The position numbers and the translations under genes were made by a program. From contig QKGS01000065.1 in assembly GCA_003250355.1 (NCBI GenBank), positions 1 through 50,315 on the forward strand: a DNA stretch of 50,315 nucleotides. Reading direction: 5' to 3'. The notes under the pieces are model-generated. The model saw nothing but the letters and a program-made list of their open reading frames with translations, ran no database searches and was not told where the DNA came from. Of this stretch, positions 1-50,315 are shown piece after piece (within the stretch, counting starts at the first letter, position 1; each line of letters starts with the position of its first letter). The DNA is from Bacteroidota bacterium. Its GTDB lineage: Bacteria > Bacteroidota > Bacteroidia > Bacteroidales > SZUA-534.

Positions 1-143
1 TTTATTCCATTATGTTTTTCAAGCTGCGATTTTAAGTTAGCAAGCAGGTCAGCTTCGTCTTTTATGGTTACACGCTTATGACCTAAGGCAACTAACTGCT
101 TTACTAAATTATCTTCTAGTGCTTGTTCCGATTGTTTATTCAT
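1..143 (-). CDS. hsdR: Type I restriction enzyme R subunit, N-terminal fragment (cut by window edge)
   Basis: Only the first 47 codons are visible; the gene continues beyond position 1. The ATG at 143-141 starts a peptide beginning MNKQSEQALEDNLVKQL, followed by a VALGHKRVTIKDEADL stretch. This resembles the start of HsdR subunits, whose first domain is the endonuclease. HsdR is the ATP-driven translocase and nuclease of type I restriction-modification enzymes. The main support is context: hsdM and hsdS lie upstream on the same strand, and the PIN gene ends 5 bp before this start, so it is probably the last gene of the operon. No helicase motif is visible here, so the identification rests on the N-terminus and position. 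Confidence 0.7.
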   Translation of the reverse strand, partial: MNKQSEQALEDNLVKQLVALGHKRVTIKDEADLLANLKSQLEKHNGI

Positions 144-148
144 TTTAT

Positions 149-643
149 TTACGACCACTTTTTAATTCTTTTTTCAATCTCCTTTTTGGGCAAACGGTTA
201 TTTAGCACGTAAAGCTGTTTAATTTTCTCAATAGCATTGGCATTACTCAATTTCTCATTTTCAATTAAAACATCGAACACGTATAGTATGCCTTTAACAT
301 CGGTTGTTGTTTTCTCTACTTCTTTCCTTAGGTTTCCATCGCCAGTAAGTAAGGTTCCTTGTATTTTAGTTGTGTAATGCCAAATTGAACAATCTTCAAA
401 ACTCAGGTTCTTAACTTTAAGGTTAAAAATATCGGTATAGTCTTGTGCTTTTGTTTCAGCTATAAACAGCTTTCCTTCATTGGCTAATTTCAGAACCTGC
501 TGTTTTTGCGCTTCATTTGTAATTTCATTCATTATTAAATCGTTGGTATGAAATTCAAAGTTGCACGACAGAAAAGATTCGAGCAAACCAATTGCCATAA
601 GGTCAATAAGAATGTTTGTATCGTTTACCAGAATCTTTTGCAC
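149..643 (-). CDS. PIN-domain protein (predicted ribonuclease, toxin-like)
   Basis: 164 residues with a PIN-domain pattern of acidic residues: Asp8 in VNDTNILIDL, Glu40 in MNEI, Asp84 in FEDCS and Asp102 in LLTGDGNLRK. PIN proteins are Mg-dependent RNases and are often toxins of type II toxin-antitoxin pairs. The gene starts 9 bp after the upstream XRE/ImmA-IrrE gene and ends 5 bp before hsdR, so the two are translated as a cassette inside the type I R-M operon. The C-terminal 35 residues are Lys-rich and may contact the partner or RNA. The PIN fold is well supported. Toxin activity and pairing with the XRE protein are inferred from adjacency. Confidence 0.8.
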   Translation of the reverse strand: MQKILVNDTNILIDLMAIGLLESFLSCNFEFHTNDLIMNEITNEAQKQQVLKLANEGKLFIAETKAQDYTDIFNLKVKNLSFEDCSIWHYTTKIQGTLLTGDGNLRKEVEKTTTDVKGILYVFDVLIENEKLSNANAIEKIKQLYVLNNRLPKKEIEKRIKKWS

Positions 644-652
644 TGCTATTTA

Positions 653-1708
653 TTATAAAATTGTTAACTGTTTTTGCAGTGAATCTATATCGGTATTAAG
701 CATTGCCGATGCTTTACTTATAGATATTAACTCCTGAGTTAAGCCACGGTAAACAAGCTGTTTGTATCGGTTCGATGCTTCGTCGTTTAAAAAGCGTACC
801 TCGTTGATATATGCTTTAAAATTAGCATCGGTGTTTTGTCTAATGTAAAAGCTTTTTATTTTGCTTTGACTAATAATATTAAGCGAAACCAAACGGTACA
901 TAATAGCCCCAATACTTAAGCCAAAGCGCTTTTGAAAACTTATTAGCTCGGTTACCGAAATGCGTTTACGAACAGGGCCAACTTCTTTAAGCAAAGTATC
1001 TTTGGGTAAAAGAACAGCTCCTGCAAAACGGTCGCATATTTTCTCTTGCTCCTTATCGGGAAAGTGCTCAATGTTTAGTAATAAATGGCCAAGTTCATGT
1101 AGCAAGGTAAAGCGTTTGCGTTCTACGTTGTAGTTTTTATTTATAACCACCGCAGGGAATTTATTATTTACCATTCCCGACATACCATCGAAGGCATTGT
1201 TATCGTCGGCATCAATTTCAATTACTTTTATTTCGTTGGCTTCAAACAGAGCTATTATATTACTGATAGGGTCGTTGCCTATTTTCCATTTTTTTCTTAG
1301 TTGTAGAGCAAGTTCTTCAACATTGTCAATGGAATTGACTACGTTGTTTTTTAGTGGGTCGTTAAACTCCGATTTTATAGCTAAAATATCCTCAATTAAC
1401 AGATAATTTTCCATGTTGTTAAGGATGTTTATTTTAATTTGCTCAATAGTTTTTTTTGATGCTTTTGCCTTTTTGCGGAATTTAATATCGCTCAATTCAA
1501 CAGTGGCAGGCATGAAAAAATAATCGGGTTTTACACCAAGAATATTTGCCAAGGCTATAAGTTTGCCACCATCGGGCATTGATAAGCCTTTTTCGTATTT
1601 TGAAATCATTTGCTTTGATACACCAAGCTCTTTAGCAAGTGATTCTACACTGCCAAAGCCCTGTTGAATACGGGCATTCTTTAATCGGTATGCAAATATT
1701 TCGTTCAT
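653..1708 (-). CDS. XRE-family HTH protein fused to ImmA/IrrE-type Zn peptidase
   Basis: 351 residues from the ATG at 1708. An in-frame start 18 codons earlier is possible, but homologues begin close to the HTH. Residues 1-65 form a Cro/C1-type HTH (RIQQGFGSVESLAKELGVS, KQMISKYEKG). Residues about 150-270 form a COG2856/DUF955 metallopeptidase with the zinc motif HELGH and a downstream ICDRFAGAVLLP segment that can supply the third ligand. ImmA/IrrE proteins cleave or remove a repressor in response to stress. XRE-fused forms can act as antitoxin-like regulators. The gene sits 9 bp upstream of the PIN gene, and both lie between hsdS and hsdR, where they could regulate the R-M operon or guard it as an addiction module. 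That role is inferred. Confidence 0.85.
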   Translation of the reverse strand: MNEIFAYRLKNARIQQGFGSVESLAKELGVSKQMISKYEKGLSMPDGGKLIALANILGVKPDYFFMPATVELSDIKFRKKAKASKKTIEQIKINILNNMENYLLIEDILAIKSEFNDPLKNNVVNSIDNVEELALQLRKKWKIGNDPISNIIALFEANEIKVIEIDADDNNAFDGMSGMVNNKFPAVVINKNYNVERKRFTLLHELGHLLLNIEHFPDKEQEKICDRFAGAVLLPKDTLLKEVGPVRKRISVTELISFQKRFGLSIGAIMYRLVSLNIISQSKIKSFYIRQNTDANFKAYINEVRFLNDEASNRYKQLVYRGLTQELISISKASAMLNTDIDSLQKQLTIL

Positions 1709-1794
1709 GATTATATGATGTTTGACGGTTGACAAATGTAATAATAATTTACTACTTGTCAACTATGGCATTGTATATTTGATAACATAATGTA

Positions 1795-3233
1795 TTACAC
1801 AAACATTTTCTGCAACAACCCTCTCTTATACTCCTTAGCCTGCTCTATCTGCGTTTTTACACCGTTTATTTGCTCGTCAATTTTTGACAAGAAATCGGCT
1901 ATCTTTTGTTGTTCTTCGAGGCAGGGGATTTTTATTCTAATCTTCATCAATTCAACTTTTGACATGTTATACCTTGTACTACCCTGTGCCAGCTTTATTA
2001 TTTCTTTGCGAAACTGAGTTGAACGAAACAGATATTGGGAATGCATAGGAACAAGCTGTTCTAAACAATTAGGCCTATACCCAAAACAAAAGCTATTCAG
2101 ATACATTTCCTCCACTTCAGACAATAACACTGATGCAGTCCCTATCTCAAGTGGTGTTTCTGAAGATGTTGTAAAAAAAACATCTCCATATTTAACTTTA
2201 TTTTGTGACTCCTCATTGCTAATATAAACTTTATTGCACTCATCTATTTTTATAAATGAATTGGAGAAAATTTGCATGTATTGAATAAATGGAGCTCCGC
2301 TGCCAAAATCATCTTTTGTTTTACCGCTTAAACCATTGTAAGTTTTTCCAACCTCCCCCAACTTCTTCTCTTCCCACTCTTCAAACTCGCTGCCATCTGC
2401 TTGTTTAAAGCGTAGGCGCTTGGGGTCGCCTTTAGGAGCAAAAATGCGTTGCATTACCCCTTTTTTATATTGTTGCAGTAGGGTGTGTTCTTTTTCAAGG
2501 CTGCTTATGTAGTCGTCAACCGCCGTTAAAAACGAGGCTATCTCTTTTGTTGCTCGGGGAGGGAGGGGAGAGATATTTTTATTCTATAAAAATCACCATG
2601 ATTTAAGTCTGGAATTGTTGAAGTTCCTGCTAGTTTTAATATTGTATTCTGAGTTTTACTATGACGCAAAAAGTAAACTAAATATTCCTTATTTATTTGT
2701 GAAGATTCATACTTGATTTTAAAGAAATTATTATGAAAAGCACCATTAACACCAGTTACAACTTGACCAGTATTTCCAGTTCTAGTCATTAGTATATCAT
2801 TTGCATCGCATATTACACTTTTGGGTGGATTTAATATGAAATACCTTTTGTCAGAGCTTTGCTTTAAAAACTCATTAGTAATATAGAAATAACTGTTTTC
2901 AATGGATTCAGTATATCTATCAGAGATAGGTATTTGCAAACCTTGATTTATTTTTGTTAAATGTTTTAGTTTTTTTAAAACCCATTTCCCATTAAACTCA
3001 GGAAACCTTAGTTGTGGTGTATTTTGTTTGCACTGCCTTCGACTCCGCTCAGGCAGCGAGGACATAGGTAGCGTATGCTTAGTCATCGAAGACTCCGGCA
3101 ATGAAGATTCGGATAGCGAGGACTCAGGAAGCGAATACGAAGGCTCGCTCTCTGTTGTTTCGGCTTTACTCAACGACTGGTCATTAATAGTTTGTTTATT
3201 ATTCATATCATCACTTAGAGATTCTTTATTCAT
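1795..3233 (-). pseudogene. hsdS: Type I R-M specificity subunit split by a 2-base frameshift
   Basis: HsdS recognises the DNA target through two target-recognition domains separated by helical spacers. The first half (3233-2538) holds a serine-rich extension, then TPQLRFPEFNGKW, TRD1, and ends SLPSLPEQQKR. The second half (2454-1795 if started at its ATG) holds KRLRFKQADGSEFEEWEEK, TRD2 and the final spacer ending YKRGLLQKMFV. Between them the DNA still encodes IASFLTAVDDYISSLEKEH and LLQQYKKGVMQRIF in another frame. Removing one AG dinucleotide at 2541-2545 restores a single continuous protein. The break therefore looks recent, or could be a sequencing error. Two half-subunits could in principle assemble, as half-HsdS proteins can dimerise in known systems. 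The first half carries about 60 extra N-terminal residues rich in Ser, Leu, Pro and Glu that come from repeat-like DNA. Confidence 0.85.
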
Positions 3234-3243
3234 TTTGCTTGTC

Positions 3244-3361
3244 TTCGGCTTCGCTCAGACAACTTTCGGCTTCGCTCAGACAACTTTCGGCTTCGCTCAG
3301 ACAACTTTCGGCTTCGCTCAGACAACTTTCGGCTTCGCTCAGACAACTTTCGGCTTCGCTC
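3244..3361. repeat. Tandem array A: six 21-bp units with core GGCTTCGCTCA
   Basis: The core GGCTTCGCTCA occurs at 3247, 3268, 3289, 3310, 3331 and 3352, an exact 21-bp period; units 1-5 carry CAGACAACT after the core and the sixth decays to CATACC. The array fills the space directly before the hsdS start codon at 3233, so in the operon transcript it forms the hsdS leader. It shares the core CTTCGCTCAGACAAC with array B on the other side of the GIY-YIG gene. Similar TTCGACTCCGCTCAG-type repeats are common between genes in Bacteroidota. Confidence 0.95.
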
Positions 3362-3396
3362 ATACCTTTATCACATCTATCTTCTGCCGCCGCTAC

Positions 3397-3427
3397 CTTC
3401 GACTCCGCTCAGGTAGCGGAGTCGAAG
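3397..3427. repeat. Perfect palindrome, 13-bp arms with 5-bp loop, at the 3' end of the GIY-YIG gene
   Basis: Arm CTTCGACTCCGCT (3397-3409) is exactly complementary to AGCGGAGTCGAAG (3415-3427) around the loop CAGGT. An alternative hairpin, CGCTACCT (3391-3398) with AGGTAGCG (3411-3418), overlaps it, so two competing folds are possible. The stop codon of the GIY-YIG gene lies at the loop. The arm is the same sequence family as arrays A and B, which makes it look like the parental REP-like element. Confidence 0.93.
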
Positions 3428-3723
3428 CCAAGGTGCGATGTTTCATTCATACACTTTGCTAAATCATGTAACAATTCCGGCATATTGTTTATTAAAGCCT
3501 CTTTCTTTTTTCTACTCCACCCTTGCACTTGTTTTTCTCGGTAAAAGGCTTCATCAATTCTATCAAATTCTTCAAAATATACCAATTCAACCGGCAACCG
3601 TTTTTTTGTATGGTTTGCACCTTCACCATTTTGGTGTTGCTCCAGCCTACGGTTCAGGTCTTTTGTACTACCAGTATAGTACGAATCGTCATTGCATTTC
3701 AATATGTACATATATCCTTTCAT
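3409..3723 (-). CDS. Small GIY-YIG nuclease domain protein
   Basis: 104 residues from the ATG at 3723; a start at 3759 would add 12 residues (MSERSRRQ...) translated from repeat DNA and is less likely. The signature YMYILKCNDDSYYTGST matches the GIY and YIG strands, followed by the conserved Arg (NRRLEQHQNG) and the catalytic Glu in FYREKQVQGW. This is the short single-domain (UvrC N-domain/YhbQ-like) class. Members cut or nick DNA; the cellular role of the solo form is poorly known. The last codons (GFDSAT and stop) are encoded by the palindrome at 3397-3427, and array B lies just upstream. The gene and its repeats separate hsdM from hsdS, an unusual position that suggests insertion as a unit. 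No other nuclease domain or DNA-binding region is visible. Confidence 0.88.
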   Translation of the reverse strand: MKGYMYILKCNDDSYYTGSTKDLNRRLEQHQNGEGANHTKKRLPVELVYFEEFDRIDEAFYREKQVQGWSRKKKEALINNMPELLHDLAKCMNETSHLGFDSAT

Positions 3724-3733
3724 ATTATATAAT

Positions 3734-3833
3734 TTTTGTCTTCGACTTCGCTCAGACAACCCGACTTCGCTCAGACAACCCGACTTCGCTCAGACAACCC
3801 GACTTCGTTGACTGAGCGGAGTCGAAGTCAAAA
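3734..3833. repeat. Tandem array B: four 19-bp units ending in an inverted copy, forming a long imperfect palindrome
   Basis: CGACTTCG recurs at 3743, 3762, 3781 and 3800 (19-bp period), each of the first three followed by CTCAGACAACC. The array closes with an inverted element at 3812-3833. Its 22 bases match the reverse complement of 3734-3755 at 20 positions, so the whole array can fold into one long hairpin. The right arm supplies the hsdM stop codon (TGA, 3830-3828), meaning the element sits exactly at the end of hsdM. The unit is related to array A but has a different length, so the two arrays were amplified separately from a common core. Confidence 0.93.
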
Positions 3834-5414
3834 CGGCGTTGGTATTCCTAATTCAGTACAAAATCCTTTTATGCTCTCTTCTGTTTCTTTTCGGTTGTTG
3901 CGAACTGTTACAAGCTCATTTGCAACAGCGGTCAAATCAACAGGTTCTTCTTCCTCAAAGGTATCTACATAACGTGGTATATTAAGGTTGTAGTCGTTTT
4001 CGGCTACTTCGCTTAGTGGTGCGGTGTAGCTGTATTTATCTTCGGTTTTGCGCTCGTTGTAGGTAGCAACTATTTTTTCTACATCGCATTCACGTAGGTA
4101 ATTTTGGTTTTTAGCTTTTTCAAAATGGTTACTGGCATCAATAAACAGAATATCCTGGTTGCTTTCACGGCATTTTTTAAATACCAAAATACATGTAGGA
4201 ATACTAGTGCCGTAAAATATATTGGCAGGTAAACCAATAACGGCATCTAAGTAATTGCGGTCTTCAATCAAATAACGGCGAATATGCCCTTCGGCTGCTC
4301 CACGGAACAATACACCGTGTGGCAGAACTATAGCCATAGTTCCGTTTTCGTCCAACTGGTGTATCATGTGTTGCACAAAGGCAAAGTCGGCCTTGCTGCT
4401 TGGGGCAAGCACTCCGTACTCCGAAAAGCGGTCGTCGTTCAGAAACAGTTTATTGGCACTCCAGTTAGCCGAAAACGGCGGGTTAGCTACAATAGCTTCG
4501 AAACGTTTATCGGAATGTTGTGGTTTTTCGAGCGTATCTTCTTGCTTTATGTCGAACTTGCTGTAGTGTACACCATGCAGAATCATGTTCATGCGAGCAA
4601 GGTTGTATGTGGTACGGTTCATTTCCTGACCGTAAAACTCGCTAATATCGCTAACCTCTTTGGCAACACGCAACAGCAACGAACCCGAACCACAGGTAGG
4701 GTCGTACACGCTGCGTAATTTGCTTTTGCGCTGTGTAACCAATTTTGCAAGTATTTTACTTACCTGCTGTGGTGTGTAAAACTCACCTGCCTTTTTACCT
4801 GCACCCGAAGCAAACTGCCCAATAAGATATTCGTAGGCATCGCCCAGTACATCGGCATCGGAGTTTTGCAGTTCAAAGTCAATGGCATCGAGATGGCTCA
4901 GTACTTTTGCAATTATGGTGTTGCGCTCTTTTACTGTACGCCCCAGTTTTGTAGATGTAAGGTCGAGGTCTTCAAACAGGTTTCCAAAGTCGTCTTCGCT
5001 GTCAGTTCCCAGTGTGCTTTGCTCTACGTGCTTTAATATGGCTGCAAGCTCTTCAAGTATAAAGTTGCTTTGCACTTCGGCTTCTTCATCGTCAGACTTG
5101 GCGTTTCCTTTTTTAGCTATCACGCTAAATAACTCTGAAGGTTTAAGGAAGTAACCCAAGCTATCCAAAGCTTCTTCACGAATAGCTTCTATATATTCTT
5201 TACCTTCATCGGTATCTTCATTTATACTCTGATAGGTGATTTTATCTTCCTGTAATATCTCGTTAGCGTAGTTATTCATCCGCTCCGACAGGTATTTGTA
5301 AAATATAAATCCTAATATATAATCACGGAATTCATCGGCATCCATTTTACCACGCAGGGTATTGGCAATATTCCATAGCTGCTGTTCCAGCTTTCGTTTC
5401 TGTTCTTCTGACAT
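3828..5414 (-). CDS. hsdM: Type I R-M DNA methyltransferase (M subunit)
   Basis: 528 residues, normal length. The helical N-terminal domain (residues about 5-160) starts QQLWNIANTLRGKMDADEFR. The N6-adenine methyltransferase domain has the GEFYTPQQV entry motif near residue 210, the AdoMet-binding motif DPTCGSGSLL near 238-247 and the catalytic NPPF at 311-314. HsdM methylates adenine in host DNA as an M2S complex and joins HsdR for restriction. It is the first gene of the operon. Its last codons (GIPTPF and stop) abut repeat array B, so the native 3' end may have been slightly altered. No lesion is visible, so methylation would depend on whether the broken hsdS still gives a functional partner. 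Confidence 0.95.
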   Translation of the reverse strand: MSEEQKRKLEQQLWNIANTLRGKMDADEFRDYILGFIFYKYLSERMNNYANEILQEDKITYQSINEDTDEGKEYIEAIREEALDSLGYFLKPSELFSVIAKKGNAKSDDEEAEVQSNFILEELAAILKHVEQSTLGTDSEDDFGNLFEDLDLTSTKLGRTVKERNTIIAKVLSHLDAIDFELQNSDADVLGDAYEYLIGQFASGAGKKAGEFYTPQQVSKILAKLVTQRKSKLRSVYDPTCGSGSLLLRVAKEVSDISEFYGQEMNRTTYNLARMNMILHGVHYSKFDIKQEDTLEKPQHSDKRFEAIVANPPFSANWSANKLFLNDDRFSEYGVLAPSSKADFAFVQHMIHQLDENGTMAIVLPHGVLFRGAAEGHIRRYLIEDRNYLDAVIGLPANIFYGTSIPTCILVFKKCRESNQDILFIDASNHFEKAKNQNYLRECDVEKIVATYNERKTEDKYSYTAPLSEVAENDYNLNIPRYVDTFEEEEPVDLTAVANELVTVRNNRKETEESIKGFCTELGIPTPF

Positions 5415-5536
5415 AAAGTTTTACTTTTTGGGAATCGGGCTTAAAGTTAAAAATATCGGGTTAAACAACTATACCTTACTGAACGATATTTGGGCTGAGT
5501 TAGCAAAAACCAATATTATACCCTTTCGCACTAAAA

Positions 5537-5563
5537 CAAAAAAAGCCACCATAAGGCAGCTTT
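5537..5563 (-). terminator. Rho-independent terminator for the barrel gene
   Basis: Read on the minus strand, AAAGCTGCC (5563-5555), a TTAT loop and GGTGGCTTT (5550-5542) pair over 9 bp with two G-T wobbles. A run of T (complement of A5537-5544) follows. It lies 25 bp after the stop at 5588. The rest of 5415-5587 shows no gene and probably contains the hsdM promoter; no clear TAnnTTTG box was found. Confidence 0.75.
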
Positions 5564-5587
5564 ATAATTATATATTGCAAACACAAA

Positions 5588-6486
5588 CTACTCTGTAGCA
5601 CCGTCTTCGGCATTAAAGGTTCGGTTTTCTTCCTCTACCTTTTTACCGTCAACCGGAGTTTCTGAATTATTCTCTTCAACTCTTTCAGGAACAACTGCCG
5701 GAACGGGCGCAGAAGCATTTTTCTCGTAAGCATCGTCTTCATGTTTTATAAAGTTTACGTGCTTAGTAAGGTCGTATAGATATATAGCCGATACTTGAAC
5801 TGAAAAGTTTTTTGATTTTGATGTGCCTTGATTTTTCTCTACATCGGTAAAACCACCTGCTAAACGTAGGTCAACAGCCATTTGGTCGGTTTTATTTACA
5901 GGAAACTCTGCTCCAAAAGCTGCCATCCAACCAAATTCTACTCGTTTATAAAAGTCTGAGATTATTTGCTGATCATACTTATATTCCGGATGCTCAAAAG
6001 CAAAAAACTCTGCCGCCATAGGGTCTTCCGCTTTTTTAAGTGTATTTACCGTATTGTATTTTACACCTGTAAGTACATCGGTATAAAAACCACCCGACCC
6101 ATATACTTTTATATCGGAAGTAACAGGTATTGAATAGTTAGCTAATATTGGCAAACCGATATACCGATAGTTTTTATTTGATTTTTTACCGGCAAGTTCA
6201 TTTTTTACTCCATATCCTTTTGTTGAATAGACTAATTCTGATTGAATCGACAAATCTTTAGTTAATCCAAGCTTACCTACTCCACCTATTTGAAAACCTC
6301 CATTGTACGATTTTTCATCTCCGGGTAAAAAATATGATTCCTCAACATTGTTATAACTAACATTACCGCCAAGCTTACCACCCACATACAGGTAACCCAA
6401 ATCTACCCTAACACCTCAAACAATTGCGATTTTGCAGTAAATGCAAACATTGTAATAGCTGCTGCTGCCAATAAAATTTTTTTCAT
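5588..6486 (-). pseudogene. Outer-membrane beta-barrel protein with a frameshift after the signal peptide
   Basis: The ATG at 6486 opens a clear signal peptide (MKKILLAAAAITMFAFTAKS) that runs into a TAG after ELLG-like codons near 6404. The barrel continues in another frame as GVRVDLGYLYVGGKLGGN and stays open to 5588. Adding one base around 6411-6418 joins them. The body has alternating aromatic/hydrophobic strands typical of porin-family 8-strand barrels (GLTKDLSIQSELVYSTKG, RYIGLPILANYSI, EFGWMAAFGAEF). The last 50 residues are an acidic, Pro-rich tail (PVPAVVPERVEENNSE) that would lie in the periplasm. A good promoter and terminator flank it. It could be a recent pseudogene or a single-base sequence error. 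Confidence 0.75.
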
Positions 6487-6565
6487 TAGTTTAGTTTATT
6501 TATACAGTTAACAATCTGTGATTCAAATAAATAATCACACAAATACCCATTATATTTTATTACCG

Positions 6566-6595
6566 CAAAAGTATAAACACTTTTTATAAATCAAA
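6566..6595 (-). promoter_or_regulatory. Bacteroidota-type promoter for the barrel gene
   Basis: On the minus strand, TTTG (complement of 6595-6592), an 18-bp spacer and TACTTTTG (complement of 6573-6566) match the -33/-7 consensus TTTG...TAnnTTTG. The predicted start lies about 75 bp upstream of the ATG at 6486. Confidence 0.6.
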
Positions 6596-6609
6596 GACAA
6601 AATAAAAAG

Positions 6610-8718
6610 CTAATACTTCGGAGTTATTCCCATATTATACATCATAAATGCAAACATATCGGTGTACTCCTCAATAACTTTCTCGGTAGGTTTGCCGGCA
6701 CCATGCCCTGCATTGGTCTCTATCCTGATTAAAACAGGATTACTACCCTTATATTTTTCCTGAAGTGTAGCAATATATTTAAACGAATGTGCAGGCACAA
6801 CCCTATCGTCATGGTCGGCTGTTGTAACTAAAACCGGGGGATAATCTACGCTATCGCAAATGGAGTGAACCGGAGAATATTTATATAAATACTTAAACAT
6901 TTCTTCAGAATCCTCACTGGTTCCGTAGTCAGCAGCCCAATAACGACCTATAGTAAACTTATGATAACGCAACATATCCATAACACCAACTAAAGGAAAA
7001 GCAGCACCAAATAATTCGGGTCGTTGGTTTATTACCGCTCCAACTAGTAACCCCCCATTTGAACCGCCCATAAGTGCAATTTTCTTTTCTGAGGTATATT
7101 TTTCATTTATTAAATATTCGGCAGCTGCAATACAATCGTCAAAAACATTCTGCTTGTTCATTTTAGTGCCGGCTTTATGCCACTGTTCGCCATACTCTCC
7201 TCCGCCGCGCAAATTCATAACAGCATATATACCCCCCTGCTCAAGCCAAAGTAATCGGGTAAGGCTAAACGACGGGGTTAAACTAACATTAAACCCTCCA
7301 TAACCATAAAGCAATACCGGGTTTGAACCATCGAGCTTCAACCCTTTTTTATAAACTATAAACATTGGCACTTTAGTGCTGTCTTTACTTTCGTAAAACA
7401 CTTGCTTAGTCTCATAATCGCTATCGTTAAAATCGAGTTCCGATTTTTGAAAAAACACCGACTCATTATTTTTAATATCGTACTTATAAACCAACGAAGG
7501 TGTTGTAAACGATGTTATGGTATAGAAAGTAAACTCATCGGTTGGCTTACCGCTAAAACCGGAAACAGTACCCATAACCGGAATGTTTATTTCCGATTCA
7601 AATTCACCATACTTTGAGTATACCTTTACCTTACTATGGGCATGTTCAATATAATTTGCAATAAGCTTATCCCCTACGTAATTAACAGATTTTAACACTC
7701 CCTCACTTTCCTGAATTATATCTTCCCATTTTGGTTTTTTAGCATCATTTACGTCCAATGCCACAAGCTTATATTTTGGAGCGTCATAATTTGTCAGAAA
7801 ATATAACTTACCATCAACATAGTCAATCAATTCATAATCGTGAGTAAAAGCGGGAACTATATTTACAATAGGAGTATTATTCTTTAAGTCTTTGATATAA
7901 ATGCAGTTACCTGAGGTAGTTTCCGTTCCTGCTATTACCATATAATTATTATCGGACGATAACATTACATAAAAACCTCTTTCAGGGTGCTCAATATCTT
8001 GAAAAATCATTTCATCGGTTGCTTGTTGAGTACCCAATTTATGATAATATATTTTGCAATGTTTATTCTCCCCTTTTAGCTCATCGGCTTTATCGGGCTG
8101 GGGATAACTTGAATAATAAAAGCCTTTGCCACACCACGAAATATCTGAAAATTTAACCCACTTTATATGGTCGTCAAGCATTTGCCCTGTTTCAATATTT
8201 TTAACAAATATTTCGTTCCAATCGGAACCTCCACCGGCAACCGAGTATGCCAAATACTTTCCACAATTTGAAACCTGAAATAGTGTTAAAGCTACTGTTC
8301 CGTCACTTGATAATTTGTTAGGGTCGAGCAGAACTTGTCCTTCGTGGTTAATATTATTTTTCAAATAAAGTACCGACTGGCTTTGGAGTCCGTCGTTTTT
8401 CATAACAAACCATCGTCCCCCTTTTTTAACCGGTGCCGATATTTTGGGATAATTCCAAATATCGGTTAGTCGCTGCTTAATATTATTCCGAAACGGTATT
8501 TGCTCCAAATAATTATCAGTAACCTTATTCTGCGCCTTTACCCACTCTGCGGTTTCGCTGCTCATGTCATCTTCGAGCCAGCGGTATGGGTCGGGCACAC
8601 TATGCCCAAAATAAATATCGACAGTATCAACTTTTTTTGTCATCGGATATTCAATTTTATTTCCTGTTTTATAAGCCGATACAAAAATGGCTACAATTAT
8701 TACAACTAACAATCTCAT
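6610..8718 (-). CDS. Prolyl oligopeptidase family serine peptidase (S9A)
   Basis: 702 residues, the usual length. A short hydrophobic N-terminus (MRLLVVIIVAIFVSAYKTG) predicts export, followed by DPYRWLEDDMSSETAEWVKAQ, the hallmark start of the S9A beta-propeller region. The C-terminal alpha/beta hydrolase carries the nucleophile in GGSNGGLL (Ser about 553), the Asp region ADHDDRVVP (about 635-640) and the catalytic His in NAGHGAGKP (about 672). Such enzymes cleave short peptides after proline, here probably in the periplasm. The gene stands alone between the barrel gene and divergent rpsO. No lesion is visible. Confidence 0.93.
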   Translation of the reverse strand: MRLLVVIIVAIFVSAYKTGNKIEYPMTKKVDTVDIYFGHSVPDPYRWLEDDMSSETAEWVKAQNKVTDNYLEQIPFRNNIKQRLTDIWNYPKISAPVKKGGRWFVMKNDGLQSQSVLYLKNNINHEGQVLLDPNKLSSDGTVALTLFQVSNCGKYLAYSVAGGGSDWNEIFVKNIETGQMLDDHIKWVKFSDISWCGKGFYYSSYPQPDKADELKGENKHCKIYYHKLGTQQATDEMIFQDIEHPERGFYVMLSSDNNYMVIAGTETTSGNCIYIKDLKNNTPIVNIVPAFTHDYELIDYVDGKLYFLTNYDAPKYKLVALDVNDAKKPKWEDIIQESEGVLKSVNYVGDKLIANYIEHAHSKVKVYSKYGEFESEINIPVMGTVSGFSGKPTDEFTFYTITSFTTPSLVYKYDIKNNESVFFQKSELDFNDSDYETKQVFYESKDSTKVPMFIVYKKGLKLDGSNPVLLYGYGGFNVSLTPSFSLTRLLWLEQGGIYAVMNLRGGGEYGEQWHKAGTKMNKQNVFDDCIAAAEYLINEKYTSEKKIALMGGSNGGLLVGAVINQRPELFGAAFPLVGVMDMLRYHKFTIGRYWAADYGTSEDSEEMFKYLYKYSPVHSICDSVDYPPVLVTTADHDDRVVPAHSFKYIATLQEKYKGSNPVLIRIETNAGHGAGKPTEKVIEEYTDMFAFMMYNMGITPKY

Positions 8719-8784
8719 TTTGAATAATATTAAAAATTCAAAGAAAATAAAAGAAAAAGTAATTTTAAAATATTAACCATATAT

Positions 8785-8816
8785 ATTGCTTGTTAAAAAC
8801 ATAAGCCGTATATTTG
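8785..8816 (+). promoter_or_regulatory. rpsO promoter
   Basis: ATTG (8785-8788), a 20-bp spacer and TATATTTG (8809-8816) fit the Bacteroidota -33/-7 consensus. Transcription would start near 8822, giving a leader of about 50 bases before the ATG at 8876. Confidence 0.7.
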
Positions 8817-8875
8817 CATCCTTAAATTTATAAGGATATACTTATATTGTTTTACTTAAAAAAGACAACACGGTT

Positions 8876-9145
8876 ATGTACTTAACAGCAGAAAAAAAAC
8901 AAGAGTTTTTCAAAACTTACGGAAAAGGGGCAGAAGATACCGGCTCTATTGAAGGTCAGGTAGCTCTTTTTAGTTATCGTATTGCTCACTTAACTGAGCA
9001 CTTAAAAAGCAACAAGAAGGATTACAGCACACAACGCTCACTTCTTAAGTTAGTAGGTAAGCGCAGAAGCTTACTCGATTTCCTAAAAGCTAATGATATT
9101 GAAAGATATCGTGCAATTATTAAAGCTCTTAATCTTAGAAAATAA
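8876..9145 (+). CDS. rpsO: Small ribosomal subunit protein uS15
   Basis: 89 residues, the normal length for S15. Conserved blocks are visible: DTGSIEGQVALFSYRIAHLT, then HLKSNKKDY, RSLLKLVGKRRSLLDFL and the C-terminal RYRAIIKALNLRK. S15 binds 16S rRNA helix h22 in the central domain and helps build the platform of the 30S subunit. It is a single-gene unit with its own promoter and a strong terminator 11 bp after the stop codon. The leader of about 50 bases could hold an autoregulatory site as in other bacteria, but no conserved structure is evident. Confidence 0.98.
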   Translation: MYLTAEKKQEFFKTYGKGAEDTGSIEGQVALFSYRIAHLTEHLKSNKKDYSTQRSLLKLVGKRRSLLDFLKANDIERYRAIIKALNLRK

Positions 9146-9156
9146 GATAAAACAAA

Positions 9157-9186
9157 AAAGGATTCCGGTTGGAATCCTTTTTTTTA
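9157..9186. terminator. Bidirectional terminator between rpsO and the Uma2 gene
   Basis: AAAGGATTCC (9157-9166), loop GGTT and GGAATCCTTT (9171-9180) form a perfect 10-bp stem. T runs follow on the plus strand, and A runs before the stem give a T run on the minus strand. It can therefore serve rpsO and the convergent gene ending at 9198. Confidence 0.9.
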
Positions 9187-9197
9187 TATTTTAAAAT

Positions 9198-9845
9198 CTA
9201 TTCAAATATTTCGTTTAAGTCAATTTTCAAATCGGGAAACATAACAGGACTAACAGTTTGCTCCGATACAAATTTACCCACCAATTGGTACTTATCGTTT
9301 ACTAAAGTGAAAATATCGAGAATCTTATTCTCGGGGTCTACTATCCAATATTCTTTTACTCCATTCTCCTGATAAAGCTCAAACTTATTTTTAATATCTT
9401 TCGAGGCTGTTGAAGGCGACAATATTTCAATTATTAAATCGGGAGCACCTATACAGCCATTGTTATCGAGCTTATAACGGTCACAAATTATGCAAATATC
9501 GGGTTGAACTACCGTAAAAGTATTTTTACTATTGTTTCCATTTGGAAAACGAACATCAAATGGAGCCGAAAAAATCTTACACGATTTTCCTCGCAAATAA
9601 CTACCGATAGTTATGTGCAAATTACTTGACAATATCTGATGATATGAAGCCGGAGCTGGCGACATTTTAAATATTTTACCCTTTATTAATTCAACACGCT
9701 CTTTAAATTGCCATTTCAAATAATCGGCATACGAGTATAATTTATCCATACTCAACATTGATATATCTGTAATAATATCGTGCTGAGTAACACCGCAACC
9801 TACCGAAGGCTCATTAACGTTATTATATTCATTGCCCGTGTTCAT
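9198..9845 (-). CDS. Uma2-family (DUF820) restriction-endonuclease-like protein
   Basis: 215 residues if started at the ATG at 9845. The Uma2 core is clear: YADYLKWQFKERVELIKGKI, MSPAPASYHQILSSNL, then the PD-(D/E)XK residues in VVQPDICIICD and GAPDLIIEILSPSTASKDIK, and GVKEYWIVDPENK. The family has a nuclease fold but no established role outside cyanobacterial expansions. A promoter -7 box ends only 5 bases upstream of this ATG, so translation may start inside at Met30 or Met33 (YSYADYL follows), where homologues usually begin; the exact start is uncertain. It is monocistronic, convergent with rpsO, and shows no toxin-antitoxin partner. Confidence 0.88.
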   Translation of the reverse strand: MNTGNEYNNVNEPSVGCGVTQHDIITDISMLSMDKLYSYADYLKWQFKERVELIKGKIFKMSPAPASYHQILSSNLHITIGSYLRGKSCKIFSAPFDVRFPNGNNSKNTFTVVQPDICIICDRYKLDNNGCIGAPDLIIEILSPSTASKDIKNKFELYQENGVKEYWIVDPENKILDIFTLVNDKYQLVGKFVSEQTVSPVMFPDLKIDLNEIFE

Positions 9846-9849
9846 ATTG

Positions 9850-9880
9850 CAAAGTTACGAAATAATGGAGTAAATTCAAG
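9850..9880 (-). promoter_or_regulatory. Promoter upstream of the Uma2-family gene
   Basis: On the minus strand, CTTG (complement of 9880-9877), a 19-bp spacer and TAACTTTG (complement of 9857-9850) match the consensus. The expected start site coincides with the first ATG at 9845. This implies a leaderless transcript or use of an internal start codon. Confidence 0.55.
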
Positions 9881-9986
9881 ACAAACCTCAATGCTATAAA
9901 ACCACAGAAACTAAAGTTGAATATCAATAGTCATTTCGACCAAATAGAGAAATTTTGTAATGCGGTATACTTCAGCAAAAAAGCTA

Positions 9987-10748
9987 TTATTCCTCCTCGT
10001 CGTCATTAGGAGGTTCTTTTAATAGTTGGTGGGCGGGTAGAACAAACGATATATAATTAATATTGTCGCCGTCATCGATATGAAGTTTTTCATAGTGAGT
10101 TTGAATCGACAATATTTCGTTTATCCATTGCTCAGAATACAAGTCGTCGGTATTTCTTAATATCTCAAGAGAATTAAAACCTGCTACTTTATTGGTATAA
10201 TTATACAAAAATGTACTGTCGGTTTTCAGATTAACAACACCGTTATGTTTCAAAAATTTTTGATAATATGTAAGGAAAGTTGTTGAAGTGAGCCTTTTTT
10301 TAGTCCTCTTTTTTTTCATTTGAGGGTCAGGGAAAGTTATCCATATTTCGCTTACTTCATTGGCTGCGAAGAATGAGTTTATAAGCTCAATTCTGGTTCG
10401 CAAAAAACCAACATTCTTCATTCCATTTTCAAACGCAGTAGTAGCACCACGCCACAACCGAGCACCCTTAATATCAACCCCTATATAGTTTATATCACTA
10501 TTCCTTTTTGCAAGCCCAATTGTATATTCCCCTTTTCCACAGCCTAGTTCCAATACTATCGGGTTGTTATTTTTAAAAAAATCGGTATGCCATTTCCCCT
10601 TCAAAGGGTGGTCTACTGCTACAAAGTCCTTAACATGAGGCTCTACCACATGTTCATAGCTTTTATTGTCGTTAAATCGTTTAAGCTTATTCTTCCCCAC
10701 TTTAGTAAAATATCTTGCTCTTGTTAAACTATTTTCTAAATTCTTCAA
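9987..10748 (-). CDS. trmB: tRNA (guanine-N7-)-methyltransferase
   Basis: 253 residues from a TTG at 10748; a GTG at 10700 (VGKNKLKRF) is an alternative that fits the N-terminus of many homologues. The AdoMet-binding motif is IVLELGCGKGEYTIGLA, followed by INYIGVDIKGARLWRGA. The family signature ITFPDPQMKKKRTKKRL binds the tRNA and catalytic site. TrmB makes m7G46 in the variable loop of tRNAs. The C-terminal tail is acidic (NDDEEE). The gene overlaps the end of gldH by 20 bp if the TTG is used, so ricT, gldH and trmB probably form one operon. Confidence 0.93.
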   Translation of the reverse strand: MKNLENSLTRARYFTKVGKNKLKRFNDNKSYEHVVEPHVKDFVAVDHPLKGKWHTDFFKNNNPIVLELGCGKGEYTIGLAKRNSDINYIGVDIKGARLWRGATTAFENGMKNVGFLRTRIELINSFFAANEVSEIWITFPDPQMKKKRTKKRLTSTTFLTYYQKFLKHNGVVNLKTDSTFLYNYTNKVAGFNSLEILRNTDDLYSEQWINEILSIQTHYEKLHIDDGDNINYISFVLPAHQLLKEPPNDDEEE

Positions 10749-11202
10749 CTCTTATGCCGGCATCGAGAATATGTTTTAGTTCTGTCTCACGCATGGCTTG
10801 CTGTAACCGAAACTTATATAGCCCTTTTTCAGGAAAGCGTACATACCCTTTATAAGGTATTTGGTACGACCAAATATTGCCAAATCCACTACCCAGCCAC
10901 TCTCCGCTTGGCTTTGCCAACATACACTCCAACGTATCCCTTTTAACCGAACTGTCGGGCAAGGTTGTTTCAATAAATAAAAACAAGTTAGAATAATTGT
11001 ATTGCCCATTAATGCGACAATTTACAAATATATTATATGCCACCTGGCCGCTTGGAATATTTACATCAAATGCAATAACTGAGTCTTTGTGCCATATCTC
11101 ATTATTGAAACTTATATTATTTTCATATAACCGATTGGCGTCGCAGCTACACATAAAACCTGCAATGCAAACAAACCATATTAATGGACTAACTGTTTTC
11201 AT
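10729..11202 (-). CDS. gldH: Gliding motility lipoprotein GldH
   Basis: 157 residues from the ATG at 11202. The N-terminus MKTVSPLIWFVCIAGFMCSC is a lipoprotein signal with Cys20 as the lipidated residue. The body has the GldH features YENNISFNNEIWHKDSVIAF and a C-terminal GLYKFRLQQAMRETELKHIL. GldH is needed for gliding in Flavobacterium johnsoniae and accompanies the type IX secretion/gliding machinery in Bacteroidota; it also occurs in non-gliding members. Its start overlaps the end of ricT by 14 bp, a conserved pairing in this phylum. Confidence 0.85.
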   Translation of the reverse strand: MKTVSPLIWFVCIAGFMCSCDANRLYENNISFNNEIWHKDSVIAFDVNIPSGQVAYNIFVNCRINGQYNYSNLFLFIETTLPDSSVKRDTLECMLAKPSGEWLGSGFGNIWSYQIPYKGYVRFPEKGLYKFRLQQAMRETELKHILDAGIRVEEFRK

Positions 11203-12349
11203 CTCTGTTTTGATTAAATCGGGGATTTGGTTTACGTTTTTTTCGCTTCTTATTATGCTGAGGCTTCTTATTGTCAAATCTATCAAGGCTTTCCTGACCA
11301 ACTACATCGGTAAAGTCGAGCTTTTCAGGTTTTGGCTCATTCGATGCTTGTATATCGCCAAGTATATATTGCTTACCCTTTTTATTTACACTTATTATTT
11401 CCTTAACCTTTTCAACCGATAGAGGGAATATGGTATTTAAATTTTCGTTATTAATGGCATACCACATAGTTCTTCTGAACACATCGGTTTTAATATGCGA
11501 AGCTTTTCCCTTTTCGGTATTTAAAATAAAATCTTGCTGTGGAAAATCTTTGCGCTCATCCATATAAGCATCAACCTCATAATTGAGACAACACTTAAGC
11601 TTACTGCACTGTCCGGCAAGCTTTTGCGGGTTAAGCGACAATTCCTGATATCGTGCTGCATTTGTAGTAACCGACACAAAGTTAGTAACCCACGAAGCAC
11701 AACAAAGCTCACGCCCGCAAGGCCCAATACCTCCTATACGCCCCGCTTCCTGTCGGGCACCTATTTGGCGCATTTCAATACGAATACTAAAGCGATCTGC
11801 AAGTACTTTTATAAGCTTACGAAAATCGACCCTTTCATCGGCTATGTAATAGAATATTGCCTTGGTTTTATCGCCCTGATACTCAACATCGCCAATTTTC
11901 ATATTTAATTTCAAATCAGCCGTTATTTTTCGCGATTCTATCATTGTCTCCTCTTCAAGAGCTATGGCTTCTTTCCATTTATCAATGTCGTACTGTTTTG
12001 CCTTACGGTAAATGGTTTTAAACTCAGTATCGGCACTTAAGCGATTCCTTTTAAGCTGTTTTAAAACCAATGGCCCTTTTAGTGCCACTATCCCTATGTC
12101 GTGTCCGGGCGAAGCTTCAACAGCAACAAAATCGCCAACTTCAATACTAATCTTATTTGCGTTGTAAAAAAAACCTTTACGAGTATTTTTAAATCGTATT
12201 TCGTAAATCTCGTCTTTATTTATAGCTTGTGGTATATCATTTAACCAATCAAATACATTAAGTTTTCCGCAGTATTTATATGTTGTAGCCGTTCCGTTAT
12301 CTATTGTTATTTTATTGAGGTTACATCCTCGTGAGAACTCATCGTTCAT
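11189..12349 (-). CDS. ricT: PSP1-domain regulatory protein, RicT/YaaT family
   Basis: 386 residues. The PSP1 core spans about 40-290 with GDFVAVEASPGHDIGIVALK, KIGDVEYQGDKTKAIFYY and the Cys-rich signature GGIGPCGRELCCASWVTNF, followed by LAGQCSKLKCCLNYEVDAY. In Bacillus, YaaT/RicT with YlbF and YmcA binds Fe-S clusters and adjusts RNase Y activity. In Bacteroidota the role is unproven, but the Cys set is intact. A highly basic tail (KKPQHNKKRKKRKPNPRF) could bind RNA. It is first in the ricT-gldH-trmB run. Confidence 0.88.
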   Translation of the reverse strand: MNDEFSRGCNLNKITIDNGTATTYKYCGKLNVFDWLNDIPQAINKDEIYEIRFKNTRKGFFYNANKISIEVGDFVAVEASPGHDIGIVALKGPLVLKQLKRNRLSADTEFKTIYRKAKQYDIDKWKEAIALEEETMIESRKITADLKLNMKIGDVEYQGDKTKAIFYYIADERVDFRKLIKVLADRFSIRIEMRQIGARQEAGRIGGIGPCGRELCCASWVTNFVSVTTNAARYQELSLNPQKLAGQCSKLKCCLNYEVDAYMDERKDFPQQDFILNTEKGKASHIKTDVFRRTMWYAINNENLNTIFPLSVEKVKEIISVNKKGKQYILGDIQASNEPKPEKLDFTDVVGQESLDRFDNKKPQHNKKRKKRKPNPRFNQNRDENS

Positions 12350-12530
12350 ATATTATATAGTTTATTTATTCGTATAAATTCGGGTAAAGATAGTTTTTTT
12401 TCTTAAATCAGCGAGTTGCCTTTTTGTGATGTAAATACGCACATATTGCAACTTCCCATACATTAAGCTATTTTTACAAAATAAAAAGAAACATAAACCA
12501 ATATACTATTCGATTGGTTGTTTTTTTGCT

Positions 12531-12560
12531 ATTGCTAAATAAAATCTTTTTATACTTTTG
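12531..12560 (+). promoter_or_regulatory. Promoter for the HAD-family gene
   Basis: TACTTTTG at 12553-12560 matches the -7 consensus. ATTG at 12531-12534, 18 bp upstream, serves as a -33 element. Translation starts 19 bp after the -7 box, leaving a very short leader. Confidence 0.5.
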
Positions 12561-12578
12561 CCGCTCATTTTTTAAAAT

Positions 12579-13208
12579 ATGCAGATAGATATAAGCAAAT
12601 ATAAGATTATACTATTCGACCTCGGCGGAGTAGTAATGGATATTGATATGAATAACACATATAGCGTGTTTGAAGAACTTGCCGGAAAGGCTAATGTTGA
12701 AAAATTCTTATTGTCCGATATTGTAAGTAAATTTGAGAAAGGCTTATTAACTCCCGACGAAATGTATTCTCAGTCGTGTTCTATTCTTGAACTCGACATA
12801 CCACAACAAGAATTTTTCGATATTTGGAATCTATTATTGCTTAGTTACCATTCCGAAAGAATTGATTGCATTAGAAAGCTTGCCAAAAACTACAAGGTAA
12901 TGCTTTTAAGTAATACTAACTATGTGCATATTCAAAAGGTTGAGGAGAAACTGTACAATGAATACGGAGAGCGTTTGAATAGTTTATTCAACAAGTTATT
13001 CCTTTCGTATGAGTTAGGTATGCTTAAGCCCGACAAAGAGATATTTAGCCGTGTTATAGAACAAACAGGTGTAGAACCGTCGGAAATATTGTTTATTGAA
13101 GATACTGCCAAAAATGCAAGTGCAGCTTCTGAATTGGGAATAAACACACTTGTAATAGAGCGAAATGAAAACTTTTACAAGTACCTCAAATTCGATTGCA
13201 ATAAATAA
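12579..13208 (+). CDS. HAD-superfamily hydrolase, subfamily IA
   Basis: 209 residues. Motif I is ILFDLGGVVMDID near residues 11-23, where the nucleophile Asp is followed by Leu-Gly-Gly rather than the usual DxD; this variant is common in the YihX-like branch. Motif II is MLLSNTN near 108. The Lys of motif III is in LKPDKEIFSRV, and motif IV is ILFIEDTAKNASAA. Relatives dephosphorylate sugar phosphates or flavin mononucleotide. The substrate here cannot be told from sequence. The gene is monocistronic with its own promoter and a bidirectional terminator after it. Confidence 0.9.
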   Translation: MQIDISKYKIILFDLGGVVMDIDMNNTYSVFEELAGKANVEKFLLSDIVSKFEKGLLTPDEMYSQSCSILELDIPQQEFFDIWNLLLLSYHSERIDCIRKLAKNYKVMLLSNTNYVHIQKVEEKLYNEYGERLNSLFNKLFLSYELGMLKPDKEIFSRVIEQTGVEPSEILFIEDTAKNASAASELGINTLVIERNENFYKYLKFDCNK

Positions 13209-13219
13209 TTTATAAAAAC

Positions 13220-13248
13220 AAAAAAAGCTCCTGTTGGGAGCTTTTTTT
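13220..13248. terminator. Bidirectional terminator
   Basis: AAAAAAAGCTCC (13220-13231), a short TGTTG loop and GGAGC followed by a T run (to 13248) form a strong hairpin with U tracts on both strands. It serves the HAD gene and the convergent secreted-protein gene. Confidence 0.9.
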
Positions 13249-13265
13249 GTTTTTATAATGTGTAA

Positions 13266-14054
13266 TTATTTCTTTTTAAAGGTTTCGGTTTTATCACCGT
13301 AATTTAGAAAGTAATCTCCTTTTTTAAGATTTGCAATTGACACCCTGGCATCAATACCTTTTTTTACAAGATTTCCATAGTAATCGTAAATTTCAAACAT
13401 GGTTTCTTGAGAAAATATTATGTTATCGTCATTTTTATCTATTGAAAATGTTACAGGAGAATCCATTGAGCGAAAGCGAACTTCCTTACTGTATCTTGGT
13501 TTTTTTGTGTAGTCAACTTGTTTGATTCTAAAACGATTGTTGCCTGTATGAGGGCTAACTTTTACAGAGTAGCTATTTTGAGTAGCAGTACCTTTGCCTT
13601 CAACTTCTCCTACCTTAACCCATTTGTTCCAACGAAATTGCTCTACAACAAAAGGTAGAGAACCGCTTTCGCCGGTTGTTTTCCATGAAAACTCACCATC
13701 GGAACTTACCTTTAGGTAGCTGGCTAAATATGTACTCTGAGGCTCTAAAACTTCAGGGTTTATTATTTTAGGGGAACAGCCGTCTTTGTGTTTTATTTGA
13801 ATATCGAGCTTGTCGCCTTTTTGAAACTGAAATATTGTAAGGTCTATTTCAAATGCCGATGAGTTTATTTCATCTGTTGTCATCTGTCCGTTTACTCTAA
13901 CTTCATAAACACAGAAACCAACTCCCGATGAGGCAAATGGGTTCATTACATATATGTTTTTCCCTTGGTAAACCCCTTGTATATTGATTTCTCCTGCATA
14001 ACTGCCGATAAACAGAATCGTAAGGAAAAATACTATTATAGTTCTAAGCTTCAT
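13266..14054 (-). CDS. Secreted protein with T9SS-like C-terminal region, function unknown
   Basis: 262 residues. A signal peptide (MKLRTIIVFFLTILFIGSYA) is followed by beta-rich sequence without a recognised enzyme domain. The N-terminal part NIQGVYQGKNIYVMNPFASS resembles the start of a conserved Bacteroidota secreted family. The C-terminal 55 residues (FEIYDYYGNLVKKGIDARVS, then IANLKKGDYFLNYGDK) follow the T9SS type A pattern, in which a short Ig-like domain ends in KGxYxL...G-K. This suggests export by the type IX system, fitting the presence of gldH. It has no operon partner and faces an AT-rich 260-bp gap before lgt. Confidence 0.75.
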   Translation of the reverse strand: MKLRTIIVFFLTILFIGSYAGEINIQGVYQGKNIYVMNPFASSGVGFCVYEVRVNGQMTTDEINSSAFEIDLTIFQFQKGDKLDIQIKHKDGCSPKIINPEVLEPQSTYLASYLKVSSDGEFSWKTTGESGSLPFVVEQFRWNKWVKVGEVEGKGTATQNSYSVKVSPHTGNNRFRIKQVDYTKKPRYSKEVRFRSMDSPVTFSIDKNDDNIIFSQETMFEIYDYYGNLVKKGIDARVSIANLKKGDYFLNYGDKTETFKKK

Positions 14055-14312
14055 CTATCTGATGTGATTTAATATTGGGTTATAGTAGTTAAACTTCTCA
14101 ATTATTTTATTAATTATTATACGGTAAGCACCAAAACTAATACAAAATTTTTTTTTATGAAAATTTAGATAATTAATTATTAATAAATACTGTAAAAATG
14201 TATGTTTAGCCGACTCATTATTTTATATAAAAATATAATTATTGCCACATTTGCCTATTTAATAGGGGTTGGTATGTCAAATTATTATTAATTTGCGCAA
14301 AAAAAACAGAGC

Positions 14313-15113
14313 ATGATAAATTTTATTCATTGGTCTCCAAAACCGGAGTTGTTCTCAATTAATTTATTCGGTATGGAGTTTGCTCCACGCTGGTATGGAG
14401 TTTTATTTGCCGCAGGTTTTGTATTAGGATATTATATTATAAAGCAAATATTCAAAAAAGAAGGAATAAAACAGGAACTACTCGATAGTCTTACTGTATA
14501 TATGTTTCTTGGCACAGTTGTAGGTGCTCGACTTGGGCATTGTTTATTTTACGAACCTGCATATTACTTAGCCGACCCCATAAAAATATTTAAGATTTGG
14601 GAAGGAGGGCTTGCAAGCCATGGGGCTGCAATTGGTATATTAATTTCGTTGTATTTATTTGGAAAGAAGCATAAAAAACCATTCCTGTGGGTAGTTGACC
14701 GTATTGTTATAGTTACAGCTTTGGGTGGTGCTTTTATCAGATTAGGCAACCTTGTAAATTCCGAAATAGTAGGCAACCCTACCAATGTATCGTGGGGTTT
14801 TGTGTTTGAACGTTTAGGAGAAGATTTTGCTCGCCATCCGGCTCAGTTATATGAGGCATTAGCGTATTTTGCTATATTCGGAGTTTTGTGTTTTATGTAT
14901 TCCAAAACCAAATGGGGACAAATGAATGGTGCACTATTCGGGTGGTTTTTGGTTTTTGTTTTCGGCTTTCGCTTTTTTGTTGAATTTACAAAAGATGTAC
15001 AAGTCGATTTTGAACAAGGAATGACACTTATTATGGGACAAATATTAAGTATCCCATTTGTTTTAACCGGAGTTGCAATGCTATATTTTGCAAAAAAGAA
15101 GTATAAGAAATGA
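14313..15113 (+). CDS. lgt: Phosphatidylglycerol-prolipoprotein diacylglyceryl transferase
   Basis: 266 residues with about seven membrane segments. The substrate-binding motif GGLASHGAAIGI (His-Gly) near residues 95-106 and the Lgt signature GGAFIRLGNLVNSEIVG near 140-156 are present. Lgt transfers diacylglycerol from phosphatidylglycerol to the Cys of prolipoproteins in the inner membrane and is essential in Gram-negative bacteria. The 3' end overlaps the next gene by 4 bases (ATGA), so the downstream lipoprotein is translationally coupled. A TTAATTTG at 14288-14295 is a one-mismatch -7 box, too weak to list separately. Confidence 0.96.
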   Translation: MINFIHWSPKPELFSINLFGMEFAPRWYGVLFAAGFVLGYYIIKQIFKKEGIKQELLDSLTVYMFLGTVVGARLGHCLFYEPAYYLADPIKIFKIWEGGLASHGAAIGILISLYLFGKKHKKPFLWVVDRIVIVTALGGAFIRLGNLVNSEIVGNPTNVSWGFVFERLGEDFARHPAQLYEALAYFAIFGVLCFMYSKTKWGQMNGALFGWFLVFVFGFRFFVEFTKDVQVDFEQGMTLIMGQILSIPFVLTGVAMLYFAKKKYKK

Positions 15114-15709
15114 GATATTTAACTATAGTAGTATTTATATTTTTATTTGCCTCATGTAAAAAAGAAGGCGAGGTTGAGTTTGTATATCCCGAAGCTTATT
15201 TGCCGGTATATCCGGGTTCTTTTTGGGATTACACCAACGGAGAACGCTCTGTTGTAAATCCGAACTATCAGGTTCATTGGTATGAAAAAAGTGTAAACTC
15301 AACCGAAGTTTCAACCAAAAAACTTGTCCCGCTATGGGACGATAAATATGTATATGGCTACAGTATATATCAGAATTACCCCAATTATCCAATGAAAAAA
15401 CTATTGGCAGAGGATAAAAGTTCATGGATAGTTCATCAAATTAATGGTGAAAATATAAAAAGAGAAGTTGTTAGTATCACCGACTCTGTCGATATTTCAC
15501 TGTTGGTTAATAGTATTTATATTGATACCACATTTCGCAATGTAATAACTGTTGTTGAATATGTTGATTCCCTTGGCGTAAACAGGTGGAATAGCAAGGA
15601 GTACTATGCCAAAGGAGTTGGCTTGGTTCAGGCTGCAGCCAACGATCCTTTCAGTTCAACCGGTGCTGTTGTTTACAAAAAGCTTCTTCGATACCATATT
15701 AATAAATAA
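15110..15709 (+). CDS. Lipoprotein of unknown function, coupled to lgt
   Basis: 199 residues. The N-terminus MRYLTIVVFIFLFASCKKEG is a lipoprotein signal with the acylated Cys at 16. The mature part contains VYPGSFWDYTNGE and KEYYAKGVGLVQAAANDP, patterns common in Bacteroidota surface or periplasmic lipoproteins whose beta-strands end in a GVGL turn. No enzyme motif is seen. It starts inside the lgt stop codon, so it is made together with the enzyme that lipidates it, and its stop codon is immediately followed by the next ATG at 15710. Confidence 0.85.
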   Translation: MRYLTIVVFIFLFASCKKEGEVEFVYPEAYLPVYPGSFWDYTNGERSVVNPNYQVHWYEKSVNSTEVSTKKLVPLWDDKYVYGYSIYQNYPNYPMKKLLAEDKSSWIVHQINGENIKREVVSITDSVDISLLVNSIYIDTTFRNVITVVEYVDSLGVNRWNSKEYYAKGVGLVQAAANDPFSSTGAVVYKKLLRYHINK

Positions 15710-16210
15710 ATGAAAGCAAATAGAAAAATCACGTCGAATCTAATTTTTACATTAGATGGCAATCCGGTTAAAAATGGAATTATAGAAATAGATTCGTCGG
15801 GTGTAATTGTATCTGTTTCTGATTCGAACAGACAAATACCTCACATTGCCGGAATTGAATATTTTCCCGGTGTTATTGTTCCTGCATTTGTTTGTGAAGG
15901 CGAAGGCCTCATTGAATTATCGGCCACTTATGTTTCGGTGTATAACACTTATAGAAAAGCATGGCAAAAAGGAGTTCAGGTTTATAGTACTAATTGTAAC
16001 CCCGACACTATTTGGAATTTACTAAAAACAGCAATGCATTTCGAAGAGCAATTGATAAAAAATACATTCAGTGCAGCTAAAAATATAAACCTTAGCAACA
16101 AATACGGAAGTATAAAGGCAGGTAAAATACCCGGATTAGTTAATTTAACAGGGTTCGATTTTCAAAATAGGGTTTTGACCGAAAAATCGACGCTAAATAG
16201 AATTATTTAA
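15710..16210 (+). CDS. Amidohydrolase-like protein lacking the catalytic barrel core
   Basis: 166 residues. The first 60 residues follow the N-terminal composite beta-sandwich of amidohydrolases/chlorohydrolases (GNPVKNGIIEIDSSGVIVSV, then YFPGVIVPAFVCEGEGLIEL). In active family members PGFVNTHCHLEL carries the first metal-binding His pair; here it reads PAFVCEGEGLIEL, so both His are gone. The C-terminal part NKYGSIKAGKIPGLVNLTGF matches the family's closing strand (GSIxxGKxPGL). The roughly 200-residue TIM barrel with the other metal ligands is missing. It is translated directly after the lipoprotein gene. This is either a decayed gene fused by internal deletion or a small protein using the sandwich only. 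Confidence 0.7.
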   Translation: MKANRKITSNLIFTLDGNPVKNGIIEIDSSGVIVSVSDSNRQIPHIAGIEYFPGVIVPAFVCEGEGLIELSATYVSVYNTYRKAWQKGVQVYSTNCNPDTIWNLLKTAMHFEEQLIKNTFSAAKNINLSNKYGSIKAGKIPGLVNLTGFDFQNRVLTEKSTLNRII

Positions 16211-16623
16211 CTAACTCCACACTCTTTTAGTTTTTTTACCAAAGTAGGAGTATAGTGTGAAATATAGTCGGGATATGTGTATTTTAGGTAGTTAAATAAA
16301 TTAATAAACAATAATTCGGTACATTTTTTCTCGCAGTCAACCTGAAATGCTTCGAGTTTTTCCATAAACTCTTTGTGCTTCTCTTTAAAATAAGAGTAAT
16401 CAATTTCTGCAACAGAATTTGATAATATTTTTTCATCTAACAAATATCTGTGCGCAAAATCTAAAAGCGAAAAATATACTTCGTTTCTAATTTTATTAAA
16501 CTGCTTATTTGCAATGCAATCGCCCAGTTCATTTATTATTCTTAAAAATTCCTTATGTTGTTCGTCAACTTTTTTTAAACCTACACTATAAGATTCATTC
16601 CATTGAAAAACTTCTGACTTCAT
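16207..16623 (-). CDS. Hemerythrin-like four-helix protein with degenerate iron site
   Basis: 138 residues. The start FQWNESYSVGLKKVDEQHKE is the classic bacteriohemerythrin N-terminus, including the QH ligand. Later ligand positions are poor: the HFxxEE site reads FAHRYLLDEKIL, the HxxxH pair reads FKEKHKEFM with one His, and the final WLxxHI...D site reads YLKYTYPDYISHY. The normal five His plus Asp/Glu set cannot be built, so oxygen binding by a di-iron centre is doubtful. Bacteriohemerythrins store or sense O2 or NO; this one may have lost that role. It converges on the amidohydrolase-like gene with a 4-bp overlap of stop codons. Confidence 0.8.
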   Translation of the reverse strand: MKSEVFQWNESYSVGLKKVDEQHKEFLRIINELGDCIANKQFNKIRNEVYFSLLDFAHRYLLDEKILSNSVAEIDYSYFKEKHKEFMEKLEAFQVDCEKKCTELLFINLFNYLKYTYPDYISHYTPTLVKKLKECGVS

Positions 16624-16761
16624 GTATAATTAGCTTTAGTTATATAAAACAGGTTTATTGATTTAAATCTACTCGTTTTTTTATTCAAAAGTATTACTAA
16701 ATTGTTCCCTCTGAAATGATTAATATCATACACTGTAAAAAGTTTCTCTTTTTTGTTGTAC

Positions 16762-17721
16762 GTGAAAAAAAACAGTAACGAAATATCGGTTCTTTTTTGT
16801 CCTTTAAATTGGGGCTTAGGCCATGCAACACGAATAGTTCCAATTATACGGAGCCATATTCAACAAGGCGACAAAGTTTTTATTGCAGCATCGGGCAATG
16901 CTCTAGCATTTCTTCAAAGTGAATTTCCCGACATCGATTTCATTAAGTTTAAAGGGTTAAATGTTCGATATTTCCGCCCTCCTTTTTTATTTGTCGGTCT
17001 GCTGCTCCAAACTCCGCTATTTGCATTAAGCATTGTTTATGAGTATTTTAAACTAAAGAAAATACTAAAAAAGCAAAAAATCAATTTAGTTATTTCCGAT
17101 AATCGGTATGGAGTTAGAACCAAAAAGGTAAAAAGTGTACTCATTACACATCAACTTTATATTCAACTACCTAAATCAATTAAAATTATTTCGCCCGCAT
17201 TACATTTACTCACCAAGTATCTGATATCAAAGTTTTATGAGTGCCGGGTGCCCGATTATGAAGATATACACAAGAGCTTGTCGGGCGAATTATCACACAG
17301 CAAAACAGTGCCTGACAATGTTAAATATATTGGGCCGTTATCGCGTTTTAGCGGAATTATGCCCGAACCAATAAGCTATGAATACAATACAGTAATTATA
17401 ATATCCGGCCCCGAACCCGAAAAAACTCAATTCATGAATCGCATGATTAAAGAATATGAAAATAAAACATTTAATACTTTAATTGTTGCGGGGAATACTA
17501 ATTTAAATATAGAAGAATATAGCATTGGAGCAGTAAAAGTTTTACCTCATTTGAAAACAGAAAAACTTATGTATGCTTTGCTCAATTGCAATACTGTTAT
17601 AGCACGTTGCGGTTATTCCACTATTATGGATATGCATATTTTAGGAATAAAAACCATAAAATGGTTTCCTGTAAAAGGGCAGACTGAGCAAGAATATTTA
17701 TATAAATGGCTTAGTAAATAG
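16762..17721 (+). CDS. GT-B glycosyltransferase, UDP-GlcNAc-transferase-like
   Basis: 319 residues from the GTG at 16762; a TTG at 16753 is also possible. The N-terminal Rossmann half has LFCPLNWGLGHATRIVPIIR, the glycine-rich acceptor loop shared with MurG-like and MGT-like enzymes. The C-terminal half has the nucleotide-sugar-binding pattern CNTVIARCGYSTIMDMHILG and KGQTEQEYLYKWL. Relatives in Bacteroidota continue about 35-45 residues after TEQEYL, whereas this protein stops right there, so the last helix seems missing. The acceptor is unknown. It is monocistronic, upstream of the suf genes with a 158-bp gap. Confidence 0.8.
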   Translation: MKKNSNEISVLFCPLNWGLGHATRIVPIIRSHIQQGDKVFIAASGNALAFLQSEFPDIDFIKFKGLNVRYFRPPFLFVGLLLQTPLFALSIVYEYFKLKKILKKQKINLVISDNRYGVRTKKVKSVLITHQLYIQLPKSIKIISPALHLLTKYLISKFYECRVPDYEDIHKSLSGELSHSKTVPDNVKYIGPLSRFSGIMPEPISYEYNTVIIISGPEPEKTQFMNRMIKEYENKTFNTLIVAGNTNLNIEEYSIGAVKVLPHLKTEKLMYALLNCNTVIARCGYSTIMDMHILGIKTIKWFPVKGQTEQEYLYKWLSK

Positions 17722-17832
17722 AGCCCTGAACCTGATTTGACTTAAATTAAGTTCCGAAAACGTTTCCTGAATTTCAACCTTTTGTAAGGTATTTTGTTAA
17801 AGCTTTATAACTGACCTAAAAAAGAAAATATC

Positions 17833-17840
17833 TATTTTTG
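17833..17840 (+). promoter_or_regulatory. Likely -7 box of the suf operon promoter
   Basis: TATTTTTG matches TAnnTTTG and lies 39 bp upstream of the sufB ATG. No convincing -33 TTTG is found at 18-21 bp spacing, which may point to activator control. No known Fe-S regulator site is recognised. Confidence 0.45.
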
Positions 17841-17879
17841 TCAGCTTAAACAAACCAAAATTCGTTGTTTCTCGCAATT

Positions 17880-19325
17880 ATGAGTGATCAGGATAAAATA
17901 TTAAAAGACGTAACACAAAGCGATTATAAATATGGCTTTGTTTCCAACATTGAAAGTGAAACAATACCAAAAGGGTTAAATGAAGATGTAATCCGATTAA
18001 TTTCACAGAAAAAAAATGAACCTGAATGGATGTTGGAGTTCAGGTTAACAGCTTATAGCCGTTGGCTGGAGATGGAAATGCCCAAATGGGCGCATTTAAA
18101 AATCCCTGAAATCAATTATCAGGATATAATATATTATGCTGTGCCAAAGCAAATGGCAAAAAAGGAGAGCCTCGATGAAGTAGACCCTGAGTTGCTCGAT
18201 ACTTTTAACAAGCTGGGCATACCGCTCGAAGAGCAAAAAATGCTAACCGGGGTTGCTGTTGATGCTGTTATGGATAGCGTATCGGTTAAAACTACTTTCC
18301 GCGAAACACTTGCCGAAAAAGGGATAATATTTTGCTCATTCAGCGAAGCTGTGCAGGAACATCCCGACTTAATAAAGCAATATATGGGGTCAGTAGTATC
18401 ATCGGCCGACAACTATTTTGCAGCCTTAAATTCGGCAGTTTTTTCCGACGGCTCTTTCTGTTATATTCCCAAAGGGGTTCGTTGCCCAATGGAATTAAGC
18501 ACATATTTCCGTATTAATGCCGCTAACACCGGGCAGTTTGAGCGAACACTAATTATAGCCGACGAAGAGAGCTACGTTAGCTATTTGGAGGGGTGTACCG
18601 CACCACAACGCGACGAAAATCAGCTCCATGCTGCAATTGTTGAAATAGTAATTATGGACAATGCCGAAGTTAAATACTCAACAGTTCAAAACTGGTATCC
18701 GGGCGATAAAAACGGCAAAGGTGGTATATACAATTTTGTTACCAAGCGGGGGTTATGTAAAGGTGTAAATTCCAAACTAAGATGGAGCCAAGTAGAAACA
18801 GGTTCTGCCATTACATGGAAATATCCGAGTACAATATTGCTTGGCAACGATTCAAGCTCCGAATTTTATTCGGTAGCTGTAACCAACAACTATCAGCAGG
18901 CCGATACAGGCACCAAAATGATACATATTGGCAAAAACACCAAAAGCACAATAATATCGAAAGGTATTTCGGCAGGTAAGAGCCAAAATAGCTACCGGGG
19001 TTTAGTAAAAATAAGTAAAAACGCATCGGGAGCACGTAATTTTAGTCAATGCGACTCGCTGTTGTTAGGCGACAAGTGTGGTGCTCATACATTTCCTTAT
19101 GTAGAGTGTGAAAACAACTCGGCAATACTGGAACATGAAGCTACTACCAGTAAAATAGGCGAAGACCAAATATTTTATTGCAACCAGCGCGGAATATCGA
19201 CCGAAGATGCTATTGGCATGATTGTAAACGGATATGCAAAGGAAGTATTAAACACGCTGCCAATGGAATTTGCCGTTGAGGCTCAAAAGCTACTGCAAAT
19301 TAGCCTTGAAGGAAGTGTAGGTTAA
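17880..19325 (+). CDS. sufB: Fe-S cluster assembly scaffold SufB
   Basis: 481 residues from the ATG at 17880; the five codons before it (from a TTG) are not typical. Conserved blocks include [59 protein letters not shown], and the C-terminal [20 protein letters not shown] and [20 protein letters not shown]. The Cys in YVECENNS corresponds to the region of the catalytic Cys near the SufB-SufD interface. SufB with SufC and SufD forms the SufBC2D scaffold on which Fe-S clusters are built in the cytosol. It is the first of three genes in order B-C-D; sufS and sufE are not in this window. Confidence 0.98.
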
Positions 19326-19384
19326 TTTATATTAACTCTATTGCGATTAAAAAACAACAATTAGAAAATAGACAATTATAAGAT

Positions 19385-20131
19385 ATGTTATCAATTAAAA
19401 ATTTGAAAGCCGAAATAGACGGTAAAGAGATACTAAAAGGGATAAATCTTGAAGTAAAACCGGGTGAAGTTCATGCAATAATGGGACCCAATGGTTCAGG
19501 GAAAAGTACCCTTTCATCAGTATTGGCAGGCAACGACCGCTTCACAGTAACCGATGGCGAGGTTCTTTTTAATGGAAAAAACCTATTGGAAATGCCGGCA
19601 GAAGATCGTTCGCGCGAAGGACTATTCTTAAGTTTTCAATATCCGGTTGAAATACCCGGAGTAAGTATGGTTAATTTTATGAAAACCGCCGTAAACGAAA
19701 AAAGAAAGTATTTAGGGCAAGGCCCTATGAGTGCAGGCGATTTTCTGAAAATGCTCCGCGATAAAAAGAAAGTGGTTGAAATTGACGATCGACTCACTTC
19801 TCGTTCTGTAAACGAAGGATTCTCAGGAGGCGAAAAAAAGAAAAATGAAATATTTCAAATGGCTATGCTTGAACCTAAATTATCGATACTCGACGAAACA
19901 GATTCAGGCTTAGATATAGATGCGCTTCGAATAGTTGCCAATGGAGTGAATAAATTAAAAACAGAAAATACATCGTCAATTGTAATTACTCACTACCAAC
20001 GTTTGCTTGATTATATAGTGCCCGATGTTGTTCATATTCTTTACAAAGGGCGAATTGTAAAAACAGGCCCCAAAGAACTTGCACTTGAACTTGAAGAAAA
20101 GGGATACGACTGGATAAAAGAGATTAATTAA
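19385..20131 (+). CDS. sufC: Fe-S assembly ATPase SufC
   Basis: 248 residues, an ABC ATPase without membrane segments. Walker A is GPNGSGKST (residues about 36-44), the Q-loop is LSFQYPVEIPG, the signature is EGFSGGEKKKNEI, and Walker B is LSILDETDSGLDIDAL with the Suf-typical Asp in place of a second acidic residue. The H-loop is IVITHYQR. SufC hydrolyses ATP to open the SufBC2D complex for cluster assembly. It sits 59 bp after sufB and 79 bp before sufD, in one likely transcript. Confidence 0.98.
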   Translation: MLSIKNLKAEIDGKEILKGINLEVKPGEVHAIMGPNGSGKSTLSSVLAGNDRFTVTDGEVLFNGKNLLEMPAEDRSREGLFLSFQYPVEIPGVSMVNFMKTAVNEKRKYLGQGPMSAGDFLKMLRDKKKVVEIDDRLTSRSVNEGFSGGEKKKNEIFQMAMLEPKLSILDETDSGLDIDALRIVANGVNKLKTENTSSIVITHYQRLLDYIVPDVVHILYKGRIVKTGPKELALELEEKGYDWIKEIN

Positions 20132-20210
20132 TATTTAGCCTTTTTAGGTTAAATGTATTTAAACTCATATTTTTTATTTGCCTGTAGAGCAGGAATTAAA
20201 TATATACAAA

Positions 20211-21578
20211 ATGAGTGATTTTATAGATAGCAATACAATGAAGTACAAGCTTATAAACTTGTACAATCAGAATAAAAACACTTTGTGTGAAGGATTACCC
20301 GATGTAATAAATTTACACAGAGACAATGCCATTGCCAATTTCGATAAGCGCGGCATACCACACAAAGGCGATGAAATGTATAAGTATACCGATCTTATGA
20401 GGGCATTTGGCAATGCATACGGATATGCATTTCAGCCACCTAAAAGCGGTGTAGATCCTAAAACCATATTCCGATGTGCAGTACCGGAACTCGACACTTA
20501 CAATATTATAATTGAAAACGGGTGGTACTATCAAGGCAATAACTCTGACTATAATTATCCCGACAATATAGTTGTATGTAGCTTCAAAGAAGCAGCAACA
20601 AAATATTCCGAAATATTTAAAGAGCATTATAATAAGTATGCATCGGAGCATATGAATGCAACATCTTCGTTAAATACCGCTTTTGTACAAGATGGTTTAT
20701 TTCTTTATATACCCGACAATGTTATTGTTGACAAGCCAATACAGCTTATTAACCTAATGCGCGGAAACAACAATCAGTTGGTTAATCAGCGAAATCTTAT
20801 AGTTGTAGGTAAAAATAGTCAAGCTAAAGTTGTGGTATGCGACCATACACTTTCGCAAATGCTTTTTTTATCAAATATGGTTACTGAAATAGCTGTTGAT
20901 GAAAATGCAATATTCGATTTTTACAAAATACAGAACCAACATAATCAGTCGTCGCAGGTATCGTCGGTTTATGTTAATCAAAAGCGAAGCAGCAATACAC
21001 TGTTAGATACATTAACATTGCATGGAGGCTTTGTTCGCAACAATGTTTATGTAAAACTTGCAGAAGAGAGAGCCGAAACAAACCTTTTCGGGCTTGCAAT
21101 ATGCGACGGACAACAACATGTTGATAATTATACATTTGTAGACCATGCGGTGCCAAATTGCAATAGCAATGAATTGTATAAGAGTATAATGAACCACGAG
21201 TCGACAGGAGCATTTAACGGCCGTATTCTTGTACGTAGCGATGCTCAAAAAACTCAGGCTTTGCAAAGCAATAAAAGCATACTGCTAACCGAAAAAGCAC
21301 GATTTTACACCAAACCACAACTTGAAATATATGCCGACGACGTTAAATGTAGTCATGGTGCTACTGTTGGTCAAATAAATGAAGAAGCATTATTCTATTT
21401 GAAAGCGCGCGGCATTGGCGGCGATGAAGCCAAAATGATGCTTACATTCGCATTTGCTCATGAGGTGATTGGAAACATTCGTGTTCCGGTATTGGCAGAG
21501 CGATATTCCGACTTGGTAAATAAACGCTTGCGAGGAGAATGGAGCAAGTGTGAGGGATGTTTTGTACATTGTAATTAA
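20211..21578 (+). CDS. sufD: Fe-S assembly protein SufD
   Basis: 455 residues from the ATG at 20211; an upstream TTG at 20178 would add 11 residues and is less likely. SufD is a SufB paralogue with a right-handed beta-helix. Here it has VDKPIQLINLMRG, the AEERAETNLFGLAICDGQQH core, the VDNYTFVDHAVPNCNSNELY region with the conserved His, and the C-terminal CSHGATVGQINEEALFYLKA, RGIGGDEAKMMLTFAFAHEV. Together with SufB it supplies ligands and admits iron. The gene ends 22 bp before folB, so folB may be cotranscribed. Confidence 0.97.
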   Translation: MSDFIDSNTMKYKLINLYNQNKNTLCEGLPDVINLHRDNAIANFDKRGIPHKGDEMYKYTDLMRAFGNAYGYAFQPPKSGVDPKTIFRCAVPELDTYNIIIENGWYYQGNNSDYNYPDNIVVCSFKEAATKYSEIFKEHYNKYASEHMNATSSLNTAFVQDGLFLYIPDNVIVDKPIQLINLMRGNNNQLVNQRNLIVVGKNSQAKVVVCDHTLSQMLFLSNMVTEIAVDENAIFDFYKIQNQHNQSSQVSSVYVNQKRSSNTLLDTLTLHGGFVRNNVYVKLAEERAETNLFGLAICDGQQHVDNYTFVDHAVPNCNSNELYKSIMNHESTGAFNGRILVRSDAQKTQALQSNKSILLTEKARFYTKPQLEIYADDVKCSHGATVGQINEEALFYLKARGIGGDEAKMMLTFAFAHEVIGNIRVPVLAERYSDLVNKRLRGEWSKCEGCFVHCN

Positions 21579-21600
21579 CCAATAAAAGTTCAATATTTTA

Positions 21601-21963
21601 ATGGGTAAGATTTTGGTAGAAGGTATGGAATTCTATGCCTATCATGGTTGCTTTAAAGAGGAACAAATAGTAGGAAATCATTTTAAAGTCGACCTTGAAA
21701 TGGAAGCCGATTGTACAATAGCTGCCCAAACAGATAACATTTCCGATGCGGTAAACTACCAAAAAGCATATGAAATTATTAATAAGGAGATGGCTATAAA
21801 ATCGCATTTACTGGAAAATGTATGTGATAGGATTCTAAATTCTCTCTTTTTTGAATTTAAATCATTGGAAAAAGCAACAGTGAAAGTGTCAAAAATGAAT
21901 CCTCCTATGGGCGGTAAAATACTGTGTACTAGTGTTGTTATGACAAAAAGTAAAAATGAGTAA
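21601..21963 (+). CDS. folB: Dihydroneopterin aldolase
   Basis: 120 residues. The family block GKILVEGMEFYAYHGCFKEE carries the conserved Tyr and the HG(C) motif. VNYQKAYEII and LLENVCDRIL carry the catalytic Glu/Tyr positions, and the end reads VKVSKMNPPMGGKI. FolB cleaves 7,8-dihydroneopterin to 6-hydroxymethyl-dihydropterin in folate synthesis. It follows sufD by 22 bp and precedes the tRNA-Cys promoter. No other folate gene is in the window. Confidence 0.95.
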   Translation: MGKILVEGMEFYAYHGCFKEEQIVGNHFKVDLEMEADCTIAAQTDNISDAVNYQKAYEIINKEMAIKSHLLENVCDRILNSLFFEFKSLEKATVKVSKMNPPMGGKILCTSVVMTKSKNE

Positions 21964-21981
21964 AAATAAATAGTTGTTATA

Positions 21982-22014
21982 TTTGATTAAATCAAAACTA
22001 ATTTTATAAATTTG
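21982..22014 (+). promoter_or_regulatory. Promoter of tRNA-Cys (and probably acpP)
   Basis: TTTG (21982-21985), a 21-bp spacer and TAAATTTG (22007-22014) match the Bacteroidota consensus exactly. The tRNA begins 13 bp downstream of the -7 box. Confidence 0.8.
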
Positions 22015-22026
22015 CAGCTCAATTTT

Positions 22027-22097
22027 GGTCTCGTGGCCGAGTGGCTAGGCAGTGGTCTGCAAAACCACGTACAGCGGTTCGAATCCGCTCGAGACCT
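22027..22097 (+). tRNA. tRNA-Cys (anticodon GCA)
   Basis: 71 nt fold into a complete cloverleaf. The acceptor stem is GGTCTCG paired with CGAGACC. The anticodon stem is GTGGT/ACCAC with loop CTGCAAA (anticodon GCA). The T arm is AGCGG-TTCGAAT-CCGCT, the variable loop is short (GTAC), and the discriminator base is T73 as expected for tRNA-Cys. The CCA end is not encoded and must be added. Confidence 0.97.
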
Positions 22098-22098
22098 C

Positions 22099-22137
22099 AA
22101 GAGGAAACTCTTAAAGAAAGTTGGGCTAATGCCCTTT
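22099..22137 (+). other. Two small hairpins between tRNA-Cys and acpP
   Basis: AAGAG-GAAA-CTCTT (22099-22112) has a GNRA-type tetraloop, and GGGC-TAAT-GCCC (22123-22134) is followed by TTTG. They may stop part of the tRNA transcript or guide its 3' processing. There is no strong U run and no separate acpP promoter is evident, so read-through into acpP is likely. Confidence 0.45.
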
Positions 22138-22169
22138 GAAAATTTATTGTTAACTAAAATTAGAAAATT

Positions 22170-22406
22170 ATGTCTGACATTGCATCAAGAGTAAAAGCAA
22201 TTATCGTTGACAAATTAGGAGTTGATGAAAACGAAGTAACTCTAGAAGCTAGCTTCACTAACGATTTAGGAGCTGATTCATTAGACACTGTTGAGTTAAT
22301 CATGGAGTTTGAAAAAGAATTCAACATTGCTATTCCAGATGATCAAGCTGAGAAAATTTCTACTGTAGGTGAGGCTGTATCTCATATTGAAGAAAACGTA
22401 AAGTAA
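22170..22406 (+). CDS. acpP: Acyl carrier protein
   Basis: 78 residues, acidic, helical. The phosphopantetheine attachment site is Ser37 in [18 protein letters not shown]; helix III has [23 protein letters not shown] carries growing acyl chains as thioesters during fatty acid, lipid A and other syntheses. It stands directly before fabF, the usual arrangement, and probably shares the tRNA-Cys transcript. Codon use fits a highly expressed gene. Confidence 0.98.
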
Positions 22407-22459
22407 TCTTAGCTTAGTTTTATTTTATTTGAGTTTTAAATTTAGACACTGAAAGTTTT

Positions 22460-23704
22460 ATGGAATTAAAAAGAGTAGTAGTAACCGGTATTGGTACAAT
22501 TAATCCTTTAGGCCACAATCTTGAGGAAACTTGGGAGAGTCTCAAAAATGGCGTTAGTGGTTCTGATATGATTACTCGCTTCGATGCGTCTAAGTTTAAA
22601 ACTCAATTTGCTTGCGAAGTTAAAAATTACGATCCTAACAAATATTTCGACAGAAAAGAGGCTCGTAAACTTGACTTATACGCACAATTTGCAATGATAG
22701 CTGCCGACGAGGCAATAGCAGACGCAAAATTCCCTGACAATATCAACAAAGACCGTGTAGGTGTTATATGGGCATCGGGTATTGGTGGACTTATAACATT
22801 CCAGGAAGAGAGTGGAGCGTTTGCAAAAGGAGATGGAACTCCCCGTTTCAATCCATTCTTTATCCCTAAAATGATATCTGATATTGCAGCCGGTCAAATT
22901 TCGATTAAGTACGGATACTGCGGTCCTAATTTTGGAACAGTATCAGCGTGTGCATCATCGACAAATGCAATTGCCGATGCCTTTAACTACATTCGTTTAG
23001 GTAAAGCCGATGTTATTGTTACAGGTGGTGCCGAGGCTTCAATCGCAGAGTCGGGTGTTGGTGGCTTTAACTCTATGCAGGCATTATCAACCAACAACGA
23101 AGAATACAAAACAGCTTCACGTCCGTTCTGTAAAAGCCGCGACGGTTTCGTAATGGGTGAAGGTGGTGCCGGTCTTATTCTTGAAGAATATGAACACGCA
23201 AAGGCACGCGGTGCAAAAATATATGCTGAGGTGGCGGGTACAGGTTTATCTGCCGATGCGTATCACTTAACAGCAACACACCCCGAAGGGTTGGGAGCCG
23301 GTAAGTGTATGAAGTTAGCTATTGAAGATGCAGGCATGAAGCCTGAAGATATTGACTATGTAAATGTTCACGGAACATCGACACCTGTTGGCGATATCCC
23401 TGAAACATTGGCAATAAAACGAGTGTTTGGTGAGCATGCATATAACATTAATATCAGCTCAACTAAATCAATGACCGGTCACTTACTTGGTGCAGCCGGA
23501 GCTATTGAATCTATTGCTTGTATTATGGCAATAAACCACGGAGTGATTCCTCCAACAATTAATCACAAAGAAGCAGACCCTGCTATTGACCCAAAGTTGA
23601 ATCTTACTTTCCATAAAGCACAACAGCGCGAAGTGAAAGCAGCTTTAAGTAATACTTTCGGATTTGGCGGCCATAACGCTTCTGTTATTTTCAAAAAAGC
23701 ATAA
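22460..23704 (+). CDS. fabF: 3-oxoacyl-[acyl-carrier-protein] synthase II
   Basis: 414 residues, normal length. Catalytic residues are Cys164 in GTVSACASSTNAIAD, the His in NVHGTSTPVGD (about 304) and the His in KSMTGHLLGAAGAIE (about 341). The end FGFGGHNASVIFKK is typical of the family. KAS II condenses malonyl-ACP with acyl-ACP to lengthen chains. The gene lies 53 bp after acpP and 6 bp before rnc. Confidence 0.98.
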   Translation: MELKRVVVTGIGTINPLGHNLEETWESLKNGVSGSDMITRFDASKFKTQFACEVKNYDPNKYFDRKEARKLDLYAQFAMIAADEAIADAKFPDNINKDRVGVIWASGIGGLITFQEESGAFAKGDGTPRFNPFFIPKMISDIAAGQISIKYGYCGPNFGTVSACASSTNAIADAFNYIRLGKADVIVTGGAEASIAESGVGGFNSMQALSTNNEEYKTASRPFCKSRDGFVMGEGGAGLILEEYEHAKARGAKIYAEVAGTGLSADAYHLTATHPEGLGAGKCMKLAIEDAGMKPEDIDYVNVHGTSTPVGDIPETLAIKRVFGEHAYNINISSTKSMTGHLLGAAGAIESIACIMAINHGVIPPTINHKEADPAIDPKLNLTFHKAQQREVKAALSNTFGFGGHNASVIFKKA

Positions 23705-23710
23705 TAAAAT

Positions 23711-24436
23711 TTGGCTAAGGGGTTTTTATCGTTCCATTTTAAAAGAGCTTTAAGTACCGATAAACGCTTTTACGATTTATTGCGCAATATTACAGGTTTA
23801 TATCCGCGCAACGAAGAGCTTTATAAGCTTGCTTTTATTCATAAGTCGGCCTCATTAAAGCTTGAAAATGGTCTTGTGATAAACAATGAGCGTCTTGAAT
23901 TTTTAGGCGATGCTATACTTGATGCAGTAATGGCAGAGTATTTATATTTAAAGTTCCCTGACCAAAAAGAGGGGTTTCTTACCCAAACACGCTCAAAAAT
24001 TGTTAATGGCGACAATTTAGGTCAGTTGGCAATAAAGTTGGGTTTAGACAATCTTATAATATCATATGCCAGTAATTACAATAAAAACAAACATATTCTT
24101 GGCGATGCTTTTGAAGCATTTATAGGTGCACTGTATCTTGATCATGGCTATAAGGCTGTTAAGAAATTTGTATTTAAGCAATTGTTGAAAAAACACATTG
24201 ACTTAATGGAAGTTGTAAGTACTGAAACTAACTTTAAGAGTAAACTTATTGAGTGGGCTCAAAAAGAGAAAAAGAATCTGATTTTCGACACCCGTCCTGA
24301 ACAAACAGGTGGAGCTCCGGAGTTTGTCTCTGATGTTAAAATAGATGAAGAGAGCGTTGCTCATGGTGTAGGACTGTCGAAGAAAGAAGCCGAGCAAAAT
24401 GCCGCCAAAGAAGCTCTCGACGCATTGGATATTTAA
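23711..24436 (+). CDS. rnc: Ribonuclease III
   Basis: 241 residues from a TTG start, 6 bp after fabF; no ATG lies nearby in frame. The catalytic motif NERLEFLGDAILD spans residues 59-71, and the second acidic site is LGDAFEAFIGALYLDHG. The C-terminal double-stranded-RNA-binding domain (about 170-240) ends GVGLSKKEAEQNAAKEALDA. RNase III cuts double-stranded RNA in rRNA processing and mRNA decay. The acpP-fabF-rnc order is widespread in Bacteroidota. Confidence 0.96.
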   Translation: MAKGFLSFHFKRALSTDKRFYDLLRNITGLYPRNEELYKLAFIHKSASLKLENGLVINNERLEFLGDAILDAVMAEYLYLKFPDQKEGFLTQTRSKIVNGDNLGQLAIKLGLDNLIISYASNYNKNKHILGDAFEAFIGALYLDHGYKAVKKFVFKQLLKKHIDLMEVVSTETNFKSKLIEWAQKEKKNLIFDTRPEQTGGAPEFVSDVKIDEESVAHGVGLSKKEAEQNAAKEALDALDI

Positions 24437-24447
24437 ATAATTAACTG

Positions 24448-24873
24448 ATGACAAAACCGGTAAAATTGAAAATAGAGCTGCAGTACGATTTTCTGTTATT
24501 TGGTATTGTGTCATCGGAGCCTGTTTACAGAGTGGCTTGGTTAATTAATGAAGCTTTGCGAATTAATTTATCGGAAGCAGAAAAGCGGAAGCTATACAAC
24601 TCTAAGAAGGAAGTACTACAATTTTTCGATTATTTTATTTCAGAAGAACCCAACGATGAAATATTTGAATTAATTCACAACAAGTGCGAAACAGGGTACT
24701 TGCTTGAGGAACATTCAAAAATCGATTTTTTACTCAAAATTACCCATTCATTAAGTGATGTTTCTAATATTGTTAAAAAACTTAAGCACTTGCAAGGGGT
24801 TACTATGGTTTTTAATATTGATGTAGATACACTTAAATCGAAGAATAGACTTTTTTTCGATGAACAATCTTAG
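24448..24873 (+). CDS. IPExxxVDY family protein
   Basis: 141 residues. The family hallmark IPExxxVDY is present in modified form as LLEEHSKIDFLLKI. The N-terminus KLKIELQYDFLLFGIVSSEP and a late VTMVFNIDVDTLKSKNRLFF fit the family. Function is unknown; the protein is cytosolic and found almost only in Bacteroidota, usually right after rnc and before pyruvate kinase. Here pyk is absent and a convergent tdh follows, so the synteny block has been broken. Confidence 0.75.
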   Translation: MTKPVKLKIELQYDFLLFGIVSSEPVYRVAWLINEALRINLSEAEKRKLYNSKKEVLQFFDYFISEEPNDEIFELIHNKCETGYLLEEHSKIDFLLKITHSLSDVSNIVKKLKHLQGVTMVFNIDVDTLKSKNRLFFDEQS

Positions 24874-24907
24874 TTAGCTCTCACCATGCATGGATTCTAT
24901 ATATAAA

Positions 24908-25930
24908 TCACTCCCAATTTAGAATAATTTTCCCGCAGTTTCCTGTTTCCATAATATCAAATCCCTTTTGAAATTCGTCGATGCTTAATCTGTGAGTTAT
25001 AATTGGCGATATATCAAGGCCTGACATAAGCATTTGCTCCATGTGGTACCATGTTTCGTACATTTCGCGTCCGTAAATACCTTTAATAGTGAGTCCTTTG
25101 AAAATAATTCGGTTCCAGTTTACAGGAGTATCAGCAGGAAGTATTCCCAATTGCGATATTTTACCTGAATTGTACATATGTTCTACCATGAGGTTAAATG
25201 CATCGGGAGAACCGGAACACTCCAGGCCTATGTCAAAACCAATTATGCTAAAATCGTTCATTGCTTTGCGCAAATTGTCGGTTTGGGGGTTTAAAACTTT
25301 TGTAGCACCCATTTTTGATGCCAGGTTAGCCCTGTATTGGTTGATTTCGGTTGCAAAAACATATCGGGCACCTGCAAAGCGGGCTATTGCAATGGCCATA
25401 CTACCTATTAAACCTGAGCCTGTAACCAATATATCTTCACCTATTAGAGGAAATGAGAGTGCGGTGTGTGTGGCATTGCCAAATGGATCCATTATGGCAA
25501 CTATTTCATCGGGGATAGATTTGTTGATTTTCATAACATTAGCAGCCGGAACTTTAACATACTCGGCAAATGCTCCATTTATGTTTACCCCTATACCTAA
25601 CGTGGTTTCACAAATATGCTTTCTGCCTCGACGGCAGTTTCGACAATGACCGCAAGCTATATGCCCTTCGCCGGTAACTCGGTCGCCTTCTTTAAATTCA
25701 GTAACCTCTGAGCCAACCTCAGCAACATGGCCTACATATTCATGACCTATGGTTAAACCAATAGGAATAGTTTGTTGAGCCCACTTATTCCACTTGTATA
25801 TATGAAGGTCAGTGCCACAAATTGCGGTTTTCGATATTTTTATAAGCACATCGTTATGGCCTGTAACAGGTTTGGGAATATCTTGTACCCACAATCCTTT
25901 TTCCGGTTTCGATTTTACGAGTGCTTTCAT
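24908..25930 (-). CDS. tdh: L-threonine 3-dehydrogenase
   Basis: 340 residues, an MDR-family zinc dehydrogenase. The catalytic zinc Cys38 lies in KTAICGTDLHIYKWNKWAQQ, with the partner His-Glu in IGHEYVGHV. The structural zinc site is GHIACGHCRNCRRGRKHIC. The NAD-binding fold begins DILVTGSGLIGSMAIAIARF. The GTDLHIY and NKWAQQTIP sequences separate it from sorbitol dehydrogenases. It oxidises threonine to 2-amino-3-oxobutyrate. The usual partner kbl is not adjacent. The enzyme is cytosolic and appears intact. Confidence 0.93.
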   Translation of the reverse strand: MKALVKSKPEKGLWVQDIPKPVTGHNDVLIKISKTAICGTDLHIYKWNKWAQQTIPIGLTIGHEYVGHVAEVGSEVTEFKEGDRVTGEGHIACGHCRNCRRGRKHICETTLGIGVNINGAFAEYVKVPAANVMKINKSIPDEIVAIMDPFGNATHTALSFPLIGEDILVTGSGLIGSMAIAIARFAGARYVFATEINQYRANLASKMGATKVLNPQTDNLRKAMNDFSIIGFDIGLECSGSPDAFNLMVEHMYNSGKISQLGILPADTPVNWNRIIFKGLTIKGIYGREMYETWYHMEQMLMSGLDISPIITHRLSIDEFQKGFDIMETGNCGKIILNWE

Positions 25931-25974
25931 ACTTTAGTGTCAGGTTATGAAATACTATAAGTCAGATATATTAT

Positions 25975-27333
25975 TTATTCTACAAAGTACTTATAAAACA
26001 ACGGAATTGTCTCTATTCCTTTAAAAAAATTGTGCAGTGGAAAATTCTCATTGGGCGAATGTATAGCATCAGATTTTAGCCCGAATCCCATAAGGATACT
26101 TTTTATCCCGAATATTTTTTCAAATTCGGAAATAATAGGGATACTTGCTCCGCTGCGAACAGGTACGGGTGTTTTTCCGAATATTTGCTCGTAAGCTTTT
26201 TCAGCAGCTTTGTAAGCTTTAGTATTAATGGGGCATACATAACCTTGTCCGCCATGAAGACAATTAACCTTAACTTGTACACTTTCGGGAGCAATAGATT
26301 CGAAATGTTTACAAAACAGCTCACCTATTTTCTTATAATCTTGGTTAGGAACTAGTCGGGTAGATATTTTAGCGAAAGCTTTTGAAGGGAGAACGGTTTT
26401 TGCCCCTTCGCCCATATAGCCGCCCCATATTCCACACACATCGAGTGAAGGGCGAATGCCGGTACGTTCATTGGTCGAATATCCTTTTTCGCCGGTAAGC
26501 TCAGTTACTCCAATGCTTTTTTTGTATTCATTTTCATTGTACGGAGCTTTTGCCATATCGGCTCTTTCACTAGCCGATACCTCAAGTACATTGTTGTAGA
26601 ATTGTGGAATGGTGATATGGCCGTTCTCGTCGGTAAGTGAAGCAATCATTTTTGCCAGTACGTTAATGGGGTTGGCAACAGCACCGCCAAAAATTCCCGA
26701 ATGCAGGTCGTGGTCGGGGCCGGTTACTTCAATATCCCAGTATGCTAATCCGCGCAGCCCTGTTGTAATTGAGGGTATATCTGAAGCTATCATGCTTGTA
26801 TCGGAAACCAATATAACATCAGCTGTTAATAACTCCTTATTTTTTTTACAAAATTCGGGAAGGTTTGGCGAACCTATTTCTTCTTCACCTTCAAGCAAAA
26901 ACTTAACGTTGCATGGCAAAGAGTTTGTTTGAACCATGTATTCAAATGCTTTTACGTGCATGAATGATTGCCCTTTGTCGTCGTCGGCACCGCGTGCAAA
27001 TATTTTACCGTCTCTAATTTGAGGCTCAAATGGCGGCGTAGTCCATAAATCGAATGGTTCGGCGGGCATTACGTCCATATGCCCGTACACAAGTATAGTG
27101 GGAAGCGAATTGTCAATTACTTTTTCGGCATATACTACCGGATTTCCCGGGGTATCCATTATTTCTGACTTGGTGCAACCGGCATTAAGTAGCGCTGTCT
27201 GCATAAATTCAGCAGCGCGAATCATGTCGGGCTTATGCTTGGTTTGCGAGCTTACCGATGGTATTCGTATATAGTCGAATAATTCGTTTAATATTCTTTC
27301 TTTATTGTTGTTTAGGTAGGTTTGAATATCCAT
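25975..27333 (-). CDS. M20-family dipeptidase
   Basis: 452 residues. Zinc ligands and catalytic residues are visible in VYGHMDVMPAEP, ARGADDDKGQ, LEGEEEIGSPNL, a later Asp in ILVSDTSMIASD, and the C-terminal His in LKSDAIHSPNENFPLHNF. The dimerisation domain carries the conserved His in DLHSGIFGGAVANPINVL. Members hydrolyse dipeptides such as carnosine-like substrates or Xaa-dipeptides; the exact substrate is unknown. No signal peptide is present, so it is cytosolic. It lies 44 bp upstream of tdh on the same strand, possibly in one amino-acid-use operon. Confidence 0.92.
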   Translation of the reverse strand: MDIQTYLNNNKERILNELFDYIRIPSVSSQTKHKPDMIRAAEFMQTALLNAGCTKSEIMDTPGNPVVYAEKVIDNSLPTILVYGHMDVMPAEPFDLWTTPPFEPQIRDGKIFARGADDDKGQSFMHVKAFEYMVQTNSLPCNVKFLLEGEEEIGSPNLPEFCKKNKELLTADVILVSDTSMIASDIPSITTGLRGLAYWDIEVTGPDHDLHSGIFGGAVANPINVLAKMIASLTDENGHITIPQFYNNVLEVSASERADMAKAPYNENEYKKSIGVTELTGEKGYSTNERTGIRPSLDVCGIWGGYMGEGAKTVLPSKAFAKISTRLVPNQDYKKIGELFCKHFESIAPESVQVKVNCLHGGQGYVCPINTKAYKAAEKAYEQIFGKTPVPVRSGASIPIISEFEKIFGIKSILMGFGLKSDAIHSPNENFPLHNFFKGIETIPLFYKYFVE

Positions 27334-27474
27334 ATATTTATTTTTTAAGCCATTATGGTGTTAAAAGTAATAAATTCATTTACTAAACCATATGTTTTTT
27401 GGCAATACACTCATGTTGGCAACAAGTGTGGAAGAGCCCCGAATAAACTGTAAGTATCCTATTAATAAATGTGT

Positions 27475-27482
27475 TAAATTTG
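27475..27482 (+). promoter_or_regulatory. -7 box upstream of the AlbA_2/ATPase gene
   Basis: TAAATTTG matches TAnnTTTG and ends 18 bp before the ATG at 27501. No matching -33 TTTG is evident. Confidence 0.4.
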
Positions 27483-27500
27483 ACAACAAAACTGAAATGA

Positions 27501-28946
27501 ATGAATAAAACACAATTAATAGAGCTTGTAACTGAATTAACCAAGCAACCTAGTGAAAGTGAATGGGTTGAATTTAAATTGAATTTTCATTCAGCCGAAG
27601 AAATTGGGTAGCGTATTTCTGCCTTATCAAATGGTGTATGTATTCATAACCAGCCATTTGGCTATCTGGTATTTGGCGTTGAAGACAACACTCATTTAAT
27701 AAAAGGAACAACATTTAACGCAAAATTACACAAAAAGGGTAATGAAGATTTAGAACATTGGTTGGCGACACGTTTGAACCCGAGAATAGATTTTTCAGTT
27801 TTTGAATTTGATTATGATGAACTGCGACATATTTCAATTTACATAATACCTGCAACTAAAAGTCAGCCAGTTGAGTTTTTACATCAAGCATATATTCGGG
27901 TTAATACAATTACGAGAAAATTAAATAATTTCCCAGAGAAACAAGCAAAGATTTGGAAAAAGGACATCATTCCATTTGAAAAGGAAATCGCAAAAGATAA
28001 TCTAAATGCCTCCGACATCACTAAATATTTGAGCACAGAAACTTATTTTGATTTAATTAAAATACCATATCCATCAACACAACAAGGGGTTATTGATAAA
28101 TTTATAGAAGAAAGATTAGTCGTTAAAAGTAAAGGGTATGCAATTACTAAATTAGGTGCGATTCTTTTTGCTAAACAATTAAAGGATTTTGAAGCAATTG
28201 AACGAAAATCTGTTAGGGTAATTGTCTATAAAGGAAAAAACAAAGTAGAAACTCAAAGAGAGCAAATTGGAACAAAGGGGTATGCTTTAGGATTTGAAGG
28301 ATTAGTGGATTGGATTAATAGTCAACTTCCTGCCAATGAGGAAATAGGGAAGGCATTACGAAAAGAAACAAGAATGTACCCTGAAATTGCAATAAGAGAA
28401 TTAGTTGCCAATTCACTTATTCATCAAGACTTAACAGAAAAAGGGTTTCCAATGATTGATGTATTCACAGATAGAATAGAAATTTCAAATCCAGGTACAC
28501 CTGTTGTTACTCCTGAAAGATTTATTGACGCATATCTATCCCGAAATGAAAAATTAGCTGATTTAATGAGAAGACTTGGTTTCTGTGAGGAAAAAGGTAG
28601 TGGTTTAGACAAAGTAATATTTTATAATGAACTCTATCAATTACCAGCTATAAATGTAATTGTAGCTGAAAATAGAACCAAAGTGTGCATGTATAGTTAT
28701 AAACCATTAAATAACTTAGATAAAAAGGATAAAATAAGAGTATGCTATCAGCATGCTTGTTTGAAATATGTTTCAAATGAAAAAATGACAAATCAATCAC
28801 TTCGTGATAGGTTTAAGATAGAAGACCAAAATGCAGCAATTGCATCAAGAATTATTCGTGACTCATTGGAGGAAGGAGTTATTAAAGAAGATGACCCTGA
28901 AAGTAAATCTAGAAAATATGCTAGTTATATACCAATATGGGCATAA
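27501..28946 (+). pseudogene. AlbA_2 (Schlafen-like)/HATPase regulator interrupted by a nonsense codon
   Basis: 482 codons from the ATG at 27501, with an in-frame TAG at 27609 (codon 37). The AlbA_2 domain is recognisable on both sides: ESEWVEFKLNFHSAEEIG, stop, RISALSNGVCIHNQPFGYLV, FGVEDNTHLIKG. The middle has RELVANSLIHQDLTEKGFPM and RIEISNPG from the HATPase_c_4 domain and EEKGSGLDKVI. The end has a winged-helix stretch (NQSLRDRFKIEDQNAAIASR). Such proteins are putative transcriptional regulators and often occur in mobile or defence islands. A downstream GTG or TTG start would give a protein without most of AlbA_2. The break is one base change, so decay is recent or due to sequence error. 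Confidence 0.85.
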
Positions 28947-29038
28947 AATCTTATTTGATGGTTATTTGATAAGGAATATAAGTGTGTATGATAAAATGCT
29001 GAATATCAGTAAAATCTTATTTGATGGTTATTTGATAA
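28944..29038. repeat. Two exact 29-bp direct repeats, 66 bp apart
   Basis: 28944-28972 and 29010-29038 are identical over 29 bases (both contain CTTATTTGATGGTTATTTGA). The first copy includes the stop codon of the AlbA_2 gene. The 37 bp between them is unique. This looks like a local duplication of the gene's 3' end. Confidence 0.92.
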
Positions 29039-29209
29039 AAACAAAACACCCGTTGCCAACACGCGGTCATAAAACATTGGGGGTGAAGTGGTTGTTTGAG
29101 CCTAGGCACTCGCATCAAAGTTCGTTGTATCTTGATAGTGAAGTAGTTCCGAAATCACCAACGTTTCATGCCGTCATTGTCAGAAAATATTATTGCAAAA
29201 ACAACGAAC

Positions 29210-30049
29210 TTAAAATGCGGCTAAAAAACCTTTAAGGTTCTGTGATGTTTCAAGTCCGAGTTTTTTTCGCAAACGCGACCGCGATACTTTAACGCTTTCG
29301 GGGGTAACATTTAATACTGAAGATATTTCTTTTATATCGAGGCCTAACCGTATAAGTGAGCATAGCCTTATTTCGCTGCCGGTAAGGCCTGTGATGTACG
29401 AAGTAAGGTTTTTTTCAAAATTAGGGTGTAGCTTATTTGATGTTATATCGAAGCGTGCTGTTTTGTTGGCAGCTTGCAGTTCATCAATCTCTTTTTTTAA
29501 TTGAATGGCAAGTTGGCGGGCTGTAAAGTTTTCAAAGCTTATGGCATCGTATAAGGTTGTAAGTTTTTTTGAAACCGACTCTATAATATTTTGTGATTGC
29601 AGTATCGATAAATCTTTCTTTGTCAGCTCTTCGTGTGTTATGGTAATTATAGCCTCCCTAGAGTTTATTTTATCGAGAAACTGATGCGTTCGCTCTGCAA
29701 GGCTTGCAATATTATTGAGAGGTTTTTTCATAAGGCTAAAAGAACCTGCTTCTATCGATTGTGCAAAATAATCGGGTGTTATGTCGTGGGGGCAGGTCAT
29801 AACTGTAAGTACATCGAGTTTAATGGCTTTTTCCTTAAAAAGCGATATAAGTTCCAACCCTGTCATATCGGGCAGTTCCCAGTCGATAATTATAAATTTT
29901 GGAGAGCATTTATTTATTATTTCTATTGCTTTGAATCCGTAGTTTGCTCTCAATATTGAATAGTTGGAATGTTTTTTAATTTCATCGCAAAATGAATCAT
30001 AATATTCCGGATAGGAATCGACAATAAGTATTTCGCAAAGATTTTTCAT
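29210..30049 (-). CDS. Response regulator with LuxR-like HTH, orphan
   Basis: 279 residues from the ATG at 30049; an in-frame start 17 codons upstream is less likely. The receiver domain (1-125) has the phospho-acceptor Asp56 in FIIIDWELPDMTG and the Lys in SLMKKPL, but the usual acidic pair is reduced to one Asp (ILIVDSYPE). A linker and coiled region (about 130-215) leads to a LuxR/sigma-4-type HTH (about 217-279): TGSEIRLCSLIRLGLDIKEI, SSVLNVTPESVKVSRSRLRK. It is probably a phosphorylation-dependent transcription factor. No sensor kinase gene is adjacent, so its partner is elsewhere. Confidence 0.88.
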   Translation of the reverse strand: MKNLCEILIVDSYPEYYDSFCDEIKKHSNYSILRANYGFKAIEIINKCSPKFIIIDWELPDMTGLELISLFKEKAIKLDVLTVMTCPHDITPDYFAQSIEAGSFSLMKKPLNNIASLAERTHQFLDKINSREAIITITHEELTKKDLSILQSQNIIESVSKKLTTLYDAISFENFTARQLAIQLKKEIDELQAANKTARFDITSNKLHPNFEKNLTSYITGLTGSEIRLCSLIRLGLDIKEISSVLNVTPESVKVSRSRLRKKLGLETSQNLKGFLAAF

Positions 30050-30256
30050 AACCCTCGATTTTAAAATCTTTATATTTTGCTGACAAACAGTATTATGCAA
30101 TATTGCAATTATATAAAATCTATTTCAAAGGGCTGCGTTTGTTTTGATAAAAAACGTGATTTATGTCATATTATTATAAAAAGTATTGTTTTTTAGTTTT
30201 ACATTTTCCTTTATAGCTTGTTTTAATTAGCTTCGCAAAAAAAATTTATTGTTATA

Positions 30257-30961
30257 GTGAAGCAACATATATTATTTATTCTTTTTGTTGTAATATCCAC
30301 AACGGTGTTTGGACAAATATCGGTGGGATATCGTCATGGGTATGGAGCTCATAGCATAAAGCTTGAGCCGGAATCGCTAACTTTTGGTGTAAGTGAGATT
30401 AACCAAATGAATTATGGTTTGGTGTTTTGCTACAACAATGAGAATAATTCGGGATTTCAGATAGAATTAAACTATGCACCCAAAGGGTGGATTGAATACC
30501 ACCAAACAATAGCCGAGGCGTATTATAAAAGGGTTATAAATTATGTTGAAGTTCCGGTGTTTGGCCATTGGGAAATAGGCAAAAAGAGATTTCGTGTAAT
30601 AATTGATGCCGGCCCTTATTTGGCATTTAAGGTCAACGAGGTTATAGAATCGCAGGGATACGACAACATAATGGAGCTAAGTACATTTAAGCACTATACT
30701 ATGCCTTCGCGCGATGCCGGATTTGGAATTAAGTTTGCAACCGGTGCAAAGTATAATTTTACCGAAAGGTTTGGTATTTTCATAGAGGCACGAACCGATT
30801 TGCAACTAGCCGGGAGTAGTGATATATTTGCGGGTAAGCCTAATGGCATTGGTGCTTCGCGCCTTAAAGAAACCGGCGGAGTATTTGGTGTGCTGTGGCA
30901 CATAAAACCACAGGCAACTAAAGCTGAAGTAAAGCGGTATGTGCCTAAAGAAGATTTGTAA
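30257..30961 (+). CDS. Outer-membrane beta-barrel (porin-family) protein
   Basis: 234 residues from a GTG. The signal peptide MKQHILFILFVVISTTVFG ends before QISVGYRHGYG. Amphipathic strands alternate through the protein (NYGLVFCYNNENNSGFQIEL, YVEVPVFGHWEIGKKRFRVI, IDAGPYLAFKV) and fit the OMP_b-brl_2 (PorT-like) fold, similar in type to the broken barrel gene at 5588-6486. The C-terminus has a Lys-rich tail. The substrate or role is unknown. It ends immediately before the convergent priA stop codon. Confidence 0.82.
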   Translation: MKQHILFILFVVISTTVFGQISVGYRHGYGAHSIKLEPESLTFGVSEINQMNYGLVFCYNNENNSGFQIELNYAPKGWIEYHQTIAEAYYKRVINYVEVPVFGHWEIGKKRFRVIIDAGPYLAFKVNEVIESQGYDNIMELSTFKHYTMPSRDAGFGIKFATGAKYNFTERFGIFIEARTDLQLAGSSDIFAGKPNGIGASRLKETGGVFGVLWHIKPQATKAEVKRYVPKEDL

Positions 30962-33430
30962 CTACATTGGGTCTACGTCGAAAATAATTTGAACCGATTT
31001 ATAATTATCGTTTTGGTTTAATAACTCAGCTTTTTTACGTATTGTGTTTTTTATATCGGTCAAATCTTGAGTACGGCTTAGTTTTACAAGTGTATGTTTA
31101 ATATACAGGTTTTGAACTTTCATAATTACGGGGTTTGTAGGCCCAAGTACTTTTATTCCCTCTATTTCTTTAATATTGTTAGCAAATAATATTGCAGCAC
31201 TGTTGAGAGTGTTACTATGGCGATGCTTCATTATTATTTTTATTAGTCGGCTGTAAGGCGGGTAAAAGAATTGTTTGCGTTCGTTAAGCTGCTGGCTGTA
31301 CATAAGGTCGAACCGGTTGTGCTTAACCTGCATTATTATTTTATGCTCGGGGTAGTATGTTTGTATTACAACCGTTCCTTGTTTGTCTCTGCGTCCGGCA
31401 CGCCCTGCTACTTGTGCCATAAGCTGGTAGCTGCGCTCAAATGCTCTAAAATCGGGGTAGCCCAGCATACTGTCGGCATTGAGTATCCCTACAACTTTCA
31501 CGTGGTCAAAGTCGAGCCCCTTGGATACCATTTGTGTTCCAATAAGTATATCGAGTTCGTGATTTTGGAAGTCGCTGATTATTTTCTCGTGTCCGTGTTT
31601 CCCTTTGGCGGTATCTAAATCGAGGCGGCCTACTCTTGCATTTCGGAATATTAGTGATATTTCATCTTCTATTTTTTCGGTTCCAAAGCCCTTGGTTTCA
31701 ATATCGGCTTGTTTGCATTGCGGACAGTGAATAATATTATTAATACTGAATCCGCAATAGTGGCATACAAGTTTGTTTATCGCTTTGTGGTATGTAAGAC
31801 TTACGTCGCAGGCTTTGCATTTTGGTATCCATCCGCAGCTATTACATTCTATAAATGGTGAAAAACCTCTGCGGTTCTGAAATAGTATCACCTGCTCGTT
31901 ATTAGCCAAAGCGGTATCAATTTGTTTGATTAACTGAGGCGAAAAGTGCGATACCATTTGTTTCTTTTTTCTTGCACGTAATGTATCGGCTATCTCTATT
32001 TGGGGTAGCTGAATGTTTTTAAATCGATGATGTAGTTCGGCAAGGCCATAACGGCCTGTTTGTGCATTGTAATAGCTCTCAATAGATGGTGTTGCCGAAC
32101 CAAGCAGGGTATTGCCTTTGTGCATTAGGGCAAGTACTATTGCCATATCGCGGGCATTGTATCGTGGCGAGGGGTCGAATTGTTTATAGGTATTTTCGTG
32201 TTCTTCGTCGACTATAACAAGGCCAAGGTTCGAGAAAGGTAAAAATACCGACGACCGTACACCCAGTATTATTTTGTATGTATTTTCATTGTTCTGCAAC
32301 AGGTTTCGATATATTTCAACCCGTTCGGCATCGGAAAATTTTGAATGATACACCCCTATCTTATTTCCAAATACCTTTTGCAGCCTGTGTATAATTTGTG
32401 ATGTTAAAGCTATTTCGGGCAATAAGTACAGCACCTGACGACCTTCGTTTATGGTTCTTTCTATTAAGTGTATATACAACTCTGTTTTGCCGCTCGATGT
32501 AACTCCATGAAGCAGTACTGTGTCTTTATGTTTAAATTGTTCTATTATGCTGTTATAGGCATTTTGCTGATGTTCGTTTAGTTGGTGTGCCGGTATGGTT
32601 GTAAACTTATTATTGATATTCAGGCGCGATATGTCGCCGGTAAATTCTTCTAGTACACTTTTTTCAATTAACCCCTTTACAGCTGCATTTGTAAGGCTGT
32701 GTTGCTTTAAAAAGTCGTGTTTGTTGATGCCGTTGGTATCGAAAATATTGTTTTGGAGTGTACTAATAAACAGAGTAAGCAACTGTTGTTGTTTTACGGC
32801 ATTTTTAAGTGAATCGAGAATTAGGTTTAGCTGTATTTCGGTGGTAACGGAACTATGAATGCGTAACCGTTTTTCTGTTTTAGGTTTATAGCCTGTTTTT
32901 ACTTGCTCCTGAACTATGGCGGCATTGTTATCGAGTAGCTCTTTAATAACTGTTACCGGGTTTGCGGGCATGGTTATTTTGGCTATATCATTTGCGGTAA
33001 GCGATATGTTATTTTCAAGTGCATAATATACCATACGGCCATTTTCCGAAAGGTGGTGTATATGTTCGTAATTGAGTGTCGGCAATATTTTTGTTTCGCT
33101 CTCGATACGTAATCCCGACGGCAGGGCAGCTTTGAAAAAATCGCCCATGGGGCACATATAATAATTGGCACTCCAGCTCCACATTCTTAGTTGAAATTGA
33201 TTAATAATGGGTTCAGAGTCAAGAATATCGAGTATTTGTTTTACCTCAAAATGTTCGGGTTTGTTGTTGTGAGTTTGAAATACTACGCCGGTATATATTC
33301 TTTTTTTGCCAAACTGTATAAGTACACGACTGCCAACATAACATTGCATTTGCATATGCCGGGGTATTGAGTATGTATACTTGTCGGCAAGTGGCATAGG
33401 CAGTAATATGTCGGCGTAAGAGTGTGTCAT
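30962..33430 (-). CDS. priA: Primosomal protein N' (replication restart helicase)
   Basis: 822 residues. The N-terminal 3'-binding domain starts YADILLPMPLADKYTYSIPR. The helicase Walker A is LLHGVTSSGKTELYIHL, motif II is VDEEHENTYK, and GSATPSIESY is motif III. The zinc-binding Cys cluster is seen in CNSCGWIPKCKACD, CHYCGF and CPQCKQ. Motif V/VI are IGTQMVSKGLDFDHV and QVAGRAGR. PriA recognises stalled or recombined forks and loads DnaB. It is a 3'-5' helicase and appears complete. It is monocistronic. Confidence 0.97.
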   Translation of the reverse strand: MTHSYADILLPMPLADKYTYSIPRHMQMQCYVGSRVLIQFGKKRIYTGVVFQTHNNKPEHFEVKQILDILDSEPIINQFQLRMWSWSANYYMCPMGDFFKAALPSGLRIESETKILPTLNYEHIHHLSENGRMVYYALENNISLTANDIAKITMPANPVTVIKELLDNNAAIVQEQVKTGYKPKTEKRLRIHSSVTTEIQLNLILDSLKNAVKQQQLLTLFISTLQNNIFDTNGINKHDFLKQHSLTNAAVKGLIEKSVLEEFTGDISRLNINNKFTTIPAHQLNEHQQNAYNSIIEQFKHKDTVLLHGVTSSGKTELYIHLIERTINEGRQVLYLLPEIALTSQIIHRLQKVFGNKIGVYHSKFSDAERVEIYRNLLQNNENTYKIILGVRSSVFLPFSNLGLVIVDEEHENTYKQFDPSPRYNARDMAIVLALMHKGNTLLGSATPSIESYYNAQTGRYGLAELHHRFKNIQLPQIEIADTLRARKKKQMVSHFSPQLIKQIDTALANNEQVILFQNRRGFSPFIECNSCGWIPKCKACDVSLTYHKAINKLVCHYCGFSINNIIHCPQCKQADIETKGFGTEKIEDEISLIFRNARVGRLDLDTAKGKHGHEKIISDFQNHELDILIGTQMVSKGLDFDHVKVVGILNADSMLGYPDFRAFERSYQLMAQVAGRAGRRDKQGTVVIQTYYPEHKIIMQVKHNRFDLMYSQQLNERKQFFYPPYSRLIKIIMKHRHSNTLNSAAILFANNIKEIEGIKVLGPTNPVIMKVQNLYIKHTLVKLSRTQDLTDIKNTIRKKAELLNQNDNYKSVQIIFDVDPM

Positions 33431-33479
33431 TTGTGAATTGTTAGCCGGGCAAATATAATATAATGGCTTAAAGAATGGA

Positions 33480-33828
33480 AATAGAAGAATTTGAGAATGC
33501 AGAAGTAGTAAAACACTATAATAAATGCATTTGTATTAAAATAATAATTAATAAATATGTATAAAATAATATTAGCACTAATATATCTAATTTAAAATTC
33601 AATTACAAATTAGTATTTATAGCTATTTTAATAATAAAATAGATATACTAATATTTAAAATCATCAATTTTATTTTACTAATTAGTATAATAAAACTATT
33701 GTAATTCTATTTTGTTTTCAAATTATTAATATAAAATATATATTTATTGAATATTGAAATTAAATAAGTTATAATTAGTTACACATACCATTTGCCTGAT
33801 ATTTCAATAACTAATATTTATTTTTCTG
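33480..33828. other. AT-rich gene-free gap with repeated ACTAAT/ATTAGT boxes
   Basis: The 349 bp are strongly A+T-rich and contain no reading frame of note. The hexamer ACTAAT occurs at 33577, 33657, 33677 and 33810 and its complement ATTAGT at 33609, 33681 and 33774. The copies at 33677/33681 form the perfect palindrome TACTAATTAGTA (33676-33687). They may be operator sites for the downstream DUF6261-like gene, or curved DNA. No DnaA box or iteron set was seen, so an origin is not supported. Confidence 0.5.
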
Positions 33829-34548
33829 ATGATAAAAAAAATTGATTACAGATTAAAAACAACCGAGGTAGATGCTTTAGCGTTATTAATAGTAAATATG
33901 TACAAGGAGATGAATCTGGAAGCCGATTCAAATTTAGGTAACATTACAACCCGCATATATAGTATGCAAACAGAGCTGAATAATGCTGTTAAAAGGGTAA
34001 AAACCGTGTCGTGGCTCAATGAATACCGCAATATTTTAAATAAAAAAACACTATCGCTATTTCACTTGGTTGGCGGGTATATGTGGCATCCCGATGAGAG
34101 TATTTGCAAAAATGCAACTGTAATAAAAAAGGTGCTCAATAAATATGGAGCCAATATGGTACATACCAATAATGCAACACAAGAATCGCTCACTCAATCG
34201 CTGCTTACCGACCTTTCAACTCCACAGTACAGCGATGCACTCGAAAAGCTGTATGGCTGTACCGGGTTGGTAAGTGATATTACAATAGCTTACAATAATT
34301 TGAGAGAACAATATATTGCATATAAGCAAAAAGTAAGTACGGAAAGTAGCATGACATCGGCTACGAAGCTGGCCAAACAATTGCGCGAATATATTAACAG
34401 TACATTTATTGTATATGTAAATGCCATGGCTATTGTCGATGCTGACAGATATGGGTTCTTTGCACGTACGGTTGCCCAAATGATTAACAATGCCAACGAT
34501 ACAGTTGCCCGACGATATTCAATGCGCAATTCCGATAAAGAACAATAG
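33829..34548 (+). CDS. DUF6261-like protein, function unknown
   Basis: 239 residues, all helical in character, with no signal peptide or membrane segment. YRLKTTEVDALALLIVNMYK at the N-terminus, KTLSLFHLVGGYMWHPDES in the middle and IYVNAMAIVDADRYGFFART-type segment near the end fit the DUF6261 family of Bacteroidota, whose role is not known; the assignment is by overall pattern only. It has its own long AT-rich upstream region and is followed 65 bp later by the MazG-like gene. Confidence 0.6.
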   Translation: MIKKIDYRLKTTEVDALALLIVNMYKEMNLEADSNLGNITTRIYSMQTELNNAVKRVKTVSWLNEYRNILNKKTLSLFHLVGGYMWHPDESICKNATVIKKVLNKYGANMVHTNNATQESLTQSLLTDLSTPQYSDALEKLYGCTGLVSDITIAYNNLREQYIAYKQKVSTESSMTSATKLAKQLREYINSTFIVYVNAMAIVDADRYGFFARTVAQMINNANDTVARRYSMRNSDKEQ

Positions 34549-34613
34549 CCTGAAGATGTAGTACATTCAGTTCGGGTTTAACAAATAATATTCTAATTAC
34601 AAAAAAGCAAAAT

Positions 34614-34961
34614 ATGTCAGACAATAAAGAAACAACCTTAAAAGAGCTTCAGCACAAGGTAGACGGGTGGATAAAAACTTATGGAGTTCGATATTTTTCG
34701 GAACTTACCAATATGGCAATATTAACAGAGGAGGTAGGAGAACTTGCCCGTATTATGGCTCGTACATATGGCGACCAGTCGTTTAAAAAAGACGACCTTG
34801 AAAAAAATATTGCCGACGAACTAGCCGATATTCTTTGGGTACTTACCTGTATTGCTAATCAAACAGGAGTATGCCTTGAAAGTGCATTTCAAAAAAATAT
34901 GGAGAAAAAAACCATTAGAGACAGCACCAGGCATATCGACAATGAAAAATTGCAACAATAA
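34614..34961 (+). CDS. MazG-like nucleotide pyrophosphohydrolase
   Basis: 115 residues, a single MazG-like domain. The metal-binding EExxE...ExxD pattern is visible as ILTEEVGELARIMART and IADELADILWVLTCIAN. The family cleaves (d)NTPs to NMP and pyrophosphate, helping clear damaged nucleotides; the small standalone type is common in Bacteroidota and often sits beside dtd, as here (convergent). It is cytosolic. Confidence 0.9.
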   Translation: MSDNKETTLKELQHKVDGWIKTYGVRYFSELTNMAILTEEVGELARIMARTYGDQSFKKDDLEKNIADELADILWVLTCIANQTGVCLESAFQKNMEKKTIRDSTRHIDNEKLQQ

Positions 34962-35009
34962 ACAATAAACCTGCTCTATACTTAGCCCGCCATCTGAATT
35001 TTGTATATT

Positions 35010-35465
35010 CTAAAAATCACGCTCTTTGCTGTCAATAATAATAGTAACAGGGCCGTTGTTCAATAGCCGTATGTCCATCATGGCGCCGAATTTACCGGTA
35101 AGGGTATTTAAGCCCGACTCGGCTTTAATGGTTTCTACAAATTTGCGGTACACCGGAACGGCAAAGTCGGGTTTCGATGCCCTTATGTACGACGGCCTGT
35201 TCCCTTTCTTGGTTTGTGCATGGAGTGTAAATTGCGACACTAAGAGCAGCTCGCCATGAATGTCGACAACCGATTTATTCATAACACCGTTTTCGTCGTC
35301 AAATATTCTTAGGTTAGTTATTTTCTTGCTCAGGTAGTTTATATCATCATCGGTATCGGTATCTTCAATACCAACCAACACAAGCAATCCATTACCAATT
35401 TGTGAAATAACTTCACCCTCAACTGTTACCGATGCTTCTGTTACCCTTTGTATTACTGTACGCAT
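35010..35465 (-). CDS. dtd: D-aminoacyl-tRNA deacylase
   Basis: 151 residues. The two family signatures are LLLVSQFTLHA (SQFTL) and NNGPVTIIID (NGPVT), whose cross-subunit Gly-Pro motif makes the chiral pocket. The N-terminus MRTVIQRVTEASVTVEGEVI is typical. DTD removes D-amino acids (and glycine) from mischarged tRNAs. It lies 24 bp downstream of ispD on the same strand, probably cotranscribed. Confidence 0.96.
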   Translation of the reverse strand: MRTVIQRVTEASVTVEGEVISQIGNGLLVLVGIEDTDTDDDINYLSKKITNLRIFDDENGVMNKSVVDIHGELLLVSQFTLHAQTKKGNRPSYIRASKPDFAVPVYRKFVETIKAESGLNTLTGKFGAMMDIRLLNNGPVTIIIDSKERDF

Positions 35466-35489
35466 ATTGTATTGATAATATTTAACATT

Positions 35490-36179
35490 CTATTTACCCA
35501 ACAATGCCTGGGCAATAATTAAATCCATGGGGCGGGTTATTTTTATGTTCTCAACATTCCCTTCAACCAAATTTATACTATTACCGGCTCTTTCAACAAC
35601 ACCGGCATCGTCGGTAAACTGAGCCAAATATGGTTGTTTGTAAGCGGCAAACAATATTTCCGATTTAAATACCTGTGGTGTTTGTACCATTTTGTATTTG
35701 CTGCGGTCAACAGCTTTGCTAATATTGCCCTCAACAACTCGTATTGATTCGGTAACATCAATAACCGGTATTGCCGAACCTGCTTCGATAGCTGTATTAT
35801 ATGTGCGGGCAATAGTTTCAATACTTACAAGCGGGCGTACCCCATCGTGAATACCTATTACTGCATTGTCAGTTTTAATTGCGCCAAGCCCGTTTAGTAC
35901 TGAATGAAACCGCTCGTTGCCACCATCTACTATAGTGTGATTTATGTTGAATTTATACTTTTTTGCAAGTACCGACCAATATGTTTGCTGACTTTTGGGC
36001 AGAACAAGTACTATGTTTATTTTGTTATCATATTTGTAAAAACACTCTATGGTATGCATAAGCACAGGTTTTCCGGCAACAAGTAAAAACTGTTTGGGGA
36101 TATCGTTTCCCATACGAGTGCCACTGCCTCCGGCTACTATTATTACGTACTTTTGTAAAGTTTTACTTTCTGTAGTCAA
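35490..36179 (-). CDS. ispD: 2-C-methyl-D-erythritol 4-phosphate cytidylyltransferase
   Basis: 229 residues. The nucleotide-binding N-terminus is VIIVAGGSGTRMGNDIPKQF, followed by GKPVLMHTIE. VIGIHDGVRPLVS holds the metal-binding Asp, VQTPQVFKSEILFAAY is the family PQ-F motif, and TDDAGVVERAGNSINLVEGN and NIKITRPMDL close the site. IspD makes CDP-ME in the MEP isoprenoid pathway, to which dxs at 45846 also belongs. The gene precedes dtd. Confidence 0.95.
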   Translation of the reverse strand: MTTESKTLQKYVIIVAGGSGTRMGNDIPKQFLLVAGKPVLMHTIECFYKYDNKINIVLVLPKSQQTYWSVLAKKYKFNINHTIVDGGNERFHSVLNGLGAIKTDNAVIGIHDGVRPLVSIETIARTYNTAIEAGSAIPVIDVTESIRVVEGNISKAVDRSKYKMVQTPQVFKSEILFAAYKQPYLAQFTDDAGVVERAGNSINLVEGNVENIKITRPMDLIIAQALLGK

Positions 36180-36224
36180 AATTTTATATTTTTAAATAGT
36201 TAACTTTTCAAATATTTAAATATC

Positions 36225-36896
36225 ATGCTAAAGAACAACATAATACCTTTTTTGCAAGAACTGGCGCAAAATAATAATAAAGAATGGTTCGATAAGAATA
36301 AAAACCGATATAAACAGGCACATTCCGAATTTGTCGATTTTACCAATAATTTAATTCAGCTATTGTTACATACCGATGCAACACTTACGGGTGTTGAAGC
36401 AAAAGAATGTGTGTATCGTATATATAAAGATGTTCGCTTTTCGAAAGATAAAACACCATATAAAACTCACTTTGGGGCAAATATTGCTGTTGGCGGACGT
36501 AAAAGTAAACTTGCCGGTTTTTATATTCATATAGAACCTTCGGGTGTTAGTATGGCCGGGGGCGGGGTATATATGCCCGAGGCGGACATACTAAAAGCTT
36601 TGCGGACTGAATTTTACAACGTACCCGAAGAATTACTTGAAATAATTGACAGTAATGATTTTAAAAACAAATGTGGCAAACTATACGAAGAGGGTAAGCT
36701 TAAAACTGCACCCAAAGGCTTTCCTAAAGATTTTGAACATATTGACCTGCTGAAATATAAAAGTTACATTGCTGTAAAGGAGTTGTCGTTACATGAAATT
36801 GAATCAGACAACTTTGTAGAGCAATTGCTCGATATACATAAAGCTATGTATCCACTCAACAGGTTAATAAACGACATTATTGCCGATATTGTATAA
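36225..36896 (+). CDS. DUF2461 (TIGR02453) family protein
   Basis: 223 residues. Typical family blocks are FLQELAQNNNKEWFDKNKNR, the RIYKDVRFSKDKTPYKTHFG centre, AGFYIHIEPSGVSMAGGGVY and the late GFPKDFEHIDLLKYKSYIAV. The family is widespread; its biochemical role is not established. No signal or membrane segment is present. Monocistronic, divergent from ispD. Confidence 0.92.
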   Translation: MLKNNIIPFLQELAQNNNKEWFDKNKNRYKQAHSEFVDFTNNLIQLLLHTDATLTGVEAKECVYRIYKDVRFSKDKTPYKTHFGANIAVGGRKSKLAGFYIHIEPSGVSMAGGGVYMPEADILKALRTEFYNVPEELLEIIDSNDFKNKCGKLYEEGKLKTAPKGFPKDFEHIDLLKYKSYIAVKELSLHEIESDNFVEQLLDIHKAMYPLNRLINDIIADIV

Positions 36897-36963
36897 AATG
36901 TGGCATACTGCATTTTTAGTGGAAGATTTTTTATTTATTCACCTAAAATATGCTTCGGTTTTT

Positions 36964-36998
36964 AGTTTTTAGTTCACAGTTTGCAGTTATCGGTTCGC
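36964..36998. repeat. Degenerate heptamer repeat tract (AGTTnnC)
   Basis: Five 7-base units follow in register: AGTTTTT, AGTTCAC, AGTTTGC, AGTTATC, GGTTCGC. Heptamer tracts of the AGTTTGC/AGTTCAC kind are scattered between genes in many Bacteroidota. The tract overlaps the 3' end of tsaE, supplying its last codons and stop. Confidence 0.8.
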
Positions 36999-37415
36999 AG
37001 CAACATCAAGTTCAATAATTCGTGTGCCGTTTTCTGCTTCACTAATGCGAACCTTGGTAACGTGCTCTGGCAATAGCTCTTCTACCAGCTCGGGCCATTC
37101 AAGAAAGCAATAGTTATTGCTGTAAAAATAATCTTCATATCCTATATTATAAACCTCTTCAATATCTTTTATCCTGTAAAAGTCGAAATGAAATATTTTG
37201 TTATTATCAGAGGTGTGATATTCGTTAATAATAGCAAATGTAGGGCTTGCTACTACGTCAATAACATTTAACTTTTGGCAAAGTGCTTTAATAAAAGTTG
37301 TTTTACCTGCTCCCATACTACCGTAAAATGCAAAATGCTTGTTACCTGCGGTTGCATTCAAAAACTCGTCAGCAGCAGAATTAATATCGCTAAGGGTATT
37401 AAACGTTATTATCAT
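36987..37415 (-). CDS. tsaE: tRNA threonylcarbamoyladenosine biosynthesis ATPase
   Basis: 142 residues. The P-loop is GSMGAGKTTFIKALC, followed by the family block VVASPTFAIINEYHT, HFDFYRIKDIEEVYNIGYED (Walker-B-like region) and CFLEWPELVEELLP. TsaE supports TsaB/TsaD in making t6A37 on ANN-decoding tRNAs. The last residues (AANR) are encoded by the heptamer repeat tract. It is 6 bp downstream of the DUF6427 gene on the same strand. Confidence 0.93.
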   Translation of the reverse strand: MIITFNTLSDINSAADEFLNATAGNKHFAFYGSMGAGKTTFIKALCQKLNVIDVVASPTFAIINEYHTSDNNKIFHFDFYRIKDIEEVYNIGYEDYFYSNNYCFLEWPELVEELLPEHVTKVRISEAENGTRIIELDVAANR

Positions 37416-37421
37416 AAATAA

Positions 37422-38408
37422 TTATAATTGAACAATTAAGGTATATACAGAAGCGGCAATCAATAAAGCAAATGCTATTTCTCCATAAATTTTTCTACGC
37501 AACTCAACAAAATATTTTGCCAAAATTACCGATGCCGGGAATGCAAAAAAGAACACAATTCCAGTTCCGATAAAAGGATATACAAGTTTTGAGATAATAG
37601 AGTAAAGCATTATCCAAAGCATCATTATAAAATTCTTTCGTGTAGTAATTTTTCTTGCTCCTATAATTGATGCCAAGTAAACAAAAGCTATAAATAATAT
37701 AAGAGCAATAAAAATAATACCAATAAGCGACATATTTTTTACTACTATATCGGCTCTGTTAGTTGAAATAAAATCATTAATAAAACTAACAAATACATAT
37801 TCTTTGTTAGTAAGAAAAAGAATTACAAAATAAAACACCAACGGAGTTAAAAACCCAATAATTGAAGCAAACCATTCTCTGAGGGTAAACTGGCGGAATA
37901 CAAATTGAGTTACCCAAAGTATAAATAAAAAAACTCCGACAGGCAAATAAAACAAACCACCAATACCTAAAATAAAACCTGCCTCATAATATTGTTTTAT
38001 ACTACTACGCTCCATTTCAATAGGAAAACTTTTGTACACAGCCCACAAAAAGGCTAGCGAGCCTATCATTGCAGGGTGAAACGTTTGATAAAAAGGCAAA
38101 GTAGAGCAAAGTAAAATAAAGAAGAAAGTAGGCAATTGTGTTTTAGTTTCTATAAAAATGAATTTGAAATTCAGTCGGTTTAAAACAAATGCCATTAACA
38201 ATATGAACAAAAAAGCAACACCCTTCAAAACCAATGGCGAAACATTTATAAACTCATAGAGAGATATAAACAGAGGCGTATCAGTTTTAATATTTGGGAT
38301 ATAATAAGCGGTATTGCCAACAAATGCCGGTATCCATAACGCTGCACCGGCAATTGTTGAAAGAATAATTATTATTGGGCTGTTACTTTTAAATAATCGC
38401 AATAGCAT
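37422..38408 (-). CDS. DUF6427 family multi-pass membrane protein
   Basis: 328 residues with about nine to ten hydrophobic segments (IIIILSTIAGAALWIPAFVG, then LKGVAFLFILLMAFVLNRL, and so on to the C-terminal ALLIAASVYTLIVQL). RLFKSNSPIIII at the N-terminus and GFILGIGGLFYLPVGVFLFI are typical of this Bacteroidota family, which is usually located between purD and tsaE or uvrABC genes. Function is unknown; older databases label it beta-carotene monooxygenase without support. It is 10 bp after purD on the same strand, giving the order purD-DUF6427-tsaE. Confidence 0.85.
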   Translation of the reverse strand: MLLRLFKSNSPIIIILSTIAGAALWIPAFVGNTAYYIPNIKTDTPLFISLYEFINVSPLVLKGVAFLFILLMAFVLNRLNFKFIFIETKTQLPTFFFILLCSTLPFYQTFHPAMIGSLAFLWAVYKSFPIEMERSSIKQYYEAGFILGIGGLFYLPVGVFLFILWVTQFVFRQFTLREWFASIIGFLTPLVFYFVILFLTNKEYVFVSFINDFISTNRADIVVKNMSLIGIIFIALILFIAFVYLASIIGARKITTRKNFIMMLWIMLYSIISKLVYPFIGTGIVFFFAFPASVILAKYFVELRRKIYGEIAFALLIAASVYTLIVQL

Positions 38409-38418
38409 AAGTAGTAGT

Positions 38419-39687
38419 TTATAAATCGAAACCTATGTCGTTTCTGTAATATTTCCCTTCAAAATTAATTTTCTCTGCACTAATATATGATTTTTTCAGA
38501 GCTTCATTTTTATTGGCTCCATACGAAGTAACAGCTAAAACTCTACCTCCCGATGTAACCACACTATCTCCTTTTTGGGCTGTTCCTGCATGAAACAACA
38601 GGCTCTCTGTTACATTTTCAAATCCGGTCATTACTTTACCTTTTTCATACTCTTCAGGATAACCACCCGACACCATCATTACCGTAGTTGCTGTTAGTGG
38701 CGATACTGAAAATGGAACTTTGTTTATGTTTTTTGTAGGAACTGCCGCTAACACTTCAAGCAAGTCAGATTCAACACGAGGAATAACAACCTCTGTCTCA
38801 GGGTCGCCCATACGAACGTTGTACTCTATTACTTTAGGCTCTCCCTTAACATTGGTAAGGCCAAAGAATATAAAGCCCTTATAGTCAATACCCTCAGATT
38901 TCAGCCCTTTTACGGTTGGGTCTATTATTTGCTTTATTACCTTATTCTTAAATACTTCGTCGGCAAACGGAACAGGCGATACTGCACCCATACCTCCGGT
39001 GTTTAACCCTGTATCATTTACCCCTATTCGCTTATAATCTTTTGCTTCGGGCAATAGTACATAATTATCGCCGTCGGTGATTACAAAATACGAAACCTCA
39101 ATTCCATCTAAATACTCCTCAATAACAACCTTGCTCGAAGCTTCGCCAAACTGACCGTTAAGCATTACTTTCAACGACTCTTTTGCTTCATCCAGATTAT
39201 TGATAATTAAAACACCTTTTCCGGCAGCAAGACCGTCGGCTTTCAAAACATATGGAGCCTCAAGTGTTTCTAAAAACTTGCAGGCTTCGTTATATGTCTC
39301 ATTTGTAAAGCTTTCATAAGCCGCAGTTGGAATACCGTATTTAATCATGAATTTTTTTGAAAACTCCTTACTCCCTTCAAGTTGCGCTCCCACTTTATCG
39401 GGACCTATAACAGGTATATGTTGAATATCGGAGTCGGCTTCAAAATAATTACGAACCCCTTTAACCAATGGTTCTTCGGGGCCAACTATAATCAGGTTTA
39501 TATCTAATTCCAAACATTTTTGTTTTAAAGCGTCAAAATCGGTTGCTGAAATATTGATATTTGTTCCTACCTCCTTAGTTCCGGCATTACCCGGGGCAAT
39601 ATATAGTTTTGTTAACTTTTTACTCTGAGCTATTTTCCATGCAAAAGTATGCTCGCGTCCTCCTGACCCTAATATTAATACATTCAT
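38419..39687 (-). CDS. purD: Phosphoribosylamine-glycine ligase
   Basis: 422 residues. The N-domain motif is MNVLILGSGGREHTFAWKIA and then YIAPGNAGTKEVGTN. The ATP-grasp part has APYVLKADGLAAGKGVLII, and the catalytic block is YKGFIFFGLTNVKGEPKVIE followed by YNVRMGDPETEVVIPR. PurD ligates glycine to phosphoribosylamine, the second step of purine synthesis. It is complete and starts a run with DUF6427 and tsaE. A promoter lies inside the 3' end of the upstream peptidase gene. Confidence 0.97.
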   Translation of the reverse strand: MNVLILGSGGREHTFAWKIAQSKKLTKLYIAPGNAGTKEVGTNINISATDFDALKQKCLELDINLIIVGPEEPLVKGVRNYFEADSDIQHIPVIGPDKVGAQLEGSKEFSKKFMIKYGIPTAAYESFTNETYNEACKFLETLEAPYVLKADGLAAGKGVLIINNLDEAKESLKVMLNGQFGEASSKVVIEEYLDGIEVSYFVITDGDNYVLLPEAKDYKRIGVNDTGLNTGGMGAVSPVPFADEVFKNKVIKQIIDPTVKGLKSEGIDYKGFIFFGLTNVKGEPKVIEYNVRMGDPETEVVIPRVESDLLEVLAAVPTKNINKVPFSVSPLTATTVMMVSGGYPEEYEKGKVMTGFENVTESLLFHAGTAQKGDSVVTSGGRVLAVTSYGANKNEALKKSYISAEKINFEGKYYRNDIGFDL

Positions 39688-39741
39688 TTGTTTATATGTT
39701 TATTGCTTCTTTTTTACTTTTAAAATACTATTTACGTGATG

Positions 39742-39772
39742 CAAAAATATAAAATAATAAACTAACTGTAAA
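39742..39772 (-). promoter_or_regulatory. Candidate purD promoter
   Basis: On the minus strand, TTTA (complement of 39772-39769), a 19-bp spacer and TATTTTTG (complement of 39749-39742) fit the consensus. The -33 element overlaps the last codons of the M16 peptidase gene. Confidence 0.5.
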
Positions 39773-40982
39773 TTAGCTTCGACATTACATCGACAGAAAG
39801 GTATTCATTGGCCGCATCTTGTATTTGCTTAGCCGACAAATTTTCGATTTTCTCAAATACTGTTTTCAGTGAATCAACTTTATTAAAAAGCAGGTAGCTT
39901 CTGCCAATACTTAGCATTAACCCCGATAAATTTTCTGACGATATAGCCAAATTGCCTATAAGCTGTTTTTGAGCCCTATGCAATTGCAATGCTCCAAGAG
40001 GCTTTTCGCGCAATATTTTCAATTCCTTAGCAATAATTGAAAAACACTTTTCAACTTTTTCTTTATCTGTTCCAAAATATATACCCAAAATTCCGGTGTC
40101 GGTATATGGTGTATAAAACGATTCTATGTTGTATGTAAATCCGCGACGCTCACGCAATGCCATATTCAGCCTTGAATTCATACCCGGCCCACCCAGCAAA
40201 TTATTCAACAGCTCAAGCGGCAAACGTTGCTTATCGGAAATAGAGGGTGCTCTGCCTCCAATTATACAGTGCGATTGGTGTGTCTTCTTTTTTAAAAAAA
40301 TATCCTGAGGTTTGTACCCATCTATAACCTCTCTCCTTTTGGGTTTAGTATGTGTAGTTATCTTTCCAAAATGTTTGTCGACATAGCTCACCAACTTTTT
40401 AAACGGCATATCGCCAACCGAACATACAACCAACTGATTTGTATGATATTGCTCCTCAACAAAATTCAAAACATCGGTTCGGGTAAAACCCTTTAAAAGT
40501 TTAGGTGTTCCCAAAATATTTCGCCCGAGAGCATATCCTGAGAATATCTGTTCCTCAAAATCGTCGAAAATTAATTCGGCAGGGCTGTCTTTGTATGAGT
40601 TTATTTCGTCGAGAATTACCTCTTTCTCTTTTTTTAACTCTTTATCGGGGTATGTTGAATTGAAAATAATATCGGCAAACAGCTCAACAGTACGCTCGTA
40701 ATACTCATTTAAAAATGCAGCGTAAATGCAGGTTTCCTCCTTAGTAGTGTAGGCATCTATCTCACCACCAACATCTTCGAGGCGACTAATTACGTGATAC
40801 GCCTTTCGCTTAGCAGTTCCCTTAAAAATAAGATGCTCAACAAAATGAGCCATTCCATGTTGGTCTGCCCTTTCGTCGCGCGAACCGGTATTCATTATCA
40901 CTCCCAAATGCGATACACTACCTTTAACCTGCTTATGAATAAGCCTTATGCCATTATCCAGTTCAAAAAAATCAAAATCCAT
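39762..40982 (-). CDS. M16-family zinc metallopeptidase
   Basis: 406 residues from the ATG at 40982. The inverted zinc motif HxxEH is HFVEH at residues 46-50 (GMAHFVEHLIFKGT), with the distal Glu in KEETCIYAAFL. The C-terminal half has LNNLLGGPGMNSRLNMALRE and RRGFTYNIESFYTPYTDTG, with the substrate-binding Arg and Tyr. Members degrade peptides or process precursors; this is the processing-peptidase-like single-chain type. No signal peptide is visible, so it is probably cytosolic. It may be cotranscribed with purD, although purD has a candidate promoter of its own. Confidence 0.93.
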   Translation of the reverse strand: MDFDFFELDNGIRLIHKQVKGSVSHLGVIMNTGSRDERADQHGMAHFVEHLIFKGTAKRKAYHVISRLEDVGGEIDAYTTKEETCIYAAFLNEYYERTVELFADIIFNSTYPDKELKKEKEVILDEINSYKDSPAELIFDDFEEQIFSGYALGRNILGTPKLLKGFTRTDVLNFVEEQYHTNQLVVCSVGDMPFKKLVSYVDKHFGKITTHTKPKRREVIDGYKPQDIFLKKKTHQSHCIIGGRAPSISDKQRLPLELLNNLLGGPGMNSRLNMALRERRGFTYNIESFYTPYTDTGILGIYFGTDKEKVEKCFSIIAKELKILREKPLGALQLHRAQKQLIGNLAISSENLSGLMLSIGRSYLLFNKVDSLKTVFEKIENLSAKQIQDAANEYLSVDVMSKLIYS

Positions 40983-41055
40983 TTTAAAAATTACCAAATT
41001 GCAAAAGTACTCTTTTAAAATTTATCGCCTCTTTTATTCAACACATTTATTTGTA

Positions 41056-41086
41056 TTTGAGCTTAAAGTATATTTAAATATCTTTA
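41056..41086 (+). promoter_or_regulatory. Candidate promoter of the LytS-type kinase gene
   Basis: TTTG (41056-41059), a 19-bp spacer and TATCTTTA (41079-41086, one mismatch to TAnnTTTG). Predicted transcription starts only a few bases before the TTG start codon at 41097. Confidence 0.5.
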
Positions 41087-41096
41087 CAATGCAATA

Positions 41097-41969
41097 TTGA
41101 ACTATGAAATAGTGATACAGAAATATAAAAATTATCTTATACCACTTCTTGTTTTTTCGGCACTATATTTAGCCGGCTATTTTATTTTTATAAACAATCA
41201 ATATATTACACCATATAATAACTCAGCCAAATTAGTATTGCATATATGGAACTTTATTACAGTTGCATTTATAACTTTTACACTAATACTATATAAAAAA
41301 ATAATAGCTTCGAAAGTTTTCAGTAAAACAGAAGAGGAAGAGATACTTCAACTTCAAATAGAGTTAATGAAAAACCAGCTCGACCCTCATTTTATATTCA
41401 ATGCACTAAATTCAATTTCATTTTCAGTTAATACAGGCGACAAAAAGAATGCATATCATAATCTTGGAGTTTTCTCAAAGCTCATGCGCCAGTCGATAGT
41501 TGAAATGGAAGAGTTTTACAGAAATCTGGAAGACGAACTCACATTTGTAAAAAACTATTTACATCTCGAAAAGTTTCGATTTAAGGAACAATTTAACTAC
41601 CACATAATTATTTCTCCGCAAGTTAATATATCGGCTCTTGTACCCAAAATGTGCTTATTTTGTTATGTTGAAGCGGCATTGAAAAAAGGCGTATTAACCA
41701 AGCTAAGCGGTGGTAATATTGAAATAAAGATTGACAAAAACGATAATGAAGACTTAATACTATCAATAAAAGACGACGGAATATATCGAGATGTTGAGAA
41801 ACTAAAAAGCAACATATCAACAAGCACTACTGCAATGAAGCACATTGTTAATTATTATAACAAACACAACACAAATAAAATTACCACTGAATATACCGAT
41901 ATTGGTACTGCCGATAATCCGGAGGGTAGCCAAATAGTAATAACTATCCCATACGGTTTTCGATTTTAA
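41097..41969 (+). CDS. LytS-type membrane sensor kinase with degenerate ATP site
   Basis: 290 residues from a TTG (a GTG at 41112 is possible). Two membrane segments lie at residues about 13-32 and 45-66. The His_kinase domain has the phospho-acceptor His98 in MKNQLDPHFIFNALNSISFS. The ATP-binding N-box, normally VENAIKHG, reads VEAALKKG at 191-198, so the Mg-binding Asn is Ala and the His is Lys. The G1 box is DDGIYRDVEK rather than DNGxG. Catalysis therefore looks impaired, although the fold may still bind partners. No LytR-type regulator is adjacent. It lies upstream of the heptose kinase gene, which has its own promoter. Confidence 0.85.
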   Translation: MNYEIVIQKYKNYLIPLLVFSALYLAGYFIFINNQYITPYNNSAKLVLHIWNFITVAFITFTLILYKKIIASKVFSKTEEEEILQLQIELMKNQLDPHFIFNALNSISFSVNTGDKKNAYHNLGVFSKLMRQSIVEMEEFYRNLEDELTFVKNYLHLEKFRFKEQFNYHIIISPQVNISALVPKMCLFCYVEAALKKGVLTKLSGGNIEIKIDKNDNEDLILSIKDDGIYRDVEKLKSNISTSTTAMKHIVNYYNKHNTNKITTEYTDIGTADNPEGSQIVITIPYGFRF

Positions 41970-41986
41970 ATAAAAAAATATTTATG

Positions 41987-41994
41987 TAGGTTTG
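41987..41994 (+). promoter_or_regulatory. -7 box of the heptose kinase gene
   Basis: TAGGTTTG matches TAnnTTTG and lies 25 bp before the ATG at 42020. An AT-rich TTTT at about 41964-41967 may serve as the -33 element. Confidence 0.5.
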
Positions 41995-42019
41995 CCACAC
42001 AAATATTTTTTACTGCACA

Positions 42020-43021
42020 ATGACTAAAGAACAATTAGAAAAAGCTTTTGAAACATTTAATAATACATCGGTACTAATAATAGGCGATGTAATGATTGAC
42101 GCATACCTTTGGGGGAGTGTTGACCGCATATCGCCTGAGGCTCCCGTTCCAATTATTGCTGTAAAAAAACGCGAGAATCGACTAGGCGGAGCAGCTAATG
42201 TTGGATTAAATATCAGGGCATTAGGGGCAAAACCTGTAATGTGTGCAGTTATAGGCAATGACGAAAAAGGAGATATATTCAAGTTGTTATTACAAAATCG
42301 CCAAATGACCGAAGATGGTATTTTGGTATCCGACTCCCGAAAAACCACAGTTAAAACAAGAATAATAAGCAACGACCAGCATTTGCTTCGTGTTGACGAT
42401 GAAGTATCAGAATCCCTTTCGTCGGAGTTGGAATTACAATTCATAAGTCATATCGACAAACTGTTTGACAAAATAGATTTTCAGGCTATTATATTTGAAG
42501 ATTACGATAAAGGAAATATTACGCCCGCAATAATAGAGCATGTTGTTGCTAAGGCAAAACAACGCAATATTCCAACATTAGTAGACCCCAAAAAAAGAAA
42601 TTTCAACGCATATAAAGGTGTAACCTTGTTTAAGCCTAATTTTAAAGAAATATGCGAGGGATTAAATAAAGATATACCCAAAGGCGACTTTGACGCCTTA
42701 GCCGAAGCTACTGCAATACTACAAGCCAACTTAAATGCAGAATATATAATGGTAACACTTTCGGAGCTTGGAGTATTTATAACTAACACAACCGGCTATT
42801 ACCGAATACCGGCTCATATTCGCGACATTGCCGATGTGTCAGGTGCCGGCGATACTGTTATTAGCGTAGCCGCCTGCTGCCTTGCTGCAGGTGTTGAACC
42901 AAAACTTGTTGCTGCAATATCGAATACTGCCGGTGGCTTGGTATGTGAAAAAGTAGGTGTTGTGCCGGTTGAAAAAGAGAGGCTGTTTGAAGAGGTTGTT
43001 AAAATTATTGAAAAGAAATAA
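42020..43021 (+). CDS. D-glycero-beta-D-manno-heptose-7-phosphate kinase (PfkB/RfaE N-domain type)
   Basis: 333 residues, a ribokinase-family protein. VLIIGDVMIDAYLWGSVDRI and SPEAPVPIIAVKKRENRLGG, AANVGLNIRALGA form the sugar-binding half typical of RfaE/HldE kinases. VDPKKRNFNAYKGVTLFKPN is the RfaE-type phosphate loop, and DVSGAGDTVISVAACCLAAG is the PfkB signature with the catalytic Asp. The nucleotidyltransferase half of bifunctional HldE is absent, as is common in Bacteroidota. The enzyme makes heptose 1,7-bisphosphate for lipopolysaccharide or S-layer sugars. Confidence 0.88.
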   Translation: MTKEQLEKAFETFNNTSVLIIGDVMIDAYLWGSVDRISPEAPVPIIAVKKRENRLGGAANVGLNIRALGAKPVMCAVIGNDEKGDIFKLLLQNRQMTEDGILVSDSRKTTVKTRIISNDQHLLRVDDEVSESLSSELELQFISHIDKLFDKIDFQAIIFEDYDKGNITPAIIEHVVAKAKQRNIPTLVDPKKRNFNAYKGVTLFKPNFKEICEGLNKDIPKGDFDALAEATAILQANLNAEYIMVTLSELGVFITNTTGYYRIPAHIRDIADVSGAGDTVISVAACCLAAGVEPKLVAAISNTAGGLVCEKVGVVPVEKERLFEEVVKIIEKK

Positions 43022-43037
43022 TTCTTTTAAAATAAAA

Positions 43038-43069
43038 AAGGGTTAAGCCCAAAGCGAGTCTTAACCCTT
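43038..43069. other. Hairpin after the heptose kinase gene; rest of 43022-43475 without a gene
   Basis: AAGGGTTAAG (43038-43047) pairs perfectly with CTTAACCCTT (43060-43069) around a 12-base loop. A U run follows only on the minus strand, so it would be a weak terminator for the upstream gene. The rest of the 454-bp gap before alanine dehydrogenase shows no reading frame, RNA gene or array; only the promoter near 43423 was identified. Confidence 0.7.
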
Positions 43070-43422
43070 AAACCAAATTTAGCCCAAAAAACATTTAATC
43101 TTAAATCTATAGTTAATCGACTATTTATGTATCAATTAACTTACACAAATGTATTAGAAAACATTTTACCGAACAAATATTTTCCGTTAGCAAAACGTTA
43201 ACACTACATTAATAAGGATACGATTATACCCTTTCGAAAAAACCCACAAAGACATGAATTAAAAGCCATTGCAGGTATCGTAACAATGCGATTTACCCGA
43301 CACAAAACCCATCATCAATCATATTAATACCTGTTTTAAGTCAATTATTTTCCTTCTCTTTCTGATTTATTAATGAAGTGCTACACATAAAAATAAAAAC
43401 CCTGCCTTTAACAATATACATC

Positions 43423-43454
43423 ATTGTTATTTAATACATTTTAGACTAACTTCG
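43423..43454 (+). promoter_or_regulatory. Candidate promoter of alanine dehydrogenase
   Basis: ATTG (43423-43426), a 20-bp spacer and TAACTTCG (43447-43454, one mismatch to TAnnTTTG). It lies 21 bp before the ATG at 43476. Confidence 0.5.
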
Positions 43455-43475
43455 TACATCTAATAAAGTTTGGTT

Positions 43476-44693
43476 ATGAATACCGGTTCCGACAATCCTG
43501 TTTTTTCATTTGGCAAAAGCCTTTTGCCTCAGGAAGAGATGCTTGATATAGAAACAGATAAAAAGCAGCTCAGAATAGCAATTCCCAAAGAATCAATAAG
43601 TACAGAAAACAGGGTAGCTCTTGCTCCTCACGCAGTGGAACTTTTGGTGAATAGAGGCCACGAGGTAATAATTGAATCGGGTGCCGGTATAAGGTCAAAC
43701 TTTACCGATATAATGTACAGCGAGCTTGGAGGCACAATAGTATCTGACAAATCGATTCTATACCAGGCCGACATAATAGCAAAAGTAGCACCACTCTCCA
43801 TTGAAGAGATAGACCTTCTGAAAGGGAAACAAACAGTACTAAGTATGTTTCAATTGGGTACCCAAAGTCGCGAATACCTAATTAAACTACAAGCCAAAAG
43901 AATAACAGCTATCGGCTACGAATTCTTTATGGATTATAAAAATGAGACATTCCCCATAATTGAGAGCATGAGCGAAATATCGGGTACTACCTCTATTCTG
44001 ATAGCAGCCGAATACTTGAGCAATGCACATAATGGCAAAGGCGAAATGCTGGGAGGAATAAGTGGCATAGCTCCTACCGACATTGTTGTACTTGGAGCAG
44101 GAACTGCGGGCGAATATGCGGTAAAAACTGCATTGGGACTAGGGGCAACAGTTAAAGTATTTGACAAATCGATGCCCCGCCTTAGAAACTTACAAGAGAA
44201 ACTTGGCAACCGTATTTACACATCGGTATTGCAACCCAGAATACTTAACAAAGCTCTTAAATACGCCGATGTTGTAATTGGCGCAATACCAATTGGCGAA
44301 GATTGCAATTTTATGGTAACAGAAGAGGCGGTTAAAAACATGAAACCCCATTCTATAATTATTGACCTTTCAATAGAATACGGAAGCTGTTTTGAAACAT
44401 CGAGAGTTACCTGCTTTAGAGAGCCTACTTACATGAGTCACGGTGTAATACACTACTGTGTACCAAACATACCTTCGCGAGTAGCACGAACAGCCACATA
44501 TGCTCTAAGTAATATTTTAGGGCAAATACTAATGGATGTATGCGAAGCCGGCAGTATAAATAAATTAATAAAGGGACGCCCCGGATTACGGTCGGGTATA
44601 TATTTACTGAACGGGATACTTACAAAAGAAAGTGTAGGATCAAAATTTTCGTTGCCTTATCAGGATATAAACTTACTGCTTGCAGCATTTTAA
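43476..44693 (+). CDS. ald: Alanine dehydrogenase
   Basis: 405 residues from the ATG at 43476. The N-terminal catalytic domain has RIAIPKESISTENRVALAPH and the AlaDh/PNT N-domain pattern. The NAD-binding domain carries IVVLGAGTAGEYAVKTALGL, followed by VKVFDKSMPRLR. The late HYCVPNIPSRVARTATYALS is family-typical. The enzyme interconverts alanine and pyruvate with NAD and ammonium. The 35-residue extension before the first strand is usual in the Bacteroidota type. Transhydrogenase alpha subunits are excluded by length and by VPNIPSRVARTAT. Confidence 0.92.
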   Translation: MNTGSDNPVFSFGKSLLPQEEMLDIETDKKQLRIAIPKESISTENRVALAPHAVELLVNRGHEVIIESGAGIRSNFTDIMYSELGGTIVSDKSILYQADIIAKVAPLSIEEIDLLKGKQTVLSMFQLGTQSREYLIKLQAKRITAIGYEFFMDYKNETFPIIESMSEISGTTSILIAAEYLSNAHNGKGEMLGGISGIAPTDIVVLGAGTAGEYAVKTALGLGATVKVFDKSMPRLRNLQEKLGNRIYTSVLQPRILNKALKYADVVIGAIPIGEDCNFMVTEEAVKNMKPHSIIIDLSIEYGSCFETSRVTCFREPTYMSHGVIHYCVPNIPSRVARTATYALSNILGQILMDVCEAGSINKLIKGRPGLRSGIYLLNGILTKESVGSKFSLPYQDINLLLAAF

Positions 44694-44761
44694 TATTTAA
44701 AAAGTAAAAACTAATTCAACTTTTTTGTATTTACAATGTTAAATACTTAAACAGAAATTAT

Positions 44762-45238
44762 ATGGACAATAGAAACAGAACATACTCAAACGATGATATT
44801 ACGGTTTACTGGAAACCTGCGGAATGTATTCATGCCGGCATTTGTTTCAGGGAGTTACGCAAGGTATTTGACCCTGCCAAAAGGCCGTGGATAGACCTAT
44901 CGAAGGCTACTACACAGGAAATAATTGATATTGTAGACCGATGCCCTACCGATGCCCTAACATACAAAGACAATGTTGGCAACACAACAACTAATGAAGC
45001 TAACGAGCCGAGTGAACAAAGTGAAGCTACTGATACACTCACAATTTCAATAATGAAAAACGGCCCTATTCTTGTTGAGGGTAGTTTTAAATTGATATAC
45101 GACAGCGGCAAAGAGCAGGAAATAAAAAATATAACTTCGCTATGTAGATGCGGAATGTCAAAGAATATGCCTCACTGCGATGGAACTCATACTAAAAAAG
45201 GTTTTTTTCCCGACACTCCAAACGAAAACTTTTTATAG
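44762..45238 (+). CDS. Fused mono-cluster 4Fe-4S (Fer4_19) and CDGSH iron-sulfur protein
   Basis: 158 residues. Residues about 10-70 form the divergent Fer4_19 (YjdI-type) domain: VYWKPAECIHAGICFRELRK and IVDRCPTDALTYKD. A flexible acidic/Asn-Thr linker (TTTNEANEPSEQSEATDT) leads to a C-terminal CDGSH domain with NGPILVEGSFKL and the cluster motif LCRCGMSKNMPHCDGTHTKK (CxC...CDGxH). The latter binds a redox-active 2Fe-2S cluster through three Cys and one His. Such fusions are cytosolic and of unknown role. A second, single CDGSH gene follows 64 bp downstream. Confidence 0.9.
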   Translation: MDNRNRTYSNDDITVYWKPAECIHAGICFRELRKVFDPAKRPWIDLSKATTQEIIDIVDRCPTDALTYKDNVGNTTTNEANEPSEQSEATDTLTISIMKNGPILVEGSFKLIYDSGKEQEIKNITSLCRCGMSKNMPHCDGTHTKKGFFPDTPNENFL

Positions 45239-45302
45239 AGTTATTTGTATTTAATAAAGCACAAATGCTTATTATTTATTGCAAACCTAATAAAATAGAA
45301 AA

Positions 45303-45470
45303 ATGGAAAATAAGATAACAGTAATTCCTAATGGCCCGTTTGTTGTTGAGGGGACATTTTCACTTAAAGGTGTTAATGGAGAGTTAATACCACACTCAGG
45401 TAAAACATATTTATGCAAATGCGGGAAATCGAAAAATAAACCTCATTGCGACGGGGCTCATAAGAAGTAA
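45303..45470 (+). CDS. Small CDGSH iron-sulfur protein
   Basis: 55 residues. NGPFVVEGTFSLKGVNGELI, then LCKCGKSKNKPHCDGAHKK gives the complete CxCxx(S)xxxPxCDGxH motif for one 2Fe-2S cluster. It resembles the C-terminal half of the preceding fusion protein and may derive from it by duplication or represent the ancestral single domain. The family is linked to electron transfer or Fe-S handling in the cytosol. The codon series from the ATG at 45303 to the TAA at 45468-45470 is uninterrupted. Confidence 0.88.
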   Translation: MENKITVIPNGPFVVEGTFSLKGVNGELIPHSGKTYLCKCGKSKNKPHCDGAHKK

Positions 45471-45473
45471 TTT

Positions 45474-45558
45474 AACCCGCATTATGCATTAGTTTTTAAA
45501 ATTAACGTTACTCAATTAGTAACCAGTATCTTTCTAATGCAACGCATTATAGCGGGTT
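45474..45558. repeat. Long imperfect inverted repeat (AACCCGC...ATTAG arms)
   Basis: AACCCGCATTATGCATTAG (45474-45492) matches the reverse complement of 45534-45558 with a few added bases (arms share AACCCGC and ATTAG ends plus ATAATGC-like middle). The arms enclose 41 bp. GGGTTGAACCC (45554-45564) forms a second small palindrome at its right side. It may be a MITE-like or transposon-end remnant. Confidence 0.7.
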
Positions 45559-45655
45559 GAACCCGAAGGGTTAACAACACAGACTCTATAAAGCTTTATG
45601 AATCCTTCATTTAACGTTAGTGTTTCAATTTAAATGCATGGTTAGGGTTTAATAG

Positions 45656-45685
45656 GGGATGTCTAGAAAAGTGGATATCCCTTTT
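45656..45685 (+). terminator. Terminator-like hairpin with short T run
   Basis: GGGATGTC (45656-45663), a 10-base loop and GATATCCC (45674-45681) form an 8-bp stem with one G-U pair, followed by TTTT. It is nearly 190 bp after the CDGSH gene, so it may be part of a mobile-element remnant rather than a gene terminator. Confidence 0.5.
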
Positions 45686-45721
45686 GAGAATCAACTTAAA
45701 AAACAAAGTAGGTGTCCAAAA

Positions 45722-45803
45722 AGTCACGGGGTGAATATATTTGTTAGAATTCTCAAACGACAAATTACTGTATTGCAAATAATTAGCAATTCACCCCGTG
45801 ACT
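45722..45803. repeat. Perfect 15-bp inverted repeat around 52 bp
   Basis: AGTCACGGGGTGAAT (45722-45736) and ATTCACCCCGTGACT (45789-45803) are exact complements. The 52 bp inside contains no reading frame. Long exact arms of this kind resemble terminal inverted repeats of a small non-autonomous element or IS remnant. Apart from the listed repeats, 45471-45845 contains no gene. Confidence 0.92.
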
Positions 45804-45845
45804 AATCTGAAGTTTTTGCAGCTTCTTTGTGTTTTATATGATTGT

Positions 45846-47786
45846 TCAGTACGATACCTTACCTTTTATTGTAGTCTTTGAATTAACCAACGAAATTATT
45901 TCCCTAAAAATACTATCGGGGTCGAAACCACAAATAGCATAAAGCTGCATAGGGGTACCATGTTCAATAAAACGGTCGGGTATCCCCATTCGCTTAATGT
46001 TTGCGGAATAATTGTTGTCGACCATAAATTCGGCAACTGCACTGCCTAATCCTCCGTTAATAGTACCGTCTTCGATAGTAATAATATTGGTAAATTTCTT
46101 AAATACCTCATGAAGCAAATCTTCATCAATAGGTTTTAGGAAACGCATATCGTAATGGGCATAATTTACCCCTGATTGTTCAAGCAGTACTCTTATATCT
46201 TCCACAAACATACCTGTATTGCCAATTGTAAGTACTGCTATATCGTTACCTGCTCGAATTGTTCTTGCTTTTCCAATTGGAATTAGTTCAAAATCTTTTT
46301 CCCAATCGGCAATATTACCACGCCCTCTTGGATATCTAATTGAGAACGGGCCATACATATTTGCCTGAGCAGTATACATAATATTTCTAAGCTCAACCTC
46401 GTTCATTGGTGCTGATACAATTAAATTTGGCACCGTGCGCATAAAAGCCAAATCATATGCTCCGTGATGTGTAGCACCATCTTCACCAACCAAGCCTCCG
46501 CGGTCGAGACAAAATACAACATTCAGATTTTGTAAAGCCACATCGTGAATTACCTGATCGTATGCCCGCTGCATAAAACTTGAGTAAATATTGCAGAAAG
46601 GGATAAAACCTTCGGCTGCAAGCCCGGCCGAAAAAGTAACAGCATGCTGTTCGGCAATACCAACATCAAAAGTACGCTCAGGCATTGCGCGCATCATAAT
46701 ATTTAAACTACATCCCGATGGCATGGCAGGTGTTATTCCCAATATTTTATCATTTTTTTGAGCAAGCTCAAGTATAGTTTTACCAAATACATCCTGAAAT
46801 TTTGGAGGTAATGGTTTATCAATATCGGGCTTAATTATTTCACCTGTTTTCTTATCGAAATGCCCCGGAGCATGCCATTTGGTTTGGTTTGCTTCTGCTT
46901 GTTTGAACCCCTTCCCTTTTACTGTTTTTACATGAAGAAGCTTAGGCCCCTGAATATTTTTTAAATCGCCTAATACCCTTGTCATATATTCAACATCATG
47001 ACCATCAATAGGTCCAAAATAGCGAAAGTTCATAGCCTCAAACAAGTTGCCCTGTTTTAACAATATAGCTTTTAAGCCGTTATCGATACTTTGTATTAAC
47101 CCCTGCGTATTAGGTCCAAATTTTTTCAACCTTCCTGTAATATTCCAAACCTCATCTTTTAGCTTGTTGTATGTTCTTGAGGTAGTTATATCGACCAAAT
47201 ATTCTTTAAATGCTCCAACATTTTCATCAATTGCCATTTCATTATCGTTCAGTATAACCAAAAGGTTTGAATTCTGAACACCTGCATTATTTAACCCTTC
47301 GAATGCCATTCCACCTGTTAGTGCACCATCGCCAATTACAGCAACTACATGACGGTCGGTTTCACCTTTAAGCTTTGAAGCCATTGATAATCCTAATGCC
47401 GCCGAAATTGATGTTGAGGAATGCCCCGTACCAAATGCATCATACTTACTTTCAGCTCTGTTGGGAAAGCCACTAAGCCCATTCAAAAGCCTTTGTGTAT
47501 GGAATTTATCACGGCGTTCAGTTAATATTTTATGAGCATAAGCCTGATGGCCAACATCCCAAACTATTTGGTCGTATGGGGTATTAAAAGCATAATGTAA
47601 AGCAACGGTTAGCTCAACTACACCAAGGCTTGCGCCAAAATGCCCGGGAAGTTCACACACTACATCAATAATATATTGACGCAGCTCATCGCTCAAGTCG
47701 GCAAGTTCTGTTACCGCTAGTTTCTTAAGGTCATTCGGATTATTGATTTTAGAAAGTAACTTCCCTGCTATAAAATTATGCCCCAT
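45846..47786 (-). CDS. dxs: 1-deoxy-D-xylulose-5-phosphate synthase
   Basis: 646 residues. The first domain contains PGHFGASLGVVELTVALHYA, the catalytic-region GTGHSSTSISAALGLSMA and the TPP-binding GDGALTGGMAFEGLNNAG. The second domain has DVGIAEQHAVTFSAGLAAEG and the DRGGLVGEDGATHHGAYDLA block typical of DXS rather than transketolase. DXS condenses pyruvate and glyceraldehyde 3-phosphate, the first step of the MEP pathway (ispD is at 35490). It is complete and has its own promoter. Confidence 0.98.
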   Translation of the reverse strand: MGHNFIAGKLLSKINNPNDLKKLAVTELADLSDELRQYIIDVVCELPGHFGASLGVVELTVALHYAFNTPYDQIVWDVGHQAYAHKILTERRDKFHTQRLLNGLSGFPNRAESKYDAFGTGHSSTSISAALGLSMASKLKGETDRHVVAVIGDGALTGGMAFEGLNNAGVQNSNLLVILNDNEMAIDENVGAFKEYLVDITTSRTYNKLKDEVWNITGRLKKFGPNTQGLIQSIDNGLKAILLKQGNLFEAMNFRYFGPIDGHDVEYMTRVLGDLKNIQGPKLLHVKTVKGKGFKQAEANQTKWHAPGHFDKKTGEIIKPDIDKPLPPKFQDVFGKTILELAQKNDKILGITPAMPSGCSLNIMMRAMPERTFDVGIAEQHAVTFSAGLAAEGFIPFCNIYSSFMQRAYDQVIHDVALQNLNVVFCLDRGGLVGEDGATHHGAYDLAFMRTVPNLIVSAPMNEVELRNIMYTAQANMYGPFSIRYPRGRGNIADWEKDFELIPIGKARTIRAGNDIAVLTIGNTGMFVEDIRVLLEQSGVNYAHYDMRFLKPIDEDLLHEVFKKFTNIITIEDGTINGGLGSAVAEFMVDNNYSANIKRMGIPDRFIEHGTPMQLYAICGFDPDSIFREIISLVNSKTTIKGKVSY

Positions 47787-47808
47787 CGCTTATTTACTAA
47801 ATAATCTG

Positions 47809-47816
47809 CAAATATA
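47809..47816 (-). promoter_or_regulatory. -7 box of the dxs promoter
   Basis: On the minus strand TATATTTG (complement of 47816-47809) matches TAnnTTTG and is followed by the dxs ATG 22 bp later. No clear -33 TTTG is found. The 193-bp gap to the GntR gene has no other visible feature. Confidence 0.5.
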
Positions 47817-47979
47817 GCAATAATTTTACTGTTGTTCTTGTGATAATGTCAAACAAATTAAATTTTGAAATAAGAGTATATCTAAACCAAATAACTTGAA
47901 TTTACAAACACCTTAAAGTGTTATACAATAACCGCATTAACATAAAAAGTATCGTTCGCCGGCAATAGAATAAAAGTTA

Positions 47980-48627
47980 TTAATCTTCATTCACTAACTG
48001 CATTGCAAGAATATTACGCGACAAGCGAATGTGGTTTTTAACAAGTACTTCGGCCAGTTCGGTATTTTGTTTTTCTATTGCTTCAATAATATCAATATGT
48101 TCTTTGTAGGTTTCGGCAGGCGAGCGTAGCAAACCTGTTTGAACAACCATTGAATTAATATTTCCAAATATGTATAATCTGTTTAAAATATCGTTCCCTG
48201 AGTACTTTACCAAAAGTTTATGAAACTGGTCGTCGGCATAGGCATAAGCTTCCATATTAATTGAGTTTATACTGCTTTCAAATGGTTTAAATAACGTTCT
48301 AAGTTCATAAGCCAGCTCGTGCGGGTTATTTTCAATAGCTAACCTTACGGCAATAGTTTCAAGCCCTTCGCGGGTATCAAATACATCTATTAATTCTTTA
48401 ATGTCTGTTTTGCGAACATACATCCCTCTGCGCGGAATACTCTCAACAAAATAATCGAACTCAAGTTGCTGAAGAGCTTTATGCAATGGTGTACGACTAA
48501 CTCCAAGCTGCTTGGCAATTTTCTCCTGCACTATTTTTTCGCCGGGCTTAAGCTCATTTGACAGTATCATTTGCTTTACTTTGTCGTATATAGGCTTACT
48601 CAGGTCGGTATGTTCTATTGCATTCAT
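47980..48627 (-). CDS. GntR-family transcriptional regulator, FCD subgroup
   Basis: 215 residues from the ATG at 48627. The winged-helix N-terminal domain (8-75) has KPIYDKVKQMILSNELKPGE, KIVQEKIAKQLGVSRTPLHK. The FCD ligand-binding domain (about 85-205) carries the metal-site residues Asp and His in YADDQFHKLLVKYS, His in YKEHIDIIEAI and His in LVKNHIRLSRNIL. FCD regulators usually bind a small organic acid through a metal and control nearby catabolic genes; no obvious target gene lies alongside. It is on the same strand as dxs, 193 bp upstream. Confidence 0.9.
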   Translation of the reverse strand: MNAIEHTDLSKPIYDKVKQMILSNELKPGEKIVQEKIAKQLGVSRTPLHKALQQLEFDYFVESIPRRGMYVRKTDIKELIDVFDTREGLETIAVRLAIENNPHELAYELRTLFKPFESSINSINMEAYAYADDQFHKLLVKYSGNDILNRLYIFGNINSMVVQTGLLRSPAETYKEHIDIIEAIEKQNTELAEVLVKNHIRLSRNILAMQLVNED

Positions 48628-48793
48628 AACTGACAATATTTACTTCAAAATTTATAAACAAAATAAATATTTAAGTATGAATTAAACAAGAATGTGGTGC
48701 GATTTTGTTTTTTGTATACATTCTTGAGAGTGAATTGAGCTATTATGAACTAAGATTACACACAATATTACAAAGATTATCCAACCATTACCG

Positions 48794-49099
48794 TTAGGTG
48801 CAAGCTATCTCGATTCCTTCTTTGCTAATCTTGTTAATGAAAGCATCTCCTGAGTTATAATAACTTGACGGATATGGATGAGTTTCAATTTCAGGATACT
48901 TAAGATTGATTTTTGAATAAAGCTTTAAATTATCAAATACGTTATCATTAAATTGGTCAGAAATTAATAGTAAATCAATATCAGACCATTCATGTGTCAT
49001 ATCTTTTGCTGCCGAACCAAAAAGAAGTACTTTTTTAAATGTTAATCCGCTAGATTGACAATCATTTATAAATAATCTAGCTGTTTTTATTGCACTTTC
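48794..49099 (-). pseudogene. Nucleotidyltransferase (MNT antitoxin) without a usable start
   Basis: The frame is open from 49099 to the stop at 48794. It encodes VLLFGSAAKDMTHEWSDIDL with the GSxxxG-like GSAAKD and DID metal-binding Asp pair of the MNT/NTase fold, then KLYSKINLKYPEIETHPYPS. No ATG, GTG or TTG precedes GSAAKD; the first ATG (49000) lies inside the active-site motif. It overlaps the 3' end of the HEPN gene, as in HEPN/MNT toxin-antitoxin pairs, where MNT neutralises HEPN by AMP-ylation. The start probably has been lost by mutation or decay. A TAA stop ends the frame at 48794-48796. Confidence 0.7.
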
Positions 49100-49480
49100 T
49101 CAGTAACCATGATTTTAATAAGTTTGTTTTTTCAATCATTTCTGCAGTAAACTCTTTATTACAGATATTATGCATCTTGGTCATATAATCAGGATATCTC
49201 CCTTCTAACTGAAACCTATTGAGATATAATAAAAATTCACTTTTTTCGTCATCAAGTTTAATCGGTGTTGCAGACATTAAATGTATCAAGTTATGTGTCG
49301 GGGAGGCACGTTTTCTTGATTATGCTTAATCCACAAAGCTTTGCATATTTTCTCAATCACCAAGTGGGTAAAGAATAAAGACTGCAAGTAGTTTTTTCCT
49401 TTAAAAAGAGTGTCTACTGCAGCCCAATCATCTTCAGCTTGAGATAACCAAAAACCTATATGTTCATCTTATGTCATCAT
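49077..49480 (-). pseudogene. HEPN-domain toxin with a nonsense codon and a frameshift
   Basis: Frame 1 from the ATG at 49480 has a TAA at codon 4 (49471-49469, where CAA would restore TQDEHIGFW), then FWLSQAEDDWAAVDTLFKGK and THLVIEKICKALWIKHNQEN, the N-terminal HEPN helices. One base missing near 49298 shifts the frame; beyond it the sequence continues THNLIHLMSATPIKLDDEKS, then YLNRFQLEGRYPDYMTKMHN, the RYPD-type HEPN end, to the stop at 49077. HEPN toxins are RNases or tRNA-targeting enzymes paired with MNT, which follows here. Two independent lesions indicate genuine decay. Confidence 0.8.
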
Positions 49481-49524
49481 TTAACAAATGATATTTAATT
49501 TTTACCTTTCAAGAAAAGTTATTA

Positions 49525-49567
49525 AAGACTTTTATTACTAATAAAACCCAAAATTAGAAAAAGTCTT
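49525..49567. repeat. 9-bp inverted repeat between the HEPN remnant and the GH16 fragment
   Basis: AAGACTTTT (49525-49533) is exactly complementary to AAAAGTCTT (49559-49567), around 25 bp. TTATTACTAATAA nearby is also palindromic. It may be a weak terminator; no gene is seen in 49481-49703. Confidence 0.55.
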
Positions 49568-49703
49568 AGCTTGACTACTATACCCTCAAGGGCTGACTTC
49601 TTCAAATTTAGCAGTGAATTATACATTCATTATACTGCTATTATACAACAATGATACATAAAGCACATTATGTAGTTGTTTTTCAGCACAATACAAATGT
49701 TAG

Positions 49704-50315
49704 TTTTTCCAGGATAGTATTCCTTCGTATTTTGACACTATAGTATATCCGGTATTTGCCGAAATAAGGGCTAAAATGAATGAGATACCTATGGCAAGTG
49801 ATTTTTGGATGATAACACTTGACCAAACACAGGAGATTGATGTTCTGGAGGCATTTGGCACCGACAGAGCCGGATACGAATGGTGGAATACACAACTACA
49901 TTTGAGTCATCACACTTTTATAAGAGAACCTTTTCAAGACTATCAACCCAAAGACAATGGGAGCTGGTATAAAGATGGAAACAGAAGATGGAGCGCATCA
50001 TACTTTCGTATAGGCGTATATTGGAAAAGCCCTTTTGAACTTGAGTACTATATTGAAGGCGAAATGGTTCGCTCGCTTTACCACAATGCTGTTGCCGATA
50101 AAACAAGTACCGGATGGAAATATTCATACCAAAGCAAGACCAATGGAGTTGTGAATGAAAGTGCCGGATACCACACCATGACAACCCACAGCACAAGTAC
50201 TGATTTCTCGCAAAGCAAATTAGAAGCAGCCAGTGCAGCATCGCAGGTTAATATTATTGACGCATATAATTATCTGAACAATACCGGACTTTCGAGAAAA
50301 TCATACCTGCTTTTC
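49704..50315 (+). pseudogene. GH16-family (beta-agarase-like) hydrolase, 5'-truncated and cut by window edge
   Basis: The plus-strand frame is open from 49704 to the window end (at least 204 codons). It contains VYPVFAEIRAKMNEIPMASD, then FWMITLDQTQEIDVLEAFGT. EIDVLE is the GH16 catalytic ExDxxE motif (Glu at 49833, Asp at 49839, Glu at 49848). RLHLSHHTFIR-like LHLSHHTFIREPFQDYQPKD and FRIGVYWKSPFELEYYIEGE match agarase-type GH16 enzymes. The signal peptide and first strands are missing: an in-frame TAG sits at 49701 and no upstream coding is found. The first ATG is at 49776. Agarases degrade red-algal galactan. Either a fragment or a gene with a damaged 5' end. Confidence 0.8.

Follow-up and report, generated by a model that had tools for sequence, protein, structure and literature searches.

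A small GIY-YIG nuclease gene of Bacteroidota is flanked by hairpins of constant loop and variable stem, with the loop type following the C-terminal tail of the protein

Small GIY-YIG proteins of the Ssn family are reportedly site-specific single-strand nucleases, of which the Neisseria meningitidis member, Ssn, is reported to go with the NTS repeats (Nat Commun, 2025). The members of this family reportedly have cognate short repeats in the genome and differ from one another in specificity, and control of DNA uptake is reported for Ssn. This is probably the closest known system, and our best reading is that the nuclease treated here is close to it: as far as Ssn is reported, the two have in common the small size of the GIY-YIG protein, genomic short repeats that are cognate to it, and members of differing specificity, and the cognate repeat was indeed found in the same genome as the nuclease. 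The two differ in that, here, the loop of the repeat is constant while the stem varies, the loop type follows a motif in the C-terminal tail of the protein, and the units often reside in type I restriction-modification (R-M) operons and are widespread in Bacteroidota. An earlier note on this DNA had supposed a REP-like system with a different enzyme, which would not be wholly new if Ssn is as reported.

The REP/REPIN-RAYT systems (REPtrons) resemble the present one in that the gene of a DNA-cutting enzyme is flanked by hairpins that, at least in some genomes, are also found elsewhere, sometimes as inverted doublets, and that the hairpin type is linked to the enzyme. In contrast to REPtrons, the enzyme here is GIY-YIG instead of HUH-Y1, no GT[AG]G foot is present, and the loop, not the stem, is constant. 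Free-standing GIY-YIG homing endonucleases share with the present gene the GIY-YIG domain and, at one site, variation in presence and absence, but no intron or single target gene was seen here, many hairpins surround the gene, and the protein is one small domain with no separate DNA-binding domain in Pfam. In Rickettsia, palindromic elements are carried inside protein genes, and palindromes within protein genes were observed here as well; the present ones differ in their link to a nuclease gene, around which they cluster. The Rickettsia elements are mentioned in PMC3733652, and PMC1564403 belongs to the further literature for comparison. Among the titles and abstracts searched, we found no paper treating a link between GIY-YIG genes and hairpins, and a search with the loop strings retrieved no paper. 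We know of no partner enzyme for Bacteroidota repeats of this type before, and such a partner is proposed here.

The window, i.e., the whole stretch of 50,315 nucleotides analyzed, contains the nuclease gene between two R-M genes, hsdM upstream and hsdS downstream. The features of this region are as follows (type I refers to the loop described below).

1795..2454, minus strand: hsdS half-gene, second specificity domain (Methylase_S, 2e-18)
2538..3233, minus strand: hsdS half-gene, first specificity domain, downstream neighbour (Methylase_S, 9e-12)
3033..3056, plus strand: type I hairpin CTGCC/GGCAG, 5 bp, in frame in the N-terminal part of the hsdS ORF
3239-3262, plus strand: first unit of array A, a full hairpin TTGTC/GACAA, 5 bp
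3244..3362, plus strand: array A, type I loops (TTCGGCTTCGCTCA) repeated in tandem with a period of 21, 5.7 copies, 100% matches
3390..3419, plus strand: type I hairpin, 8-bp stem CCGCTACC/GGTAGCGG, loop 3398-3411, overlapping the palindrome (3397-3427) and the nuclease stop codon
3397-3409 and 3415-3427: perfect palindrome, 13-nt arms, 5-nt spacer
3409..3723, minus strand: GIY-YIG nuclease gene, 104 aa, ATG at 3723, stop at 3409-3411 (PF01541, 2.8e-19)
3433..3453, minus strand: codons of the tail motif CMNETSH, residues 91-97 of the GIY-YIG protein, of the class going with type I loops
3736-3759, plus strand: first unit of array B, a full hairpin TTGTC/GACAA, 5 bp
3743..3807, plus strand: array B, type I loops repeated in tandem with a period of 19, 3.4 copies, 100% matches
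3808..3831, minus strand: type I hairpin in reverse orientation, stem TTGAC/GTCAA, 5 bp, containing the hsdM stop (3828-3830)
3828..5414, minus strand: hsdM, type I R-M methyltransferase subunit, upstream neighbour (N6_Mtase, 8e-114; HsdM_N, 3e-18)

Array B and the reverse hairpin are thus placed upstream of the GIY-YIG gene, and the palindrome and array A downstream. We counted 12 copies of the core CGRCTNCGCTCA in the window, whereas 100 dinucleotide shuffles gave 0.03 on average and never more than 1, and six of the eight copies of CGACTNCGCTCAG in the whole 3.70-Mb genome are at this locus. We therefore regard as real the arrangement that the earlier note had described, namely a period-21 array, a period-19 array, and a palindrome with 13-nt arms flanking one small GIY-YIG gene. 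The finer details of that description were borne out as well: the GIY-YIG ORF ends inside the palindrome, the hsdM stop lies inside the right stem of the last hairpin, and array A abuts the start of the downstream hsdS ORF at 3233. The hairpin at 3033-3056 is a further repeat absent from that description. The GIY-YIG ORF as listed starts within array B, with TTG at 3759, but translation more likely begins at position 3723, with an in-frame ATG. Most of the array units keep the loop without a paired stem, and the first unit of each array retains 5 bp.

Several other genes of this genome were recorded alongside. The hsdS gene is split into two ORFs (1795-3233) with one specificity domain each, and the first ORF has an N-terminal low-complexity stretch of approximately 70 residues, which holds the in-frame hairpin (read as PERSRRQ). 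Next to the R-M genes, positions 653-1762 encode a protein with an HTH and an IrrE-like peptidase, matched by the RmrA models of PADLOC (best 1e-47), and beyond it is a 164-aa ORF (149-643) without a Pfam match. The other two CGACTNCGCTCAG copies of the genome are both inside R-M genes, one within another hsdM reading frame with the hairpin GTAAC/GTTAC (L081:5769; G000:C33:31768) and one within a gene for a type ISP R-M enzyme with almost no stem (L082:5404; G000:C81:64403).

To compare the surroundings of the gene, we used the best 80 of the 271 candidates from a scan of the genome collection, which were 67-84% identical to the query over the best segment. Most of them were from Bacteroidota, and ten were in records titled as other groups (Ignavibacteria, Cloacimonadota, Calditrichota, Acidobacteria, Brevinematales, Dojkabacteria, Kuenenia, and Electronema); as the records from outside Bacteroidota are all metagenome bins, some of these assignments may be wrong. 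Within 500 bp of the gene, the core CGRCTNCGCTCA was matched 219 times in 100,189 bases, in contrast to 55 matches in 1,069,529 bases further out in the same 80 loci, a density near the gene 42 times that elsewhere. The core was found near the gene in 54 of the 80 loci and further out (in flanks of up to 10 kb) in 19. Most of the 26 loci lacking the core within 600 bp have type II or III loops (see below), and 78 of the 81 loci, the window included, bear loops of types I-III within 800 bp of the gene; loci at contig ends or masked were kept in these counts as misses. The downstream loop is at a median distance of 31 bp from the gene, with the nearest one in plus orientation in 66 of 75 cases, and the upstream loop is at a median of 40 bp, with the nearest in minus orientation in 35 of 52. 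A comparison of the kind that the earlier note had asked for yielded an enrichment of the repeat near GIY-YIG genes, and the settings free of the repeat, which would have spoken against a dedicated partnership if they were the norm, are the exception in this subfamily, although they prevail in distant GIY-YIG groups. Together with the tail-loop correspondence given below, the 42-fold enrichment and the presence of loops in 78 of the 81 loci support the GIY-YIG gene as the dedicated partner of the repeat.

The association was also seen at the level of genomes. The exact type I loop TTCGACTNCGCTCA was found in 66, the type II loop in 35, and the type III loop in 86 of the 149 Bacteroidia genomes searched, with few matches to a reversed control pattern. 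When the presence of the nuclease was scored as a match to the window protein at E<=1e-10, 45 genomes had both the type I loop and the gene, 21 the loop only, 25 the gene only, and 58 neither (p of 3e-6). Genomes with many repeats and no such gene had been considered as a finding against the partnership, and the 21 of the 66 loop-bearing genomes without a GIY-YIG match, which include G038 (192 copies) and G017 (107), are in part of this kind. Among 52 genomes, the cognate loops were commoner where the matching tail was present, with medians of 6 versus 1, 7 versus 0, and 32 versus 2 (p of 0.008, 3e-4, and 7e-5, respectively; the type II tail occurred in only 3 of these genomes). In some genomes, loops were abundant without the matching tail, up to 68 for type I and up to 51 for type III.

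The repeat unit became clear when 270 copies from 55 loci were compared. The type I loop TTCGRCTNCGCTCA, 13-14 nt long, is nearly constant, and the arms on its two sides, a stem of approximately 5 bp, vary from copy to copy yet are complementary to each other. After the removal of duplicates, 166 distinct arm pairs remained, of which 89, 90, 90, 62, and 55% were complementary at the first to the fifth stem position, respectively, compared with 55, 33, 37, 41, and 28% in a control, in which the right arms were dealt anew; position 6 paired at the chance level. All four pair types were seen at positions 2 and 3. Since the arms differ between copies but still pair, the unit is a hairpin whose loop is constant and whose stem varies. 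The shared core of the repeats, which the earlier note had pointed out, holds, and constant-loop, variable-stem hairpins describe the feature better than a single palindrome family. The same kind of stem encloses sister loops, TTCGAGWGCCTCA (type II) and TTCGACARGCTCA (type III). The arms of type III (30 pairs) pair like those of type I, and the signal in type II (46 pairs) is weaker because the arms vary less. The type IV unit comprises TCGATAC, an inner hairpin (in the examples read), and then ACTC, inside paired arms. Variant loops were noticed at L160 and L078 (TCGACAAGCTC, and TCGACTTCGCTC in CACC/GGTG); the genes there have tails of the forms LSKS and CKNET.

The case for structure is made by the covariation of the arms and not by folding energy. 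In the predicted fold of 3391-3432, the 13-bp palindrome was formed (-16.2 kcal/mol, z of -6.4) and the 8-bp hairpin was not, and array B with the reverse hairpin gave a z of -3.2. The two short hairpins of the window folded alone as DNA, at 3030-3062 (z of -0.2, 79 of 200 shuffles as good) and 3236-3262 (the first unit of array A; z of -1.2, 28 of 200), were similar to many shuffles, by which the idea of a folded strand is weakened.

The C-terminal tail of the nuclease predicts the version of the surrounding hairpin. The catalytic core is well conserved, but several classes can be told apart by the last 10-20 residues. We compared this class with the commonest loop type near each gene, leaving aside the proteins shorter than 80 aa and those whose first 88 residues were identical to those of another. 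In the full set of 215 distinct proteins, 90 of the 93 CxNx[ST] tails went with type I (3 with none), all of the 24 Y[RK]D tails with type II, 9 of the 10 YxQ tails with type III (1 with none), and all of the 27 L[SA]KK tails with type IV, the last type having been defined after viewing these very flanks (in-sample) and counted with no chance control. These four classes showed no crossing of loop type. The LSK[NSR] tails were mixed (13 type III, 2 type II, and 2 none; n=17), as were the other tails on the core of the family (1 type I, 4 type II, 5 type III, 3 type IV, and 3 none), and 26 of the 28 proteins of distant GIY-YIG groups had none of the types I-IV near the gene (the remaining two, 1 type II and 1 type III). 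For type IV, the informative part is that it is dominant in no other tail class save the 3 "other" tails.

The full set was built in two steps. The first set of 151 distinct proteins gave 64 type I and 8 none for CxNx[ST], 21 of 21 type II for Y[RK]D, 7 of 7 type III for YxQ, 8 type III and 1 none for LSK[NS], 2 type I and 6 none for L[SA]KK, and 2 type II, 4 type III, and 28 none for the other tails. The second set comprised 27 new loci from a search of 395 genomes of the phylum and 40 more listed matches (n=65 after subtracting one duplicate and one short protein); the tail rules and loop patterns were left unchanged, and these data are from outside the definition of the first three tail classes. 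There, CxNx[ST] went with type I in 20 cases (2 none), Y[RK]D with type II in 3 of 3, YxQ with type III in 2 (1 none), and LSK[NSR] with type III in 5 and type II in 2 (1 none), and the other tails gave 1 type I, 3 type II, 2 type III, and 4 none. With types I-III scored, the L[SA]KK tails of the second set had 1 type I and 18 none; as 24 of the 27 L[SA]KK proteins lacked types I-III, we searched their flanks and found the fourth loop.

The tail-loop match extends to proteins whose cores share only approximately 45-60% identity with the query. When 108 proteins were placed on a tree built from their first 72 residues, the loop type required 22 changes, compared with 38 when shuffled. The well-supported branches offer only one to two independent tail contrasts per class, so that the correspondence could rest on few evolutionary events. 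Minority loop types coexist at some loci, such as L289 with 8, 3, and 5 loops of types I, II, and III, respectively. The tails LSRRK, LSKRKF, LSLRK, and LSRKP (L315, L338, L319, and L304) go with type II and perhaps represent a further class. As a separate matter, we rejected the idea that the tails are encoded by the hairpins themselves, as none of the motifs CxNxT, YRD, YxQ, and LAKK was seen by eye in the readings of the loop sequences.

The protein is a UPF0213-like member of the GIY-YIG superfamily according to Pfam (2.8e-19), and its best PDB matches, 1zg2 and 1ywl, are both UPF0213 proteins. Y6, Y16, R26, H30, and E63 are invariant in 54 aligned sequences, the window protein included, and we take Y6, Y16, R26, and E63 to be the places of the catalytic Tyr, Arg, and Glu of the GIY-YIG domain. 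The AlphaFold2 model has a mean pLDDT of 87.9 with a confident core, and its tail (approximately 50) is poorly ordered. The nearest folds are UPF0213 proteins, followed by the structure-selective nuclease Slx1, at an E-value of only 0.0075; Slx1 is a nuclease for branched DNA. The searches with the nuclease against the PADLOC defence families (E<=0.01) and PHROG retrieved no match.

Judging from the sequence comparisons, namely the gene-hairpin link, the architecture of loop and stem, the tail-loop match, the R-M neighbourhood, and the presence and absence at one site (the latter two given below), we consider it probable that the gene encodes a site-specific GIY-YIG endonuclease, whose C-terminal tail would recognise the constant loop of the hairpins around its own gene. 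As the stem would only have to pair, the likely substrate would be a folded single strand, such as may arise in replication, DNA uptake, or repair. The stems vary and the loops are constant, so that the protein most likely reads the unpaired loop, and this would fit a single-strand nuclease. An RNA hairpin is also a possible substrate. Cutting or nicking at the hairpins would, we infer, make the clusters of repeats prone to recombination, which would explain why a unit is present in one genome and absent in its relatives, why the tail and the flanking hairpins change jointly, and why units are frequent between hsdM and hsdS. Cutting might lead to movement of the unit, to exchange of hsdS, or to control of DNA uptake, the role reported for Ssn. 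A bolder version, which we put forward tentatively and rather doubt, is a modular code, in which the tail would read its cognate DNA-hairpin loop on any stem, the tail and hairpins would be exchanged together, and the units, independent of RAYT, would become established in type I R-M operons and remodel these. The approximately 180 nuclease-hairpin pairs provide a ready table for tests of specificity by swapping the short tail and, if the reading of a loop-recognising nuclease is true, cutting of single strands or hairpins in a sequence-specific manner would be useful as a tool.

The strongest rival to a loop-recognising nuclease is a selfish REP-like or homing-like element, in which the nuclease would spread its own gene and the hairpins by copying or moving them, in the way proposed for RAYTs and REPs; we take this idea seriously but lean somewhat against it. 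Dispersed copies and inverted doublets approximately 36-71 bp apart occur in several genomes (with few copies in others), and kin at 70-80% identity were found in bins titled Ignavibacteria, Cloacimonadota, Acidobacteria, Kuenenia, and others, both of which would suit such an element. On the other hand, type I copies are most numerous, among the 149 genomes, in G038 (192) and G017 (107), and the only PF01541 matches of these two are in long reading frames of UvrC-like length; further cores were found in only the 19 of the 80 loci noted above. The loops of G038 and G017 may be remnants after the loss of the gene or may have been spread by something else. In 400 kb of G038, 16 of the 25 type I copies are in inverted doublets 43-44 bp apart, and 13 copies are on the plus and 12 on the minus strand; an apparent run of plus copies disappeared over this length, and a strand bias was rejected. 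Many of the more than 100 type I loops each in G038 (L215-L234) and G017 stand as inverted doublets.

The unit varies in presence at one site. In G083, a 3.97-kb segment contains, near its right edge, the nuclease gene and its hairpins, along with other genes, and it is missing at the same site in the congeners G003 and G048, in which the flanks are nearly contiguous. This presence and absence would be expected of a selfish element, but the single insertion examined carries other genes, and no target duplication was seen in the comparison of G083 with G003 and G048. The matches in 13 plasmid records were all below 60% identity, and among 91 candidate stretches only two distant viral contigs were found, which also stand against a selfish element. 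Carriage by a phage or plasmid was rejected on these counts and on the lack of a PHROG match.

The surroundings of the gene bear on a second rival, in which the unit would serve the type I R-M operon, the nuclease and the hairpins between hsdM and hsdS promoting the exchange of hsdS and thereby a change of specificity. We regard this as rather unlikely. With queries taken from the window and the 81 loci, hsdM or hsdS was found adjacent to the nuclease gene in 23 of the 81 loci (window included), in contrast to 37 of 1922 random points (2%) from the same loci, and 10 of the 81 have hsdM before and hsdS after the gene. Pfam searches of the neighbours are concordant, with N6_Mtase in 17 of 72 upstream proteins (77 less five long ones) and Methylase_S in 15 of 69 on the downstream side. 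The hsdM genes at L014 (type I), L069 (type III), and L059 (type II) are related to one another, and at each of these loci the nuclease gene comes next without an intervening hairpin; the tail and the downstream hairpins, in contrast, differ. Against a service to the operon, 58 of the 81 loci are not beside hsd genes by the adjacency test, and R-M operons are themselves variable regions, in which many genes land. Why the nuclease-hairpin units gather in R-M operons is a question raised by the proposed partnership as well. The end of the hsdM coding sequence at L014 and L059 has type III- and type II-like strings, with a type III-like hairpin in both. Among 20 regions with low-copy type I loops, two (L272 and L276) have the loop in a long ORF of 532 and 496 aa, respectively, apparently hsdM and near its end, as the regions match hsdM.

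A role of the hairpins at the RNA level, as terminators or mRNA stabilisers, with only a chance link to the nuclease, is very improbable. The hairpin structure and the mostly single orientation of the nearest downstream hairpin (66/75) would be in keeping with such a role, but the hairpins occur in both orientations throughout and some are inside reading frames, no Rfam match was obtained at the repeats (the sole hit at the gathering score in the window is a tRNA), and neither the enrichment near the gene nor the tail-loop correspondence would be expected of a chance link. Finally, mobilisation of the hairpins by a RAYT (Y1 transposase), with the GIY-YIG gene as a passenger, is scarcely credible: atypical flanking structures are reported for RAYT subclass 2.6 of Bacteroidetes in PMC6006769, and 11 of 14 repeat-rich genomes have a PF01797 match (E<=1e-3), but none of the 20 Y1 loci scored for types I-III (the best 20 of 40 listed PF01797 places, from 7 genomes) had such loops within approximately 800 bp (13 had other hairpins), a GIY-YIG gene being what sits beside these loops, no Y1 match was found in G038, G125, and G009, and the GT[AG]G foot occurred at 19 of 397 hairpin sites against 17 for a reversed control.

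Two further observations were made in the course of the survey. A separate palindromic repeat family, GTCATTGCGAG...CTCGCAATGAC, is present in L170, L267, L186, L192, L196, and L200. At L182 (G089:C2:234372-235265) and L183 (G118:C6:299058-300068), very small GIY-YIG genes of different subfamilies stand in tandem with a spacing of approximately 345-408 bp.
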